Source: Acidimicrobiales bacterium (GTDB lineage Bacteria; Actinomycetota; Acidimicrobiia; Acidimicrobiales; Bog-793). Taken from it: DNA of 64,000 nt. The first letter of the stretch is position 1; each line of letters opens with the position of its first letter. The notes beneath the pieces are model-generated. The model was not told the DNA's origin. It did not search any database and saw only the letters and a list, made by a program, of their open reading frames with translations. Below, one piece after another: positions 1 through 64,000 of the stretch. The position numbers and the translations under genes were made by a program. The DNA is taken from the NCBI GenBank assembly GCA_035294085.1, contig DATGLP010000025.1, forward strand, positions 1-64,000, written 5' to 3'.

Positions 1-523
1 TGGCGAGCCCGTCCCGCGCAGCTCTCGGGCGAGGAGCACGGTGCGAGAGCCAGGAGCTGGGGACCCGACGACCGACATCGGCGGGGAGGTGTGACCGACC
101 GACGTCCTGGCACCACCGGCCCAGTCGAAGCTGGAGGCCTCCTCCCGAGCCTGCGAGTTCGTGCCGTTGCGAGGCCTGCCGCCGGTGCAACCTCGCCCTG
201 CACCGGCGCGGCGCGCCACCATGCGGGGCGGCGCCCCGCTCGCGGCCGGGGCGGCGTGCAGTCCCCCTGTCATCGGCCTGCTCGCGAGCGTGCGCAGCCT
301 CGGGCCCTCGCGGCGCGTGGTGCGCTCGGCCCTCCTCGCCCTACGTCGTCGTCGCCGCCCCGCTCGGCCTCGTGTTCGCCCACGGCCACACGAGGGGAGC
401 CACGCACGTCGTCTTCGCCGTCGACGTGCCGACGGTGACGGCCTGCACGGTCGTGCGCCCCGAGGAGACGACGGGCGCGGCGCGCGCCCGACGGGCACGG
501 CTGCCACCAGCTCGGGCAGGACC
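1..523. other. No recognisable gene
   Basis: Downstream flank of cysC. Both strands are open in several frames, as expected at this GC content, but the translations are Arg/Pro/Ala-rich and match no family I recognise. One plus-strand stretch from about 342 to 520 has orderly G/C third positions and reads as alternating hydrophobic segments, but it has no credible start and loses frame upstream, so at most it is a decayed fragment. No terminator with a T-run is visible. Confidence 0.5.
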
Positions 524-1087
524 TTACGAGATGGCGAGGAGGCGCCGCGAGGAGAGCAGGGCGAGGACGTCGCGGGCCGAGTCGGCCGCGGTCCGCCCCT
601 CGGTGCGGAGCACGAGCTCGGGCGCCTCCGGTGGCTCGTAGGGGTCGGAGACGCCGGTGAAGGCGGGGATCTCCCCGGCCCGGGCCCGCGCGTACAGGCC
701 CTTGGGGTCACGCGCCTCGCAGACGGAGAGCGGCGTGGCGACGTAGACCTCGAGGAAGGCGACCCCGGCCTCGTCGTGGCGGGCGCGCACGGCCTTGCGT
801 CCCGCCGCGTAGGGGCTGATGAGGCTGACGATCGCGAGCTGACCGGCGCGAGCGAACAGGAGCGCCACCTCGCCGGCGCGCCGGACGTTCTCCTCCCGGT
901 CCCTCGCCCCGAAGCCGAGGTCCGAGTTGAGGCCCTCCCGCAGCTCGTCGCCGTCGAGGAGGTAGTGGGGCACCCCCGCCAGCGCGAGGAGGTCGGCGAG
1001 CGCGGCCGCGATGCTCGACTTGCCCGACCCCGACAGCCCGGTGAGCCACACGGTGGCGCCGGGACGGCGAGGGGAGGCGGCGCGCAT
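524..1087 (-). CDS. cysC: Adenylylsulfate kinase CysC
   Basis: Cytosolic APS kinase: transfers phosphate from ATP to adenylyl sulfate to make PAPS. The 187-aa product has the P-loop GLSGSGKS at residues 17-24, the family motif LLDGDELREGL shortly after, and the ISPYAAGRKAVR segment in the middle. Length is normal for a stand-alone enzyme. The ATG is chosen because its A is the last base of the cysN stop (TGATG), which makes this the third gene of a cysDNC operon. No PAPS reductase gene is nearby, so PAPS must be used by an enzyme encoded elsewhere. Confidence 0.95.
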   Translation of the reverse strand: MRAASPRRPGATVWLTGLSGSGKSSIAAALADLLALAGVPHYLLDGDELREGLNSDLGFGARDREENVRRAGEVALLFARAGQLAIVSLISPYAAGRKAVRARHDEAGVAFLEVYVATPLSVCEARDPKGLYARARAGEIPAFTGVSDPYEPPEAPELVLRTEGRTAADSARDVLALLSSRRLLAIS

Positions 1088-2340
1088 CAGGCTGGCGGCC
1101 GGAGCAGCATCCCAGCTCCGACGGTGGCGTTCGTGGCCTCGTCGACCAGGATGAAGCTGCCCGTCGCACGGTTGCGCCGGTACTCGTCGTAGAAGATCGG
1201 CACCGTCGTGCGCAGGTCGACGCGGCCGATGTCGTTGAGGCCGAGCGCTCCGGCGGCGCGGTCTCGGTGCAGCGTGTTCACGTCGAGACGGTAGTGCAGC
1301 TCCCGGACGAGGGCGCGCGCCCAGCGCGTCGTGTGCTTCAGCGCGAGCTTCGTCCCCGGCCGCAGCGGCGCCTCGCTCATCCAGCACACCATCGCAGAGA
1401 GGTCCTGGCCGACCGTCGGCCGGTTGTGCGGCCGGCACAGCAGGTCGCCGCGGGTGACGTCGAGCTCGTCGGCGAGGCGGACGACGACCGACATGGGCGG
1501 GAAGGCCTGCGCGACGGGGCCGTCCGCGGTCTCGATCGCCTCGATCGTCGTCGTGAACCCCGAGGGCAGGACGAGCACCTCGTCGCCGACCTCGAGGACG
1601 CCGCCAGCGACCTGCCCGGCGTAGCCGCGGTAGTCGTGCAGCTCGTGCGAGCGCGGGCGCACCACCCACTGGACGGGGAAGCGCACGTCGATCAGGTTGC
1701 GGTCCGAGGCGATGTGCACCTCCTCGAGGTGGGTGAGCAGCGGCGGGCCACGGAACCACGCCATCTCGGCGGACCGCTCGACGACGTTGTCGCCGTGGAG
1801 CGCGGAGATGGGGATGAACGCGAGGTCGGCGACCTCGAGGCGCGTCGCGAAGTCCTCGAACTCGCGCCGGATCTCCTCGAAGCGGCGCTGCTCGTAGCCG
1901 ACGAGATCCATCTTGTTGACGCAGATGACGAGGTGCGGGACGCGAAGCAGCGAGGCGATGAAGGCGTGGCGGCGGGTCTGCTCGGTGATGCCGTTGCGGG
2001 CGTCGACGAGGACGACGACGAGGTCGGCCGTCGAGGCCCCGGTGACCATGTTGCGCGTGTGCTGCACGTGGCCGGGGGTGTCGGCGAGGATGAACTTGCG
2101 CCGCGGCGTGGCGAAGTAGCGGTAGGCGACGTCGATCGTGATGCCCTGCTCCCGCTCGGCGCGCAGCCCGTCGGTCAGCAGCGCGAGGTCGACGTAGTCG
2201 TCGCCGCGAGCCAGGCTCGTGCGTTCGACCGCCTCGAGCTGGTCCTCGAAGACCTGCTTGGAGTCGTAGAGCAGCCGCCCGATGAGCGTCGACTTGCCGT
2301 CGTCCACCGAGCCGGCCGTCGCCAGGCGCAGGAGCTCCAC
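1087..2340 (-). CDS. cysN: Sulfate adenylyltransferase large subunit (GTPase) CysN
   Basis: GTP-hydrolysing subunit of ATP sulfurylase; drives formation of APS by the CysD partner. The 417-aa protein has an EF-Tu-type G domain: P-loop GSVDDGKST at residues 10-18, switch motif DTPGH and the guanine-specificity motif NKMD, followed by two beta-barrel domains. It is a stand-alone CysN, not a CysNC fusion. The GTG start shares its first G with the TAG of cysD (TAGTG), so translation is probably coupled and the subunits made in equal amounts. Confidence 0.95.
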   Translation of the reverse strand: MELLRLATAGSVDDGKSTLIGRLLYDSKQVFEDQLEAVERTSLARGDDYVDLALLTDGLRAEREQGITIDVAYRYFATPRRKFILADTPGHVQHTRNMVTGASTADLVVVLVDARNGITEQTRRHAFIASLLRVPHLVICVNKMDLVGYEQRRFEEIRREFEDFATRLEVADLAFIPISALHGDNVVERSAEMAWFRGPPLLTHLEEVHIASDRNLIDVRFPVQWVVRPRSHELHDYRGYAGQVAGGVLEVGDEVLVLPSGFTTTIEAIETADGPVAQAFPPMSVVVRLADELDVTRGDLLCRPHNRPTVGQDLSAMVCWMSEAPLRPGTKLALKHTTRWARALVRELHYRLDVNTLHRDRAAGALGLNDIGRVDLRTTVPIFYDEYRRNRATGSFILVDEATNATVGAGMLLRPPA

Positions 2341-3254
2341 TAGAAGTAGCCCTCCCGCTTGCGGTCCTCCATCGCCGCCTCCGAGAAGCGGTCGTCCGCG
2401 CGCGTGGCGCCGCGCTCGGAGATGCGGGTCGTCGCGATCTCGGCGATCACCTCCTCGGGCGTCGTCGCGCCCGACTCGACCGCGGCCGTGCAGGTCATGT
2501 CGCCGACCGTGCGGTAGCGCACGGTGGCGACGAAGGGCCGCTCGTCCTCGACGCCGTCGCGCGGCGCGAGGTACGGGCCGACGGCGAGCAGCATCCCGTC
2601 GCGCCGGAACACCTCGCGCCGGTGCGCGAAGTAGATCGAGGGGACCTCGATCCCCTCGCGCGCGATGTACTGCCAGACGTCGAGCTCGGTCCAGTTCGAG
2701 AGGGGGAAGACGCGCAGGTGCTCCCCCGGCCGGTGCCGTCCGTTGTAGAGGTTCCACAGCTCCGGGCGCTGGGCCCGGGGATCCCACTGGCCGAACTCGT
2801 CGCGCAGCGAGAAGACCCGCTCCTTGGCCCGCGCCTTCTCCTCGTCCCGCCGGCCGCCGCCGAAGACGGCGTCGAAGCCGTTGCGCTCGATCGCGCCGAG
2901 CAGGACGTGGGTCTGCAGCCGGTTGCGCGAGGTGCCCGGGCCGCCCTCTTCCGCCACCTCGCCCGCGTCGATCGCCTCCTGGACGGACGCGACGACGAGG
3001 CGCACCCCGAGCTCGGCGACGCGCCGGTCGCGAAAGGCGAGCACCTCCTCGAAGTTGTGGCCCGTGTCGACGTGGAGGACCGGGAACGGGATCGGCTGGG
3101 GCCAGCACGCCTTCGCCGCGAGGTGCGCGAGCACGGCGGAGTCCTTGCCGCCCGAGAAGAGGAGCGCGGGCCGCTCGAACTCCGCGACGACCTCCCGGAT
3201 GATGTGGAGCGCCTCGGACTCGAGCGCGTCGAGGTGCGTGAGCTGGTACGGCAT
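2340..3254 (-). CDS. cysD: Sulfate adenylyltransferase small subunit CysD
   Basis: Catalytic subunit of ATP sulfurylase: adenylates sulfate to APS. The 304-aa protein has the PP-loop of the ATP pyrophosphatase fold, SGGKDSAVLAHLA, near residue 34, and the conserved GGGRRDEEKARAKER and HFSP-type FPLSNWTELDVWQYI segments, and ends in KREGYF as CysD proteins do. It is the first gene of the operon. The ATG at 3254 lies four bases after a GGAG ribosome binding site, and a TAGCAT -10 box lies just upstream. Confidence 0.96.
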   Translation of the reverse strand: MPYQLTHLDALESEALHIIREVVAEFERPALLFSGGKDSAVLAHLAAKACWPQPIPFPVLHVDTGHNFEEVLAFRDRRVAELGVRLVVASVQEAIDAGEVAEEGGPGTSRNRLQTHVLLGAIERNGFDAVFGGGRRDEEKARAKERVFSLRDEFGQWDPRAQRPELWNLYNGRHRPGEHLRVFPLSNWTELDVWQYIAREGIEVPSIYFAHRREVFRRDGMLLAVGPYLAPRDGVEDERPFVATVRYRTVGDMTCTAAVESGATTPEEVIAEIATTRISERGATRADDRFSEAAMEDRKREGYF

Positions 3255-3316
3255 AAAACTCCGACAATGCTAGTCAGGATTTCGTCAGGATTCGGTGAGG
3301 AGTCGGTCAGGATTCG
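3255..3316 (-). promoter_or_regulatory. cysD promoter with four 11-bp tandem repeats
   Basis: A TAGCAT -10 box sits at 3267-3272 (minus strand), so transcription should start about 5 bases before the GGAG ribosome binding site. Directly upstream, at 3273-3283, 3284-3294, 3295-3305 and 3306-3316, the plus strand holds four head-to-tail 11-mers related to GTCAGGATTCG; the third is diverged (9 of 11). They cover the place of the -35 box and run into the last codons of rnhA. The one-helical-turn period suggests a cooperative DNA-binding regulator; which one is unknown. Confidence 0.6.
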
Positions 3317-3813
3317 GCATCCTCAGGGTTCGGCCTGCGGCTCGTGGCGGTGCCGGCGAGCCCCCGGCCGGCCGCGGCCGCGCGCTGACGGCGCGCCGCC
3401 TCGTTGGCCAGGCGGTCGACGAGCTCGTTGAGCTCGTCGCCCGCGTGGCCCCTCACCCAGCGGAAGCCGACCTGTCCGCCCCGGCGGTCCACCACCTCCT
3501 CCACGAGCGGGACCCACAGGTCCTGGTTCGCCACGGGCTCGCGCCGCGCGTTGCGCCAGCCCCGGGCGCGCCAGGCGACCCACCAGCCGTCGCGAAAGCA
3601 GTTGACGACGTAGGCGGAGTCGCTCACGACCTCGAGCGGGCCCGGGTTCGCCGCCAGCGCCTCGAGGACCGCCGTGAGCTCCATGCGCTGGTTCGTCGTC
3701 GACCGCTCGCACCCGCTCGCCCAGTCCGCCGGCGACAGCGCCCAGGCCCAGCCGCCCGGGCCGGGGTTGCCGAGGCACGCCCCGTCGGTGAACACGACCA
3801 GGGGCTCGGGCAC
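3307..3813 (-). CDS. rnhA: Ribonuclease HI
   Basis: Endonuclease that cuts the RNA strand of RNA-DNA hybrids (primers, R-loops). The 168-aa product carries the four carboxylates of the active site: D10 in VFTDGACLGNPGPGG, E45 in MELTAVLEAL, D65 in VVSDSAYVV and D133 in ELVDRLANEAA, plus the VRGHAG loop with the assisting histidine. The GTG at 3813 is chosen because it puts the first Asp at position 10, as in known enzymes; the frame stays open upstream but would run into aceE, which is divergent. The last codons lie in the cysD repeat array. Confidence 0.92.
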   Translation of the reverse strand: MPEPLVVFTDGACLGNPGPGGWAWALSPADWASGCERSTTNQRMELTAVLEALAANPGPLEVVSDSAYVVNCFRDGWWVAWRARGWRNARREPVANQDLWVPLVEEVVDRRGGQVGFRWVRGHAGDELNELVDRLANEAARRQRAAAAGRGLAGTATSRRPNPEDAES

Positions 3814-3892
3814 GCGACCAGTCTGGCGGACGCGGGCCCGGCGCGCCCGCCCCGGACGACCCAGAGCCCGCCGCGCACGTAAGACTGTGGGC

Positions 3893-6616
3893 GTGATCTT
3901 CGACGGCTTCTCCCACCAGCTCCCCGACATCGACCCGGGCGAGACCGCCGAGTGGCTCGACTCGTTCCGGTCGGTCGTGGAGACCCGAGGCAAGGCCCGC
4001 GCCCAGTTCCTCCTCATGAAGCTGCTCGAAGCGGCCCGCGAGGCGCAGGTGAACTTCCCCGCGACGGTCTCGACGCCCTACATCAACTCGATCCCCGCGA
4101 GCGCCGAGCCGTGGTTCCCCGGCGACGAGCAGATGGAGCGCCGCATCCGCGCCTACATCCGCTGGAACGCGGCCGTCATGGTGACGCGGGCGAACGCCCG
4201 CTACCCGGGGATCGGCGGGCACCTCTCGACCTACGCGAGCAGCGCCGCGCTCTACGAGGTCGGCTTCAACCACTTCTTCCGCGGCAAGGACCACGGGGCG
4301 GCAGGCGACCAGGTCTTCTTCCAGGGGCACGCCTCGCCGGGCATCTACGCCCGGGCCTTCGTCGAGGGCCGCCTCGACGAGGAGGACCTCGACCGCTTCC
4401 GCTTCGAGGTCGGCGGCGGGGGGCTCTCGAGCTACCCCCACCCGCGCCTCATGCCCGACTTCTGGGAGTTCCCCACCGTCTCGATGGGGCTCGGGCCGCT
4501 CGCCGCGATCTACCAGGCACGCTTCAACCGCTACCTCCTGCACCGGCGCATCGTCGACACGAGCGGGTCCCGGGTGTGGTGCTTCGTCGGCGACGGCGAG
4601 TTCGACGAGCCCGAGACGCGCGCCGGCCTCGCCCTCGCGGCGCGCGAGCAGCTCGACAACCTCATCTTCGTCGTGAACTGCAACCTCCAGCGCCTCGACG
4701 GGCCGGTGCGCGGGAGCGGCAAGATCATCCAGGAGCTCGAGGCCGAGCTGCGCGGCAGCGGCTGGAACGTCATCAAGGTGATCTGGGGGTCGCGCTGGGA
4801 CGAGCTCCTCGCGCGCGACGTCGACGGGGTGCTCGTCAACAAGATGAACACCACGCCCGACGGGGACTTCCAGAAGTACGCGACGGAGTCGGGCGCCTAC
4901 ATCCGCGAGCACTTCTTCGGGCCCGACCCGCGCCTGCGCGCCCTCGTCGAGCACCTCTCGGACGAGGAGCTCCAGGCGCTGCCGCGCGGCGGCCACGACT
5001 ACCGCAAGCTCTACGCCGCCTACAAGGCGGCGACCGAGCACGTCGGCACGCCGACAGCGATCCTCGCCAAGACCGTGAAGGGGTGGAAGCTCGGCCCCGA
5101 GATCGAGAGCCGCAACGCCACCCACCAGATCAAGAAGATGACCCACGAGCAGCTGCGGGCGCTCAGGGACCGGCTCAACCTGCGCGAGGAGATCCCCGAC
5201 GAGGCGCTCGAGGCGGACGACCCCCCCTACTACCGACCGCCGGCCGGCTCGCCGGCCCACGAGTACCTCACGTCGCGCCAGCGCGTCCTCGGCGGGTCGT
5301 TGCCGAAGCGCGTCGTGCGCGCGAAGGGGCGCGAGGGGCTCCCGGCGCCGGACCCGGCCGCCTTCGCCGAGTTCTCGGGCGGCTCGCGCGGCCAGGCCGT
5401 CTCGACGACCATGGCGTTCGCCCGCCTGCTGCGCAACCTGCTGCGCGACCCGAACGTCGGCCGCTTCGTCGTCCCGATCGTCCCCGACGAGGGGCGCACC
5501 TTCGGCCTCGACGCCCTCTTCTCGGAGGTGAAGATCTACGCGCACGGCGGCCAGCGCTACACGTCGGTGGACGCCGGCCTCCTCCTGTCCTACGCCGAGG
5601 CCGAGGACGGCCAGATCCTCGAGGAGGGGATCACCGAGGCGGGCGCGATGGCGAGCTTCCTCGCCGGCGCCACCTCCTACGCCACCTGGTCGCAGCCGAT
5701 GCTCCCCTTCTTCCTCTTCTACTCCATGTTCGGCTTCCAGCGCATCGGCGACCAGATCTGGCAGTGCGCCGACGCGCGCGGGCGCGGCTTCCTCCTCGGG
5801 TGCACCGCCGGCCGCACGACGATGAGCGGCGAGGGCCTCCAGCACGAGGACGGCCAGTCGCTCCTGCTCGCCTCGGCGGTGCCGACCGTGCGCGCCTACG
5901 ACCCGGCCTTCGCCTACGAGGTGGCGGCCATCGTCGAGCACGGCATCGCCGAGATGTACGGCCCGAACCCCGCCGACGTCGTCTACTACCTCACCTTGTA
6001 CAACGAGAACTACCCGATGCCCGCGCTACCCGAGGGCGCCGACGGCGAGCGGGTGCGAGACGGCGCCATCCGCGGCCTCTACCGCTTCGCCGGCCCGGCG
6101 CCGACGAGGTCCGCCGACGCGGCGTCGGCCACGATCCTCTTCTCCGGCACCGCGTGGCAGGCGGCGGCTCGGGCGCGCGAGCTGCTCGCCGAGGACTGGA
6201 ACGTCTCGGCCGAGCTGTGGTCGGTCACGAGCTACAAGGCGCTGCGCGAGGACGCCCTCGAGGTCGAGCGCTGGAACCGCCTCCACCCGGGCGACAGCCC
6301 CCGCGTCCCCTACGTCACGCGGGCGCTCGCCCAGGCGCACGGGCCCATCGTCGCGGTCACGGACTTCATGAAGGCCGTCCCCGACCAGATCGCCCGCTTC
6401 GTGCCCGCCTACTACACCTCGCTCGGCACCGACGGCTTCGGCCGCTCCGACACCCGCGAGGCGCTGCGCCGCCACTTCGAGGTGGATGCCGAGCACCTCG
6501 TGGTGGCGGTCCTCGACGCCCTCGCCGGCCTCGGCCAGGCGAAGGCCGCCGACGTCGCGAGGGCCATCGCCGCCTACGGGATCGACCCGGACGCGCCCGA
6601 CCCGCGGACCTGCTAG
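3893..6616 (+). CDS. aceE: Pyruvate dehydrogenase E1 component, homodimeric type
   Basis: Thiamine-diphosphate enzyme that decarboxylates pyruvate and acetylates the lipoyl E2. At 907 aa it is the single-chain AceE type, not the alpha/beta type. The TPP/Mg site is seen as GDGEFDEPET ... NLIFVVNCNLQRLDGPV, and the mobile inner loop with the catalytic His as RGGHDYRKLYAAY. The GTG at 3893 gives the usual N-terminus (VIFDGFSHQLPDIDP); a GTG two codons earlier is possible. An imperfect -10 (TAAGAC) ends seven bases before this GTG, so the mRNA may be leaderless. E2 and E3 genes are not adjacent. Confidence 0.95.
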   Translation: MIFDGFSHQLPDIDPGETAEWLDSFRSVVETRGKARAQFLLMKLLEAAREAQVNFPATVSTPYINSIPASAEPWFPGDEQMERRIRAYIRWNAAVMVTRANARYPGIGGHLSTYASSAALYEVGFNHFFRGKDHGAAGDQVFFQGHASPGIYARAFVEGRLDEEDLDRFRFEVGGGGLSSYPHPRLMPDFWEFPTVSMGLGPLAAIYQARFNRYLLHRRIVDTSGSRVWCFVGDGEFDEPETRAGLALAAREQLDNLIFVVNCNLQRLDGPVRGSGKIIQELEAELRGSGWNVIKVIWGSRWDELLARDVDGVLVNKMNTTPDGDFQKYATESGAYIREHFFGPDPRLRALVEHLSDEELQALPRGGHDYRKLYAAYKAATEHVGTPTAILAKTVKGWKLGPEIESRNATHQIKKMTHEQLRALRDRLNLREEIPDEALEADDPPYYRPPAGSPAHEYLTSRQRVLGGSLPKRVVRAKGREGLPAPDPAAFAEFSGGSRGQAVSTTMAFARLLRNLLRDPNVGRFVVPIVPDEGRTFGLDALFSEVKIYAHGGQRYTSVDAGLLLSYAEAEDGQILEEGITEAGAMASFLAGATSYATWSQPMLPFFLFYSMFGFQRIGDQIWQCADARGRGFLLGCTAGRTTMSGEGLQHEDGQSLLLASAVPTVRAYDPAFAYEVAAIVEHGIAEMYGPNPADVVYYLTLYNENYPMPALPEGADGERVRDGAIRGLYRFAGPAPTRSADAASATILFSGTAWQAAARARELLAEDWNVSAELWSVTSYKALREDALEVERWNRLHPGDSPRVPYVTRALAQAHGPIVAVTDFMKAVPDQIARFVPAYYTSLGTDGFGRSDTREALRRHFEVDAEHLVVAVLDALAGLGQAKAADVARAIAAYGIDPDAPDPRTC

Positions 6617-6627
6617 CCGGCCGGGGT

Positions 6628-6633
6628 TACGCT
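6628..6633 (+). promoter_or_regulatory. -10 box, leaderless promoter
   Basis: TACGCT followed by exactly seven bases and then the ATG at 6641. With initiation about seven bases after a -10 hexamer, the transcript would begin at the start codon. No ribosome binding site is present. Confidence 0.6.
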
Positions 6634-6640
6634 TCGGGCC

Positions 6641-7231
6641 ATGCCCCTCTACGTCACCGGGGACGAGGAGGTGGACGGCCTCGTCAACACGGACCCCTTC
6701 GCCCTCCTCGTGGCGATGGTGCTCGACCAGCAGGTCCCGATGGAGCGGGCCTTCTCCGCACCCGCGGCGCTGCGGGCGCGACTCGGCGGCGAGCTCGACC
6801 CGGCGGCGGTGGCGGCGATGGACCCCGCCGCGCTCGCGGCGGCCTTCCAGGCGCGCCCGGCGCTCCACCGCTTCCCGGCGGCGATGGCGGCACGCGTCCA
6901 GGAGCTCGCCCGCCTCGTGGTGCGCGACTGGGGCGGCGACGCCTCGGCGATCTGGCGCAGCGCCCGGAGCGGCGACGAGCTCGCGACGCGCCTCGCGTCG
7001 CTCCCCGGCTTCGGCGAGCAGAAGGCCCGCATCCTCGTCGCGCTCCTCGCCAAGCGCTTCGACGTCCGCCCGCCCGGCTGGCGAGCAGCCGCCGCCCCCT
7101 ACGGCGAGCCCGACGCCTTCGCCTCGGTCGCGGACGTCGACTCGCCCGAGGCCCTCGCGCGCGTCCGGGCGCGAAAGCGCGAGCTGAAGGCGGCGGCCCG
7201 GCGGCCGGGCACGCGCGCGCCGGCGCGGTGA
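6641..7231 (+). CDS. HhH-GPD family DNA-repair-like protein
   Basis: 196-aa helix-hairpin-helix protein of the base-excision DNA glycosylase superfamily, of the small actinobacterial subgroup whose substrate is not established. The HhH element is LPGFGEQKARILVALLAKRF around residues 124-143; the N-terminus DPFALLVAMVLDQQVPMERAF is the family's first helix pair. The residue corresponding to the glycosylase catalytic Asp cannot be assigned with confidence, and no Fe-S cysteines are present. It is preceded by a leaderless-type promoter and overlaps thiE by four bases (GTGA). Confidence 0.8.
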   Translation: MPLYVTGDEEVDGLVNTDPFALLVAMVLDQQVPMERAFSAPAALRARLGGELDPAAVAAMDPAALAAAFQARPALHRFPAAMAARVQELARLVVRDWGGDASAIWRSARSGDELATRLASLPGFGEQKARILVALLAKRFDVRPPGWRAAAAPYGEPDAFASVADVDSPEALARVRARKRELKAAARRPGTRAPAR

Positions 7232-7884
7232 GCGCCGCAAGCCGGGCGGGCGCGCTCAGCGGGCGCTCCCTCTACCTGTGCACCCCCGATCGTCCCGACC
7301 TCGGCCCGTTCCTCAAGGCGTGCATCGCCGGGGGCGTCGACGTGGTCCAGCTGCGCGAGAAGGACCTCGAGGCGCGCCCGCTCCTCGAGCGGGCGCGCCT
7401 CGCGCGCGAGATCTGCGGCGAGGCGGGCGTGCCCTTCCTCCTCAACGACCGACCGGACCTCGCCCTCGAGGCCGAGGCCGACGGCGTGCACCTCGGCCAG
7501 GACGACGCGCCGCCGAGCCTCGCGCGGCGGATCCTCGGTCCGGACCGCCTCGTCGGCCTGTCCACGCACGCGCCCGAGGAGCTCGCCGTCGCGCTCGACG
7601 AGCCGATCGACTACCTCTCCGCCGGCCCCGTCGTGCCGACGCCGACGAAGCCGGGGCGGCCGGGGACCGGCGTCGGCTACGTCACCGCGGCGACGAGCGT
7701 CGCCGCCGAGGCGGGCCTCGCCTGCTTCGTGACCGGCGGCGTGACCCCCGAGACCATCCCCGAGCTCGCGCGCGCCGGGGCGCGCGCCTTCGTCGTCGTC
7801 CGCTACCTCACCGAGGCGAGCGACCCCCGCGCCGCGGCGGCGCGCCTCGCCGAGGCGATCGCGGCGGCGACGCAGGGCCGATGA
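7228..7884 (+). CDS. thiE: Thiamine-phosphate synthase ThiE
   Basis: Joins hydroxymethylpyrimidine diphosphate and thiazole phosphate to make thiamine phosphate. The 218-aa TIM barrel shows QLREKDL, LLNDRPDLALEAEADGVHLGQDD with the Mg/diphosphate aspartates, the SAGPVVPTPTKPGRPGTG phosphate loop and FVTGGVTPE near the end. The GTG start overlaps the preceding stop (GTGA), and its own TGA overlaps the ATG of the next gene. The other thi genes are not in the window. The position after aceE, a thiamine-diphosphate enzyme, may be coincidence. Confidence 0.93.
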   Translation: MSAASRAGALSGRSLYLCTPDRPDLGPFLKACIAGGVDVVQLREKDLEARPLLERARLAREICGEAGVPFLLNDRPDLALEAEADGVHLGQDDAPPSLARRILGPDRLVGLSTHAPEELAVALDEPIDYLSAGPVVPTPTKPGRPGTGVGYVTAATSVAAEAGLACFVTGGVTPETIPELARAGARAFVVVRYLTEASDPRAAAARLAEAIAAATQGR

Positions 7885-8588
7885 CGGCGCCGATGGCCGC
7901 GGACCGCTCGCCGTCGGCCGAGCGCGCCGACGCGGCCTGGGGCTTCGCCTCGCGCGCCGAGCCGCGCTGGCCCGCGTCGCTCGCCATCGCCGTCGCCATC
8001 GCCCTCTACCTCGTGCTGCCGAACCGGCTGACCGCCGGGCTCGGGCCGCGCTGGCTCATCCCGGCGCTGGCGGGCGCCCTCGAGGTGGTCCTCCTCGTCG
8101 CCAACCCGCGCCACGAGACGCGCGAGGTGGCGCGCTTCCGGGCGGTCGCGATCGTCCTCATCGCCCTCGTGAACGCGGCGAACCTCGTCAGCCTCGGCGA
8201 GCTCGTCAACGCCCTCCTCTACGACCCGAGGGCGTCGGGACGTGCCCTCGTCCTCGCCTCCGTGCCGATCTGGCTCACGAACGTCATCGTCTTCGCCCTG
8301 TGGTTCTGGGAGCTCGACCGCGGCGGCCCCGCGGCGCGCCTGCGCCAGCGCCACGGCCCGCCGGACTTCCTCTTCCCCCAGATGTCGACGCCGGGTGCGA
8401 CGCGCCCGGGCTGGTCGCCGGGCTTCCTCGACTACCTGTACACCTCGTTCACGAACGCGACGGCCTTCAGCCCGACCGACACGATGCCGCTCAGCGCCTG
8501 GGCGAAGGCGCTCATGATGGGCCAGGCCCTCGCCTCGCTCCTCACCGTCGCGCTCGTCGTGTCGCGCGCGGTCAACATCTTGAGCTGA
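7881..8588 (+). CDS. DUF1345-like integral membrane protein
   Basis: 235-aa protein of unknown function. After a polar N-terminus it has about five to six hydrophobic segments (for example SLAIAVAIALYLVLP, LIPALAGALEVVLLVANP, VAIVLIALVNAANLVSLG, WLTNVIVFALWFWELDRGG). The C-terminal part, LYTSFTNATAFSPTDTMPLS followed by a last membrane helix ending AVNILS, resembles the conserved end of DUF1345 proteins and of pore-loop architectures. It overlaps thiE by four bases (ATGA) and its last 17 bases overlap the convergent permease gene. The family call is by eye and moderate. Confidence 0.65.
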   Translation: MTAPMAADRSPSAERADAAWGFASRAEPRWPASLAIAVAIALYLVLPNRLTAGLGPRWLIPALAGALEVVLLVANPRHETREVARFRAVAIVLIALVNAANLVSLGELVNALLYDPRASGRALVLASVPIWLTNVIVFALWFWELDRGGPAARLRQRHGPPDFLFPQMSTPGATRPGWSPGFLDYLYTSFTNATAFSPTDTMPLSAWAKALMMGQALASLLTVALVVSRAVNILS

Positions 8589-9435
8589 GCGCCGCTCGCC
8601 GGCGCGCCCGGAGCCGGGCGGCGAGGTAGGAGGCGGTGGCGACGGCCAGGATGGCGAAGCTCGGCGGCAGGACCGGCACCGCCTCGGCGAGCGCGAGCCC
8701 CCCCCAGGTCGCGCCGAGCGCCAGGGCGGCCGAGCACCACAGCGCGGCGAAGGGCCGCACGCACAGCCTGCTCGCCGCGCCGGCGGGCGCGGCGAGCAGG
8801 CCGAGGAGGAGCAGCGCGCCGACCGCCTGGGTCGCCTCCGCGGCCGTCACCCCGACGAGGAGGAGGAAGACGAGCCCGAGCGTGCGCACCGGCACCCCGC
8901 GGCTGAGCGCCACCGCCTCGTCGAGGCTCGCGAACACGAGCGGGCGGGCGATCGCGAGCAGGAGGACGCACACCGCCGCGCCGACGCCCGCCGCCAGCGC
9001 GGCCTGGGCGAGCGAGAGGCCGAGGAGGGAGCCGAAGAGCACGCTCACGCCGGTCGCGCCGCCCGAGGCGGAGCGCGCGCTCGTGTAGAGCGCGAGGAAG
9101 AGCGTCCCGAGGCCGAGGACGTAGGAGAGCACGGTCCCGATGACGACGTCGTCGGGCCGGCCGTAGCGCTCGAGGAGGCCGAGGACGACGGCGACCGCCG
9201 CGCAGGCGGCGAACAGCCCGAGGCGCAGGTCGACGCCCGTCGCGGCGGCCGCGAGCGCGCCGGTGAAGCCGACGTGGCCGAGGGCGTCGCCGGTGAAGAC
9301 CTGGGCCCGCAGCACGAGCAGGTAGCCGACGAAGCCGCTCGCCACGGCGACGAGGGTGCCGGCGAGGAGGGCGTGGAGGACGGCGGGCTCGAGCACGAGG
9401 CTCGCGACGAGCCCGGGGACGCGCGCCGCGGCCAT
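8572..9435 (-). CDS. Metal ABC transporter permease (ZnuB/ABC-3 family), second copy
   Basis: 287-aa integral membrane protein of the zinc/manganese ABC-3 permease family with about eight to nine hydrophobic helices. Family landmarks are GYLLVLRAQVFTGDALGHVGFTGALAA near residues 36-63 and the coupling-helix region ASLDEAVALSRGVPVRTLG in the C-terminal half. It is the last gene of a four-gene importer operon and follows the other permease by three bases. Two non-identical permeases suggest a heterodimeric channel. Its 3' end overlaps the opposing DUF1345-like gene. Confidence 0.88.
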   Translation of the reverse strand: MAAARVPGLVASLVLEPAVLHALLAGTLVAVASGFVGYLLVLRAQVFTGDALGHVGFTGALAAAATGVDLRLGLFAACAAVAVVLGLLERYGRPDDVVIGTVLSYVLGLGTLFLALYTSARSASGGATGVSVLFGSLLGLSLAQAALAAGVGAAVCVLLLAIARPLVFASLDEAVALSRGVPVRTLGLVFLLLVGVTAAEATQAVGALLLLGLLAAPAGAASRLCVRPFAALWCSAALALGATWGGLALAEAVPVLPPSFAILAVATASYLAARLRARRRAALSSRC

Positions 9436-9438
9436 CGG

Positions 9439-10332
9439 CTAGGCCCGGGCCTCGGCGCCCGCTCGGCGCGAGCGCGCGTGCGCGGCGGCGAGGGCGGCGA
9501 GGTAGGCGCCGAAGCCGAAGCTCGTGAGGAAGAAGCCGGCCGGGTAGGCGGAGAAGAACGCCGCGGCGAGGCCGAGCCAGGTGACGGCGAGGCCGATCCC
9601 GACGCTCAGCGCGAGCCCCACCGCTGGGCGGGCGCTCAGGCGCTGGGCGGCGGCCGCCGGCATGACGAGGAGGGCGAAGACGAGGAGGGAGCCGGTGACC
9701 TGGCTCACCTCGGCGACGGTGGCCCCGAGGACGACGAGGTAGGCGGCGCCGAGGAGGCGGACCGAGACGCCGCGAGCGGCCGCGACCGCCTCGTCGAGGC
9801 TGGCGAACCACAGCGGCCGGCCGATCGCGGCCAGGAGCGCGAGGCTGGCCGCGCCCACCGCGCCGAGGGCGAGGACCTCGGCGCTCGTCACGCCGAGGAA
9901 GCTCCCGAACAGGAGCGCCGTGACCCCGCCGAGGAAGCCGTGGTAGAGGCCGACGAAGACGACCCCCGCGGCGAGCGCGAAGGCCTGGAGGGTGCCGATG
10001 AGCGCGGGCTCGTCGCCGCGCCACCGGGCGCGCTGGCGCGCCGGCGCGATCGCGAGCGCGGCGGCGACGCACGCGCCGAAGTAGCCGACGCCGAGGGGGA
10101 GGCCGAGGTAGGCGGCGCCTGCGGCGCCCGGGAAGCCCACGACGGCGAGGGTGTGGCCGGCGAAGGCCTGGCGCCGCAGCACCATGAACCAGCCGACGAC
10201 GCCCGCCGTGACCGCCACGATCGTCCCCGCCTCGAGGGCGTGCACCATGAACGGGTAGGCGACGAGCTCGCGCACGTCGACGAGGACGTCGAGCGAGAGG
10301 CGGGCCGCCGGCACGGCGGCGGGCGCGCTCAT
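9439..10332 (-). CDS. Metal ABC transporter permease (ZnuB/ABC-3 family), first copy
   Basis: 297-aa permease paralogous to the following gene. It shows the same landmarks, VVGWFMVLRRQAFAGHTLAVVGFPGAAGA and FASLDEAVAAARGVSVRLLGAAYL, with a longer N-terminal segment before the first helix. The ATG at 10332 overlaps the ATPase stop (ATGA). Together with the second permease, the ATPase and the binding protein it forms a high-affinity divalent metal importer in the inner membrane; zinc or manganese cannot be decided from these residues. Confidence 0.88.
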   Translation of the reverse strand: MSAPAAVPAARLSLDVLVDVRELVAYPFMVHALEAGTIVAVTAGVVGWFMVLRRQAFAGHTLAVVGFPGAAGAAYLGLPLGVGYFGACVAAALAIAPARQRARWRGDEPALIGTLQAFALAAGVVFVGLYHGFLGGVTALLFGSFLGVTSAEVLALGAVGAASLALLAAIGRPLWFASLDEAVAAARGVSVRLLGAAYLVVLGATVAEVSQVTGSLLVFALLVMPAAAAQRLSARPAVGLALSVGIGLAVTWLGLAAAFFSAYPAGFFLTSFGFGAYLAALAAAHARSRRAGAEARA

Positions 10333-11198
10333 GGCCTCGGGCCGTGCGCGTGGCGATCGACGTGGAGCGCGGGGGGCTCGGGCTCGCCGACGACGACGAG
10401 GCGGCCGTCGCTCGCCCGGAGCACCTCGATCGGCGCGCCGAACAGGCGGCTCAGCGTGGCGCTCGTGACCACCTCCTCGGGGCGGCCCGAGGCCGCGGCG
10501 CCCCGGGCCAGGTAGACGACGCGGTCGAGGAAGGGCAGGATCGGGTTGATGTCGTGCGCCACGATGAGCACCGTCACGTCCCCGGCCTCGCAGATCGAGC
10601 CGAGGAGGGCGGCGATCGCCGACTGGTTCGGCAGGTCGAGGCCGTCGAGCGGCTCGTCGAGCAGGAGGAGCCGCGGCTCGCGCACGAGTGCCTGGGCGAT
10701 GAGGAGGCGCTGCTGCTCGCCGCCCGAGAGCTGCCCGATCGGTCGCCCGGCGTAGGCGCTCGCCCCGACGCGCTCGACCGCCGCCGCGACGCGCGCCGCG
10801 GCACGCCGGGCGCGCGCCGAGAGGCGCGCCAGGCCGGGGAGGGGCACGCCGTAGCGGTCGCCGTCGAGCCCGAGGCGCACGAGGTCGACGCCGCGCACCG
10901 GCAGGCCGGCTTCGAAGGTGCGCCGCTGCGGCAGGTAGCCGATCGACCGGCGGGCCGCTGCCGGCGGGCCGCCGAGCACCTCGACGGTCCCGGCGGCCGG
11001 CGCGACGAGGCCGAGGATGACCTTGAGGAGGGTCGACTTGCCGGCACCGTTCGGCCCGAGCACCGCGACGAGCTCGCCGGGCGCGACCGCGAGGTCGACG
11101 CCGCTCCAGACCCGAGCGCCGCCGACGCGCGCCTCGACGGCGCGAAGCGAGACGACCGGCGCGTCCCGTGCCGCGCCGCCCGGCGCCCCGGCGCTCAC
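10329..11198 (-). CDS. Metal ABC transporter ATP-binding protein
   Basis: 289-aa cytoplasmic ATPase that powers the metal importer. Walker A GPNGAGKST (residues 49-57), Q-loop YLPQRR, signature LSGGEQQ, Walker B LLLLDEP and switch His in VAHDIN are all intact. Its C-terminal tail after the ABC domain ends in a short His-containing stretch (LHVDRHAHGPRP). It overlaps the binding-protein gene by four bases (GTGA) and the permease by four (ATGA), so the operon is translationally coupled throughout. Confidence 0.92.
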   Translation of the reverse strand: MSAGAPGGAARDAPVVSLRAVEARVGGARVWSGVDLAVAPGELVAVLGPNGAGKSTLLKVILGLVAPAAGTVEVLGGPPAAARRSIGYLPQRRTFEAGLPVRGVDLVRLGLDGDRYGVPLPGLARLSARARRAAARVAAAVERVGASAYAGRPIGQLSGGEQQRLLIAQALVREPRLLLLDEPLDGLDLPNQSAIAALLGSICEAGDVTVLIVAHDINPILPFLDRVVYLARGAAASGRPEEVVTSATLSRLFGAPIEVLRASDGRLVVVGEPEPPALHVDRHAHGPRP

Positions 11199-12130
11199 CG
11201 GGTGGACCTCGCCCGTGCCGCCTCGAGCGCCGCGAGCAGCGCCCGGAGCTGGCGAGCCTGCCAGGCCTGGTAGGTGGCCGAGGGCGGCACGAGCGTCTCG
11301 GTGATCGGCACGGTCGGGATGCCGGCGCGCCGACAGGCGTCAAGCTGGCGCTGGACGACGGGGATCTCGTTCTGGGTGTTGTAGACGTAGACGGCGATCT
11401 CCCGGCGCGCGATCTGCGCGGCGATCGTCGCCTGGTCGGCCGGGCTCGGCTCGGCTCCCTCGCTCACCGCTCGAAGGAAGCTCGCCGGCGTGAGGACGCG
11501 CAGGCCGAGGGCCGGGGCGAGCAGGGAGAAGATCGACTCCGAGGCGCCGACGGGCGTCCCGGCGAAGCGGGCGCGGATCTCGGCGAGCAGGGCGTCGACG
11601 CCGCGCAGATCGACCGACTCGAAGCGGCGCGCGCCTTCCTGGAAGGCGCCGGCGGCTCCCGGGTCGACCCTCGACAGGTCGGTGGCGATCGCCGCCGCGA
11701 CCCGCCGGACGTCCCCCGGGTCGTACCAGCGGTGGGGGTTGGCGCCCGGGCGCAGGCCGAGGAGCGAGCCTACGTCGAGCACGACCGGGTGCGTCCCGCT
11801 CGCCGCCACGAGCTGCGACGCCCAGACGTCGTAGCCGAGGCCGTTCACGATGACGAGCCGGGCCTCGGCCACGGCGCGGGCGTCGGCAGCGGTCGGCTCG
11901 TAGTCGTGCGGGTCCGCGCCCGGCCTCGCGACGATGCTCGCCACGCGCACCCGGCGACCGCCCACCTGGGCGGCGATGCTCCCCCAGAAGTTCTCGGCCG
12001 CGACGACCTCGACGACCCCCCGAGGCGGCGCCGGCGCCGGCGCCGAGGCGGCGACGAGGGCGAGCGGGGCGGCGACGACGACCGCGGCGAGGCCGGCGAG
12101 GCCCGCGACCCGGGCCGTCCCGCCTCCCAC
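11195..12130 (-). CDS. Metal-binding periplasmic/lipid-side protein (ZnuA/TroA family)
   Basis: 311-aa solute-binding protein that captures the metal outside the membrane. An N-terminal hydrophobic signal (AGLAGLAAVVVAAPLALVAA) leads into a cluster A-I fold. Likely ligands are His in DPHDYEPT and His in NPHRWYDP. Where ZnuA proteins have a third His, this one has GASESIF, suggesting Glu; the His-rich loop of ZnuA is also missing. That pattern is also seen in actinobacterial manganese/zinc binding proteins, so metal choice is open. No lipobox Cys is evident. First gene of the operon; GTG at 12130. Confidence 0.85.
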   Translation of the reverse strand: MGGGTARVAGLAGLAAVVVAAPLALVAASAPAPAPPRGVVEVVAAENFWGSIAAQVGGRRVRVASIVARPGADPHDYEPTAADARAVAEARLVIVNGLGYDVWASQLVAASGTHPVVLDVGSLLGLRPGANPHRWYDPGDVRRVAAAIATDLSRVDPGAAGAFQEGARRFESVDLRGVDALLAEIRARFAGTPVGASESIFSLLAPALGLRVLTPASFLRAVSEGAEPSPADQATIAAQIARREIAVYVYNTQNEIPVVQRQLDACRRAGIPTVPITETLVPPSATYQAWQARQLRALLAALEAARARSTR

Positions 12131-12205
12131 CGGCCACCACCTCCCGCCGAGGGCCGCGGGGCGCCGGGCGGCGCGCGGCGACCCGATCGCCTAGGCTTTC
12201 CTGCA

Positions 12206-12250
12206 GTCGTTGCAGGTAACGACGCTAAACGATAACGGCATCGGTTGCAA
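12206..12250. promoter_or_regulatory. Divergent metal-operon promoter with two inverted repeats
   Basis: On the minus strand, TTGCAA (12245-12250), a 17-base spacer and TAGCGT (12222-12227) form a good promoter for the importer operon. A perfect inverted repeat, GTCGTTGCAGGTAACGAC (12206-12223), overlaps the -10 and the expected start point. A second, imperfect one (AACGAT ... ATCGGTT, 12228-12246) fills the spacer. The position suits repression by the Fur-family regulator encoded 35 bases away on the other strand, which would also be autoregulated. The sequence does not match a Fur or Zur box that I know. Confidence 0.65.
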
Positions 12251-12284
12251 GTAGGAGCTCGGACATGACGGAGGGCAGGGACCG

Positions 12285-12698
12285 GTGAGCGCAGCCACGA
12301 GGGCGCCGGCCGCGGAGCGCTCGACGCGCCAGAAGCGCGCCCTCGCCGCGGTCCTCGCCTCCTCCGACTCGTTCCGCTCGGCCCAGGACCTCTTCGCCGA
12401 GCTGCGGGCCCGCGGCGAGCGCGTCGGCCTCACCACCGTCTACAACCAGCTGCGCATCCTCGCCGAGGCCGGCGAGGTCGACGTGCTGCGCGCCAGCGAG
12501 GGCGAGACCCTCTACCGTCGCTGCCGCACGGGTGCGCACCACCACCACCTGCTGTGCCGCTCGTGCGGGCGGACCGTCGAGGTCGAGGGGCCGGAGGTGG
12601 AGCGCTGGGCGGCGCGCGTCGCCGGAGCGCACGGCTTCGTGGACATCCACCACACCGTCGAGGTCGTCGGCACCTGCCCGGCGTGCGCGAGCGCCTGA
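12285..12698 (+). CDS. Fur/Zur-family metal-responsive repressor
   Basis: 137-aa DNA-binding regulator with an N-terminal winged helix (FRSAQDLFAELRARGERVGLTTVYNQLRILAEAGEVD) and a C-terminal metal domain. Metal ligands visible: GAHHHHLLCRSCG, HGFVDIHH and the second Cys pair CPACA, which with CRSC makes the structural zinc site. The sequence style (CRSCGRTVEVEGPEVERW) is closer to zinc uptake regulators than to iron Fur, and its divergence from a metal importer agrees. GTG start at 12285 behind a GGAGGG-type site. Confidence 0.9.
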   Translation: MSAATRAPAAERSTRQKRALAAVLASSDSFRSAQDLFAELRARGERVGLTTVYNQLRILAEAGEVDVLRASEGETLYRRCRTGAHHHHLLCRSCGRTVEVEGPEVERWAARVAGAHGFVDIHHTVEVVGTCPACASA

Positions 12699-12715
12699 GC
12701 CCGAGGGCCGGACGC

Positions 12716-12746
12716 GGTCGAGGGGCGCCCGCGGCGCCCCTCGACC
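12716..12746. terminator. Strong hairpin after fur/zur
   Basis: Perfect 14-bp stem (arms 12716-12729 and 12733-12746, first arm GGTCGAGGGGCGCC) with a three-base loop, 18 bases after the regulator stop. There is no T-run on either side, as is common for actinobacterial terminators. It could stop transcripts from both directions. Confidence 0.7.
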
Positions 12747-12851
12747 CGGTGCCTCGCACCGTTCTTCGCTGAAAGGCCCGGCGGCCCGAGCTGCACCGGG
12801 GGGGACGAGCTCCCGGTCGAGCGCGCCGGGGGTGTCTGGTTTGGCCTCACC

Positions 12852-12933
12852 AGGTGGTCCAGCGAGCCGCCTAGCGGCCAGCCACCTCCAGGGTCCCCGA
12901 TCGTTCACCGCTCAGTTGGACCACCTCCTTTCT
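12852..12933 (-). other. Extended Shine-Dalgarno-like element with distal complementary copy
   Basis: Read on the minus strand, 12933-12918 is AGAAAGGAGGTGGTCC, able to pair with all of the last 16 bases of 16S rRNA (one G-U). It lies in the last codons of the NHL-protein gene. Fifty-five bases further down, 12861-12852 reads TGGACCACCT, the exact complement of AGGTGGTCCA within the element, so the two could form a 10-bp stem. A GTG at 12908 overlaps the NHL stop (GTGA) and opens a frame beginning with WRW residues, but its codon use is unlike the genome's. It may be a regulatory RNA feature rather than a gene. Confidence 0.45.
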
Positions 12934-15118
12934 CTGGTGCGCCCAGGATACCGAGATCGTGCCGCCGGCGGGCGGAACCCCGGGGAGCCCGGCGCGGGCG
13001 CGCCACGAGCAGGACGCGCCGGACGGCGCGTCGACCGCCGCGCACGACGACCGTCTCGGTCGCGACGACCCGCCGTCGGCCCCGCAGGAGGCGCCGGCCG
13101 GCAGCGGTGAGGCGCAGGCCGACGCGGCGCGTGGCGCCGGGGGCCAGCGCGAAGCGCGCCTCGGCGACGACCGTCGTCTCGAGCGCCTCGGTCGTCGCCG
13201 CGCCGAGGCGCACCCGGACGCGCCGCTCGAAGGTCACCTCGACGGCGCCTCGGCACGTCGCGCCCTCGCAGCGCAGCTGCGGTCCGAGGAGGCGGCCCGC
13301 CGCCTCGAGCACGGGGGCGCCGACGCGCACCGTGGGCCTCGGGCGCCGCTCGCCGGGCGCGCCGGAGCGAGCGACGCCCGGCGCCGGCGCCGAGCCCGCC
13401 GAGGGCGGTCCGCCCGCGCCCGGGGGCCCCGCGGCGCCCGAAGACGCCCCCGCTCCCGGGGGGCCAGCCGAGCCCGGGGTCGGCGGGGCCTCGGGCACGA
13501 CGCGCGCGCCCGCCGGCGGGCCGGTCCCCGCCGCGTTCGTCGCCGCCACCGAGACGAGGTAGCTCACGCCGTCGACGAGGCCGCCGATCGTGGCCGCCCG
13601 CGCCGTCGCGGGGAGGTCCTCGGTCACGGCGGGCGTGCCCGAGCCGGCCGGCGTCGCGCGCACGAGGTAGCCGGTCGGCGCGCTCCCGCCGTCGCGCGCC
13701 GGCGCGTCCCAGGCGAGGGCCGCCGAGGCGTCCCCCGCCGACGACGAGGTGAGCGGCGGCGCCGAGGGCGGCAGGAGGAGCAGCTCGACGAGATAGCGAC
13801 CGGTGTCGGCGACGGCCACCGCCCCGGAGGCGAGGCCGGCGAGCGAGTCCGGCTGGCGCAGAGCGACGGCGCCGGCCGGGCTGCCGGCGGGGCTCGGCGC
13901 CGCCGAGCCGCCGCCCACCACGACGTAGCACTCGCCCGGCGTCCAGGTCGCGCCGGGCCCGAGGACGTAGCCGGGGTTCGCCGCCGAGACGGCGAGCACC
14001 TCGATCTCGCCGTCGTCGGTGTCGGCGACGAGGACGTCGCCCTCGGGGTCGACGCCGACGCCCTGGGGGAGGTTGAGGAGCGTGGCGGCCGCCGGCGAGC
14101 CGCCCGGGCTCGGCGCGCTCGACCCCGCCCCGGCGAGGACGTAGAGGTCGCCCGGCGTCCAGGTCGCGCCGGACCCGAGGACGTAGCCGGGGTCCGCCGC
14201 CGAGACGGCGAGGACCTCGATCGCGCCGTCGTCGGTGTCGGCGACGAGGACGTCGCCGGCCGGGTCGACCGCCACCCCCTCGGGATGGCTGAGGGCGACC
14301 GAGCGCGCCGGGGCGCCCGCCAGCGTCGGCGTCGCGGCACCGGAGCCGGCGAGGAGGTAGAGGTCGCCGGGCGTCCAGCTCCCGCCGGCAACGGGGTAGC
14401 CCGGGTCGCTCGCGCCGAGGGCGAGCACCGAGACGAGGTTCGTCCCGCCGTCGCTGATGACGACGTCGCCGGACGCGTCGATCGCCAGGCCGGCGGGCGC
14501 CACGAGGCGCGCCGCGGTGGCGACGACCGGCGTCGCGCCGAGCGCCGTCGAGCCGCCGCCCGCCACGACGTACAGCTCGCCGCGCACCCAGGCGCCCCCC
14601 GGCACGAGGTAGCCGGGGTTCGTGGCGCTCTCGGCGAGCACCTCGACCTCGTGGTCGCCGGTGTCGGCGACGAGCACGTCGCCGGCCGCGTCGACGGCGA
14701 GCGCGCCCGGCGCGGCGAGGCGGGTGGCGCTCGCCACGGTGCCGGCCGCCGAGGGCGCCTGTGAGCCGCCCCCGGCGAGGAGGTAGACGTCGCCGGGCGT
14801 CCAGGTCGTCCCGGCGGGCAGCAGGTAGCCAGGGTTCGTCGGGCTCTCGGCGACGACCTCGACGAGCGAGTTCCCGGTGTCGGCGACGACGAGGTTCCCC
14901 GACGGGTCGGCTGTCACCGCGCCCGGCTGGCTGAGGCCGGTGCCGAGCGCGCCCGAGCCGGTCGCGCTCGCGAGCGGCGTCGTGGCGCCGTTGCCCGCGA
15001 CGACGAGGTAGTCCCCGCCCGAGGCGCCTGCGCCGGGCGCGACGCAGGCGAGGCCCGTCCCGGCGATCCAGGACGCCAGGACGAGCAGGAGCCCCCTGCG
15101 GCTGCGGCCTCGCGCCAT
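12905..15118 (-). CDS. Exported NHL-repeat beta-propeller protein with fibronectin type III domain
   Basis: 737-aa secreted or surface protein, function unknown. Layout: signal sequence (RRGLLLVLASWIAGTGLACVAPGAGA), six NHL blades of about 70-75 residues each with the core DPAGDVLVADTDDG and the linker motif WTPGDLYVLAG, one fibronectin type III domain (~480-570), a Gly/Pro/Ala-rich linker, and a basic C-terminal beta domain with two Cys (LRCEGATCRG). Six blades would close one propeller. ATG at 15118 gives the signal peptide. Blades four and five are nearly identical in DNA too, pointing to recent duplication. The 3' end overlaps the extended Shine-Dalgarno-like element. Confidence 0.8.
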   Translation of the reverse strand: MARGRSRRGLLLVLASWIAGTGLACVAPGAGASGGDYLVVAGNGATTPLASATGSGALGTGLSQPGAVTADPSGNLVVADTGNSLVEVVAESPTNPGYLLPAGTTWTPGDVYLLAGGGSQAPSAAGTVASATRLAAPGALAVDAAGDVLVADTGDHEVEVLAESATNPGYLVPGGAWVRGELYVVAGGGSTALGATPVVATAARLVAPAGLAIDASGDVVISDGGTNLVSVLALGASDPGYPVAGGSWTPGDLYLLAGSGAATPTLAGAPARSVALSHPEGVAVDPAGDVLVADTDDGAIEVLAVSAADPGYVLGSGATWTPGDLYVLAGAGSSAPSPGGSPAAATLLNLPQGVGVDPEGDVLVADTDDGEIEVLAVSAANPGYVLGPGATWTPGECYVVVGGGSAAPSPAGSPAGAVALRQPDSLAGLASGAVAVADTGRYLVELLLLPPSAPPLTSSSAGDASAALAWDAPARDGGSAPTGYLVRATPAGSGTPAVTEDLPATARAATIGGLVDGVSYLVSVAATNAAGTGPPAGARVVPEAPPTPGSAGPPGAGASSGAAGPPGAGGPPSAGSAPAPGVARSGAPGERRPRPTVRVGAPVLEAAGRLLGPQLRCEGATCRGAVEVTFERRVRVRLGAATTEALETTVVAEARFALAPGATRRVGLRLTAAGRRLLRGRRRVVATETVVVRGGRRAVRRVLLVARPRRAPRGSARRRHDLGILGAPEKGGGPTER

Positions 15119-15175
15119 GCGACCCCCCACCGGTGCCTCCGCCGGGGTCCGCCACGCCCTGGCGCCGTGCGACTG

Positions 15176-15223
15176 GACGTCGGGGCGCCGGCGTCGCGCC
15201 CCGACGTCTCTACGAAATGTAGA
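15176..15223. repeat. Hairpin plus short CTAC/GTAG palindrome in a divergent intergenic region
   Basis: Between the NHL gene and the metallo-hydrolase gene, which diverge. Arms 15176-15188 and 15196-15208 (GACGTCGGGGCGC and its complement) form a perfect 13-bp stem with a seven-base loop. Directly after it, TCTACGAAATGTAGA (15209-15223) is a perfect inverted repeat in an AT-richer stretch. It shares the half-sites CTAC...GTAG with the palindrome before sufC and could be an operator for the NHL gene. Confidence 0.5.
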
Positions 15224-15316
15224 TGCACTACGCAGCCTGAGGCTACAAATCGTGTTCAGCGGCGCGGACGGCGGCGCGCCCGACGGCGTGGCGGGCCCGC
15301 CCGGGTAGGCTGCGGC

Positions 15317-15925
15317 GTGTCCCTCCACTACGAGGACGCCCAGGTCGCCATCCACCGCTTCGTCGTCGGGCCGCTCGACAACAACGTGCTCGTCGTGCGG
15401 TGCAAGGCGACGGGCGAGGCGCTCCTCGTCGACGCGGCGAACGAGCACGGCCGCCTCCTCGAGGTGTGCCGCGCGCTCGGGGTGCGCGCCGTCGTCGAGA
15501 CCCACGGCCACTGGGACCACATCCAGGCCGTGCCGCAGCTTCGCGACGCGGGCTACGAGGTCGCGGTGGCCGCCGCGGACGCTGCCCGGCTCCCCTCCTA
15601 CGACCTCGTGCTCGAGGACGACGCGGTGCTCGCCGTCGGCCGCCTCCGCCTGCGCACGATCGCCACGCCCGGCCACACGCCCGGCTCGATGTGCTTCGCG
15701 CTCGAGGGCTCGCCGGTCCTGCTCACGGGCGACACGCTCTTCCCCGGGGGTCCGGGCGCCACCGCGGGCCCCGAGGCGGACTTCGGCCAGATCATCGAGT
15801 CGATCGACCGCCGCCTGTTCGCTCGCTTCGGGCCCGAGACGATCGTCATGCCCGGGCACGGCGAGGACACGACGATCGGCCGCGAGCGGCCGCACCTCGA
15901 GGAGTGGGTTGCCCGCGGCTGGTGA
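15317..15925 (+). CDS. Metallo-beta-lactamase-fold hydrolase (glyoxalase II-like)
   Basis: 202-aa cytosolic hydrolase. The metal site is complete: THGHWDH (HxHxDH), His in PGHTPGSMCF, Asp in LLTGDTLFPGG and His in VMPGHGEDT. The spacing and the GDTLF...PGHGEDTT signature fit the glyoxalase II/hydroxyacylglutathione hydrolase-like group; in actinobacteria such proteins may act on mycothiol thioesters, but the substrate is not shown here. A TAGGCT box five bases before the GTG suggests a leaderless mRNA. Its stop lies in the palindrome before sufC. Confidence 0.82.
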   Translation: MSLHYEDAQVAIHRFVVGPLDNNVLVVRCKATGEALLVDAANEHGRLLEVCRALGVRAVVETHGHWDHIQAVPQLRDAGYEVAVAAADAARLPSYDLVLEDDAVLAVGRLRLRTIATPGHTPGSMCFALEGSPVLLTGDTLFPGGPGATAGPEADFGQIIESIDRRLFARFGPETIVMPGHGEDTTIGRERPHLEEWVARGW

Positions 15926-15955
15926 CATTTCCACTACTGCGGTAGTGGAAATGTC
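15924..15955. promoter_or_regulatory. Perfect 14-bp palindrome upstream of sufC
   Basis: GACATTTCCACTAC (15924-15937), four bases, then GTAGTGGAAATGTC (15942-15955). It begins at the hydrolase stop codon and ends 10 bases before the sufC -10 box, so it covers the -35 position. Its AT content stands out in this genome. It could be an operator for the suf genes, a terminator for the hydrolase gene, or both. Confidence 0.6.
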
Positions 15956-15965
15956 CGGGCGGCAC

Positions 15966-15971
15966 TAGCAT
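15966..15971 (+). promoter_or_regulatory. -10 box of sufC, leaderless promoter
   Basis: TAGCAT followed by six bases and the GTG at 15978. Spacing fits a leaderless suf transcript starting at the GTG. The expected -35 region (about 15943-15948) falls inside the right arm of the palindrome. Confidence 0.6.
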
Positions 15972-15977
15972 GGGGCC

Positions 15978-16760
15978 GTGGGCGGCAGAGCCGACGTGAC
16001 CGGCGCGGACCGAGGCGACGCGGCGCCACTGCTCTCGGTGGAGGGGCTCCACGCGAGCGCGGAGGGCGTCGAGATCCTGCGCGGCGTCGACCTCGCCGTC
16101 GGGCGCGGCGAGCTGCACGCCATCATGGGGCCGAACGGCTCGGGCAAGTCGACGCTCGCCAACGTCCTCCTCGGCAACCCCGCGTACACCGTCACCGCCG
16201 GGCGGGTGCGCTTCAACGGCGACGACGTCACCTACCTCGCCCCCGACGCGCGGGCCAAGCTCGGGATGTTCCTCGCCTTCCAGTACCCCGAGGAGATCCC
16301 GGGGGTGCCGATCCCCCAGTTCCTCCGCCAGGCGGTCGCGGCCCGGCGCGCGAGCGAGGTCTCCGTCCTCGAGATCCGGGTGCACCTGCGCGAGTGGCTC
16401 GAGCGCCTCGGGATGGACCCCGCCTTCGCCGAGCGCCAGCTGAACGCCGGCTTCTCCGGCGGGGAGAAGAAGCGCAACGAGATCCTCCAGATGGCGCTGC
16501 TCGAACCGGAGCTCGCCATCCTCGACGAGACCGACTCGGGCCTCGACGTCGACGGACTGCGGGCCGTCGCGCGCGGCGTCGAGGAGGTGCGCCGGGCCCG
16601 GCCCCACCTCGGCGTCCTCGTCGTCACCCACTACCGGCGCATCCTCGACGAGCTCGAGCCGGACGCCGTGCACGTGCTCGCGGGCGGCCGCATCGTGGCG
16701 AGCGGCGGGCGCGAGCTCGCGGCGCGCCTCGAGGCCGAGGGCTACGAGGCGTTCCGCTGA
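15978..16760 (+). CDS. sufC: Fe-S cluster assembly ATPase SufC
   Basis: 260-aa soluble ABC-type ATPase of the SUF scaffold. Walker A GPNGSGKST, the SufC-specific FLAFQYPEEIPGV, signature FSGGEKKRNEILQMA, Walker B LAILDETDSGLD and switch His VVTHYRRIL are all present. It normally works with SufB and SufD, which are not in the neighbourhood. The GTG at 15978 fits the leaderless promoter. Its TGA overlaps the sufS ATG (TGATG). Confidence 0.95.
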   Translation: MGGRADVTGADRGDAAPLLSVEGLHASAEGVEILRGVDLAVGRGELHAIMGPNGSGKSTLANVLLGNPAYTVTAGRVRFNGDDVTYLAPDARAKLGMFLAFQYPEEIPGVPIPQFLRQAVAARRASEVSVLEIRVHLREWLERLGMDPAFAERQLNAGFSGGEKKRNEILQMALLEPELAILDETDSGLDVDGLRAVARGVEEVRRARPHLGVLVVTHYRRILDELEPDAVHVLAGGRIVASGGRELAARLEAEGYEAFR

Positions 16761-18013
16761 TGGGCGCGAGCCCGGCCACGAAGCCGGCGCCGCTCGACGT
16801 CGCGAGCCTGCGGCGGGACTTCCCCCTCCTGAGCCGCGAGCGCGCCCGCCGCCTCGTCTACCTCGACTCGGCCGCCTCCTCGCAGCGGCCCCGCTGCGTG
16901 CTCGAGGCGATGGACGCCTACTACCAGACGACGCACGCCAACGTCCACCGTGGCGTCTACGGCATCGCCGAGGAGGCGACGCGCCGCTACGAGGCGGCGC
17001 GGGTGAAGGCGGGCCGCTTCATCAACGCGCCGCACCCAGAGCGCGAGGTCGTCTTCACGAAGAACGTCACGGAGGCGATCAACCTCGTCGCCTACGCCTG
17101 GGGCCGGCGCAACCTCCGGCGCGGCGACGCCATCGTGCTGAGCGAGATCGAGCACCACGCCAACTTCGTCCCCTGGCTCATGGTCGCCGAGGAGCGCGGC
17201 GTCGAGCTCCGCTTCCTGCGCCTCGGCCCCGACTACCGCCTCGACTACGCCGACCTCGAGCGCCTCGTCGACGGCGCCCGCCTCGTGGCGCTCACGGCCG
17301 CCTCGAACGTGCTCGGGACGCTCACCGACCTCGCCCCCGTCGTCGCCGCGGCTCGCGCCGCGGGCGCCCTCGTCCTCGCCGACGGGGCGCAGCTCGCCCC
17401 GCACCGGCACGTCGACGTGCAGGCGCTCGGGGTCGACTTCTTCGGCTTCACGGCCCACAAGATGCTCGGTCCGACCGGCATCGGCGTCCTGTGGGGGCGC
17501 GAGGAGCTGCTCGAGGCGATGCCCCCCTTCCTCGGCGGCGGCGAGATGATCCGGGACGTGCGCCTCGACGGCTTCTCGCCGAACGAGCTGCCCTGGAAGT
17601 TCGAGGCGGGCACCCCCCCGATCGCCGAGGCGATCGGGCTCGAGGCGGCGATCGACTACCTCTCGGCCGTCGGTCTCGAGCGCGTCGACGCCCACGAGGC
17701 CGCCCTCACCGCCTACCTCCTCGAGCGGCTCGGCGAGCACCCCGAGGTGCGGATCTTCGGCCCCGGGCCCGACCCGTCCCGGCGCCTCGGCGTCGTCTCG
17801 TTCGCCTTCGGCGACGTCCACCCCCACGACGTCGCCCAGGTCCTCGACGAGCACGGCGTGTGCGTGCGCGCCGGGCACCACTGCGCGAAGCCGCTCATGC
17901 GACACCTCGGCGTCGCGGCGACGACGCGCGCCTCCCTCTACCTCTACAACGACACCGACGACGTCGACGCGCTCGTCGAGGCGCTCGCCTCGGTGCGGGC
18001 GCTGTTCGCCTAG
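16760..18013 (+). CDS. sufS: Cysteine desulfurase SufS
   Basis: 417-aa PLP-dependent group II desulfurase that takes sulfur from cysteine for Fe-S clusters. The PLP lysine is in FFGFTAHKMLGPTG, cofactor contacts in NVTEAINLVAYAW and LADGAQLAPHRHVDV, and the persulfide cysteine in RAGHHCAKPLM. The ATG overlaps the sufC stop by one base. It passes sulfur to SufU, encoded next. Confidence 0.95.
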   Translation: MGASPATKPAPLDVASLRRDFPLLSRERARRLVYLDSAASSQRPRCVLEAMDAYYQTTHANVHRGVYGIAEEATRRYEAARVKAGRFINAPHPEREVVFTKNVTEAINLVAYAWGRRNLRRGDAIVLSEIEHHANFVPWLMVAEERGVELRFLRLGPDYRLDYADLERLVDGARLVALTAASNVLGTLTDLAPVVAAARAAGALVLADGAQLAPHRHVDVQALGVDFFGFTAHKMLGPTGIGVLWGREELLEAMPPFLGGGEMIRDVRLDGFSPNELPWKFEAGTPPIAEAIGLEAAIDYLSAVGLERVDAHEAALTAYLLERLGEHPEVRIFGPGPDPSRRLGVVSFAFGDVHPHDVAQVLDEHGVCVRAGHHCAKPLMRHLGVAATTRASLYLYNDTDDVDALVEALASVRALFA

Positions 18014-18054
18014 CGGCGCGAGACGACCCAGGACCGGAGGCGACACGGACCGCG

Positions 18055-18561
18055 ATGACAGGCCTCGAAGACCTCTACCGCGAGATCATCCTCGACCACT
18101 ACCGCTCCCCACGGAACCGGGGCGAGCTGCCCAGCCCGCCGGCACGCCGGGTCGAGGGATTCAACCCCCTCTGCGGCGACGAGGTCGTCGTCTTCCTCGA
18201 CGTCGCCGACGGCACCGTCCGGGACCTGCGCATCGCCGGCCAGGGCTGCTCCATCAGCCAGTCGTCTGCCTCGATGATGTCGGTGGCCGTGAAGGGAAAG
18301 CGCGTCGAGGAGGCGCGCCGGCTCGTGCGGTCGTTCAAGGCGATGATGTCGATCCACGAGGCGGCGATCGGCGGCGAGCAGGAGGGCGCCGAGGAGCCGG
18401 CGGCGATCGACCCCGACGAGCTCGGCGAGCTCGCCGCGCTCCAGGGCGTCGTCAAGTTCCCGGTGCGCATCAAGTGCGCCACGCTGTCGTGGAACACGCT
18501 CGCGCAGGGCCTCGACGAGGCCGAGGCCGAGGAGCGGTCCGAGGCGAGCGGACGTCGCTAG
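18055..18561 (+). CDS. sufU: Sulfur-transfer protein SufU
   Basis: 168-aa zinc-containing IscU-like protein that accepts sulfur from SufS and passes it to the scaffold. The zinc/persulfide residues are Cys and Asp in NPLCGDEV, Cys in AGQGCSISQSSASMM and Cys in RIKCATLSWNTL. An insertion typical of SufU (about residues 95-125) separates the last two. ATG at 18055, 41 bases after sufS. Confidence 0.93.
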   Translation: MTGLEDLYREIILDHYRSPRNRGELPSPPARRVEGFNPLCGDEVVVFLDVADGTVRDLRIAGQGCSISQSSASMMSVAVKGKRVEEARRLVRSFKAMMSIHEAAIGGEQEGAEEPAAIDPDELGELAALQGVVKFPVRIKCATLSWNTLAQGLDEAEAEERSEASGRR

Positions 18562-18635
18562 GTTGCCTCGGGGATCGGTCGCCTCGGGGATCGGTCGCCT
18601 CGGAGCTCGGTCGCCTCGGAGCTAGGTCGCCTCGA
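18562..18635. repeat. 16-bp tandem repeat between sufU and thrB
   Basis: Four adjacent copies at 18562-18577, 18578-18593, 18594-18609 and 18610-18625, consensus GTCGCCTCGGRGMTCG, plus a partial fifth copy from 18626 inside the last thrB codons. Copies 1-2 and 3-4 form two subtypes. It begins at the last base of the sufU stop, and thrB ends in copy four. The unit is not a multiple of three. Confidence 0.85.
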
Positions 18636-19476
18636 CGACGAGCCCGGCGAGGTCGGGCTCGAGGACGAGGGCGCGACCGGCCACCCCCGAGGCCTCGAGC
18701 GCCGCGGCGCCGGCCTCCCGGGCCCGCTCGGCCGCAGCGCGCGACGTGCACACGCCGAGCAGGCTCGGGCCGGCCCCCGACCAGCAGGCGAGGACGGCTC
18801 CGCCCTCGCGCAACCTGGCGAGCAGCTCGTCGGCCTCGGGGAAGAGCGCGGCGCGCGCTGCCTGGTGGAGGCGATCCTCGCCCGCCTCCGGGACGAGCGC
18901 GCTGCGGTCCGCGAACCCGGCGAGGAGGAGGCCGGCACGCCCGAGGTTGAAGGCGGCGTCGGCGAGGCGGACGGTCTCGGGCAGCACGGCGCGCGCCGCG
19001 GCGGTGGCGAGGGTCCGGTCCGGGACGAGGACGGTGAAGGCGAGGCCGGGATCGAGCGGGAGGCGGCGCGCGAGGGCGCGGCCGTCGACGAGGGCGGCCG
19101 CGACGAGCCCGCCGAGCACCGACGCCGCGGCGTTCTCGGCGTGGCCGTCCCGGGCGGCGGCGAGCGCCAGAGGGTCCGCCGCCCCGGCGGCGGCTGCGGC
19201 GGCGGCCGCGACGGCCGCCGAGGAGCCGAGGCCCCGGGCGACCGGGATCTGCGAGCGCACGAGGATCTCCAGGCGGTCGTGGCCGGCGACCGCGGTGGCG
19301 ACCTGCGCGGCGAGGTGGGAGGCGTCGGAGGCCAGCTCGGCCCCCTCGCCCTCGCAGCTGATCGCGAACGACGCGGCCGGACGCACCTCGACCTCGACGT
19401 ACAGGGCGAGGGCGAGGGCGAGGGCGTCGAAGCCCGGGCCGAGGTTGGCGCTCGACGCCGGGCAGCGGGCGCGCAC
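18622..19476 (-). CDS. thrB: Homoserine kinase
   Basis: 284-aa GHMP kinase that phosphorylates homoserine for threonine synthesis. The N-terminus has PASSANLGPGFDALALAL; the ATP loop is PVARGLGSSAAVAAAA; the third GHMP motif is VLACWSGAGPSLLGVC. The GTG at 19476, three bases after the preceding gene's stop, places the first motif at the usual position. Genes hom and thrC are not adjacent. The C-terminal codons come from the 16-bp repeat array, so length may vary among relatives. Confidence 0.92.
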   Translation of the reverse strand: MRARCPASSANLGPGFDALALALALYVEVEVRPAASFAISCEGEGAELASDASHLAAQVATAVAGHDRLEILVRSQIPVARGLGSSAAVAAAAAAAAGAADPLALAAARDGHAENAAASVLGGLVAAALVDGRALARRLPLDPGLAFTVLVPDRTLATAAARAVLPETVRLADAAFNLGRAGLLLAGFADRSALVPEAGEDRLHQAARAALFPEADELLARLREGGAVLACWSGAGPSLLGVCTSRAAAERAREAGAAALEASGVAGRALVLEPDLAGLVVEAT

Positions 19477-19478
19477 GG

Positions 19479-20789
19479 CTAGCCCGGCGTGCTCGAGCCC
19501 GGCAGGCTCCCGCCTGCCGGCGCGACCGCCCGGAGCGGCGCACGCCCGACGACGCTGCCGCCGGCGAGCACCTCGAGGTAGCCGAGCGGCCCGGACCGCT
19601 CGGCGGACGTCCCCGACGCGGGGACGAGGCGCTCGCGCAGCACGAGCCCCGGCCAGGCCACGAGCACGATCGGACGGGTGGGCCGCAGCGGCGCGGCGGC
19701 GCTGCTCCCCGGCAGGCTGACGCTCCCGACGACCGACGTCGTGCGCAGCGGGTCGAACAGCCTGAGCCTCGGCACCGTCGCGTCGAGGAGCTGACGATCG
19801 ACGCGCGCCGCGCCGGCGAGCCCGTCGGGCTGGCCGGTCGTCACCGCGACGACGAGAGCGGTACGCGTGCCGACGCGGCGCCAGGCGGCCACCGCGAGGC
19901 ACGCCTGGGCCGCCGAGGTGTAGCCCGACTTCACCCCGACGATCCCGTCGGTGCCGAGCGCGGGGTTGTAGTTCCAGATGGTCCCCGCGACCGGGAAGCG
20001 GGCCGAGGGACGCGAGACGATCGAGCGCACGACCGGGCTCTCCATGAGGCGCGCCGCGAGGAGGGCCTGGTCCGCGGCGGTGGACTGCGAGCGCGGGTCG
20101 ACGCCGCTCGCGTCGGCGTAGCGGGTGTGGCGAAGTCCGAGGGCGTGGGCGGTCGCGTTCATGCGCCGGACGAAGGCGCCGAGCGAGCCCGCGTCCCAGC
20201 GGGCGAGCAGGTCGGCGACGTTGTCGGCCGAGGGGACGAGCAGCGCCTCGAGCAGCTGGTACTCGCTCAGCACCTCGCCGGCGCGCACGGGGACGTTGCT
20301 CTCGCCGCTCTGCGAGGCCCGCACGTACGCGGCGACGTCCGCGCCCGTCATCCGCAGCCGGGGGCCCTGCTCGCCGGGCGCGAGGGGGTGGTCGGCGAGG
20401 ACGACGTAGGCGGTCATCATCTTCGTCATCGACGCGATCGGGACCGGGGACGAGCGCGGCGAGGCGGCGACGAGGCCGGTGCCGAGCACGGCGACGGCGC
20501 CCTCTCCCCTGGCCGGCCAGGGCAGGCGCGCTGGACGGCCCGGAACCCGCACGAAGGCAGGCACCTCGGCCGTGAGCGAGGCGAACGGCGCCGCGGCCCT
20601 GCCACCCGACGAGGCCCCGCCTCCGACGACGGCGAACACGGCCGCGCCGAGGCCGGCGCAGCCGAGCGAGGCGACGAGGCGGTTGCGCCGGATGCGAGCC
20701 TTGCGGCGCCGCCGCGCGAGCGCGCGGCGTCGCGCGAGGTCGAGGCTGGGCCCAGCGGGCCGTCCGTGCTCGGCGGCGGGTGCGGCCAC
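19479..20789 (-). CDS. D-alanyl-D-alanine carboxypeptidase (S11 family)
   Basis: 436-aa membrane-anchored penicillin-binding protein that trims peptidoglycan stem peptides. A basic N-terminus (ARRRALARRRRKARIRRNR) leads into one membrane segment (LVASLGCAGLGAAVFAVVGG). Active-site motifs: SMTKMM (SxxK), SADN (SxN) and VGVKSGYT (KTG variant KSG). The C-terminal part is a beta domain. The GTG start abuts the ftsK stop (TGAGTG). Its place between ftsK and thrB suggests co-transcription with ftsK. Confidence 0.9.
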   Translation of the reverse strand: MAAPAAEHGRPAGPSLDLARRRALARRRRKARIRRNRLVASLGCAGLGAAVFAVVGGGASSGGRAAAPFASLTAEVPAFVRVPGRPARLPWPARGEGAVAVLGTGLVAASPRSSPVPIASMTKMMTAYVVLADHPLAPGEQGPRLRMTGADVAAYVRASQSGESNVPVRAGEVLSEYQLLEALLVPSADNVADLLARWDAGSLGAFVRRMNATAHALGLRHTRYADASGVDPRSQSTAADQALLAARLMESPVVRSIVSRPSARFPVAGTIWNYNPALGTDGIVGVKSGYTSAAQACLAVAAWRRVGTRTALVVAVTTGQPDGLAGAARVDRQLLDATVPRLRLFDPLRTTSVVGSVSLPGSSAAAPLRPTRPIVLVAWPGLVLRERLVPASGTSAERSGPLGYLEVLAGGSVVGRAPLRAVAPAGGSLPGSSTPG

Positions 20790-23189
20790 TCAGCGCGGGA
20801 GCTGGTCGAGCTCTTCGGGCGTCATGAGGACGGCACGAGCCTTCGAGCCCTCCGAGGGACCGACGACGCCGCGGCGCTCGAGGAGGTCCATCAGCCGTCC
20901 CGCCCGTGCGAAGCCCACCCGGAGCTTGCGCTGCAGCATGGAGGTGGAGCCTAGCTGCGAGCGGACCACGAGCTCCATGGCCTGCGCCAGCAGCTCGTCG
21001 TCGTCCTCGCCCGCGCCCACCGCCCCCGGCGCGCCCTCCGCGTCGTCGCCGACGACGCCGTCCACGTAGCAGGGGGCGGCCTGTCGGCGCCAGTGCCCGA
21101 CGACGGCCCGCACCTCCTCCTCGGACACCCACGGACCCTGGATCCGCCGGGGCACGCTCGAGGAGGCGGTCAGCAGGAGCAGGTCGCCGCGGCCCACGAG
21201 GCGCTCCGCGCCCGGCTGGTCGAGGATGACGCGCGAGTCGGCGAGCGAGGAGACCGAGAAGGCCAGGCGGGAGGGCACGTTCGCCTTGATCACGCCGGTG
21301 ATGACGTCGACCGAGGGCCGCTGGGTGGCGATGACGAGGTGGATGCCGACGGCGCGCGCCATCTGGGCGATGCGGCAGATCGACTCCTCGACGTCGCGGG
21401 CTGCCACCATCATGAGGTCGTTCAGCTCGTCGACGACGACGAGCACGTACGGCAGGGGCGCGAGGCGCGAGGCGCCGCGCTCGGCGCTCGCGTCCGTGGG
21501 CGCGTCGAAGGGGCCCTCGGCGAAGTCGCCTCGCGCCAGCGCGGCGTTGTAGCCGGTGATGTCGCGCATGCCCGCCTCGGCGAGCAGGTCGTAGCGGCGC
21601 TCCATCTCGGCGACGGCCCACGCCAGCGCGTTCGCCGCGCGCTTGGGGTTCACGACGACCGGCGTGAGCAGGTGCGGCAGCCCGTTGTACTGGCCGAGCT
21701 CGACGCGCTTGGGGTCGACGAGGATGAGGCGGACCTGCTCGGGCGTCGCGCGCATGAGGATCGAGGTGACGAGCGAGTTGATGCAGGAGGACTTGCCCGC
21801 GCCCGTGGCGCCGGCGATGAGGAGGTGGGGCATCTCGGCGAGGTTCACGAACACGGCGCGTCCGGAAATGTCGCGCCCGAGGGCGACCTCGAGCGGGTGC
21901 CGGGCGTGGCGCGCCTCGCTCGAGGCGAGCACGTCGCCGAGCGTGACGAGCTGGCGCGTCCGGTTCGGCACCTCGACGCCGATCGCCGAGCGCCCGGGGA
22001 TGGGAGCGAGGATCCGGACGTCGGGCGACGCCATCGCGTAGGCGATGTCCTTCGCCAGACTCGTGACGCGCGCCACCTTGACGCCCGCGCCGAGCTCGAG
22101 CTCGAAGCGCGTCACCGTCGGCCCGACGGTGAACCCGGTGAGCCGGGTCTCCACGCCGTGGGCGGCGAGGGCGCGCTCGAGCACCCGGCCGCGCTCCTCG
22201 ACCTCGCGCGCGTCGGTTCCCTGCTCTCTGCTGCGGCGCAGCAGCCTCGCCGGCGGCAGCCGCCACGGGCTCGGGGGCGGCACGACGCCGAGGCCGAGCT
22301 GCTCGGTTGCCGCCGGCGCGCCGTCCGCGGCAGGCGCCGGGTGCGCAGCCGCCGGCTCGGAGGTGGTGCCCGCCTCCTCGAGGGCCTCGGGTCGGTCGCT
22401 CGCGCCGGCGCCGTCGCCGTCCGGCGCAGCCTGGGTGCCGGCCGCCTCCTCGAGCGCCCAGTCGACGAGCGGGACCGGCGCCTCGCCGGCCGGATCGGCC
22501 GGGGGACGGGGCGCCGCGCCGGGCGACGCGCCCCACGCGCGCCGCGCCGACCGGATCGCCGCGACGGCGGCCCGCCCGAGCGCCCCGAGCACGCTGCGCA
22601 GCCGGACCGAGCACAGCGCGCAGGCGGCCGCGACGGCGAGCGCCGCGAGGACGACCGCGGCGCCCGCGCTGCCCACGAGCGCGTGCAGCCCGCCGCCGAT
22701 CCCGCTCCCCAGGACGCCCCCGGCGCCGCCGAGCACGCGCGCCGGCGCCGAGGCGCGAGGCAGGCCGCCGCCGAGGTCGGCGAGGCCGCAGGCCGCGCCG
22801 GCGAGCACGGCGAGGGACGCGAGGACGCCGGGAGCGCCTCGCCGGGCACGCCCGGTGACGAGGGAGACGCCGCCGGCCGCGAGGCCCGGCGGCACGACGT
22901 CGGCCCCCCAGCCGAGCGCGGCCGCGCCGCCGGCACGAAGCGCCCGTCCGGCCGGCCCGAGCAGGTCGAGGTAGAGGCCGAGGACGCCGAGGACCCCGAG
23001 GACGAGGAACGACCAGCCCCAGACCTCGTCGGGCTGGCGGGCGACGAAGGCGCCGAGGCGGCGGAGGGCGGCGGCGCGGTCGCTCCGCCGCCGGCGCGCC
23101 CGGTGGCTCGACGGCCCCGCCGGCCGCGCCGGGCGCGTGCGGGCCGGTGCCCGGCTCCTCGTTGCGGACGCTGCTTTCGCACCAGCCAC
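20790..23189 (-). CDS. ftsK: DNA translocase FtsK
   Basis: Septal DNA pump that clears chromosomes before division. The 799-aa form from the GTG at 23189 has four membrane helices in the first ~230 residues ([23 protein letters not shown] first), a variable linker, then the motor with Walker [33 protein letters not shown], Walker [12 protein letters not shown], and a C-terminal gamma winged helix ([28 protein letters not shown]) that reads KOPS sites. The frame continues upstream to 23540, but that stretch is Arg/Pro-rich and unlike FtsK. A TAGCGT box lies ten bases before the GTG. Confidence 0.93.
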
Positions 23190-23825
23190 AGCGTGAACAA
23201 CGCTAACACCCGCAACCGGCCGCGCCCTGGACGGTGGCCGACGCGCCCGCCTCGTCGCTCGGGCAGCGAGCCGCCGCGCCTCGCCGAGGGCGCGCCGCCC
23301 GGGAGCGGGACGTGCCGGCGCGTGCCCCTCGGCGCTCGTGCGCCGCAGCCCCGGACCATCGGGCGCGCGCCGGGTGGTCGTTCGGTGCGTCGCGCCGTGA
23401 CCCTCGCGCTCCCGCGGCGACCGCCCCGAGGGATCGGCGCCGTCGGGGCGCTGCCGGCGGTCCGCATCGGCCGAATGGCGACGCCAGCGAGCGGGCGGTC
23501 GCGGCGCCGAAGGGCCAGGCCGCCTCGACGATCGGGCCACGCTGCACCGCCCGTTCCTGCGCCGGCCCCGAAGCGGCCGCAGCGTCGCGCCGTTCCCGAG
23601 CGGCGCGCCCGCCTGCGGGCTCGCCGTCGACGCGCGGCCGACCAGCCGGCGAAGCAGGCGACCTGCACCGCCGACGTGCGCACGCGCCTCGCCGGTGGGC
23701 CAGCCGGTCGAGCTGCGACCGCAGCGCGAGCTCGCGGCGCGGCCAGGACCGCGCCGAGGAGGACTGCTGGACCGTGCTGGATCGTGCGGCCCCGCTGCGC
23801 GACCCGCGCCGCACCCGCCGGCGCG
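23190..23825. other. 636-bp stretch without a recognised gene
   Basis: Between ftsK and the end of the RNase J gene, both on the minus strand. All frames give Arg/Ala/Pro-rich translations with no known motif and no good ribosome binding site. No tRNA-like T-loop was seen. Near 23766-23785 there is a tandem 10-mer (GCTGGACCGT then GCTGGATCGT). It may hold the ftsK promoter region near 23190-23210 and the untranslated 3' part of the rnj transcript. Confidence 0.5.
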
Positions 23826-25487
23826 TCAGGCCTCGAGCACGACCGGGACGATCATCGGCCGGCGCCGCGTCCGCTCGTTGACGAGCCGTCCGACGGCGCG
23901 GCGGGTGACCCGCCGGAGGCTCTCGAGGTCCCAGGCGCCGCCGGCCACCACCTCGGCGATCGCCTTGTGCACGGCGGCGCGTGCCTCGTCGAGGAGGGCC
24001 TCGGCCTCCTCGGGGTGCACCCAGCCGCGGGTGATGACCTCGGGCCCGCTCACGAGCTCCCCGGAGCGGGGGTCGACGACGAGCACGGCGACGACGACGC
24101 CCTCCTCGGCGAGCACCCGCCGGTCGAGGAGCACGCCCTGGCTCACGTCCCCGAGGATCCCGTCGACGTAGACGTGGCCGGCCGGCACCCGCCCGTCGCG
24201 CTCGAGCGCGCCGTCGCGCAGCACGACGGCGTCGCCGTCCTCGCAGACGAGCACCTCGGTCGCGTCGACGCCCATCTCGACGGCGAGGCGGGCGTGCGCG
24301 AGGAGGTGGCGGTACTCGCCGTGGACGGGGATGAACGCCTGCGGCCGGGCGATCGCGAGCAGGGTGGCGAGCTCGCCGCGCCGGGCGTGGCCGCTCTCGT
24401 GCACGTGGGCGATCCCCGAGTGCACGACCTCGGCGCCCCGGCGCGCGAGGCCGTCCATCACCTTCGCGACCGCCCACTCGTTGCCCGGGATGGCGTGGCT
24501 CGACAGGACGACGACGTCGCCCTCGCGGATGGCCAGGTGCCGGCTCTCGCCGGCCGCGAGCAGGGCGAGCGCCGACATCGGCTCGCCCTGGGACCCCGTC
24601 GAGAGCACGCAGACCTCGCCGGGCGCGAGCGCCTCCACCTCGGCGACGTCGACGACGGCGGCCTCGGGGAGCGAGAGCAGGCCGAGCTCGCGGCCGAGGG
24701 CGAGGTTGCGCACCATCGACCGGCCGAGCGGGGCGACCCGGCGCCCGGTCGCCACGGCGGCGTCGACGAGCTGCTGGATGCGGTGCAGGTGCGAGGCGAA
24801 GCAGGCGACGACGATCCGAGCGCCGCGGTGCGCGGCGAAGATCTCCCGCAGGCTCTCGCCGACGCTGCGCTCGCTCCGGGTGAAGCCGGGCTCCTCGGCG
24901 TTCGTCGAGTCCGACAGGAGCAGGCGGATCCCCTCCCCGTCGGCGAGCGCGCCGATGCGGGCGAGGTCCGTGCGCCGGCCGTCGACCGGGGTGAGGTCGA
25001 GCTTGAAGTCCCCCGAGTGCAGGATCACGCCCTGGGGCGTGCGCAGCGCGACGGCGAAGCCGTGCGGCACCGAGTGGGTGACGGGGATGAACTCGAGGTC
25101 GAACGGCCCGATGCGGCGCCGCTCGCCGTCGCGCACCTCGACGAGGCGGGCGTCGCCGGCGAGCCGGGCCTCCTCGAGGCGCAGGCGGGCGAGGCCGAGG
25201 CTGAGCGCCGAGCCGAAGACGGGGACGTCGACGTCGCGCAGCAGGAAGCTCAGCCCCCCGATGTGGTCCTCGTGGCCGTGGGTGAGGACGACCCCCTCGA
25301 GGCGCGCGGCGTGCTCGCGCAGGTAGGAGAAGTCGGGGAGGACGAGGTCCACGCCGAGGGTCTCGGGGTCGGGGAAGAGGACACCGCAGTCGAGGACGAG
25401 GAGGCGGCCCCCCTGCTCGAAGACCGCGCAGTTCCGGCCGATCTCGCCGAGGCCGCCGAGGAAGGCGATGCGGACCGGCTCAGCCAA
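23826..25487 (-). CDS. rnj: Ribonuclease J
   Basis: 553-aa metallo-beta-lactamase/beta-CASP ribonuclease (5'-3' exo and endo) for mRNA decay and rRNA processing. Zinc site: LTHGHEDHIGG, LHSGDFKLD; beta-CASP motifs: LLSDSTNAEEPGFT, VACFASHLHRIQQ, STGSQGEPMSAL and IPVHGEYRHLLAHA. The TTG at 25487 overlaps the dapA end by eight bases; it yields the family N-terminus VRIAFLGGLGEIGRN. Length matches actinobacterial RNase J. Confidence 0.94.
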   Translation of the reverse strand: MAEPVRIAFLGGLGEIGRNCAVFEQGGRLLVLDCGVLFPDPETLGVDLVLPDFSYLREHAARLEGVVLTHGHEDHIGGLSFLLRDVDVPVFGSALSLGLARLRLEEARLAGDARLVEVRDGERRRIGPFDLEFIPVTHSVPHGFAVALRTPQGVILHSGDFKLDLTPVDGRRTDLARIGALADGEGIRLLLSDSTNAEEPGFTRSERSVGESLREIFAAHRGARIVVACFASHLHRIQQLVDAAVATGRRVAPLGRSMVRNLALGRELGLLSLPEAAVVDVAEVEALAPGEVCVLSTGSQGEPMSALALLAAGESRHLAIREGDVVVLSSHAIPGNEWAVAKVMDGLARRGAEVVHSGIAHVHESGHARRGELATLLAIARPQAFIPVHGEYRHLLAHARLAVEMGVDATEVLVCEDGDAVVLRDGALERDGRVPAGHVYVDGILGDVSQGVLLDRRVLAEEGVVVAVLVVDPRSGELVSGPEVITRGWVHPEEAEALLDEARAAVHKAIAEVVAGGAWDLESLRRVTRRAVGRLVNERTRRRPMIVPVVLEA

Positions 25488-26397
25488 CGCCCCGCTCCCT
25501 GCGCCAGGCGTCGAGGCGGGCGAGCACGTCCTTCGCCTCGTCCTCGAGGCCGCTCGGCGTGGGGCCGAGCGGGGCGCGGCAGGGACCGGCGGGGAGCCCG
25601 AGGACGCGCAGCATCGCCTTGAGCGGCACCGGGTTCGGTGCGTCCTCGCTCGACTCGAAGGCGAAGCTGTCGAGCAGGGCGCGCCACACCTCGAGCGCGC
25701 CGTCGAGGTCGCCGGCGCGAAAGCGCGCGATCGCCTCGCCGCACTCCCGCCCGCACCAGTGCGTGGCCACGCCGATCAGGCCGACCGCGCCGATGGCGAG
25801 GAGCGGCAGCGTCATCGCGTCGTCGCCCGAGTAGCACTCGAAGCCGGCCGGGGCGCCGGCGAGCACGCGGGCGGTCGCCGCAGGGTCCCCGGCCGCGTCC
25901 TTGAGAGCGACGACGTTCGGGACCTCGCGCGCCAGCCGGAGGATGGTCGCGCCCGCGATCTTGCGCCCCGTGCGCACGGGGATGTCGTAGAGGACGACGG
26001 GCAGGCTCGTCGCCTCGGCGACGGCGCGGAAGTGCACCTCGAGGCCGGCCTGGGACGGCCGGTTGTAGTAGGGGCAGACGGCGAGGATGCCGGCCGCGCC
26101 GGCGGCCTGCGCCTCCCGGGTGAGCTCGATCGAGTGCGCTGTGTCGTTCGAGGTCGACCCGGCGAGCACCGGGACGGGCACCGCGGCCGCCACCGCGCGC
26201 CACAGCTCGATGCGCTCGCCGTCCGCGAGGGTGGAGACCTCGCCGGTCGAGCCGGTGACGACGAGCGCGTCGCTGCCGTGCTCGACGAGGTGGCGGGCCA
26301 GGCGCACCGCCCCCTCGAGGTCGAGGGAGCCGTCCTCGCGAAACGGCGTCGCCATCGCGGTGACGACGGCGCCGAAGCGGGGTGCGGCGGGCGACAT
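25480..26397 (-). CDS. dapA: 4-hydroxy-tetrahydrodipicolinate synthase
   Basis: 305-aa TIM-barrel aldolase condensing pyruvate with aspartate semialdehyde, first committed step to lysine and diaminopimelate. Substrate loop GSTGEVSTLADGER, catalytic Tyr in VLYDIPVRTGR (with PYYNRPSQ before it) and Schiff-base Lys in VALKDAAGD are present. ATG at 26397 follows a leaderless-type promoter. It overlaps rnj by eight bases, a pairing found in many actinobacteria. Confidence 0.95.
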   Translation of the reverse strand: MSPAAPRFGAVVTAMATPFREDGSLDLEGAVRLARHLVEHGSDALVVTGSTGEVSTLADGERIELWRAVAAAVPVPVLAGSTSNDTAHSIELTREAQAAGAAGILAVCPYYNRPSQAGLEVHFRAVAEATSLPVVLYDIPVRTGRKIAGATILRLAREVPNVVALKDAAGDPAATARVLAGAPAGFECYSGDDAMTLPLLAIGAVGLIGVATHWCGRECGEAIARFRAGDLDGALEVWRALLDSFAFESSEDAPNPVPLKAMLRVLGLPAGPCRAPLGPTPSGLEDEAKDVLARLDAWRRERGVG

Positions 26398-26404
26398 CGC
26401 CCGA

Positions 26405-26410
26405 ACGCTA
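26405..26410 (-). promoter_or_regulatory. -10 box of dapA, leaderless promoter
   Basis: On the minus strand TAGCGT, then seven bases, then the dapA ATG. It gives dapA-rnj its own promoter, separate from pnp-M16-dapB, whose transcript should end at 26924-26953. Confidence 0.65.
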
Positions 26411-26923
26411 CCAGCGGCCGGCGCGAGCCGGCTCGCCGCCCGCCGGGAGGCGAGAGCCGGTCGCGCCCGGCCGGCGCCCCGGGGGCGCGCACGGCGAGCG
26501 GCGGCGGCGGCCGGCCGCGCGCCCCGGACGGGGGTGGTGGCGCGCGCCCTTCGCGCCCGTGCGCGAGCGCACGGCGGCCTCGCCGGCGAGACCGGGCTGC
26601 TCGTCGGAGCCGTGCTCGCGCGCCTCGTCGATCGATCGCACGATCGTTCTCCTCCTGCTCCTCCCCGCGGCGCTCGGCGGCGCGCTCGCCGCCGTGCCAC
26701 GCGGACGCGAGAACGGCGGCGCGGGGACCGGACGCGCGACGCGCCCCCTCGAGCGCCCGGAGGCGAGGCCGGTCGCGATATCGGTCCTCCTGCGGTCGGT
26801 CCGCCAGCGGCTGCGCCGCGTCGCGGCGGTGGTCGGCCTCGCCTCCCGGCGAGGTCGTGCTCGGGCCCGGCTCGCTCGCCGCCCTCGCCCTCGGCGCGCC
26901 GACGGCGTCCTCGGTTCGCGCCG
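26411..26923. other. 513-bp stretch between dapB and dapA without a recognised gene
   Basis: Neither strand gives a familiar protein. The plus strand has a hydrophobic run near 26640-26690 (TIVLLLLLPAALGGALAAVP) and, in another frame, a tidy GC3 stretch near 26853-26960, but no continuous gene. In many actinobacteria thyX lies between dapB and dapA; no ThyX motif is visible here. It may be decayed sequence. Confidence 0.5.
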
Positions 26924-26953
26924 GCGCCCTCGTGCCCACGGCACGAGGGGCGC
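26924..26953 (-). terminator. Hairpin after dapB
   Basis: GCGCCCTCGTGCC (26924-26936), three bases, then a complementary arm (26940-26953) with one bulged G. It begins one base after the dapB stop in the direction of transcription. No T-run. Confidence 0.65.
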
Positions 26954-26954
26954 C

Positions 26955-27764
26955 TCACCAGCCGAGGAGGGGGCCGATGCCGAGGGTGAGGCCGGGCGTC
27001 GACGCCACTCGCCGCACGGCGAGCAGGATCCCGGGCACGAACGAGCGCCGGTCGAAGGAGTCCTGGCGGATCGTGAGCGCCTCGCCCGGGCCGCCGAAGC
27101 GGACCTCCTCGTGCGCGACCGCCCCGGGCAGGCGCAGGGCGTGGATGCGCACCCCGCCCGGTCCGAGGGCGCCGCGCGCCGAGGCGAGCACCTCCTCGCC
27201 CGCCGGCGGCACCGGGAGCGGCCCGGCCGGCGAGGCCTCCCGGGCGGCCGCGATGCGGCGCGCCGTCTCGATCGCCGTTCCCGAGGGAGCGTCGCGCTTC
27301 CGCTCGTGGTGGAGCTCGACCACCTCGACGCCCTCGAAGTAGGGCGCGGCGAGCTCGGCGAAGCGCAGGAGGAGGGCGGCGGAGATCGCGAAGTTCGGGG
27401 CGAGCACGCAGTTCGCCCGGCTGGCGCGGAAGGCCTCGCCGAGGCGGGCGACCTCGGCCTCGGCGAGCCCCGTCGTCCCCGACACGGCGTGGATGCCGGC
27501 CTGCGCGCACCACAGGAGGTTCGCGGGCGCGGCCGACGCGACCGTGAACTCGACGGCGACCTGCGCCCCGGCGGCGGCGAGGGCGTCGAGGTTCGCGGCG
27601 GCCTCGAGGTCGACGTCGGGGCCACCGAGCGCGCGCAGCGGCTGGCCCGCCTTGGAGGGGGCGACGGCCGCGACGAGCTCGAGGTCGGCTGCCTCGGCGA
27701 CGGCCCAGCAGGCGGTGAGCCCCATCCGCCCCGCCGCCCCGACGACGCCGACGCGCGTCGCCAC
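26955..27764 (-). CDS. dapB: 4-hydroxy-tetrahydrodipicolinate reductase
   Basis: 269-aa NAD(P)H-dependent reductase, next step after DapA. Nucleotide motif VGVVGAAGRMG at residues 5-15; catalytic segment ELHHERKRDAPSGTA with the conserved His pair and Lys; EFTVASAA near residue 72. The GTG start is directly after the M16 peptidase stop (TAGGTG), so it is the last gene of pnp-M16-dapB. Confidence 0.95.
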   Translation of the reverse strand: MATRVGVVGAAGRMGLTACWAVAEAADLELVAAVAPSKAGQPLRALGGPDVDLEAAANLDALAAAGAQVAVEFTVASAAPANLLWCAQAGIHAVSGTTGLAEAEVARLGEAFRASRANCVLAPNFAISAALLLRFAELAAPYFEGVEVVELHHERKRDAPSGTAIETARRIAAAREASPAGPLPVPPAGEEVLASARGALGPGGVRIHALRLPGAVAHEEVRFGGPGEALTIRQDSFDRRSFVPGILLAVRRVASTPGLTLGIGPLLGW

Positions 27765-29021
27765 CTAGGCGCCCTCCCCCACGAGCCCGGCGAAGTCCTC
27801 CTCGGCGAAGGGCCCGACGACCGCGAGGCAGCGGGTCCCGCCGAGCACGGCCGCGGCGAGCTCGCGGACCTCGTCGAGGCGCACGGCGTCGATGCGCGCG
27901 AGGACCTCGTCGAGCTCGGGGACCTCGTCGTGCAGGAGGAGGCTGCCGCCGATGCGCGACATGCGCGCCCCGGAGTCCTCGAGCGAGAGCAGGGTGTCGG
28001 CCTTGAGGTGCCCCTTGGCGAGCTCGAGCTCGGCCGCCTCGACGCCGTCGCGCGCCAGGTCGTCGAGCTCGCGAAGGACGAGCTCGACGACCTCGTGCGC
28101 GTGCTCGGGCGAGGTCCCGACCGAGACGGCGAGCGCGCCGGCGTCCGCGAAGGCGGCCCGCTCGGAGGATACCGAGTAGGCGAGGCCGCGCTCCTCCCGG
28201 ATCCGCTGGAACAGCCGAGAGGAGACCCCCCCGCCCAGGGTGTGGTTGAGCAGCGCCAGCGCGTAGCGCTCCGGCGCACGCCGCCCCGGCGCGCGCACGC
28301 CGAGGACGACGTGCGCCTGCTCGGTGTCGCGCGCCGTGACGACGAGGCGCCGCACCTCGGCGCCCGGCGCCTCGCGCTTGGGAGGCTCGCCGCCCGGCGG
28401 CCCGGCGAAGCGCCGCTCGATCCCCTCGGCGAGCGCGGCGTGGTCCACGCCGCCCGCCGCGGCGACGACGATGTTGCCCGGCCGGTAGTGGGTGCGCAGG
28501 AAGGCGCGGATCTCCTCGACGGTGACGGAGCGGATCACCTCGGGCAGGCCGAGCACCTCGCGCCCGAGCGGGTGGCCGGGGAAGACGGCCTCGGCGAAGC
28601 GCTCCTGGACCACGTCCGCGGGCTCGTCGAGGTGCATGAGCACCTCCTCGAGGATCACCTGCCGCTCGGCGTCCACCTCCTCCGGGCGCAGGGCCGGGTC
28701 CCACACGATGTCGCAGAGCACGTCGAGGCCGACCTCGAGGTCGCGCGCCAGCGTGCGGACGTAGAAGGTCGTGTACTCCTTCGTCGTGTAGGCGTTCATG
28801 TCCCCGCCCACGGCGTCGATCGCCTCGGCGATCTCGCGCGCCGAGCGGCGCGGCGTCCCCTTGAAGAGCAGGTGCTCGAGGAAGTGCGAGATGCCGGCCT
28901 CGGCGTCGCTCTCGTCGCGCGAGCCGGTGCCGACCCAGAAGCCGACGCAGGCCGAGGCGACGCCGGGCATCTGCTCGGTGACGAGCCGGATGCCGCAGTC
29001 GAGGACGGAGGTCTCGATCAC
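27765..29021 (-). CDS. M16-family zinc peptidase (processing-protease-like)
   Basis: 418-aa metallopeptidase of the mitochondrial-processing-peptidase type. The inverted zinc motif is HFLEH in ISHFLEHLLFKGTPRRSA, with the downstream Glu of RQVILEEVLMHLDEP as third ligand; the second half carries the GGGVSSRLFQRIREERGLAYSV segment. Substrates are unknown. GTG at 29021, 20 bases after pnp; this gene regularly follows pnp in actinobacteria. Confidence 0.92.
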   Translation of the reverse strand: MIETSVLDCGIRLVTEQMPGVASACVGFWVGTGSRDESDAEAGISHFLEHLLFKGTPRRSAREIAEAIDAVGGDMNAYTTKEYTTFYVRTLARDLEVGLDVLCDIVWDPALRPEEVDAERQVILEEVLMHLDEPADVVQERFAEAVFPGHPLGREVLGLPEVIRSVTVEEIRAFLRTHYRPGNIVVAAAGGVDHAALAEGIERRFAGPPGGEPPKREAPGAEVRRLVVTARDTEQAHVVLGVRAPGRRAPERYALALLNHTLGGGVSSRLFQRIREERGLAYSVSSERAAFADAGALAVSVGTSPEHAHEVVELVLRELDDLARDGVEAAELELAKGHLKADTLLSLEDSGARMSRIGGSLLLHDEVPELDEVLARIDAVRLDEVRELAAAVLGGTRCLAVVGPFAEEDFAGLVGEGA

Positions 29022-29041
29022 GCCGACGCGCTGCGCGGCGG

Positions 29042-31378
29042 TCAGCGCCGCGGGCCGCGCCGGCGCGGGCCGCGCCCGGCGCGTGGCGCGGGCTCGGGCG
29101 CTGCGCCGGGGCCGAGGTCCCCGAAGTCCTCGGCGATCTCGGCGGCGAAGGCGTCCTCGAAGGAGACCCGGCGCACCCCCTCGGGGGTCGGTGCCTCGGC
29201 GCCCGGCGAGGGCGGCGGGCCGCCGACGAGCGAGAGCGAGACCTTCCCCTGCGGGTCGATGTCGTTCACGACCACCTGCACGGTCTGGCCGAGCTCGAGC
29301 ACGTCCTCGACGCGCTCGACGCGTCGGCCGGCGCCGAGACGGGAGATGTGGAGGAGCCCGTCGCGGCCCGGCAGGATGGAGACGAAGGCGCCGAACTTCG
29401 TGATGTTCACGACCCGGCCCTCGTAGGTCTTGCCGACCTCCGGGGTCGGGGGCTCGAGGATGAGCTCGATGCGCCGGCGGGCCTCGTCCACCGCCGCGGC
29501 GTCCTTCGCCCCGATCGTGACGCGCCCGACGCCGCCGTCCTCGTCGACGGCGATGTCGGTGCCGGTCTCCTGCTGGAGGGCGTTGATGACCTTGCCCTTC
29601 GGGCCGATGACCTCCCCGATCTTGTCGAGGGGGATCTCGAAGGTGAGGATCTTCGGCGCGTTCGGGCGCACGGAGGGCCTCGGCTCGGCGATCGCCTGCG
29701 CCATCGCGTCGAGGACGACGAGGCGGGCCTCGCGGGCCTGGGTGAGCGCCTCGGCGAGCACCTGCGAGGGCAGGCCATCGATCTTCGTGTCGAGCTGGAG
29801 CGCCGTCACGACGTCGCGCGTCCCGGCGACCTTGAAGTCCATGTCACCGAAGGCGTCCTCGGCGCCGAGGATGTCGGTCAGGGTGACGTAGCGGCCCTCG
29901 GCGTGGACGAGGCCCATCGCGATGCCGCCGACGGGCTCGCGAATCGGCACGCCGGCGTCCATGAGCGAGAGGCTGGAGGCGCACACGGAGGCCATCGACG
30001 TCGAGCCGTTCGAGGAGAGCACCTCGGAGACGAGCCGGAGCGTGTAGGGGAACTCCTCGGCGGGCGGCACGACCGGGAGCACGGCCCGCTCGGCGAGCAG
30101 GCCGTGGCCGATCTCGCGGCGCTTCGGGCCGCGCATGAAGCCCACCTCGCCCGTCGAGAAGGGTGGGAAGTTGTAGTGGTGCAGGTAGCGCTTCGTCTCG
30201 TCGACGCCGATCGTGTCGAGCAGCTGGTTCATGCGCGGCATGCCGAGCGTGGCGAAGTTGAGCACCTGTGTCTCGCCCCGCTGGAAGAGCGCCGAGCCGT
30301 GGGCGGTCGGGATGAGCCCGACCGCCGCGGTGAGCGGCCGGATGTCTCGCGGGCCGCGGCCGTCGATGCGCACCGCCTCCTCGACGATGCGCCGCCGCAC
30401 GAGGGCCTTCGTGTGGGCGCGGATGGCGGCCCGCACCTCGCGCTCGTCGTGGCTCGGCACGAGCGCCGCCACGATCTCCTCGGCTGCCGCGTCGAGCGCG
30501 GCGGCGCGTTCCGCCTTCGTCGTGTGGGCGTTCGCCTCCTCGAGCTTCGCGCCGCCGACGGCGACGACGGCCTCGAGGACCTCGGGCCGGTAGTCGACGA
30601 AGAGGGTGTAGGGGATCGGCGGCTTGGCGCCCGCGACGCGCACGAGCTCGCGCTGCAGCTCGATCGCCTCGCGGATCCACGCCTTCGCGGCCTCGAGGCC
30701 GGACGCGATGACCTCCTCGGTCACCTTCGGCGCCCCGGCGTCGTAGTACTCGAAGGAGCGCTCCGTCCCGCCGGCCTCGACCATCATGATCGCGATCTCG
30801 GCGTCCTCGGAGGTGCCGAGCGCCCGGCCGGCGACGACGAGCTCGAAGGTCGAGGCGTCGCCCTCCTGGTAGGTGGGGTGGGGGATCCAGGTCCCCTCCG
30901 TCGTGTAGGCGAGGCGCACGGCCCCGATCGGCCCGTCGAAGGGGATCCCCGAGACCATGAGGGCGGCCGAGGCGCCGTTGATCGCCACGACGTCGTGCGG
31001 ATTCTGCTGGTCGGCGCCGAAGACGGTGGCGACGACGTGGACCTCGTTGCGGAAGCCGTCGGGGAACGACGGGCGCAGCGGCCGGTCGATGAGCCGGGCG
31101 ATGAGGATCGCCTGGTCGCTCGCCCGGCCCTCGCGCCGGAAGAACGAGCCGGGCACCTTGCCCGCCGCGTACATGCGCTCCTCGACGTCGACGGTGAGGG
31201 GGAAGAAGTCGATCCCCTCCCGCACCTTGCGCGCCGCGGTGGCGGTGACGAGGACGACCGTGTCGCCGATGCGGGCGAGCACGGCGCCGTCGGCCTGCTG
31301 GGCGAGGCGTCCCGTCTCGAGGGACAGGCTGCGGTCGGTCCCCGTGATGGGGCGGGATACGGTGATGGCGTCGGCCAT
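29042..31378 (-). CDS. pnp: Polyribonucleotide nucleotidyltransferase (PNPase)
   Basis: 778-aa phosphorolytic 3'-5' exoribonuclease. Two RNase PH domains (first MADAITVS...; second with FQRGETQVLNFATLG, FMRGPKRREIGHG and GDMDFKVAGT, bearing the catalytic aspartates), then KH (IGEVIGPKGKVINALQQETG) and S1 (YEGRVVNITKFGAFVSILPGRDGLLHIS) RNA-binding domains and a basic tail rich in Gly/Arg/Pro. ATG at 31378 behind a GAGGAG site. It follows rpsO across a set of hairpins. Confidence 0.97.
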   Translation of the reverse strand: MADAITVSRPITGTDRSLSLETGRLAQQADGAVLARIGDTVVLVTATAARKVREGIDFFPLTVDVEERMYAAGKVPGSFFRREGRASDQAILIARLIDRPLRPSFPDGFRNEVHVVATVFGADQQNPHDVVAINGASAALMVSGIPFDGPIGAVRLAYTTEGTWIPHPTYQEGDASTFELVVAGRALGTSEDAEIAIMMVEAGGTERSFEYYDAGAPKVTEEVIASGLEAAKAWIREAIELQRELVRVAGAKPPIPYTLFVDYRPEVLEAVVAVGGAKLEEANAHTTKAERAAALDAAAEEIVAALVPSHDEREVRAAIRAHTKALVRRRIVEEAVRIDGRGPRDIRPLTAAVGLIPTAHGSALFQRGETQVLNFATLGMPRMNQLLDTIGVDETKRYLHHYNFPPFSTGEVGFMRGPKRREIGHGLLAERAVLPVVPPAEEFPYTLRLVSEVLSSNGSTSMASVCASSLSLMDAGVPIREPVGGIAMGLVHAEGRYVTLTDILGAEDAFGDMDFKVAGTRDVVTALQLDTKIDGLPSQVLAEALTQAREARLVVLDAMAQAIAEPRPSVRPNAPKILTFEIPLDKIGEVIGPKGKVINALQQETGTDIAVDEDGGVGRVTIGAKDAAAVDEARRRIELILEPPTPEVGKTYEGRVVNITKFGAFVSILPGRDGLLHISRLGAGRRVERVEDVLELGQTVQVVVNDIDPQGKVSLSLVGGPPPSPGAEAPTPEGVRRVSFEDAFAAEIAEDFGDLGPGAAPEPAPRAGRGPRRRGPRR

Positions 31379-31461
31379 GTCACTCCTCGGTTCGAGGCGC
31401 CCGGCCCGGCCAGTTCCCAGTCGTCGCGCTCCCGCGAGCGAGGACGCGGCGACTGGCAGCT

Positions 31462-31526
31462 GGCGCCCGCGGGCGCCGTATGTCCGCCGGGCAGCGCCCG
31501 GCAGGCCGCCGGGCTCTCCGGCGGCC
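31462..31526 (-). terminator. Three consecutive hairpins between rpsO and pnp
   Basis: In order of transcription: a 9-bp stem GGCCGCCGG/CCGGCGGCC with a five-base loop (31504-31526), a 7-bp stem GCCGGGC/GCCCGGC with a three-base loop (31486-31502), and the palindrome GGCGCCCGCGGGCGCC (31462-31477). They follow the rpsO stop by eight bases. They may end the rpsO mRNA, and by analogy with enterobacterial pnp leaders could be processing sites for PNPase autocontrol. Confidence 0.6.
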
Positions 31527-31534
31527 GACCCCGC

Positions 31535-31792
31535 CTAGCGGCGGATGCCGAGCCGGGCGATGAGCGCCCGGTAGCGCTCGACGTCGTTCGCCCGCACGTA
31601 GTCGAGCAGGCGGCGCCGACGCCCGATGAGCTTCATGAGGCCGCGGCGCGTGTGGTGGTCGCCGCGGTGGACCTTGAGGTGCTCGGTCAGGTGGTTGATG
31701 CGATCGGTCAGCAGGGCCACCTGGACCTCGGGCGAGCCCGTGTCGGTCTCGTGGAGCCGGTGCTCGGCGATCGTCGCCGTCTTGTCGGGCAT
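31535..31792 (-). CDS. rpsO: 30S ribosomal protein uS15
   Basis: 85-aa primary 16S-binding protein of the small subunit platform. The conserved [19 protein letters not shown] and [12 protein letters not shown] segments, and the end [25 protein letters not shown], are present. The ATG at 31792 ([17 protein letters not shown]) is chosen over an upstream in-frame start because it fits family length. A TAACCT box at 31897-31902 (minus) could give a leader of about 100 bases. Confidence 0.95.
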
Positions 31793-31924
31793 GCGTGGCG
31801 CGAACCTTCGCTGCTCTCCGCCGGCGCTTCGCACGCGCCGGGCTGGCGGGTCCGGTCCGGCGGGTGCCGGGCCGGGCCGGCTCGGCCGGCGAGACGAGGT
31901 TAGCAGCTCGGAGGCCGGCGCCCC

Positions 31925-33646
31925 TCAGATGCGCACGGGGTCGACCTCGACGCGGACCTTCGGCGCGGGCAGCCCGGCGGCCGCGAGCGCGTCGGCGAGG
32001 CGGCGCGCGTCGCGGGCACGCACGAGGTGGCGGCCGCCGGCCAGCGGGGCCACCTCGACGTCGCCGTCGGCCGACAGCCTGGGGAGCACCTCGGACGCGC
32101 CCTCGCCGCCGACGACGGCGAGGGCGCGCGCCGGCGGCAGCTCGAGCAGCTCGCGCCGGGCCAGCTCCGGCCCGGCGAGCAGGCCGGGATCCGCGTGGAC
32201 GGCTGCCCGCACGACCTCGTGGGCGGCGAGGCGCGTCTGGACGACGAGGCGGCCCGGCGCCCGCCCGCCGGCTGCCGGCGCCCGGCGCGCGCCGACGAGG
32301 CGAGCCCCGAGGGCGAGGAGGGCGAGCGCCTGCTCGCTGGCGCGAAGGCGCGGGGCGAGCAGCTCCTGGTCGAAGTCGAGGTAGACGACGAGCGACGCGG
32401 CTCGCACCCGGTGCAAGACGGCCTCGGTGCCGACGAGCAGGCCGGCGGGCGCCGCGCGCTCGAGCGGCTGCGCGGCCGAGGAGACCTCGACGGCCGGCTC
32501 GCCCACGAGCGCGGCGAGCTCCTCGGCGGCGCGCGCGACCCCCTGCCGCAGGGTGCGCAGACGGCCGGCGCCGCAGGCGGCGCACACCGCGGGGCGCGCG
32601 CGGCCGCAGCGCGGGCACGAGAGGGCCGCCTCGAGCGGCGCCGGGCGGGCGCGCGCCTCCTCGAGCGCGCCGGAGCAGGCCTCGCAGGTGGCGAGGGCGC
32701 CGCAGGCGGCGCACGCGAGCAGCCGGGCCCGGCCGGTGCGGTTGAGGACGCACACGACCGGCAGCGCCGGCTCGGCGCGGCGGGCGAAGCGCACGATCGA
32801 GGCGAGGCGCGGCGCGTACAGGCCCGAGCGCGGGTCGTCCTGGCGGCGGTCGAGCACCTCGACCGGCGGCCAGCCCGCCCGCTCGGCGCGGCGCGAGACG
32901 GTGACGAGGGGGTGCTCGGCGAGCTGCTCGAGCGGGGGGGTGGGCGAGACGAGGAGGAGGCCGGCGCCGGCCGCCTCGGCGCGGCGCGCCGCGAGGACGG
33001 TCGCGTTCCAGGTCGGCGCGCGCTGCTCGGCGTAGGCCTGGGCGTGGGCGTCGAGCACGAGGATGCCGCCGAGCCGCTCGACCGGCGCGAGCACCGCCTG
33101 GCGGGTGCCGACGACGACGCGTCCCCCGGCCGCGGCGAGCGCCCAGTCCTCCGGGAGGGCGGCGACCTCGATCCCCCGGCGGCGGAGCGCCTGCCCGAGC
33201 GCCGCGACGTCGCGCCGCTCCGGGCACAGCACGACGAGGTCGCCGCGCTCGCGCCACGCCGCGTGGGCGGCGGTGACGAGTCCGACGCGCGGCGCGGCGG
33301 GCGGGAGGCGGAGCACGGCCCGGCCGGCCCGCAGGGCGCGAGCGAAGGCGTCGGCGAGCTCGGCCTCCGGCGCGGACGAGGAGGACGGGCGCGCCGACGC
33401 CTGCGCCGGCAGGGCGCGCACGACCCGCTCCGGCGACGCTGCCACGAGGAGGGGCCGCAGCCGGCCGGCGTAGCGCCAGGCGGCGAAGCGGGCGAGCTCG
33501 ACGACGGCGGGGGGCGGCCCGAGCGAGACGACCTCGAGGACCTCCCGCAGCGCGACGTCCTCGCCGGCCGGCGGGTCGAGGTCGACGACCCAGCCGCGCG
33601 CCCTGCCCGAGCGCAGCGGGACGCGCACGATGGTCCCGATCCGCAC
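31925..33646 (-). CDS. priA: Primosomal protein PriA-like, helicase motifs absent
   Basis: Replication-restart protein of the actinobacterial type. Four Cys pairs form the zinc region (CAAC, CEAC, CPRC, CAAC at about 32540-32720). The Walker A site of true PriA is replaced by RVGLVTAAHAAWRE, and the DEEH box reads LVLDAHAQAYAEQ, so ATPase activity is unlikely; this is known for actinobacterial homologues. The first canonical start is the GTG at 33646, but homologous sequence (VAVLVDLTGVERILHYALA) continues upstream to about 33720 without ATG, GTG or TTG, so the true start lies between 33646 and the metK stop and is unusual. Confidence 0.8.
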   Translation of the reverse strand: MRIGTIVRVPLRSGRARGWVVDLDPPAGEDVALREVLEVVSLGPPPAVVELARFAAWRYAGRLRPLLVAASPERVVRALPAQASARPSSSSAPEAELADAFARALRAGRAVLRLPPAAPRVGLVTAAHAAWRERGDLVVLCPERRDVAALGQALRRRGIEVAALPEDWALAAAGGRVVVGTRQAVLAPVERLGGILVLDAHAQAYAEQRAPTWNATVLAARRAEAAGAGLLLVSPTPPLEQLAEHPLVTVSRRAERAGWPPVEVLDRRQDDPRSGLYAPRLASIVRFARRAEPALPVVCVLNRTGRARLLACAACGALATCEACSGALEEARARPAPLEAALSCPRCGRARPAVCAACGAGRLRTLRQGVARAAEELAALVGEPAVEVSSAAQPLERAAPAGLLVGTEAVLHRVRAASLVVYLDFDQELLAPRLRASEQALALLALGARLVGARRAPAAGGRAPGRLVVQTRLAAHEVVRAAVHADPGLLAGPELARRELLELPPARALAVVGGEGASEVLPRLSADGDVEVAPLAGGRHLVRARDARRLADALAAAGLPAPKVRVEVDPVRI

Positions 33647-33744
33647 CGCCTCGGCGTGCTCGCTCGCGAGCGCGTAGTGCAGGATGCGCTCGACGCCGGT
33701 GAGGTCGACGAGGACGGCGACGCGCCGGGGCGCGGGCGCGCCGC

Positions 33745-34938
33745 CTACAGGCCGAGGACGCGCCGCAGCCCCTCGACGCGGCTGGTCTCCTCCCAGGTGA
33801 ACTCCTTCTCGGGGCGGCCGAAGTGCCCGTAGGCGGCGGTGCGCCGGTAGATGGGGCGGAGCAGGTCGAGGTCGCGGATGATCGCCGCGGGGCGCAGGTC
33901 GAAGACCTCGTCGACCGCCCGGGCGATCGCCTCGGGGTCGACGACCGCCGTGCCGAAGGTCTCCACCATCACCGAGATCGGCCGCGCCACGCCGATGGCG
34001 TAGGCCACCTGGACCTCGCAGCGGCGCGCGGCGCCCGAGGCGACGACGTTCTTCGCCACCCAGCGCGCCGCGTACGCGCCGGAGCGGTCGACCTTCGAGG
34101 GGTCCTTGCCGGAGAACGCCCCCCCGCCGTGGCGCGCCGCGCCGCCGTAGGTGTCGACGATGATCTTGCGGCCGGTGAGCCCGGCGTCCGCGCGCGGGCC
34201 GCCGAGCTCGAAGCGGCCGGTCGGGTTCGTGAGGATGCGCAGGTGGCTCGTGTCGAGCTCCGGCGGGAGCAGCGGCCGGATGACGTGGTCGGTGAGGTCG
34301 GGCATGAGCAGGGTCTCGTGGTCGATGCCCGGCTTGTGCTGGGTGGAGATGAGCACCGTGTCGAGGGCGACGGGACGGCCGTCCTCGTAGCGCACCGAGA
34401 CCTGCGTCTTGCCGTCGGGCCGCAGGTAGGGGAGGATGCCCGCCCGGCGGACCTCCGACAGGCGCTGGGCGAGGCGGTGCGCCAGCCAGATCGGCAGCGG
34501 CATGAGGTCGGGGGTCTCGTCGCAGGCGTAGCCGAACATCATCCCCTGGTCGCCCGCCCCCTGGGAGGACAGGGCGTCCTCGCCGGCGGCGCCGCTTCGC
34601 GCCTCGAGGGCGCGCGACACGCCGCAGTCGATGTCCGGGGACTGCTCGCCGATCGCGACGATGACGCCGCAGGTCCTGCCGTCGAAGCCGTACTCCTCCC
34701 GGTCGTAGCCGATGTCGCAGATGGTGTCCCGCACGATGCGCGGGATCTCGACGTAGCTCGAGGTGGTGATCTCGCCCGCCACGCACACGAGGCCGGTCGT
34801 GAGCAGCGTCTCGCAGGCGACCCGGCCCCGCGGGTCCTCCGCCAGGATGGCGTCGAGGACCGCGTCGGAGATCTGGTCCGCCATCTTGTCCGGGTGGCCC
34901 TCGGTGACCGACTCGGACGTGAAGGTGTAGCTGCTCAC
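33745..34938 (-). CDS. metK: S-adenosylmethionine synthase
   Basis: 397-aa enzyme making SAM from methionine and ATP. Motifs: [18 protein letters not shown] at the N-terminus, the loop [12 protein letters not shown], the [17 protein letters not shown]-loop and a C-terminal [14 protein letters not shown]. The GTG at 34938 overlaps the coaBC stop (GTGA) and has an AAGGAG site about eight bases upstream. No SAM riboswitch was seen before it; it lies deep in an operon. Confidence 0.97.
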
Positions 34939-36221
34939 TCGCCTGCTCCTTGCGCTTCGTCGGTTCGCCTCGCCGCGCCGCTCGGCGCCCCACGCGCCGC
35001 GGCGCGCGCGCGGGCGGCGAGGGCGGCGTCGAGCACCGCGCCCGCGATCGTACGCTTCGGCGCGAGGGGGACCTCGGTTCGCTCCCCCCAGGCGGTGAGG
35101 ATGGTCACCTCGTTCGTCTCGTGGGCGAAGCCGACGCCTGGGCGCGAGACGTCGTTCCACACGATGACGTCGATGCCCTTGGCAGCGAGCTTCGCCTCGG
35201 CCTCCTCGAGGCCACCGCCGGTCTCGGCGGCGAACCCGACGAGCACCTGACGGGGGCGCCGGCGCGAGGCGAGGAGGCCGAGGACGTCGGGCGTCGCCTC
35301 GAGCTCGAGCACCGGCGGCCCGTCGCGCCGCTTCAGCTTGCGCGGGGCGGGGCTCGCCGGCCGGAAGTCGGCGACCGCGGCCGCCATCACGACGACGTCG
35401 GCGAGCGGCGCCGCCTGCGCCACGGCCTCGGCGAGCTCGGCCGCCGTCTCGACGCGCACGACCTCGACGCCGCTCGGCGGTTCGAGCTCGCTCGCCGTGA
35501 CGAGGGTGACGCGCGCGCCGCGCGCCGCGGCGACCTCGGCGAGGGCGTGGCCCTGGCGGCCGGAGGAGCGGTTGGCGAGGTAGCGGACCGGGTCGATCGG
35601 CTCGCGGGTCCCGCCGGCCGTGACGAGGACGCGCAGCCCCGAGAGGTCGCGCCGGGCCGCCAGCAGGCGCTCGGCGGCCTCGAGGATCGCCTCGAGGCGG
35701 GCCAGCCGGCCCTCGCCGACGTCGCCGCCGGCCAGCCGGCCGTGCTCGGGGCCGACGACCGTCACCCCCCGCCGCTGGAGCGTGGCGAGGTTCTCCTGGA
35801 CGGCGGGGTGCCGCCACATCTCGGCGTGCATCGCGGGGCAGACGAGGACGGGGGCGGGTGTCGCGAGCAGCGTCGCCGTGAGCAGGTCCGAGGAGATCCC
35901 CGCGGCGTACGAGCCGAGCAGCCGGGCGGTCGCCGGCGCGACGACGACGAGGTCGGCGGCTCTGCCGAGGCGGGTGTGCGGGATCGCCTCGTCGCCGCCG
36001 AACAGCTCGGTGCGCGCCGGCTCGGAGGCGAGCGCCGAGAAGGTGGCGGCGCCGACGAAGCGGGTCGCCGCGCGGGTGAGGACGGGCGCGACGTGGGCGC
36101 CGGCGTCGACGAGGCGACGGCACAGCTCGACGGCCTTGTAGGCGGCGATGCCGCCGCTCACCCCGAGGACGACGAAGGCGCCCGACAGCCCGACCGGGCG
36201 CGAGCGCGCCTCGGGGTCCAC
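34935..36221 (-). CDS. coaBC: Bifunctional phosphopantothenoylcysteine decarboxylase/synthetase CoaBC
   Basis: 428-aa coenzyme A biosynthesis enzyme. The FMN-dependent decarboxylase half shows [14 protein letters not shown], the active-site His in [20 protein letters not shown] and [17 protein letters not shown]. The CTP-dependent ligase half has [36 protein letters not shown] and KLKRRDG (catalytic Lys). GTG start at 36221, 26 bases after rpoZ. Confidence 0.96.
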
Positions 36222-36247
36222 CGGCGCCGCCTCGGCGGGCTCGGCGC

Positions 36248-36565
36248 CTAGGAGGCCGGCTCGGCGCCGGCCCCGTCCTCGGACGAGGACAGCCCGTCGC
36301 CCGCCGGGTCCGCCTCGGGCTCGGGGAACCGGGCGCGCACCTTCGAGGCGGCGATCTCCTCGAGCGCGATGGACAGGGGCTTGCGGGCGATCGACGCCAC
36401 CTGCGGCGGGACGATGGCGCCGAGGCCCTCGCCGAGCTGGTTGAAGTAGGAGTTGATCTGACGGCCGCGCTTGGCGGCGAGGCTCACGAGGGTGAACTTC
36501 GAGTCGACCTTGTCGAGCAGCTCCTCGATCGGCGGCTCGGTCAGGGTGCTGCGCAGCTCCGGCAT
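36248..36565 (-). CDS. rpoZ: RNA polymerase omega subunit
   Basis: 105-aa subunit that latches onto beta-prime during polymerase assembly. Core: [31 protein letters not shown] (omega signature [18 protein letters not shown]) and [14 protein letters not shown]. The acidic tail after about residue 85 is longer than in most relatives. ATG at 36565, 43 bases after gmk. Confidence 0.95.
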
Positions 36566-36608
36566 CTCGCTCCTCGTGGCACGGCGGCAGGTCGAGCAGC
36601 GCGCGCCC

Positions 36609-37148
36609 TCACGCGCCGGCTCGCGCCCTCGCCACTATAGCCCTGAGCTCGGCGAGCGCCCGGTCGACGTCGTCGTTCACGACGACGTAGTCGGCGAGCC
36701 GCTCCCCCGCCTCGACCTCCCGCCCGGCGAGCTCGAGGCGGCGCCGCACGTGGGCCTCGTCGTCGCCGCGGGCCCGCAGCCGCCGGGCCTGCTCCTCGGG
36801 GGACGGCGGCAGCACGAGGATGCAGACGACGTCCTTGCAGCGCTCGACGACCTGGGCCGCGCCCTGGACGTCGATCTCGAGCACGACGTCGCAGCCCGCG
36901 GGCGGCTCGGGCGTCGGCGTCCCGTAGTAGTGGTCGAGGACGGTCGCCCACTCGAGGAAGCCCCCCGCCTTCGCCTTGGCGAGGAAGCGCTCCCGGTCGA
37001 CGAAGACGTAGGCGTCCTCGGGCTCGCCCGGGCGCCTCGGACGCGTCGTCCACGAGCGTGACAGCCACAGGCGCTCGTCGCTAGCGACGAGGCGCTCGAC
37101 GAGCGTCCCCTTGCCGGCCCCGCCGGGGCCGGACAGGACGAAGATCAG
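36609..37148 (-). CDS. gmk: Guanylate kinase, apparent CTG start
   Basis: 179-aa kinase converting GMP to GDP. P-loop [10 protein letters not shown] near the N-terminus, GMP-binding [13 protein letters not shown] and [15 protein letters not shown], and the LID region [13 protein letters not shown]. No ATG, GTG or TTG exists in this frame between the P-loop and far upstream. A CTG at 37148-37146 overlaps the mihF stop as CTGA, exactly like the GTGA/ATGA couplings elsewhere, and yields the expected N-terminus IFVLSGPGG after the start residue. I therefore call CTG. Confidence 0.9.
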
Positions 37149-37465
37149 GGCCGCTCGACGGCCTCGAGCAGCTGGTCGCGCTGCTTCGCGCCGAGGCCCT
37201 GCAGCCGGCGCGTCTCGCTGATGCCGACCTGCTCCATCAGCCGGCGCGCCTTCACCTTCCCGGTCCCCGGGAGGGACTCGAGGACGGAGAGGACCTTCAT
37301 CTTCCCGACGGTCTCGTCGGTGCCCGCCTTCGCGAGCAGGTCCTTCAGGTGGACCCTGCCGGTCTTCAGGTGGTCCTTCAGCTCGGCGCGCGCCTTGCGG
37401 GCCTGCGCCGCCTTGTCGAGGGCGGCCTTGCGCTGTTCGGGTGTGAGCGTGGGAGGTTGGGGCAT
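37145..37465 (-). CDS. mihF: Actinobacterial integration host factor mIHF
   Basis: 106-aa nucleoid-associated protein. The actinobacterial family landmarks are PPTLTPEQRKAALDKAAQARKAR at the N-terminus and, in the helix-two-turn-helix part, LESLPGTGKVKARRLMEQVGISETRRLQGLGAKQRDQLL. It bends DNA and is unrelated to proteobacterial IHF. First gene of the mihF-gmk-rpoZ-coaBC-metK-priA run; the ATG lies eight bases after a TATGGT box. Confidence 0.95.
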   Translation of the reverse strand: MPQPPTLTPEQRKAALDKAAQARKARAELKDHLKTGRVHLKDLLAKAGTDETVGKMKVLSVLESLPGTGKVKARRLMEQVGISETRRLQGLGAKQRDQLLEAVERP

Positions 37466-37473
37466 GAGTCGGT

Positions 37474-37479
37474 ACCATA
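37474..37479 (-). promoter_or_regulatory. -10 box of mihF, leaderless promoter
   Basis: TATGGT on the minus strand, eight bases before the mihF ATG, no ribosome binding site between. Likely main promoter of the mihF-to-priA operon. Confidence 0.55.
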
Positions 37480-37568
37480 GCGCGCCCGCGCCCGCCGCCA
37501 CCACGGCGCGCGACGCCGCGCCCCTGGTCGGAGCCGACGCCGGCGGACGGCGTTGCATACTGGGCCCC

Positions 37569-38567
37569 GTGGCCGGCCTCGCTCGCGCCCTCGCCTGCGC
37601 AGCGCTCGGCCTCGCCGCGACCGGCGCGCCGCTGCTCGAGCGCGCGCCGACCCCCTACCCCCTGCCGGCACCGCCGGTCGACCCGCCCCCGTGCACGACG
37701 CCCCCGCCGGGGCCGCCGCCGCGGCCGCTGCCGCCGCCGGCGGTCCCCGAGGCCTCCGTGCCGGTGCCGGCCCGGCCGGGCCCGCGCCGCGTCTCCCTCG
37801 ACGCCGTCGCGGGCAAGGGGATCTGGGTGACGGACTTCCCCGGGGACCGCGTCGACGCGGCCCGTCTCGTCGCGCTGGCCCGCCGGGCCCGCCTCAACGC
37901 CCTCTACGTGCGCACCGGCAGCACGCACGACGGCTTCTACGGCGGCCGCCTCCTCGCGGCTCTCGTCCCCCTCGCCCACCGGGCGCATCTGCGCGTGATC
38001 GCGTGGGACTTCCCGACGCTGTCGAACCCCGCGGCGGACGCGGCGCGCGCCGCCGACGCGCTGCGCGCCGGCGCGGACGCCTTCAGCCCCGACATCGAGG
38101 AGGCACCGGAGGGCACCTACCTCACGGCCCGGCGCGTCGCCTCCTACCTCTCGCTCGTGCGCCGCGACGCCGGCAGCCGCCCCGTCGTCGCCACCGTCCC
38201 GCGCCCGACGAGCCCGTCGCTCGCCGCCAGCCCCTACCCCTACCGCGCCGAGGCGCCGTACGTCGACGCCTTCGCCCCGATGGTCTACTGGTCGTGCACC
38301 GAGCCGGGGCTCGCCGCGTCGATCGCGGTCGCCGCGCTCTCGCGCCTGCGACCGGTCGTTCCGATCGGCCAGGACTACGACATGGGGAGCGAGGGCGGGC
38401 CGCCCGGCCTCCCCTCGGGCGCCGAGGTCTGGCGCTTCGTCGACGCCGCCCGCCGCGCCGGCGCGATCGGCGTCAGCCTCTACGACCTCGAGTCCGGCGG
38501 CCCCGTCCAGCTCGCCGCCCTGCGCGCCTACCCCTGGGCGCGGGTGCGGCCGAGCAGGCGCCCGTAG
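37569..38567 (+). CDS. Exported TIM-barrel protein, glycosyl-hydrolase-like
   Basis: 332-aa secreted protein. Signal sequence (LARALACAALGLAATGAPLL), a Pro-rich linker (residues ~30-75), then a barrel: GKGIWVTDFPGD, LNALYVRTGSTHDGF, LRVIAWDFPTLS, ADAFSPDIEEAPEGT (possible acidic catalytic pair), VDAFAPMVYWSC and AIGVSLYDLESG. The strand pattern resembles putative glycoside hydrolase barrels of the DUF4015 kind, but substrate and activity are unknown. GTG at 37569 sits seven bases after a CATACT box. Divergent from mihF, convergent with pyrF. Confidence 0.65.
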   Translation: MAGLARALACAALGLAATGAPLLERAPTPYPLPAPPVDPPPCTTPPPGPPPRPLPPPAVPEASVPVPARPGPRRVSLDAVAGKGIWVTDFPGDRVDAARLVALARRARLNALYVRTGSTHDGFYGGRLLAALVPLAHRAHLRVIAWDFPTLSNPAADAARAADALRAGADAFSPDIEEAPEGTYLTARRVASYLSLVRRDAGSRPVVATVPRPTSPSLAASPYPYRAEAPYVDAFAPMVYWSCTEPGLAASIAVAALSRLRPVVPIGQDYDMGSEGGPPGLPSGAEVWRFVDAARRAGAIGVSLYDLESGGPVQLAALRAYPWARVRPSRRP

Positions 38568-38585
38568 GGCGAGGCGGGCACCGCC

Positions 38586-39275
38586 TCACGAGGCGAGCGC
38601 GGCGACGAGCGCCTCGGCCGCGGCGAGCGGGTCGGGGGCCTGCGTCACGGCGCGTCCGACGACGAGGAGGTCGGCGCCGGCGGCGAGCGCCTCGGCGGGC
38701 GCCGCCGAGCGCGCCTGGTCGTGGCGCTCGCCGCCGGGTAGGCGGATCCCCGGGACGCAGGCGAGGAGGCCGGGGGCGGCCGCCCGCACCCCCGGGAGGT
38801 CCCCGGCCGCGCAGACGACGCCGCGGCAGCCGGCGCGCGCCGCGAGGGCGGCGCGCTCGGCGGCGAGGCCCGGGGCCGGCCCCTCGCTCGTGAGCACCGT
38901 GACCGCCAGCGCCGCGCCCGGCACGCCCGACGCCGCCGCGCCCTCCGCCAGGCCCGCCACGCCCGCCTCGAGCATCGCCGCGCCCCCCGCGGCGTGCAGC
39001 GTGAGGTAGCTCGCGCCCAGCCGTCCCGCCACGCGCGCGGCTCGCCCCACCGTCGTCGGGATGTCGTGCAGCTTGAGGTCGAGGAAGACCTCGTAGCCGA
39101 GGCTGGCGAGCGGCGCCAGGGCGGCGGGGCCCACGGCGCCGAACAGCTCGAGGCCGACCTTGGCCACGCCGAAGTAGGCGACGAGGGGGCGCGCGAGGGC
39201 GAGCGCCGCCTCGAGGGCCGCGCAGTCGAGGGCGAGGACGAGGCGCCGGCGCAGCGCCGGGCCGGGCTCAGCCAC
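38586..39275 (-). CDS. pyrF: Orotidine 5'-phosphate decarboxylase
   Basis: 229-aa last enzyme of UMP synthesis. The active-site motif is FLDLKLHDIPTTV (Asp-Lys-Asp array), with LVLALDCAALEAAL at the N-terminus, the phosphate loop CVPGIRLPGG and LLVVGRAVTQAPDPLAAAE at the end. GTG at 39275 overlaps the pyrD stop by eight bases. Last gene of the pyr operon. Confidence 0.95.
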   Translation of the reverse strand: MAEPGPALRRRLVLALDCAALEAALALARPLVAYFGVAKVGLELFGAVGPAALAPLASLGYEVFLDLKLHDIPTTVGRAARVAGRLGASYLTLHAAGGAAMLEAGVAGLAEGAAASGVPGAALAVTVLTSEGPAPGLAAERAALAARAGCRGVVCAAGDLPGVRAAAPGLLACVPGIRLPGGERHDQARSAAPAEALAAGADLLVVGRAVTQAPDPLAAAEALVAALAS

Positions 39276-40190
39276 CGCCAGCCCCGACGAGCTCGGCGAC
39301 GCGCCGCACGGCGCGAGCGGCGCACCACCGCTCGAGCTCGCCGACGAGCCGGAAGGCCGCCCGCGGGTCGACGAAGGTCGCCGTGCCGACCTGGACCGCC
39401 GAGGCGCCCGCGAGGAGCAGCTCCACGGCGTCCTCGGCCGTGAAGACGCCGCCGACGCCGACGATGGCGAGCTCGGGGAGCGCGCCGTGCACGTCGTGGA
39501 CGGCGCGCACGGCGATCGGGTGCAGCGCGCGCCCCGACACGCCGCCCCCGCCGGCGCCGAGGGCGAAGCGCCGCGTCTGGGGATCGATCGCCATGCCGAA
39601 CGCCGTGTTGACGAGGGTGACCGCCTGCGCGCCCGCCTGCGCGGCGGCCTCGGCCACGGCGACGAGGTCGGCGACGTTCGGCGAGAGCTTGGCCCACACC
39701 GGACGCCCGCAGGCCGCCACCGCCTCGACGGCGCGGGCCGTCGCGCCCGGCGACGCGCCGAAGAGCGCGTGGCGCTCCTCGACGTTCGGGCACGAGACGT
39801 TGACCTCGACGGCGACGACGCACGCCGGCGCGCCCGAGAGCAGCTCGCCGGCGCGCGCGTAGTCGTCGACCGACCGTCCCCACACGCTCGCCACGACGCG
39901 TGCCCCGCAGCGCTCGAGCGCCGGCAGCTCCTCGTCGAGCCACGCCGCGATCCCCGGACCGGCGAGCCCGACGCTGTTCAGCATGTAGCCCGGTCGGCCG
40001 GCGACCCTCGGCGGGCCGTTGCCCGGCCAGGGGTAGGCAGCGAGGGACTTCACGACGTGGGCGCCGAGCGCGGCGAGGTCGAAGTAGGCGGCGAGCTCCG
40101 CCCCGAGCCCGGCGGTGCCCGACGCCGTCATCACCGGGTTGGGGAGCAGGAGGGCGCCGACCCTCGTCGACAGGTCGACCGGCCGACTGC

Positions 40191-40194
<4 letters not shown>
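39268..40194 (-). CDS. pyrD: Dihydroorotate dehydrogenase, class 1B-type catalytic subunit
   Basis: 308-aa FMN enzyme oxidising dihydroorotate to orotate. The catalytic base is Cys in [11 protein letters not shown], typical of class 1; [28 protein letters not shown] and [18 protein letters not shown] fit class 1B. Class 1B normally needs the PyrK Fe-S/FAD subunit to pass electrons to NAD, but no pyrK is present: carB precedes directly (GTGA overlap) and pyrF follows. No membrane helix as in class 2. Confidence 0.92.
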
Positions 40195-44643
<4,449 letters not shown>

Positions 44644-44647
<4 letters not shown>

Positions 44648-45954
44648 CGCTGCGCCTCCCCGTCGACGACCACGGCCTCCCCCGCCACGACGGTGTGGCG
44701 GACCCGCCCGGTGAGCCGGCGGCCGGCGAAGGGCGTGTTGCGCGACCGGCTGGCGAGCGCCCGCGGGTCGACGACCCAGGTCGCCGACGGGTCGAAGACG
44801 CACAGGTGCGCCGGACGCCCGGCGGCCACCGGGCCGCCGTGGCCCGGTAGGCCGGCGATGCGCGCCGGGTGCGCGCTCAGGCGGGCGAAGAGGGCGCCGG
44901 GCGTGAGCAGCGGCGCCTCGGAGGCGCACAGCTCGCTGTGGCAGAGCGCGAGCGCCGTCTCGAGGCCGAGCATGCCCGGCGGGGCGGTCTCGAGCGGCTC
45001 GTCCTTCGCCTCGGGCGGGTGCGGGGCGTGGTCCGTCGCCACCGCGTCGACGACGCCGCTCGCGAGCGCCTCGCGCAGCGCCGCGACGTCCGCGTCCTCC
45101 CGCAGGGGCGGGTTCACCTTGAAGACGGGGTCGAAGCTCGCGAGGGCGGCGTCGGTGAGGACGAGGTGGTGCGGCGTCGCCTCGGCGGTGACCGGGAGGC
45201 CCTCGGCCTTCGCCGCGGCGACGAGCGCGACCGCGGCGCGCGTCGACAGGTGCAGGAGGTGCAGCCGGGCGCCGGTGAGCCGGACGAGGGCGAGGTCTCG
45301 CGCCACCATCGCGGACTCGGCGAGCGCCGGCTGGCCCGGGACCCCGAGGCGGCTCGACCAGGCTCCCTCGTGCATGAGTCCGCCCGCCGCGAGCGCCTCG
45401 TCCTCGCAGTGCTGGGCGAGCACGACGCCGAGGTCGGAGGCGTACTCGAGGGCGCGCCGCATCAGCCCGGCGTCCTGGACGCCGCGGCCGTCGTCGGTGA
45501 ACAGACGCACGCCGAGCGCCGCCATCTCCGCGAGCGGGGCGAGGCGCTCGCCGCGCCGGCCGACGGTGATCGCCCCGGCCACGGCCACCTCCACGCAGGC
45601 GCCGCGGCCGAGCGCCAGGACGTCGCGCGCCACCGAGGCGGAGTCGATCGCCGGCTCGGTGTTCGGCATCGCGACGACCGCGCTGTAGCCGCCGAGGGCG
45701 GCGGCCCGGGCGCCGGTCTCGACCGTCTCGGCGACCTCGCCGCCCGGCTCGCGCAGGTGCGCGTGGAGGTCGACGAGGCCGGGCGCGACGTAGCAGCCCG
45801 ACGCGTCCAACGTGCGCGCCCCGCGCGGCGCCTCGATCGCCGGGGCGACCTCGCGCACGAGCCCGCCCTCGACGAGCACGTCGGCCCGCCGCTCCCCCCG
45901 CTCGTCCACGACGGTCCCGCCGCGCACGACGAGCGTCGCCGCGCCCCTAGCCAC
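44644..45954 (-). CDS. pyrC: Dihydroorotase
   Basis: 436-aa class I (metal amidohydrolase) enzyme closing carbamoyl aspartate to dihydroorotate. Metal motif [13 protein letters not shown] near residue 61, [15 protein letters not shown] and the catalytic Asp in [14 protein letters not shown]. The position after the N-terminal TIM barrel where class I enzymes have a carboxylated Lys or Asp reads [15 protein letters not shown] at 45954, two bases after the pyrB stop reading downstream. Confidence 0.96.
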
Positions 45955-46951
45955 GGCCGGAGCGCGCGGCGCGCGCGCCGGCGCGCGCCTCGCCGACGGC
46001 CGGCTGGGCGAGGAGGAGGAAGAGGACGGCCATGCGCACCGCCACGCCGTTCCGCACCTGGCGGGTGACGAGGGACATCGGGGACGCGGCGACCTCGGCG
46101 TCGATCTCGACGCCCCGGTTCAGCGGCCCGGGGTGCAGCACGAGCGCGCCGGGGCGCAGGCGCGCGGCGCGGCGCGTGCTCAGGCCGAAGCGCTGCGCGT
46201 ACTCCCGCAGCGAGGGCAGGAGGTCGCCGCGCATGCGCTCGAGCTGCAGGCGCAGGAGGTAGACGACGTCGAGGTCCTCGAGCACGGCGTCGAGGTCGTG
46301 GCTCGTCGACACCGGCCAGCCCTCGAGGGAGGGCGGGAGCAGCGTCGAGGGCCCGACGAGGACGACCTCTGCGCCGAGCAGGGAGAAGGCGGCGACGTCC
46401 GAGCGGGCGACGCGCGAGTGGCGCACGTCGCCGACGATGCCGACGCGCAGCCCCGACAGGTCGCCCGGCGCCGTGCCGCGGCGCCGGGCGAGCGCCTCGC
46501 GGATCGTGAAGCAGTCGAGGAGCGCCTGGGTGGGGTGCTCGTGCTGGCCGTCGCCGGCGTTGACCACCGCGGCGGCGACCCAGGAGGCGACGCGCTGGGG
46601 CACCCCGGCCGACGGGTGGCGCACGACGAGCGCGTCCGCCCCCATGGCGTCGAGCGTCTCCACCGTGTCGCGCAGCGACTCGCCCTTGGCGAGCGACGAC
46701 GTCGCCGGGGCGAAGGTCATCGTGTCCGCGGAGAGCCGCTTCGCCGCCGCCTCGAAGGACAGGCGCGTGCGCGTCGAGGGCTCGAAGAAGACCGTGGCGA
46801 CGGTCCTGCCCCGCAGGGAGGGGACCTTCGGGATCGGGCGGTCGGCGACCTCGGAGAAGGCCTCGGCGAGGTCGAGCACCTCGAGGATCCCCTCCCGTCC
46901 GAGGTCGCCGATCGTGAGCAGGTGGCGCCGGGCCGGCGCCGCGCCCGTCAC
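45947..46951 (-). CDS. pyrB: Aspartate carbamoyltransferase catalytic subunit
   Basis: 334-aa enzyme joining carbamoyl phosphate and aspartate. Carbamoyl-phosphate motif FFEPSTRTRLSFEAAAKRL; His/Gln motif GDGQHEHPTQALLDCFTI; LHPGPLNRGVEID near the end. GTG at 46951 overlaps the pyrR stop (GTGA). No pyrI regulatory subunit, as expected outside enterobacteria and archaea. Confidence 0.97.
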   Translation of the reverse strand: MTGAAPARRHLLTIGDLGREGILEVLDLAEAFSEVADRPIPKVPSLRGRTVATVFFEPSTRTRLSFEAAAKRLSADTMTFAPATSSLAKGESLRDTVETLDAMGADALVVRHPSAGVPQRVASWVAAAVVNAGDGQHEHPTQALLDCFTIREALARRRGTAPGDLSGLRVGIVGDVRHSRVARSDVAAFSLLGAEVVLVGPSTLLPPSLEGWPVSTSHDLDAVLEDLDVVYLLRLQLERMRGDLLPSLREYAQRFGLSTRRAARLRPGALVLHPGPLNRGVEIDAEVAASPMSLVTRQVRNGVAVRMAVLFLLLAQPAVGEARAGARAARSGRG

Positions 46952-47514
46952 CTCGCCGCCTCGCCGAGGCGGACGCCCGCGAGCGTCGCCTCGACGAGCT
47001 CGTCGCGCCTCGTCGGCAGGTTCTTGCCGACGTAGTCGGGCCGGATCGGCAGCTCGCGATGCCCGCGGTCGACGAGCACCGCGAGCTGCACCGCGCGCGC
47101 CCTGCCGTGGTCGCCGAGCGCGTCGAGCGCGGCGCGCACGGTCCGGCCGGTGAACAGGACGTCGTCGACGAGGACGACGGTCCGCCCGGTGAGGTCGCCC
47201 GGCACCTGCGTCGCCTCCTCGGGCACGAGGGGGCGCAGTCCGATGTCGTCGCGGTAGAAGGAGACGTCGAGCGAGCCGAGGGGCACGGGCGCGCCGGTGA
47301 TCTCCTCGAGGTGGCGCGCGAGACGGGCCGCGATCGGCACGCCGCCGGTCTGCAGGCCGAGCAGGACGAGGTCCGCCGCCCCGTGGTTGCGCTCGACGAC
47401 CTCGTGGGCGATGCGCACGAGGGCCCGGCCGACGTCCTCGGGCCCCATGATCACGGCACGGGGGACGAAGGCGCGCCCGCCTCGGCGCGCCAGGCGCCGC
47501 TCTCGCTCGGCCAC
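46948..47514 (-). CDS. pyrR: Pyrimidine operon regulator PyrR (uracil phosphoribosyltransferase fold)
   Basis: 188-aa RNA-binding regulator that senses UMP. PRPP motif VVLVDDVLFTGRTVRAALD; N-terminal ALVRIAHEVVERN; dimer loop SFYRDDIGLRP. First gene of pyrR-B-C-carA-B-D-F. Starting at the GTG at 47514 leaves about 20 residues ahead of the usual N-terminus; an ATG at PRAVIMGPEDVG is an alternative. A GGAGGG site lies four bases upstream, next to a PyrR-binding loop, so it should control its own translation. Confidence 0.95.
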   Translation of the reverse strand: MAERERRLARRGGRAFVPRAVIMGPEDVGRALVRIAHEVVERNHGAADLVLLGLQTGGVPIAARLARHLEEITGAPVPLGSLDVSFYRDDIGLRPLVPEEATQVPGDLTGRTVVLVDDVLFTGRTVRAALDALGDHGRARAVQLAVLVDRGHRELPIRPDYVGKNLPTRRDELVEATLAGVRLGEAAR

Positions 47515-47532
47515 CGATCCCTCCGCGTCCGT

Positions 47533-47552
47533 ACGGGCCTCGCCGGACCCGT
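47533..47552 (-). promoter_or_regulatory. PyrR-binding RNA loop in the pyr leader
   Basis: The minus-strand RNA reads ACGGGTCCGGCGAGGCCCGT: a 5-bp stem (ACGGG/CCCGT) closing a loop with TCCGGCGAGG, which matches the conserved core of PyrR-binding loops (UCCnGnGAGG). It ends eight bases before the GGAGGG ribosome binding site of pyrR, so bound PyrR could block ribosomes, as reported for mycobacteria, rather than cause attenuation. No terminator is seen in the leader. Confidence 0.75.
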
Positions 47553-47569
47553 TTCACGTACCGCCGGCG

Positions 47570-47575
47570 ATCCTA
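47570..47575 (-). promoter_or_regulatory. -10 box of the pyr operon
   Basis: TAGGAT on the minus strand, about 55 bases before the pyrR start. It would give a leader long enough to hold the PyrR loop. No clear -35. Confidence 0.5.
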
Positions 47576-47632
47576 GCGCCGGGAAACGGGGGCTCGCCGG
47601 TCCCGCCCGCCCGACGATGGCCGGGCGCCCGG

Positions 47633-47638
47633 TAGCGT
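47633..47638 (+). promoter_or_regulatory. -10 box of the PLDc_N/SHOCT gene
   Basis: TAGCGT, followed by a short leader with AGGAGG at 47651-47656, four bases before the ATG at 47661. One of the few plus-strand genes here with an ordinary ribosome binding site. Confidence 0.55.
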
Positions 47639-47660
47639 GGTGGCGCCGAGAGGAGGTGCC

Positions 47661-48065
47661 ATGGTCGCGGCGCAGTTCGGGGCGGGGCAGGTCGCGTACT
47701 CGATCCTGTGGTTCTTCCTCTTCTTCGTCGAGATCTGGCTGATGCTGAGCGTCTTCATCGACGTCTTCCGCAGCCACGACCTGCGGGGCTGGGCGAAGGC
47801 GGCCTGGATCATCTTCGTCCTCGCCGTCCCGCTCCTCGGCATCCTCGCCTACCTCATCGTGCGCGGGGACAAGATGCGCGCCCACCAGCTGCACGCCTCC
47901 CCGTGGCGCGAGGGCGTACCCGGGGCGCCGACCAGCGGTCCCGGCTACCAGCGCAGCGTCGTCGAGGACCTCCACCGCCTCGCCGAGCTGCGCGACCGCG
48001 GCGACATCTCGGCCGACGAGTACCGGCGCCTGAAGGAGCACCTCCTCGGCGACCACGGCATCTGA
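47661..48065 (+). CDS. Small membrane protein with PLDc_N and SHOCT domains
   Basis: 134-aa protein. Residues ~8-62 are a PLDc_N-type double membrane hairpin (SILWFFLFFVEIWLMLSVF, AAWIIFVLAVPLLGILAYLIV); residues ~100-130 are a SHOCT motif (DLHRLAELRDRGDISADEYRRLKEHLLG), thought to mediate oligomer contacts. Such proteins are common in actinobacteria and their role is unknown. ATG behind AGGAGG. Divergent from pyrR. Confidence 0.85.
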   Translation: MVAAQFGAGQVAYSILWFFLFFVEIWLMLSVFIDVFRSHDLRGWAKAAWIIFVLAVPLLGILAYLIVRGDKMRAHQLHASPWREGVPGAPTSGPGYQRSVVEDLHRLAELRDRGDISADEYRRLKEHLLGDHGI

Positions 48066-48095
48066 GGACCCCTCGGCCGGCGCGGCGCGCGCCGC

Positions 48096-49208
48096 TCAGC
48101 GCAGCTCGAGCGCCTCGGCCTCGAAGGCGACGCCGGCCTCCTCGAGGACGACTCGCCGGGGGCCCTCGCGCACCGTCCCGGCGACGAGGGCGGCGAGACC
48201 GAGGGTGCTCGCCAGGTCGACGACCTCCCCGCCGGCCCCGGGTGCCACGTAGCAGGCGAAGCCCGCCCCCATGTTGAGCGTCCCGTAGGCCTCGGCCGGC
48301 GACAGGCCCGCCGCCTCGGCGAGGAAGGCGAGGACCTCGGGCACCGCCGGCAGACGCGAGACGACGTAGGTGAGGTCGCGCGGCGCGCGCATCAACTTGC
48401 GCAGCCCGTGGCCGGTGATGTGCGAGAGGTAGTGGACGGGCAGCCTCGCCTCGAGCAGCGCCTCGACGAGGGGGACGTAGACGACGCTCTCGTCGAGCAC
48501 GGCCTCGCCGAGCGAGCGCCCGCTCGGCAGCCGGGTGCGCCAGCCGTCCTCGAGCGCCGCGGCGACGTCCCGGGCGAGGGAGGCGCCGTTCGCGTGCAGC
48601 CCGCTCGACGCGACGAGGACGATCTCGTCGCCGGGCGCGAGCTCGACACCGAGGATCGGCTCGTGGCCCTCGGGCACGAGGCCGACGACGCTCGCCGCGA
48701 GGTCGATCTGGTCGGCCGCCACGAGCCCCGGCAGCGCCGGGGACTCCCCGCCGCCCCACGCGGCGCCCGCCGCCTCGCAGCCGCGCCGGAAGCCCTCGAC
48801 GAGGGAGGCGTGCCGCCCCCCCGCGTACCAGGCCGCCGACCCGGTGGCGAAGTAGGCGTTGACGACGACGGGGAGGGCCCCGACGCACGCGCAGTCGTTC
48901 GCCGCGGCGGCCACGGTGTCGAAGCCGACGGCCGCGAAGCGGTCGACCCCCGTCTCCTCCTCGTAGGCTCGGGCGATCATCGACTTCGTCCCGAGGCACT
49001 CGAGGACGAACCCGAGGCGCGCCGCGCCGGCGCGCACGACGACCGCCGGCTCGCCGCGCGACGCCTCCTCGACGAGCGCGCCGCGCCGGCGCGCGAGCCC
49101 CGAGGTCGCCGCCGCCGCGGCGAGCGCGTCCCGCTTGGCCCGATCCAAGGTCGCGTAGTCGACCCCGGCGGCCTCGTAGCGGCCCGGCGAGCCCGCTCCC
49201 GGCCTCAC
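48096..49208 (-). CDS. PurM-like (AIR synthase-related) protein
   Basis: 370-aa member of the PurM/ThiL/SelD ATP-binding superfamily. Landmarks: GFDTVAAAANDCACVGALPV, LVAADQIDLAASVVGLVP, SSGLHANGASLARDV, the SHITGHGLRKLMRA segment and TLNMGAGFACYV. These fit phosphoribosylformylglycinamidine cyclo-ligase-like proteins, but the N-terminal glycine-rich part is not that of standard bacterial PurM, and the place after nusB is unusual for purM. It could be the cell's AIR synthase or a paralogue. GTG overlaps the nusB stop (GTGA). Confidence 0.7.
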   Translation of the reverse strand: MRPGAGSPGRYEAAGVDYATLDRAKRDALAAAAATSGLARRRGALVEEASRGEPAVVVRAGAARLGFVLECLGTKSMIARAYEEETGVDRFAAVGFDTVAAAANDCACVGALPVVVNAYFATGSAAWYAGGRHASLVEGFRRGCEAAGAAWGGGESPALPGLVAADQIDLAASVVGLVPEGHEPILGVELAPGDEIVLVASSGLHANGASLARDVAAALEDGWRTRLPSGRSLGEAVLDESVVYVPLVEALLEARLPVHYLSHITGHGLRKLMRAPRDLTYVVSRLPAVPEVLAFLAEAAGLSPAEAYGTLNMGAGFACYVAPGAGGEVVDLASTLGLAALVAGTVREGPRRVVLEEAGVAFEAEALELR

Positions 49209-49654
49209 GCCGGCCGGGCCTCGCCGGCGCGCACCCGGCGCGCGATCGCCCCGAGGACCCCGTTCACGAACCGGCCGGAGTCCTCGGTCGAGTACTGCTT
49301 GGCGAGCTCGACGGCCTCGTCGATCACGACCGCGACGGGCACGTCCGGGCGCGCCACGAGCTCGTAGGCCCCCAGGCGCAGCAGCTGGCGGTCGACCACC
49401 GGCATGCGCTCGACCGCCCAGGACTCGGCGGCCGACCCGATGAGCGCGTCGAGCTCGCCGAGGCGGCCCGACACCCCCTCGACGAGCTGGCGCGCGTACT
49501 CCTCGGGGGGCACGGGCAGGCTGGCGAGGACCTCGCTCGGCGCGACCCCCTTCGCCTCGGCCTCGTAGAGGAGCCCGAGCGCCCGCTCGCGTCCGAGACG
49601 GCGCTCGCCGGGGGGCCGGCCGCCTGGCGCGCTAGGCCCTCGTGAGGTACTCAC
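49205..49654 (-). CDS. nusB: Transcription antitermination factor NusB
   Basis: 149-aa all-helical factor binding boxA RNA with S10 during rRNA transcription. RERALGLLYEAEAKG, PVVDRQLLRLGAYEL and VVIDEAVELAKQYSTEDSGRFVNGVLGAI are the family core. The GTG at 49654 lies inside the efp 3' end (23-base overlap); the extra N-terminal residues up to RRLGRERAL are dispensable in relatives, but no later start is available. Confidence 0.93.
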   Translation of the reverse strand: MSTSRGPSAPGGRPPGERRLGRERALGLLYEAEAKGVAPSEVLASLPVPPEEYARQLVEGVSGRLGELDALIGSAAESWAVERMPVVDRQLLRLGAYELVARPDVPVAVVIDEAVELAKQYSTEDSGRFVNGVLGAIARRVRAGEARPA

Positions 49655-50192
49655 CCGTCCGGGTGTCGACCTTGATCCGGTCGCCCACGTCGACGAAGAG
49701 CGGGACCTGGACGACGAGCCCGGTCTCGGTCGTCGCGGGCTTGCGGGCGCCCGAGACCCGGTCTCCCTGCACGCCCGGCTCGGTCTCGGTGACGGCGAGC
49801 TCCACCGCGGCGGGCAGGTCCACGTCCACGATCTCCCCGCCGTAGAGCTCGAGGACCACGACGTCGCCCTCCTTCAGGTAGGACGAGGCGTCGCCGAGCG
49901 CGGCCGCCGGCACGGTCAGCTGCTCGTAGGAGACGCGGTCCATGAAGACGAAGTCCCCGCCGTCCCGGTAGAGGTACTGCATCTCGCGCTTGTCGATGAC
50001 CGCCTGCTCGACGCGCTCGTCCGCCCGGAAGGTCCGGTCCACCACCGCCTTCGTGCGCAGGTTGCGCAGCTTCGTCCGCACGAAGGCGCCGCCCTTGCCC
50101 GGCTTGACGTGCTGGAACTCGACGACCGAGAAGAGCCCGTCGGGCAGGTCGAGCGCCATGCCGTTGCGCAGGTCGTTCGTCGAGATGGCCAT
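49632..50192 (-). CDS. efp: Elongation factor P
   Basis: 186-aa translation factor relieving stalls at polyproline. Domain I has the exposed loop VKPGKGGAFV with Lys at the tip; domain II-III include GTGEYL-like DTRTGEYLTRA at the C-terminus. No EpmA/EarP partner nearby. The genome's proteins are rich in proline runs (for example the barrel protein at 37.6 kb), which fits a need for EF-P. ATG overlaps the peptidase stop (TGATG). Confidence 0.96.
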   Translation of the reverse strand: MAISTNDLRNGMALDLPDGLFSVVEFQHVKPGKGGAFVRTKLRNLRTKAVVDRTFRADERVEQAVIDKREMQYLYRDGGDFVFMDRVSYEQLTVPAAALGDASSYLKEGDVVVLELYGGEIVDVDLPAAVELAVTETEPGVQGDRVSGARKPATTETGLVVQVPLFVDVGDRIKVDTRTGEYLTRA

Positions 50193-51298
50193 CAGAGCGT
50201 GTGGTCCTTCGTCGTCTTCGTGAGCGCACGCGCGCCGTTCGAGGTGACGACGAGGGTGTCCTCGATGCGCACGCCCCCGCGCCCGGGCAGGTAGGCACCC
50301 GGCTCCACCGTGACGACGCCGTGCTCGAGGAGGATATCAGCCGAGCCCGGGGCGATCGCCGGCGCCTCGTGGATCTCGAGGCCGACGCCGTGCCCCGTCG
50401 AGTGCAGGAACGCCTCGCCGTAGCCGGCCTCCTCGAGCGAGCGCCGGCAGGCCGCGTCGACCTCCTCGGCGCGCACGCCGGCGCGCACGGCCCGCACGCC
50501 GGCCCGCTGGGCCGCGAAGACGGCGTCGACGAGCTCGGCGAGGCCCGGCGCCGGCTCCCCGACGCACAGCGTCCGGGTCATGTCCGAGCGGTAGCCGTCG
50601 ACGACGGCGCCGAAGTCGACGACGACGAGCTCGCCCTCGCCGATCGGGCGGGCGCTCGGGCGGGCGTGCGGCATCGCCGCGTTCGGGCCGCTCGCAACGA
50701 TCGTCTCGAAGGCGGCCCCGTCCGCGCCCCGCCGGCGCATCTCGAACTCCAGCTCGGCGGCGAACTCCGCCTCGGTGACCCCCTCGGCGAGCCGACCCTT
50801 CACCTGGGCGAGGGCGACGTCCGCGATGTCGCAGGCGGCCTCGATGCGGGCGAGCTCGCCGGCGTCCTTCACGACGCGCAGGGCCTCCACGACCCCGCGC
50901 GTCGGCACGAGCTCGATCGCGCCGAGGCGCTCGGCGAGGCCCCGCTCGAACGACCAGGTGCAGCTCGCCGCCTCGAGACCGAGGCGACGCAGGCCGCCCG
51001 TCGCCCGCTCGAGCGCCTCCAGCTGCTCGCCGAGGCGGCCGACGACGAGCTCGGCGTCGACGCCGGCCTCGTCGAGCTGGGCGCGGGCCTGGTCGCGGTA
51101 GCGGCCGTCGGTCGTGAGCAGGGCGGAGGACCCGGTGACGAGCAGCATCCCCGCCGAGCCGCGGAAGCCGGTGAGGTAGGCGACGTTCTCGAGCTTCGTC
51201 ACGAGCAGGGCGTCGCAGCCCGCCTCGCCGAGCCGGGCGCGCAGCGCCGGCAGGCGCGACGCCACCTCCATCGGTGCGAGCGAGCCGACCCCGGTCAC
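50192..51298 (-). CDS. pepP: Xaa-Pro aminopeptidase (M24B family)
   Basis: 368-aa dinuclear metallopeptidase that removes an N-terminal residue before proline. Creatinase-like N-domain, then metal ligands: Asp in VVDFGAVVDGYRSDMTRT, His in STGHGVGLEIHE, Glu in VTVEPGAYLPG and Glu in GGVRIEDTLVV. Two in-frame GTGs exist; 51298 is chosen because TAGATT ends eight bases before it (leaderless), while 51322 would place the promoter in the coding region. Confidence 0.92.
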   Translation of the reverse strand: MTGVGSLAPMEVASRLPALRARLGEAGCDALLVTKLENVAYLTGFRGSAGMLLVTGSSALLTTDGRYRDQARAQLDEAGVDAELVVGRLGEQLEALERATGGLRRLGLEAASCTWSFERGLAERLGAIELVPTRGVVEALRVVKDAGELARIEAACDIADVALAQVKGRLAEGVTEAEFAAELEFEMRRRGADGAAFETIVASGPNAAMPHARPSARPIGEGELVVVDFGAVVDGYRSDMTRTLCVGEPAPGLAELVDAVFAAQRAGVRAVRAGVRAEEVDAACRRSLEEAGYGEAFLHSTGHGVGLEIHEAPAIAPGSADILLEHGVVTVEPGAYLPGRGGVRIEDTLVVTSNGARALTKTTKDHTL

Positions 51299-51306
51299 GG
51301 GGAGCG

Positions 51307-51312
51307 AATCTA
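51307..51312 (-). promoter_or_regulatory. -10 box of pepP-efp-nusB, leaderless promoter
   Basis: TAGATT on the minus strand, eight bases before the GTG at 51298. Gives the peptidase-efp-nusB-PurM-like run its own promoter in addition to read-through from the aro genes. Confidence 0.55.
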
Positions 51313-51329
51313 CGCGCGTCACGCCGCCC

Positions 51330-51782
51330 TCAGCTCCCCGCCTCGAGGAGGCGCGCGGCGGCCTCGACGGCGAGCTCGTAGCCGAGGCCGCCGAAGCCCG
51401 CCACCGTCCCGCTCGCCACCGGCGCGAGGACGGAGCGCCGGCGCCAGGGCTCGCGCGCGTCGGGGTTCGACAGGTGCAGCTCGACGACCGGCCCGGGGAA
51501 CGAGGCGAGGGCGTCGGCGAGGGACCAGCCGTAGTGGGTGAGGGCGCCCGCGTTGACGACGATCGCCGCGACCCGGGCGCGCGCCGCGTGCACCGCGGCG
51601 ACGAGGTCCGCCTCCGCGTCGCGCTGCACGTGCTCGAGGACGAGCCCGCAGCGCTCGGCGGCGCGCGCGGCGCGCTCGACGTGCTCGGCGAGCGTCGCTG
51701 CACCGTAGATGTGGGGCTGGCGCTCCCCGAGCAGCGCGAGGTTCGGCCCCGACAGCAGCAGCACCACCGGCGAGCCGGTCAC
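51330..51782 (-). CDS. aroQ: 3-dehydroquinate dehydratase, type II
   Basis: 150-aa dodecameric enzyme, third shikimate step. LLSGPNLALLGERQPHIYG (catalytic Arg/Tyr), VNAGALTHYGWSLADAL, and HLSNPDAREPWRRRSVLAPVASG are the type II motifs. In most relatives the second motif reads NPGAYTHTS; here it is NAGALTHYG, keeping the Asn and His. GTG overlaps the aroB stop (GTGA). Confidence 0.93.
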   Translation of the reverse strand: MTGSPVVLLLSGPNLALLGERQPHIYGAATLAEHVERAARAAERCGLVLEHVQRDAEADLVAAVHAARARVAAIVVNAGALTHYGWSLADALASFPGPVVELHLSNPDAREPWRRRSVLAPVASGTVAGFGGLGYELAVEAAARLLEAGS

Positions 51783-53236
51783 GGCCCCGTCCTCCTCGCG
51801 CCCGACGCGGCGCTGCGCTCCAGCAGCTCGACGACGAGCTCGGCCGGCACGCCGTGGACCGGCTCGACGCCGTCGGGCCCGTCGAGGACGAAGGTGAGGC
51901 CCTCGCCACGCGCCTTCTTGTCCCGGGCCATGAACTCGACGAGCGCACCCGCGTCCAGGCCGGCGGGCAGCTCGCTCGGCAGCCCGTAGGCGGCGAGGAC
52001 CTCGAGGTGGCGGGCGACCCGCTCGGGCGGGATCCGACCGAGGCGCTCGGCGAGGCGGGCGGCGAACGCGACGCCGAGCGCGACCGCCTCCCCGTGGCGC
52101 AGGGGGGCGTCGGGCCCCTCGCCGGCCAGGCCGGCCGCCTCGAGGGCGTGCGCGAGGGTGTGGCCGTAGTTGAGCGCCATGCGGGGTCCTGCCTCCCGCT
52201 CGTCGGCGGCGACGACCGACGCCTTCAGCTCGACGCAGCGCGCCACCTGGTCGACGAGGGGCAGCCGCTCGAGCCCCTCCGCGCCGAGGAAGGCGTACTT
52301 CGCCACCTCGCCGAGGCCGCTGCGCCACTCGCGCTCGGGGAGGCTCGCCAGCAGGTCCGTGTCGCACAGCACGGCCGAAGGCTGCCAGAAGGCGCCGACG
52401 AGGTTCTTGCCCTCCGGTAGGTTCACCCCGGTCTTGCCCCCGATCGCGGCGTCGACCTGGGCGAGGAGGGTCGTCGCGACGTTGACGAGCGCGACGCCGC
52501 GCAGGTAGCAGGCGGCGGCGAAGCCCGCCGTGTCGCAGACCACTCCCCCGCCGAGGGCGACGACGGCGTCGCTGCGCCGCAGGCCGGCGCGAGCGAAGGC
52601 GCGGCACAGCTCCTCGATCGTGCGGAGCGACTTCGCACGCTCGCCGGTGCCGATCTCGACGACCGCGGTCTGCCGCCCGGTCTCGACGTCGCGGGGGACC
52701 CCGGCCTGCGTGACGAGCGCGACGTGCCGGGCGCCGGCGGGGAGCACCTCGGGGAGCAGGGCCCGCGCCCCGGGCCCGACGACCACCTCGTAGCCGCGCT
52801 CGCGAAGCGGGAGGACGATCCGCCGCCGCAGGGCGCTCACGATCTCGGCGACGACCTCGGACGGCGGGCGACGGCCGACGTCGACGGCGAGCGCCGGTGT
52901 GCCGGCGCCCTCCCGGCCGCCGGAGGGCTCGGGCGGCGAGCCGAGGTGGACGACCGCCCCGGCCTCGGCGAGCGCGTCCTGGCCGGCCGCGCCTTCGACG
53001 AGGCTGCGCGGCGCGGCGATCACCGCCGGCTCGGCGCGCGCCGCCGCGGCGCGAAGCGCCGCCAGCTCGGCGGCGCCGGACGCTTCGCGCCCGTCCCCCG
53101 AGCCCGCCGGGAGGCGCGGGGCCGCGCCGATCTCGAGGAACGGCCGGCGCAGCGCCGTGGCGAGGAGGCGCCCGACGCCCGCCTCGCCGGACGCGGCCGC
53201 CCCGACGAGGACGACGTGCTCCGGCCTGCTCCTCAC
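51779..53236 (-). CDS. aroB: 3-dehydroquinate synthase with N-terminal degenerate shikimate-kinase domain
   Basis: 485 aa, about 125 more than usual AroB. Residues ~130-485 are a full synthase: NAD motif ALGGGVVCDTAGFAAACYLRG, GGKTGVNLPEGKN, zinc ligands in GLGEVAKYA, NYGHTLAHALE and LRHGEAVALG. Residues 1-~125 resemble AroK: VVLVGAAASGEAGVGRLLA aligns without gaps with the P-loop of the intact AroK at 56.6-57.1 kb, but Lys is Glu and the next Thr is Ala, so it should not bind ATP. The GTG at 53236 overlaps the aroC stop (GTGA). Confidence 0.92.
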   Translation of the reverse strand: MRSRPEHVVLVGAAASGEAGVGRLLATALRRPFLEIGAAPRLPAGSGDGREASGAAELAALRAAAARAEPAVIAAPRSLVEGAAGQDALAEAGAVVHLGSPPEPSGGREGAGTPALAVDVGRRPPSEVVAEIVSALRRRIVLPLRERGYEVVVGPGARALLPEVLPAGARHVALVTQAGVPRDVETGRQTAVVEIGTGERAKSLRTIEELCRAFARAGLRRSDAVVALGGGVVCDTAGFAAACYLRGVALVNVATTLLAQVDAAIGGKTGVNLPEGKNLVGAFWQPSAVLCDTDLLASLPEREWRSGLGEVAKYAFLGAEGLERLPLVDQVARCVELKASVVAADEREAGPRMALNYGHTLAHALEAAGLAGEGPDAPLRHGEAVALGVAFAARLAERLGRIPPERVARHLEVLAAYGLPSELPAGLDAGALVEFMARDKKARGEGLTFVLDGPDGVEPVHGVPAELVVELLERSAASGARRTGP

Positions 53237-54423
53237 GGCGCCGGGCGGGCGGCCGAGGGGGTGCGCTCGGCCGCGACGCGCTCGAGGTAGGCGGCGTGGT
53301 TCGTGACGAGCTCGTCGAGGGAGTCGCCGCCGAACTTGCGCTGCGCCTCGGCCGCCAGCACGAGGGCGACCATTGCCTCGGCGACGACCCCGAGGGCGGG
53401 CACCGAGGTGACGTCGGTGCGCTCCTTGAAGGAGACCGTCTCCTCCTTCGTCACGACGTCGACGGTCCTGAGCACCGGTCGGTTCAGCGTGGCGAGCGGC
53501 TTCATGTAGGCGCGCGCGACGAGGAGGGAGCCGGTCGAGATCCCCCCCTCGATCCCCCCGGCGCGCGCGCCCTCGCGCACGTAGGCGCGCGCGGCCGGGT
53601 CGTAGGCGATCGGGTCGTGGGCCGCCGAGCCGGGCAGCCGCGCGACCTCGACCCCCTCCCCGAGCTCGACCGCCTTCACGGCCTGGATGGACATGAGCGC
53701 CTGGGCGAGCAGCCCGTCGAGCCGGCGGTCGTAGTGGACGTGGCTGCCGAGGCCGACCGGGACGCCGTAGGCGAGGACCTCGCTCACGCCGCCGAGGGAG
53801 TCGCCCACCTTGGCGGCCGCCTTGATCGCGGCGACCATCGCCTCGGCGGCAGCAGCATCGAGGCAGCGCACCTCGCTCTCGTCGACGCGGGCGGCGTCGT
53901 TCGGCCCGGGGCGGCGCCCCGGGGGGGCCTCGGCGGAACCGATGGCGAGCGTGTGGCTCACGACCGCCACGCCGAGGTGGCTCAGCAGCGACTTCGCGAA
54001 GTAGCCGGCCGCGACGCGCGCCGCCGTCTCGCGCGCGGAGGCCCGCTCCAGGACGTCGCGCGCGTCGGCGAACCCGTACTTCTGCATGCCGGCGAGGTCG
54101 GCGTGGCCCGGGCGCGGACGGGTGAGCGGGCGCGCCGGCGTGCCCGGCGCGACGGACATCTCCTCCTGCCACTTCGGCCACTCGCTGTTGGCGATGACGA
54201 CGGCGACCGGCGAGCCGAGGCTGCGCCCGTGGCGCACCCCGCCGAGGATCTCGACCTCGTCGGCCTCGAAGCGCATCCTCGGCCCCCGCCCGAAGCCGAG
54301 GCGGCGACGGGCGAGCTCGGCCGCGAGCTCCTCGACGCGCACCGGCAGGCCGGCGGGCAGGCCCTCGACGATGACGGCGAGCGCCTTCCCGTGCGACTCG
54401 CCGGCGGTGAGGAAGCGGAGCAC
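53233..54423 (-). CDS. aroC: Chorismate synthase
   Basis: 396-aa FMN-dependent last enzyme of the shikimate pathway. Motifs: FLTAGESHGKALAVIVEGLPAG start, RPGHADLAGMQKYGF, ARDVLERASARETAARVAAG, and the C-terminal MKPLATL. First gene of aroC-aroB-aroQ. GTG at 54423; a TACGAT box at 54499-54504 (minus) would give a leader of about 70 bases. Confidence 0.96.
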   Translation of the reverse strand: MLRFLTAGESHGKALAVIVEGLPAGLPVRVEELAAELARRRLGFGRGPRMRFEADEVEILGGVRHGRSLGSPVAVVIANSEWPKWQEEMSVAPGTPARPLTRPRPGHADLAGMQKYGFADARDVLERASARETAARVAAGYFAKSLLSHLGVAVVSHTLAIGSAEAPPGRRPGPNDAARVDESEVRCLDAAAAEAMVAAIKAAAKVGDSLGGVSEVLAYGVPVGLGSHVHYDRRLDGLLAQALMSIQAVKAVELGEGVEVARLPGSAAHDPIAYDPAARAYVREGARAGGIEGGISTGSLLVARAYMKPLATLNRPVLRTVDVVTKEETVSFKERTDVTSVPALGVVAEAMVALVLAAEAQRKFGGDSLDELVTNHAAYLERVAAERTPSAARPAP

Positions 54424-54530
54424 GGGGCCGCCTAGCCGGCGGCGCGCGGGCGCGAGGCGAGGCGGATGGCAGGTGCCGGCAGCGCGCGCACGACGGCGAT
54501 CGTACTCAAGGGGCCCGAGGGGTCCGGCGG

Positions 54531-55178
54531 CTACTTCTTGGCCGGCTGGAAGTAGGGGTTCGTCCCCTGCGCGTGCGCCGTCACGTCGACGACGTCGGTG
54601 ATCTCGGGGACGGCCTCGCGGATCGCGACGGCGATGCCCTGGCTGAGCGTCACCTGCGCGAGGCCGCAGCCCTGGCACCCGCCGGACAGGCGCAGGTAGG
54701 CGACGCCACCCTCGTCGACGGCGACGAGATCGGCGCGCCCGCCGTGCATCGCGATGCGGGGGTTGACCTCCTCGTCGAGCACCGCGAGCACGGCGCGCTC
54801 GAGGGGGCTCGACAGGTCGCTCTCGGGCACCTCGACGCTGCCCGGAGCCGGCGGCGGCGTGTTCGGGTTGACCATGACGAGGCCGCCCTCGCCCACGTCG
54901 AGCGTGGCCCCCCGCAGCTTGTCGACCGAGCCGGCGGCGATGACGACCGGGACGTCGTCGTGGTGCTGGACGACGTCGGCCGAGGTCGCGTCGGCGAGCG
55001 CCTCGAACCACATCTCGTAGGTGTACGAGCCGGAGGAAACCCCGCTCACCTCGACGAACAGGGCGAGGCGCTCGGGGTCCGCCTCCCCGGCGCGCGCCTC
55101 GGCGACGAGGGCGCGCGCCGCCGGCGTGACGTGCAGTACCGGGGTCGGCGCCCGCTCGCCCGTCGTGTCGTTGGCCAC
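54531..55178 (-). CDS. NfuA-like Fe-S carrier protein
   Basis: 215-aa protein with an A-type-carrier-like N-domain (residues ~12-110) lacking its cysteines, and a C-terminal NifU domain (AVLAVLDEEVNPRIAMHGG ... SGGCQGCGLAQVTLSQG) whose CxxC binds a 4Fe-4S cluster between two monomers. It probably delivers clusters to target enzymes; a radical SAM gene lies 2 kb away. GTG at 55178 follows TAACAT by six bases (leaderless). Confidence 0.88.
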   Translation of the reverse strand: MANDTTGERAPTPVLHVTPAARALVAEARAGEADPERLALFVEVSGVSSGSYTYEMWFEALADATSADVVQHHDDVPVVIAAGSVDKLRGATLDVGEGGLVMVNPNTPPPAPGSVEVPESDLSSPLERAVLAVLDEEVNPRIAMHGGRADLVAVDEGGVAYLRLSGGCQGCGLAQVTLSQGIAVAIREAVPEITDVVDVTAHAQGTNPYFQPAKK

Positions 55179-55184
55179 CGCGCC

Positions 55185-55190
55185 ATGTTA
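55185..55190 (-). promoter_or_regulatory. -10 box of the NfuA-like gene, leaderless promoter
   Basis: TAACAT on the minus strand, six bases before the GTG at 55178; no ribosome binding site. Confidence 0.6.
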
Positions 55191-55242
55191 GAGGCGCCCG
55201 CGGGGCGCGCCGGGCACGGGTCCGGCGCGTGAAGATGGAGGC

Positions 55243-56538
55243 ATGGCGCGCGTCCTCCTCGTCGTCCCGAGCGCCACCTACCGCGCCGCGGCCTTCCTCG
55301 CCGCCGCGGCCCGCCTCGGGACCGAGGTCGTGATCGCCTCCGACCAGCCGCAGGCGCTCGCCGAGGCGATGAGCGACCGCTTCCTCGAGGTCGACCTCGC
55401 GCGGCCCGAGGCCGCCGCGGCGGCGATCTGCGAGCTCGCCCGGCGCCGCCCCCTCGACGCCGTCGTCGCGGTCGACGACCAGGGCGCCGTCCCGGCGGCG
55501 CTCGCCGCAGCGCGCCTCGGCCTGCGGGCGAGCCCCGCCGAGGCGGTGGCGCGCACGCGCGACAAGGCGGCGATGCGCCGCGCCTTCGAGCGAGCCGGCG
55601 TCGCGCAGCCTCGCTTCCGGGTCGCCGGTCGCGACGACGCGGCCCTCGCGGCGGCCGGCGAGGCGCTCGGCTACCCGGTCGTCGTCAAACCGGTCTCCCT
55701 CGCCGGCAGTCGCGGCGTGATCCGCGCCGACGACGAGCGAGCGCTGCGAGCCGCGGGGGCGCGCCTTCGCGCCATCCTCGCCGAGGCCGGCGCACCCGAC
55801 GAGCCCGTCCTCGTCGAGTCCTACGTCCCCGGCGGCGAGGTGGCCCTCGAGGGGCTCCTCCTCGACGGCAGGCTCGAGGTGCTCGCCGTCTTCGACAAGC
55901 CCGACCCGCTCGAGGGCCCCTACTTCGCCGAGACGCTCTACGTCACGCCGTCGCGCCTCGCGCCCGAGCTCGTGGGCGCGCTCGGCGCCCTCGCCGGGCG
56001 CGCCTGCGCGGCCCTCGGCCTCAGCGACGGGCCGGTGCACGCCGAGCTCCGCCTCGCCGGCGAGGAGCGCGACCACCCCGTCGTGCTCGAGGTCGCGGCC
56101 CGCACGATCGGCGGACGCTGCTCGGGCGCCCTCGACTTCGGCGGCACGAGCCTCGAGGAGCTCGTCCTCCTGGCCGCCCTGTCTCGTCAGGACCTCGTCC
56201 GCCAGCGGGGCGCGCTCCGCCCCGCCGCGGTCCTCATGCTCCCGGTCGCGCGCACCGGCGTCCTCCGGGCGGTGCACGGAGTCGACGACGCGCTCGCGCT
56301 CGAGGGGGTAACCGGCTGCGAGATCACCGTGCCGATCGGCCAGCGCGTCCGGGCGCTGCCCGAGGCCGACCGGTACCTCGGCTTCCTCTTCGCCGAGGGC
56401 GCCACGCCCGCCGCGGCCGAGGCCGCGGCGCGAGCCGGCTACGCCCGTCTCGGGATCGAGATCGACCCCGAGCGGGCGGCCCGCCGGCTGGCGCCGGCAG
56501 GGCGCGCCCCGTGCCGGCGCGCCGGGGCGGGCACCTGA
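55243..56538 (+). CDS. ATP-grasp carboxylate-amine ligase-like protein
   Basis: 431-aa protein of the ATP-grasp superfamily. N-terminal Rossmann-like part (ARVLLVVPSATYRAAAFLAAAARLG), central ATP site with YPVVVKPVSLAGSRGVIRA and VLVESYVPGGEVALEG, Mg ligands in VHAELRLAG ... HPVVLEVAARTIGG. The family joins a carboxylate to an amine or thiol through an acyl phosphate; the substrates here are unknown, and similar proteins occur in both amino-acid ligase and natural-product settings. ATG with GGAG four bases upstream. Followed after 20 bases by the opposing aroK. Confidence 0.85.
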   Translation: MARVLLVVPSATYRAAAFLAAAARLGTEVVIASDQPQALAEAMSDRFLEVDLARPEAAAAAICELARRRPLDAVVAVDDQGAVPAALAAARLGLRASPAEAVARTRDKAAMRRAFERAGVAQPRFRVAGRDDAALAAAGEALGYPVVVKPVSLAGSRGVIRADDERALRAAGARLRAILAEAGAPDEPVLVESYVPGGEVALEGLLLDGRLEVLAVFDKPDPLEGPYFAETLYVTPSRLAPELVGALGALAGRACAALGLSDGPVHAELRLAGEERDHPVVLEVAARTIGGRCSGALDFGGTSLEELVLLAALSRQDLVRQRGALRPAAVLMLPVARTGVLRAVHGVDDALALEGVTGCEITVPIGQRVRALPEADRYLGFLFAEGATPAAAEAAARAGYARLGIEIDPERAARRLAPAGRAPCRRAGAGT

Positions 56539-56558
56539 GCGGGCGCCCGACGCCCTCG

Positions 56559-57125
56559 TCAGGCCGGCCCCGCCGGTCCGCGAGCGGTGGGTCGGGTGGC
56601 GAGCGCCGCGAGGACGCGCTCGAGCGTCTGCGCGACACCCGGGTAGCAGACCTCGACGCGCACGTGGGCGAGCGCGTAGGTGGCGCTGCGGCGCCGGTAG
56701 AGGGCGCGGACCTCGGCCTCGCTCCGCCCCGCGAGGAGCGGCCGGCCGGCAGCGAGGCCGGCGAGGGCGCCGGCGAGGTCCTCGAAGGCGACGTCGAGGT
56801 GCACGACGAGGGCGCGCTCGAGCAGGAGCGCCCGGCTCCCCGGGTCCTCGAACGCCCCGCCGCCCAGGGCGACGACGACCGGGGGACGGCGCTCGACGAC
56901 CTCGGCGACGACCGCCGCCTCCTCGGCGCGGAAGCGGCGCTCCTCCCCGGCCGCGAACAGGCTCGGGATCGTGCGGCCGAGGCGGCGGGCGACCTCGGCG
57001 TCGGTGTCGACGAAGCCGCGCCCGAGACGACCCGCGAGGAGCCGACCGACGGTCGTCTTCCCGCTGCCCATGAAGCCGACGAGGGCGATCGGCACGTCCT
57101 CGAGCCCGAGGGGCTGGCTCGCCAC
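56559..57125 (-). CDS. aroK: Shikimate kinase
   Basis: 188-aa kinase phosphorylating shikimate. Intact P-loop GFMGSGKT at residues 17-24, substrate Asp in FVDTDAEVARRLGR, Arg in FAAGEERRFRAEE, VALGGGAF and the LID Arg in RPLLAGRSEAEVRALYRRR. It stands alone, away from the aroC-aroB-aroQ operon, where a degenerate copy is fused to AroB. GTG at 57125 follows TAGCAT by seven bases. Confidence 0.95.
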   Translation of the reverse strand: MASQPLGLEDVPIALVGFMGSGKTTVGRLLAGRLGRGFVDTDAEVARRLGRTIPSLFAAGEERRFRAEEAAVVAEVVERRPPVVVALGGGAFEDPGSRALLLERALVVHLDVAFEDLAGALAGLAAGRPLLAGRSEAEVRALYRRRSATYALAHVRVEVCYPGVAQTLERVLAALATRPTARGPAGPA

Positions 57126-57132
57126 CCGGGCG

Positions 57133-57138
57133 ATGCTA
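57133..57138 (-). promoter_or_regulatory. -10 box of aroK, leaderless promoter
   Basis: TAGCAT on the minus strand with a seven-base gap to the GTG at 57125. It lies back-to-back with the promoter of the radical SAM gene. Confidence 0.6.
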
Positions 57139-57168
57139 CCGGCGCACGGCGGCGGCCCTCGGCTCCGC

Positions 57169-57174
57169 TACCCT
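57169..57174 (+). promoter_or_regulatory. -10 box of the radical SAM gene, leaderless promoter
   Basis: TACCCT with eight bases to the GTG at 57183; no ribosome binding site. Confidence 0.5.
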
Positions 57175-57182
57175 GCGCTCGG

Positions 57183-58610
57183 GTGCGCGTCCTCCTCCTC
57201 TCCACCTACGAGCTCGGCGCCCAGCCGCTCGGGATCGCCGGCCCGGCGGCGGCGCTCGCCGCGGCGGGCCACGAGGTGCGCACCTGCGACCTCGCCGTCG
57301 AGCCCTGGCCGACCGAGCACGTCGCCTGGGCCGAGGCGGTCGCCTGCTCGGTGCCGATGCACACGGCGCTGCGGCTCGGCCGGGCCGCGATCGAGCGCCT
57401 GCGGCGCGAGCGCCCTCGCCTGCCCGTCGCCTTCCACGGTCTGTACGCGCCGGCAGCCGTGCACGCCGGCCTGCTCGAGGACGGCGACGTCGCGCTCGGC
57501 GGCGAGGTGGACGGGGGTCTCGTCGCCTGGCTCGACGCGCTGGCGCGCGGCACGAAGCCGCCCGGTGGCCTCGTGCTCGAGCTCGGGCGCCCTCGCCCGC
57601 CGCTCGCCGGGCCGCCCCCGGCGCGCGCCGGCCTGCCCGGTCTCGCCTCCTACGCCGTGCTCGTCGACGGCGGCGAACGCCGCCTGGCCGCGAGCGTCGA
57701 GGCGAGCCGCGGCTGCAACCACCGCTGCCGGCACTGCCCCGTCCCCGTCGTCTACGGCGGCCGCTCGCGTGCCCTCGCGCTCGACCGGGTCCTCGCCGAC
57801 GTCGAGGCCGTGGTCGCCGCGGGCGCCGGGCACCTGCGCTTCGCCGACCCCGACTTCCTCAACCGGCCGGCGCACGCCCTCGCCGTCGCTCGCGCCGTCC
57901 ACGAGCGCTGGCCCGACCTCGGCTTCGACATCACGGCGAAGGTGAGCCACCTCCTCGAGCAGCCCGAGGCGCTCGCCGAGCTCGTCTCCCTCGGGCTGCG
58001 CTTCGTGATCTCGGCCTTCGAGTCGACGAGCGAGCGCGTGCTCGCGCGCCTGCACAAGGGGCACCGGCCGGCCGACCTCGGCACGGCCGTCGCCCTGGCG
58101 CGCTCGCTCGGCGTCGAGATCCGTCCGTCGCTCCTCCCCTTCACGCCGTGGACGACGCGCGACGACGTCGTCGACCTGTTCGACTTCGTCGCCGCCCACG
58201 ACCTCGTGCCGAACGTCGACCCGGTCCAGCTCGCGATCCGCCTCCTGCTCCCGCCGGGCTCGCTCCTGCTCGAGGACCCCGACCCCGAGCTCGCCGCCTG
58301 CCTGCAGGGGTTCGAGCCCGACGCCCTCGGGGTGCGCTGGCGCTCGGCGGACCCGCTGCTCGACGAGCTCCAGGCGGCGCTGTCGGCGCGAGCCGAGGAG
58401 GCGGGGGCGCGTGGCGAGGCTGCAGAGGACGCCTACGCGGCGCTGCGGTGCCTCGCCTTCGAGACGCTCGGGCGGAAGGACCCGGGGCCGCCGCCGCTCG
58501 CGGTGGCGCCGGGGCCCCCCGCCGAGCGCCGGCCGCGGCTCACCGAGGCGTGGTTCTGCTGCGCCGAGCCGACGAGCGCCCAGCTCGCCCCGCTCGAGGC
58601 ACCCCGGTAG
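57183..58610 (+). CDS. Radical SAM protein with C-terminal CCAEP tail
   Basis: 475-aa radical SAM enzyme. An N-terminal B12-binding-like Rossmann domain (VRVLLLSTYELGAQPLGIAGPAAALAAAGHEV) is followed by the SAM/4Fe-4S motif CNHRCRHC (~residue 179), then GHLRFADPDFLN and further barrel elements. The C-terminus carries TEAWFCCAEPT, the tail after which I recall a family being named (CUAEP/CCAEP-tail radical SAM, some members with selenocysteine). Here both tail cysteines are TGC (58557-58562). Product unknown. Its TAG overlaps the next GTG, so the cysteine-rich partner is co-translated. Confidence 0.85.
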   Translation: MRVLLLSTYELGAQPLGIAGPAAALAAAGHEVRTCDLAVEPWPTEHVAWAEAVACSVPMHTALRLGRAAIERLRRERPRLPVAFHGLYAPAAVHAGLLEDGDVALGGEVDGGLVAWLDALARGTKPPGGLVLELGRPRPPLAGPPPARAGLPGLASYAVLVDGGERRLAASVEASRGCNHRCRHCPVPVVYGGRSRALALDRVLADVEAVVAAGAGHLRFADPDFLNRPAHALAVARAVHERWPDLGFDITAKVSHLLEQPEALAELVSLGLRFVISAFESTSERVLARLHKGHRPADLGTAVALARSLGVEIRPSLLPFTPWTTRDDVVDLFDFVAAHDLVPNVDPVQLAIRLLLPPGSLLLEDPDPELAACLQGFEPDALGVRWRSADPLLDELQAALSARAEEAGARGEAAEDAYAALRCLAFETLGRKDPGPPPLAVAPGPPAERRPRLTEAWFCCAEPTSAQLAPLEAPR

Positions 58611-59362
58611 TGCCCCGCGCCGTGCCGGCCGAGGTCCGCGAGTGGGCGAGCTTCGAGGACCCCGAGGAGGACCGCACCTGGCTCGTCGACGTCACCTTCC
58701 TCGCGAGCCCCTGGCGCTGCATCTACGGCGAGGGCTGCCAGGGAGTGCTCGGCGCCCCCGCGTCCGAGCGCGCCGAGGGCTGCTGCAGCTACGGCGCGCA
58801 CTTCTCCGGTGCCGAGGACCTCGCCCGGGTGGAGGCGGCCGCCCAGCGCCTCACGGCCCAGCAGTGGCAGCTGCGCAGCGTCGGCCGGCGCCGTGGCGTC
58901 GCGAGGCGCCGCGGGGCGAACGTGGCGACGCGCCTCGTCGGCGGCGCCTGCATCTTCTTGAACCGGCCCGGCTTTCCGGGCGGACCGGGCTGCGCCCTGC
59001 ACCGTGGGGCGATCGAGGCGGGCCGGCACCCCCTCGAGTACAAGCCGGACGTGTGCTGGCAGCTGCCGCTGCGACGGGAGGACGCCGTCGAAGCCTCGGG
59101 CCACGTCGTCTCCCGCCTCGGCCAGTGGGAGCGGCGCCACTGGGGTCCTGCGGGCGCCGGCTTCCACTGGTGGTGCTCGGAGGATCCCGCCGCCTACAGC
59201 GCCTCGAGCCCCGTCTACCAGCGCCTCGCCCCCGAGCTCACGGCCCTCGTCGGCGCCCCCGTCTACCGCCTCATCGCCGCCTACCTCGACGCGCGCCGCT
59301 CCGCGGGCTCGGTGCCGCTGCCCCACCCGGTACTTCGGCGACGCGCCCGCCGGCGCGCCTAG
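58610..59362 (+). CDS. Cysteine-rich protein, partner of the radical SAM enzyme
   Basis: 250-aa soluble protein with clustered cysteines: WRCIYGEGCQG, GCCSYGAHF, GGACIFLNRPGFPGGPGCALHRGA, KPDVCWQLPL and FHWWCSEDP. The pattern resembles YkgJ/DUF3109-type metal- or Fe-S-binding proteins, though I cannot name the family for sure. The GTG shares its G with the stop of the radical SAM gene (TAGTG), a tight coupling that suggests a shared pathway or complex. Convergent with the next small gene (4-base overlap). Confidence 0.75.
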   Translation: MPRAVPAEVREWASFEDPEEDRTWLVDVTFLASPWRCIYGEGCQGVLGAPASERAEGCCSYGAHFSGAEDLARVEAAAQRLTAQQWQLRSVGRRRGVARRRGANVATRLVGGACIFLNRPGFPGGPGCALHRGAIEAGRHPLEYKPDVCWQLPLRREDAVEASGHVVSRLGQWERRHWGPAGAGFHWWCSEDPAAYSASSPVYQRLAPELTALVGAPVYRLIAAYLDARRSAGSVPLPHPVLRRRARRRA

Positions 59363-59550
59363 CCGATGCGGTCGTCGCGCTCGAGCTCCTCGAGCTCCTC
59401 GGCCTCGTCGCCCAGCTGCTCGTAGAGGCACCAGCTCGCGTGGCGCTCCTCCGGCTCGGCGCCGCACTCGGGGCACGGCTCGGGCGTGACCTCGACCGCC
59501 CGCTTCAGGCTGCGCGCCTCCTCGAAGCGTCGGTGCCGTCCCTTCTTCAC
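59359..59550 (-). CDS. Small protein with CxxC motif
   Basis: 63-aa protein of unknown function: basic N-terminus (VKKGRHRRFEEARSLKRAVE), then PCPECGAEPEERHASWC, which could hold half or one small zinc site, and an acidic C-terminus (DEAEELEELERDD). The GTG at 59550 has GGGGAG six bases upstream; an in-frame ATG at 59601 would give 80 aa without a ribosome binding site. Confidence 0.6.
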   Translation of the reverse strand: MKKGRHRRFEEARSLKRAVEVTPEPCPECGAEPEERHASWCLYEQLGDEAEELEELERDDRIG

Positions 59551-59703
59551 GAGCCGCTCCCCAGTGTGCGCACGAGAGGCGCCGCGGGCTTGCGAGGCCA
59601 TCCACCGCTTGCACCCGCCGCCGGCCCTCGCGTCGAGAACTCGCGCCAGCATACCCCTCGGTGCCGCCGTCTCCTGGCGCCTCGCCGGGCCGAGCCGGGC
59701 CGC

Positions 59704-59709
59704 TAGCGT
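59704..59709 (+). promoter_or_regulatory. -10 box of the 79-aa gene, leaderless promoter
   Basis: TAGCGT, six bases, then the GTG at 59716. Confidence 0.6.
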
Positions 59710-59715
59710 GGTGCC

Positions 59716-59955
59716 GTGGCCGACGGCTTCGACGTCGACGCGATGATCGCCCGCTTCCGGGAACGGGCCGCGGCCGTCCGCCGCCGGGGCCTGCCGCCGG
59801 TCGAGGGGCCCGAGCGCCAGGCGATCCTGCGCCAGATGGAGCTCGACTACCTCGACTTCGCCATCCTCGGCGACGCCGAGGGCAGCCTCGACGACGGGGT
59901 GCTCACCTTGCGCGTCGACCTGCGGCCGAAGGCGGACGAGGGCTCGAGGCACTGA
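59716..59955 (+). CDS. Conserved small protein of unknown function
   Basis: 79-aa acidic/helical protein: VDAMIARFRERAAAVRRRG, then LPPVEGPERQAILRQMELDYLDFAILGDAEGSLDDGVLTLRVDLRP. I recall similar small proteins in other actinobacteria, always unnamed. No membrane segment or cysteines. Leaderless-type promoter. Confidence 0.7.
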   Translation: MADGFDVDAMIARFRERAAAVRRRGLPPVEGPERQAILRQMELDYLDFAILGDAEGSLDDGVLTLRVDLRPKADEGSRH

Positions 59956-60044
59956 GGGCCCGAGGCACTGGGCGCCCCACGGCGCCGTGTCTCCGGAGCC
60001 GGGCCGTCCCGCCCACCGCCCTCGCCAGCCGGCGCCGCGCGGGC

Positions 60045-61259
60045 TCAGGCCGTCGGCACGGCGGGCTCGGGGATGCAGACCCTCGAGCGCCGCTCGAGCA
60101 CGATCGTCCCGTCCTCCAAGGCGAGCGCGGCCTCGCCGGCGAGGAGACGGGCGATCGGCTCGCCGACGATCGCGTTGCGCCACGACCGGGTGAGCCGGCC
60201 GGTCGGCGGCCGACGCAGGAAGTCGGCGAGGTCGGCGCGGGTCGCGAGGAGCGCGGGGTCGATCCCGAGCGTACGGGCGCGCTCCGCCGTCCAGGCGGCG
60301 ACGAGGGCCAGGGCGGCCTTCGGGGCGGCCTCCTCGGGCGCGGGCGGCGGGAGGCGGACGTCCTCGAGCGGTGCGGCGAGCCCGGCCGCGACGGCCGCGA
60401 GGAGGTCGTCCGCGATCGAGGTCGCCTGCCGGCCGTCCAGCCCGCGCACGCGCGCGAGCTCGGCCGGCGTCGTCGGGGGGCGGTGGCAGATGGCGCCGAG
60501 GGCGAGGTCGGAGAGCACGTAGCGAGGTGGTACGTCGAGCTCGGCGGCACGCCGCTCGCGCCACGCCGCCACCGCCTGGGCGACGGCCCGCTCGCGCCCG
60601 TGCAGCTGGCGGGCGTGGCGCAGACGCCACCAGGCCTCCTCGGGCACGGGCGGCAGGCGGGGGCGCTCGAGGAGCGCGGCGCACTCGGCCTCGGCCCAGG
60701 CGAGGCGACCGGCCGCCCGGAGCCGCTCGGTGAGGACCTGCCAGAGCTCGAGGAGGTGGGCGACGTCCCCGGCCGCGTAGCGCAGCTGCGCCTCGGTGAG
60801 GGGGCGGCGGGTCCAGTCCGCCAGCCGGTCGCCCTTCTCGAGGCGGATCCCGAGGAGGCGGGCGGCGAGCGAGCTGAGCGACGGCGAGGAGAGGCCGAGG
60901 AACCCCGCCGCGAGCTGCGTGTCGAAGAGGTGGCGCGGGCGGGCGCCGCAGGCGCGTTCGAGCACCTCGAGGTCCTGGTCCCCGGCGTGCACGACGGCGA
61001 GTCCCGGCCCGGCGAGGACCTCGGCGAGCGGAGCGGGGTCGACGGCGAGCGGGTCGACGAGCGCGACGCCGGCACGCCAGGCGAGCTGCACGAGCCCGAG
61101 GCGGGGGAAGTAGGTCCGCTCGCGGTGGAACTCGGTGTCGACGGCGTAGACGTCCTCCGAGCGCAGCCGCTCGACGAGGTCGGCGAGGGCCCCGGGGGTG
61201 GTGACGAGCTCGTAGGCGACGGCGGAGGCCGCGCGGGACGACGGGCGCGCCACCGTCAT
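60045..61259 (-). CDS. rnd: Ribonuclease D-like 3'-5' exonuclease with HRDC domain
   Basis: 404-aa DEDDy exonuclease trimming tRNA and other stable RNA 3' ends. Exo I VYAVDTEFHRERTYFPRLGLVQL, Exo II VHAGDQDLEVL, Exo III LRYAAGDVAHLLEL (Tyr and Asp). One HRDC domain follows (RERAVAQAVAAWRERRAAELDVPPRYVLSD), then a C-terminal helical part. ATG at 61259 overlaps the preceding stop (ATGA). Confidence 0.9.
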   Translation of the reverse strand: MTVARPSSRAASAVAYELVTTPGALADLVERLRSEDVYAVDTEFHRERTYFPRLGLVQLAWRAGVALVDPLAVDPAPLAEVLAGPGLAVVHAGDQDLEVLERACGARPRHLFDTQLAAGFLGLSSPSLSSLAARLLGIRLEKGDRLADWTRRPLTEAQLRYAAGDVAHLLELWQVLTERLRAAGRLAWAEAECAALLERPRLPPVPEEAWWRLRHARQLHGRERAVAQAVAAWRERRAAELDVPPRYVLSDLALGAICHRPPTTPAELARVRGLDGRQATSIADDLLAAVAAGLAAPLEDVRLPPPAPEEAAPKAALALVAAWTAERARTLGIDPALLATRADLADFLRRPPTGRLTRSWRNAIVGEPIARLLAGEAALALEDGTIVLERRSRVCIPEPAVPTA

Positions 61260-61807
61260 CCCCCGTAGTTCATGCGCGTGTCGTCGAGGCGGAGCGCCCG
61301 GGCCCCGGGCCCGGCGGCCTCGGACGCCTGGGCGTCGAGCACCTCGGCGACGAGGAGGGAGTGCGACCCGAGCGGCAGCTCGTGGCGCAGGGCGAGATCG
61401 AGGTGGGCGAGGGCACCCACGAGCACCGGCGCGCCGGACACGGCGGCGTCCTCGTAGGGCAGGCCGCTCAAGGTGCGCGCCGAGGCGTCGTGGACCGCCG
61501 GCTTGGCGAAGCGCCGGACGAGCGGGCGCGCCTCGGGCGGGAGCAGCGACAGCGCCATCGCCTTCGAGGCGCGCACCAGCTCGAGGGTGACGGCGCCGGA
61601 CTCCACGGCGAGGGCGACGAGCTTCGGCTCGGTCGCGACCTGCATCGCCCACGTCAGCGTCATGAGGTTGCGCCGCTCCCCGTCCCGGCTCCCGAGCAGG
61701 TAGATGCCGGCCGGCATGAGCCACAGGACGCGCCGGCGGAGACGGTCGTAGGCCTCGGGATCGGCCCCGGCAGGCACCGGACCGACGACAGGAGCGCGCG
61801 CTGGCAT
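61256..61807 (-). CDS. Flavin reductase-like FMN-binding protein
   Basis: 183-aa protein of the split-barrel flavin reductase family: RRRVLWLMPAGIYLLGSRDGERRNLMTLTWAMQVATEPKLVALAVESGA is the FMN-binding half. It may reduce free flavin for a partner oxygenase, or act as a standalone oxidoreductase; no partner is adjacent. ATG at 61807 is chosen over a TTG at 61816 because TAGCTT lies seven bases before it. Confidence 0.82.
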   Translation of the reverse strand: MPARAPVVGPVPAGADPEAYDRLRRRVLWLMPAGIYLLGSRDGERRNLMTLTWAMQVATEPKLVALAVESGAVTLELVRASKAMALSLLPPEARPLVRRFAKPAVHDASARTLSGLPYEDAAVSGAPVLVGALAHLDLALRHELPLGSHSLLVAEVLDAQASEAAGPGARALRLDDTRMNYGG

Positions 61808-61814
61808 CGTGGGC

Positions 61815-61820
61815 AAGCTA
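61815..61820 (-). promoter_or_regulatory. -10 box of the flavin-reductase gene, formed partly by a stop codon
   Basis: TAGCTT on the minus strand, seven bases before the ATG at 61807. Its TAG is the stop codon of the upstream lipoprotein gene. Confidence 0.55.
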
Positions 61821-62279
61821 ACCGACGCCGAGGTCGGCGAGGCGCCGCTCGCCGGCCTCGAGGTGCGCCGAGGCCGCGCGCACGAGGGCGTCGTAGCGAG
61901 CGAAGGCCGGCGAGCGCAGCGAGGGTGCCTGCGAGCAGGCCTGGGCGGCGCGCACGTAGCCGAGGTAGGCGGCGTTGAGATCGCTCGTCACCGCGGCGTC
62001 GGGCGCGGGCAGCTCGCCCTCGGCATCCGCTGCGTCCGTCGCCAGGCCGTCGCACTCGGTGCGCGTCGCCACGAGCAGCCCGAGGCGGCGGCCCCGGGCG
62101 ATGGCGGCGAGGTCGGCGCGCAGCTGGGCGTCGAGCGCGGCGACGCCGCTCGCGCTCGCCCAGGCCGCAGCTCGCTGCGACGGCGTCCCGGTCGGCGCGC
62201 AGGCGCCGAGGAGGAGGCCGGCGCTCGTGAGGCAGACGGGGAGGAGCCGGCGCCACCCGCAGGTGCCGGCGCCGCTCAC
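61818..62279 (-). CDS. Putative lipoprotein
   Basis: 153-aa exported protein of unknown function. Basic start (GWRR), hydrophobic core LLPVCLTSAGLLL and lipobox LGAC with the lipidated Cys at 27. The mature part is mainly helical with two further Cys (TECDGLA, QACSQAP) that could pair. GTG at 62279 overlaps the tyrS stop (GTGA). Confidence 0.75.
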   Translation of the reverse strand: MSGAGTCGWRRLLPVCLTSAGLLLGACAPTGTPSQRAAAWASASGVAALDAQLRADLAAIARGRRLGLLVATRTECDGLATDAADAEGELPAPDAAVTSDLNAAYLGYVRAAQACSQAPSLRSPAFARYDALVRAASAHLEAGERRLADLGVG

Positions 62280-63559
62280 TGCAGCGCGAGGAGGTGGAGG
62301 TCGCGGCCGCGCCGCAGGAGCACGTAGCGGCCGGCGATGACGTGGTCGCGCCGCAGCACGAAGCCGTCGCCCCCACGGACGCGCTCGTTGTTCACGTAGA
62401 CCGCGCCCTCGGCGATGAGCCGGCGAGCGCCGCTCTTGGAGGGGGCGAGCCCGCTCGCCACGAGGAGCTCGACGAGGTCGGCGCCCGCGTCGAGCGTCGA
62501 CCACGAGAGCGTGCTCGAGGGTGCGCCCTCGAGCGCGACGAGGAGGTCCTCCTCGCCGAGGCGGGCGACCTCCGGCGAGTACAGCGCATCGCTCGCCCGC
62601 TCGGCGCGGGCCGCCTCCTCGTCGCCGTGCACGAGCCGGCACACCTCCGCGGCGAGGGCTCGCTGGGCCCGGCGCTGCGCCGGGGCGCGCGCCGTGGCCT
62701 CGTCGAGCTCGAGGATCGCCTCGCGACCGAGGAACGTGAAGTAGCGCAGGTAGGTGCCGACGACGGCGTCCTCGACGCGCACGAAGTGCTGGTAGAGCGC
62801 GAACGGGCTCGTGCGCCGGGGATCGAGCCACACCGTCCCCGTCTCCGACTTGCCGAACTTCGTCCCGTCGGCCTTCGTGACGAGCGGGGAGGTGAGACCG
62901 TAGACGGTGGCGCCGCGCACCTTGCGGACGAGGTCGATGCCGGCGGTGATGTTCCCCCACTGGTCGCTCGCCCCCATCTGCAGGCGGCAGCCCTCGGTGT
63001 CGTAGAGGTGGAGGAAGTCGTAGGCCTGGAGGAGCATGTAGGAGAACTCCGTGAAGGAGATGCCGCCCTCGGGCCGCTCGAGCCGGCTGCGCACCGCCTC
63101 CTTCGCCACCATCTGGCCGACCGTGAAGTGCTTGCCGACCTCGCGGAGGAACTCGAGGAGGCGCAGCGGCGCGAGCCAGGCGGCGTTGTCGAGCAGGCGC
63201 GCCCGAGCAGCGCCGGCCGAGGGCGAGAAGTCGAGGAACCTCTCGAGCTGGGGGCGGATCCCCTCGAGGTTCGCCGCGAGCTCGTCCGCGTCGAGGAGGC
63301 GGCGCTCCTCGCTGCGGCCGCCGGGATCGCCGATGAGCCCGGTCCCCCCGCCCGCCAGCGCGATCGGCCGGTGGCCGGCGAGCTGGAGGCGGCGCAGGTT
63401 GCACAGCTGGAGCAGGTTGCCGATGTGCAGGCTGTCGGCCGTCGGATCGAAGCCGATGTACGCGCACAGGTGCCCGTGGTCGAGCTCGTGGCGCAGCGCC
63501 GGGTCGCTCACCTGGTAGATGAGGCCGCGAAAGTCGAGGTCTTCGGTGAGGCTCGCCAC
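62276..63559 (-). CDS. tyrS: Tyrosine-tRNA ligase
   Basis: 427-aa class I synthetase. HIGN (HIGH variant) at residues 45-48 in TADSLHIGNLLQL, tyrosine site in GASDQWGNITAGIDL, KFGKS (KMSKS) in KADGTKFGKSETGTVWLD, and a C-terminal S4 RNA-binding domain (SKSGARRLIAEGAVYVNNERV). GTG at 63559. No T-box leader visible. Confidence 0.96.
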   Translation of the reverse strand: MASLTEDLDFRGLIYQVSDPALRHELDHGHLCAYIGFDPTADSLHIGNLLQLCNLRRLQLAGHRPIALAGGGTGLIGDPGGRSEERRLLDADELAANLEGIRPQLERFLDFSPSAGAARARLLDNAAWLAPLRLLEFLREVGKHFTVGQMVAKEAVRSRLERPEGGISFTEFSYMLLQAYDFLHLYDTEGCRLQMGASDQWGNITAGIDLVRKVRGATVYGLTSPLVTKADGTKFGKSETGTVWLDPRRTSPFALYQHFVRVEDAVVGTYLRYFTFLGREAILELDEATARAPAQRRAQRALAAEVCRLVHGDEEAARAERASDALYSPEVARLGEEDLLVALEGAPSSTLSWSTLDAGADLVELLVASGLAPSKSGARRLIAEGAVYVNNERVRGGDGFVLRRDHVIAGRYVLLRRGRDLHLLALQ

Positions 63560-63581
63560 GGCGCTAGCCTGCCACAGGAAG

Positions 63582-63669
63582 GCGTCGCCTCAGCGAGGCG
63601 GGCGCCAGGCGAGGAGGGCTCGTGGATCCACGACGCTGGCAGGCGCTGTCGCGTCGCCTCAGCGAGGCG
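63582..63669. repeat. 19-bp direct repeat around the DUF169 gene start
   Basis: GCGTCGCCTCAGCGAGGCG occurs at 63582-63600 and again at 63651-63669, 69 bases apart; each holds the inverted repeat CGCCTC AGC GAGGCG. The first copy is in the leader of the DUF169 gene, the second in its coding region (residues 10-16). Confidence 0.7.
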
Positions 63670-64000
63670 CTGCACCTGCGGAGGGAGCCGGTCGCGATCG
63701 CCTTCTCGCAGCGGCGCCCGGACGGCCTGCCCGCCTTCTCGGCGTTCGGCCGCGCCGGGGACGACGGCGCCGGGCACGAGGCCGCCGTCGCGAGCTGCGT
63801 CTTCTGGGTCCAGGGCGAGGGCCGGGCCTTCGCCACCGTGCCTGACGACCACGGCTGCAGCATCGGCCGCGTCACCCACGGTCTCGCCGGGCCCGAGGAG
63901 GCGGCGGGTGCCGACGACGTGGCGGCGCTCGAGCGGGCGGGCTGGCTCGACCCCTGCGCCGTGAGCAGCCTCCCGGCGGTCTCGGTGCGACCCGGCGCGA
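63622..64000 (+). CDS. DUF169-family protein, cut by the window end
   Basis: First ~126 residues of a gene that runs off the window. LRREPVAIAFSQRRPDG, ASCVFWVQGEG and PDDHGCSIGRVTHGL are the DUF169 pattern, with Cys residues at the usual places; the function of the family is unknown. GTG at 63622 behind GAGGAGG; a TAGCCT box at 63565-63570 gives a ~45-base leader. Divergent from tyrS. Confidence 0.85.
   Translation, partial: MDPRRWQALSRRLSEALHLRREPVAIAFSQRRPDGLPAFSAFGRAGDDGAGHEAAVASCVFWVQGEGRAFATVPDDHGCSIGRVTHGLAGPEEAAGADDVAALERAGWLDPCAVSSLPAVSVRPGA

Follow-up and report, generated by a model that had tools for sequence, protein, structure and literature searches.

The 64,000-nucleotide stretch of Acidimicrobiales DNA analyzed here (the window) encodes a radical SAM enzyme that ends in an FCCAEP tail (Table 1). 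This locus raises the question of what such a tailed enzyme makes and which of its neighbors work with it. The first-pass annotation had paired the tail with the Cys-rich protein encoded directly downstream and had mentioned an ATP-grasp ligase and an NfuA-like carrier in passing.

Table 1. Positions of the radical SAM gene, its motifs, and its neighbors in the window
Feature	Position	Strand	Remark
Radical SAM enzyme, 475 aa, B12-binding-like N-domain, CCAEP tail	57183..58610	+	ORF with GTG start
CxxxCxxC radical SAM cluster motif, C178/C182/C185	57714..57737	+	Invariant in 105 relatives
FCCAEP tail, residues 458–463	58554..58571	+	Second Cys codon (58560–58562) is UGA/Sec in many relatives
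Cys-rich protein, 250 aa, 8 invariant Cys, lineage neighbor	58610..59362	+	TAGTG overlap with enzyme gene
ATP-grasp ligase, LAL_C2 domain (L-amino-acid ligase type), conserved partner	55243..56538	+	
NfuA-like Fe–S carrier, divergent from ATP-grasp gene, conserved neighbor	54531..55178	-	
Stand-alone aroK between ATP-grasp and radical SAM genes, outside the module	56559..57125	-	
DUF169 (PF02596) protein, recurrent accessory neighbor in relatives	63622..64000, on to contig 64347	+	

The tailed enzyme and its family

Coordinates and open reading frames confirmed that the FCCAEP-tailed gene shares one base with the next gene, the TAG stop at 58608–58610 running into the GTG start of the Cys-rich gene. 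The encoded protein ends in ...RPRLTEAWFCCAEPTSAQLAPLEAPR. In a profile search, it matched NF040546 over 467 of 468 positions (E = 3e-147, 490.9 bits). NCBIfam titles this model (rSAM_CUAEP) "CUAEP/CCAEP-tail radical SAM (seleno)protein". The curated cut-off is 500 bits, and the window enzyme fell short of it by nine bits. Close relatives from the same clade also scored 410–490 bits, with the cut-off dividing the clade, and in the tree the window enzyme was nested among sequences scoring above it. The enzyme carries the C(C/U)AEP tail of the family, its CxxxCxxC motif, and a full-length alignment. Judged on score and tree together, it is a homologue nested within the NF040546 family tree and no formal member. 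The two have the full-length match, the tail motif, and the Cys/Sec variation in common; the NCBIfam title is silent on function, partner ligase, and SECIS.

The predicted fold (pLDDT 95.7 overall, 85–91 for the tail) was of the type of the cobalamin-type radical SAM enzymes. It matched AprD4 (Z 26.4, rmsd 3.9, 405 aligned), MgmA (Z 24.9, rmsd 3.2, 350 aligned), OxsB (Z 24.2, rmsd 3.7, 415 aligned), and TsrM (Z 23.1, rmsd 4.1, 401 aligned). The model combines a B12-binding domain fold with a radical SAM barrel, as in class B radical SAM enzymes. Cobalamin use may vary among its structural neighbors. The B12-type N-domain described earlier was thus recovered in the predicted fold, but its Pfam match was weak, at 27.1 bits against a cut-off of 32.1.

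Relatives were collected in two sets. A profile search of 396 Actinomycetota genomes found 24 with the enzyme gene, and peptide patterns applied to named genomes gave 69 loci; one of these patterns was the tail, which biased the second set toward Cys tails. Relatives were present in Actinomycetota, Chloroflexota, Alphaproteobacteria, Acidobacteriota, Nitrospirota, Elusimicrobiota, and Myxococcota, and also in Thermomicrobium. Among 105 aligned relatives, E455, W457, C459, C/U460, and P463 were essentially invariant, and no cysteines were conserved other than the three that ligate the cluster and the two of the tail. Conservation of the tail motif, on which the earlier interpretation leaned, held up as near-invariance across several phyla.

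Partners and bystanders among the neighboring genes

Neighbors were counted at 71 loci for which each flank extended 2.5 kb or more. An ATP-grasp gene lay within 2.6 kb of the enzyme in 55 of these loci and an NfuA-like gene in 50, and the association was seen in Actinomycetota, Chloroflexota, Alphaproteobacteria, and Nitrospirota. The usual order was nfuA leftward, then the ATP-grasp and radical SAM genes rightward, and in most loci the ATP-grasp stop overlapped the enzyme start or lay within a few bases of it. In the window, both genes are present upstream as first described, but the minus-strand aroK parts the ATP-grasp gene from the enzyme. The ATP-grasp subfamily, defined by E under 1e-50, occurred in 23 of 24 enzyme genomes and in 10 of 372 enzyme-free genomes (p = 2e-28 over the 396 Actinomycetota genomes, with their relatedness uncorrected), and the same survey found the NfuA-like gene in all 33 ATP-grasp genomes. 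Co-occurrence extended to genomes in which the genes lie apart (G081, G177, and G221). By this co-occurrence, the two genes once mentioned in passing are the true partners. The conserved unit is well supported as a three-gene module of an NfuA-like carrier, an ATP-grasp amino-acid ligase, and the CCAEP/CUAEP-tail radical SAM enzyme. Eight genomes carried the ATP-grasp gene without the enzyme, mostly with nfuA alongside (two more ended at a contig edge), and therefore the ligase may act first or make a product of its own.

Both module partners stand apart from their named relatives. The window ligase has ATP-grasp_4 and LAL_C2 domains over their cut-offs, as do L-amino-acid ligases such as BacD and DdaF, but scored far below the cut-offs of all named NCBIfam ligase models. 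The NfuA-like protein shares with NfuA (TIGR03341) the two-domain layout and the CxxC of the NifU domain, whereas its 89 bits, with the cut-off at 269, mark a separate subfamily. An auxiliary Fe–S cluster repaired by NfuA, as for LipA, was rejected, there being no further conserved Cys in the enzyme beyond the ligands and the tail pair. An AroK-AroB fusion gene also lies in this part of the window (51779–53236, minus strand). Its AroK half has lost the Walker A motif, reading GAAASGEAGVG where relatives keep GxxGxGK[ST], and the intact separate aroK apparently replaces the lost activity.

The downstream protein was found to contain eight cysteines, not about eleven as first counted, and all eight were invariant in 52 homologues. 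No match to it was found in Pfam, NCBIfam, or PDB. Its model (pLDDT 86) gave no structure match, with a best Foldseek E of 1.4 and a best VIA-align 2 Z of 2.5, an absence that proves nothing. The proposal that tail and Cys-rich protein work as a pair in redox or metal handling draws on the TAGTG overlap in the window, on the many conserved cysteines in both proteins, and on the position of the Cys-rich gene downstream on the same strand within 5 kb in 30 of 45 enzyme-bearing relatives. Wider sampling argued against it. The Cys-rich gene adjoined the enzyme in only 24 of the 71 loci, all confined to one part of Actinomycetota, and was missing beside all Sec forms but one and beside loci of other phyla. 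Rare adjacency had been named in advance as the outcome that would speak against the pairing, and it was largely what we found. Neither survey revealed co-occurrence: the gene was present in 7 of 24 enzyme genomes and 75 of 372 others (p = 0.30; 396 Actinomycetota genomes, relatedness uncorrected), and among 98 close relatives in 39 of 45 with the enzyme and 44 of 53 without it (p = 0.78). Where the enzyme is absent or displaced (L181, L182, and L164), the Cys-rich gene stays in a block with rnd, PNPOx-like, and tyrS genes. In L182, 24 nt separate it from nfuA, which looks like the outcome of an excision of the ATP-grasp and enzyme genes. Since its block persists in genomes that lack the enzyme or have it at another place, the Cys-rich gene is a neighbor by descent, and its product is a bystander that local gene order has placed beside the enzyme. 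Co-occurrence and the gene order of enzyme-free genomes largely ruled out a dedicated partner, leaving the redox or metal-handling pair very improbable. Their overlap makes cotranscription of the two genes in the window quite plausible.

The Cys-rich family itself had homologues in 82 of the 396 Actinomycetota genomes, and in enzyme-free genomes its gene often adjoined an M20-type peptidase gene (L165, L166, L168, L169, and L170). Two small conserved genes follow in the window (59359–59655, minus strand, and 59716–59955, plus strand), one of them zinc-ribbon-like, and they keep their places in more than 20 and more than 30 related loci, respectively. DUF169 was found near the enzyme in 12 of the 71 full-flank loci and in several lineages (e.g., L123, L141, L150, and L154) its gene was adjacent to that for the radical SAM enzyme, the NfuA-like protein, or the ATP-grasp ligase. 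A low-scoring DUF169 subfamily occurred in 8 of 34 enzyme/ligase genomes and in 0 of 34 others. With 8 of 34 genomes only, DUF169 was rejected as an obligatory member of the module and is accessory at most; a literature search for DUF169 with radical SAM found nothing.

Selenocysteine forms of the tail

In 19 loci, about a fifth of the collected relatives, the second Cys codon of the tail was TGA. SelB over the cut-off was present in 16 of 18 Sec genomes versus 5 of 22 Cys genomes, with G080 counted as a Cys form (its tail reads CCAAP before the stop). A SECIS-like hairpin with a 7-bp stem and a 5-base loop was found 12 bases past the UGA in 17 aligned sequences; this count leaves out L136, whose stem is out of the common register, and L135, whose 36 nt are identical to those of L134. 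Of the hairpin cells, 93% were paired, versus 78% for shuffled sequences and no more than 63% after sliding, and five of the seven stem pairs changed on both sides. With SelB nearly always in the genome and a SECIS-like hairpin behind the UGA that shows covariation, the selenocysteine forms of the tail family are genuine by these genomic criteria. The Sec forms and SECIS anticipated in relatives were thus borne out. The window enzyme is itself a Cys form (TGC) and not a selenoprotein, and SelB over the cut-off was not found in its own genome.

At least eight Sec/Cys changes were placed on the tree. This result bears on the role of the tail. The fold matches to AprD4 and its fellows would suit a cobalamin-dependent radical SAM methylase or oxidoreductase that acts on an ordinary organic substrate and has a structural tail. 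We consider such an enzyme improbable, since a purely structural tail would need no Sec, and repeated exchange at one position within invariant surroundings points to a chemical role of the tail.

Two further observations concern these loci. In Thermomicrobium roseum (L184:8935–10371), the annotated protein WP_012643191.1 ends in TESWFC, the next codons being UGA-AEP, and it is probably a selenoprotein shortened by annotation. Five loci (L071, L075, L119, L134, and L135), among them both Cys and Sec forms, have a convergent gene for a DsrE-like small protein directly 3′ of the radical SAM gene.

Relation to ArsL and a candidate pathway

ArsL (NF040542) was the second-best family for the window enzyme, at 227 bits, with the next family at 50. 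The reciprocal search from ArsL gave 361 bits and then 70 bits, so that each family is nearest to the other. Alignment of the two families with hhalign reached 100% probability (E = 2.8e-77, 402 columns, 31% identity) and covered the whole core. By these comparisons, the enzyme family is a sister of ArsL. The alignment stops at residue 406, and the tails match by position and by vicinal cysteines (RCCLKC in ArsL, FCCAEP in the window enzyme), not by alignable sequence. Unlike FCCAEP, RCCLKC stands at the extreme end of the protein, and the ArsL loci examined contain ars genes and no NfuA gene. With 227 bits against the ArsL cut-off of 450, an FCCAEP tail, and no arsenic neighborhood of arsM, arsQ, arsR, and ArsN1, the window enzyme falls outside ArsL proper. 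ArsL was reported to move the 3-amino-3-carboxypropyl group from SAM onto As(III) (PMC8552651).

An ATP-grasp gene was also present in five ArsL loci examined, from Priestia, Alicyclobacillus, and Pantoea, and was not found in the Pseudomonas amygdali ArsL locus. The ligases of these loci are remote homologues of the window ligase (hhalign E = 1e-24, 21% identity). ArsL loci and loci of the window type both having an ATP-grasp gene, the simplest explanation is that both make a SAM-derived amino acid and ligate it. The ArsL loci on plasmids (L185, L186, L206, L207, and L208; RCCLKC tail) include a gene for an ATP-grasp ligase, frequently together with one for a GTP-binding protein. A peptide form of arsinothricin may exist, given the ATP-grasp genes of ArsL loci; a literature search linking ATP-grasp with arsinothricin found nothing.

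For the reaction, with its substrate and product, and for the sequence of the steps and the part played by the NfuA-like protein, we infer the following scheme. The single [4Fe-4S] cluster of the enzyme would cleave SAM, while the vicinal Cys-Cys or Cys-Sec tail would grip a soft, thiophilic substrate, with trivalent arsenic as the leading guess. A SAM-derived fragment, probably 3-amino-3-carboxypropyl, would then be bonded to this substrate, giving an unusual amino acid that the ATP-grasp ligase could couple to another amino acid by a peptide bond. The NfuA-like protein presumably supplies or repairs the Fe–S cluster. An ArsL-like SAM-fragment transferase with a substrate-holding tail, working with an amino-acid ligase, is our best reading, held tentatively and at somewhat short of even confidence.

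The arsenic question was addressed by searching ArsM, ArsR, ArsQ, ArsN1, ArsB, and ArsI from ArsL loci against all neighbors, which returned scattered weak matches only. Membership in an arsenic operon was rejected, as no arsM, arsR, or arsenic transporter gene consistently adjoins the enzyme loci, and arsenic as the substrate is therefore a guess. The missing arsenic genes also fit a different order of events, in which the ATP-grasp ligase takes the first step and its peptide or amide product is then modified by the radical SAM enzyme, the tail being a redox shuttle like the CU tail of thioredoxin reductase and not a metalloid ligand. Vicinal Cys-Sec pairs are well known as redox tails. The nested distribution of the genes, with NfuA in all ATP-grasp genomes, ATP-grasp in nearly all enzyme genomes, and some ATP-grasp genomes free of the enzyme, agrees with this order as well. 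Set against it, ArsL is by a wide margin the closest family of known chemistry and likewise ends in vicinal cysteines, and we regard the redox shuttle as rather unlikely.

Returning to the ArsL-like transferase, the module probably makes an undescribed small molecule. In the literature searched, the product had not been described, as the first-pass annotation had supposed, and a search for CUAEP gave no match; the three-gene module as a whole, with its ArsL-like enzyme, is apparently undescribed so far. It is possible, if on the doubtful side, that a carbon–metalloid bond is formed by an ArsL-type enzyme whose Cys-Sec or Cys-Cys tail is catalytic and that the ligase turns the resulting amino acid into a small peptide, in an undescribed pathway spread over Actinomycetota, Chloroflexota, and other phyla.

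Herein, a family listed by its tail alone gains a partner ligase, a carrier, and a sister family of known chemistry in ArsL. Evidence for genuine selenocysteine forms is added to this tail-named radical SAM family, and a selenoprotein family so far unnamed is given a testable pathway. If the ArsL-like chemistry is true, carbon–metalloid bond formation would be far more widespread than the producers of arsinothricin, and selenocysteine would gain a new role as a substrate ligand in a radical enzyme.
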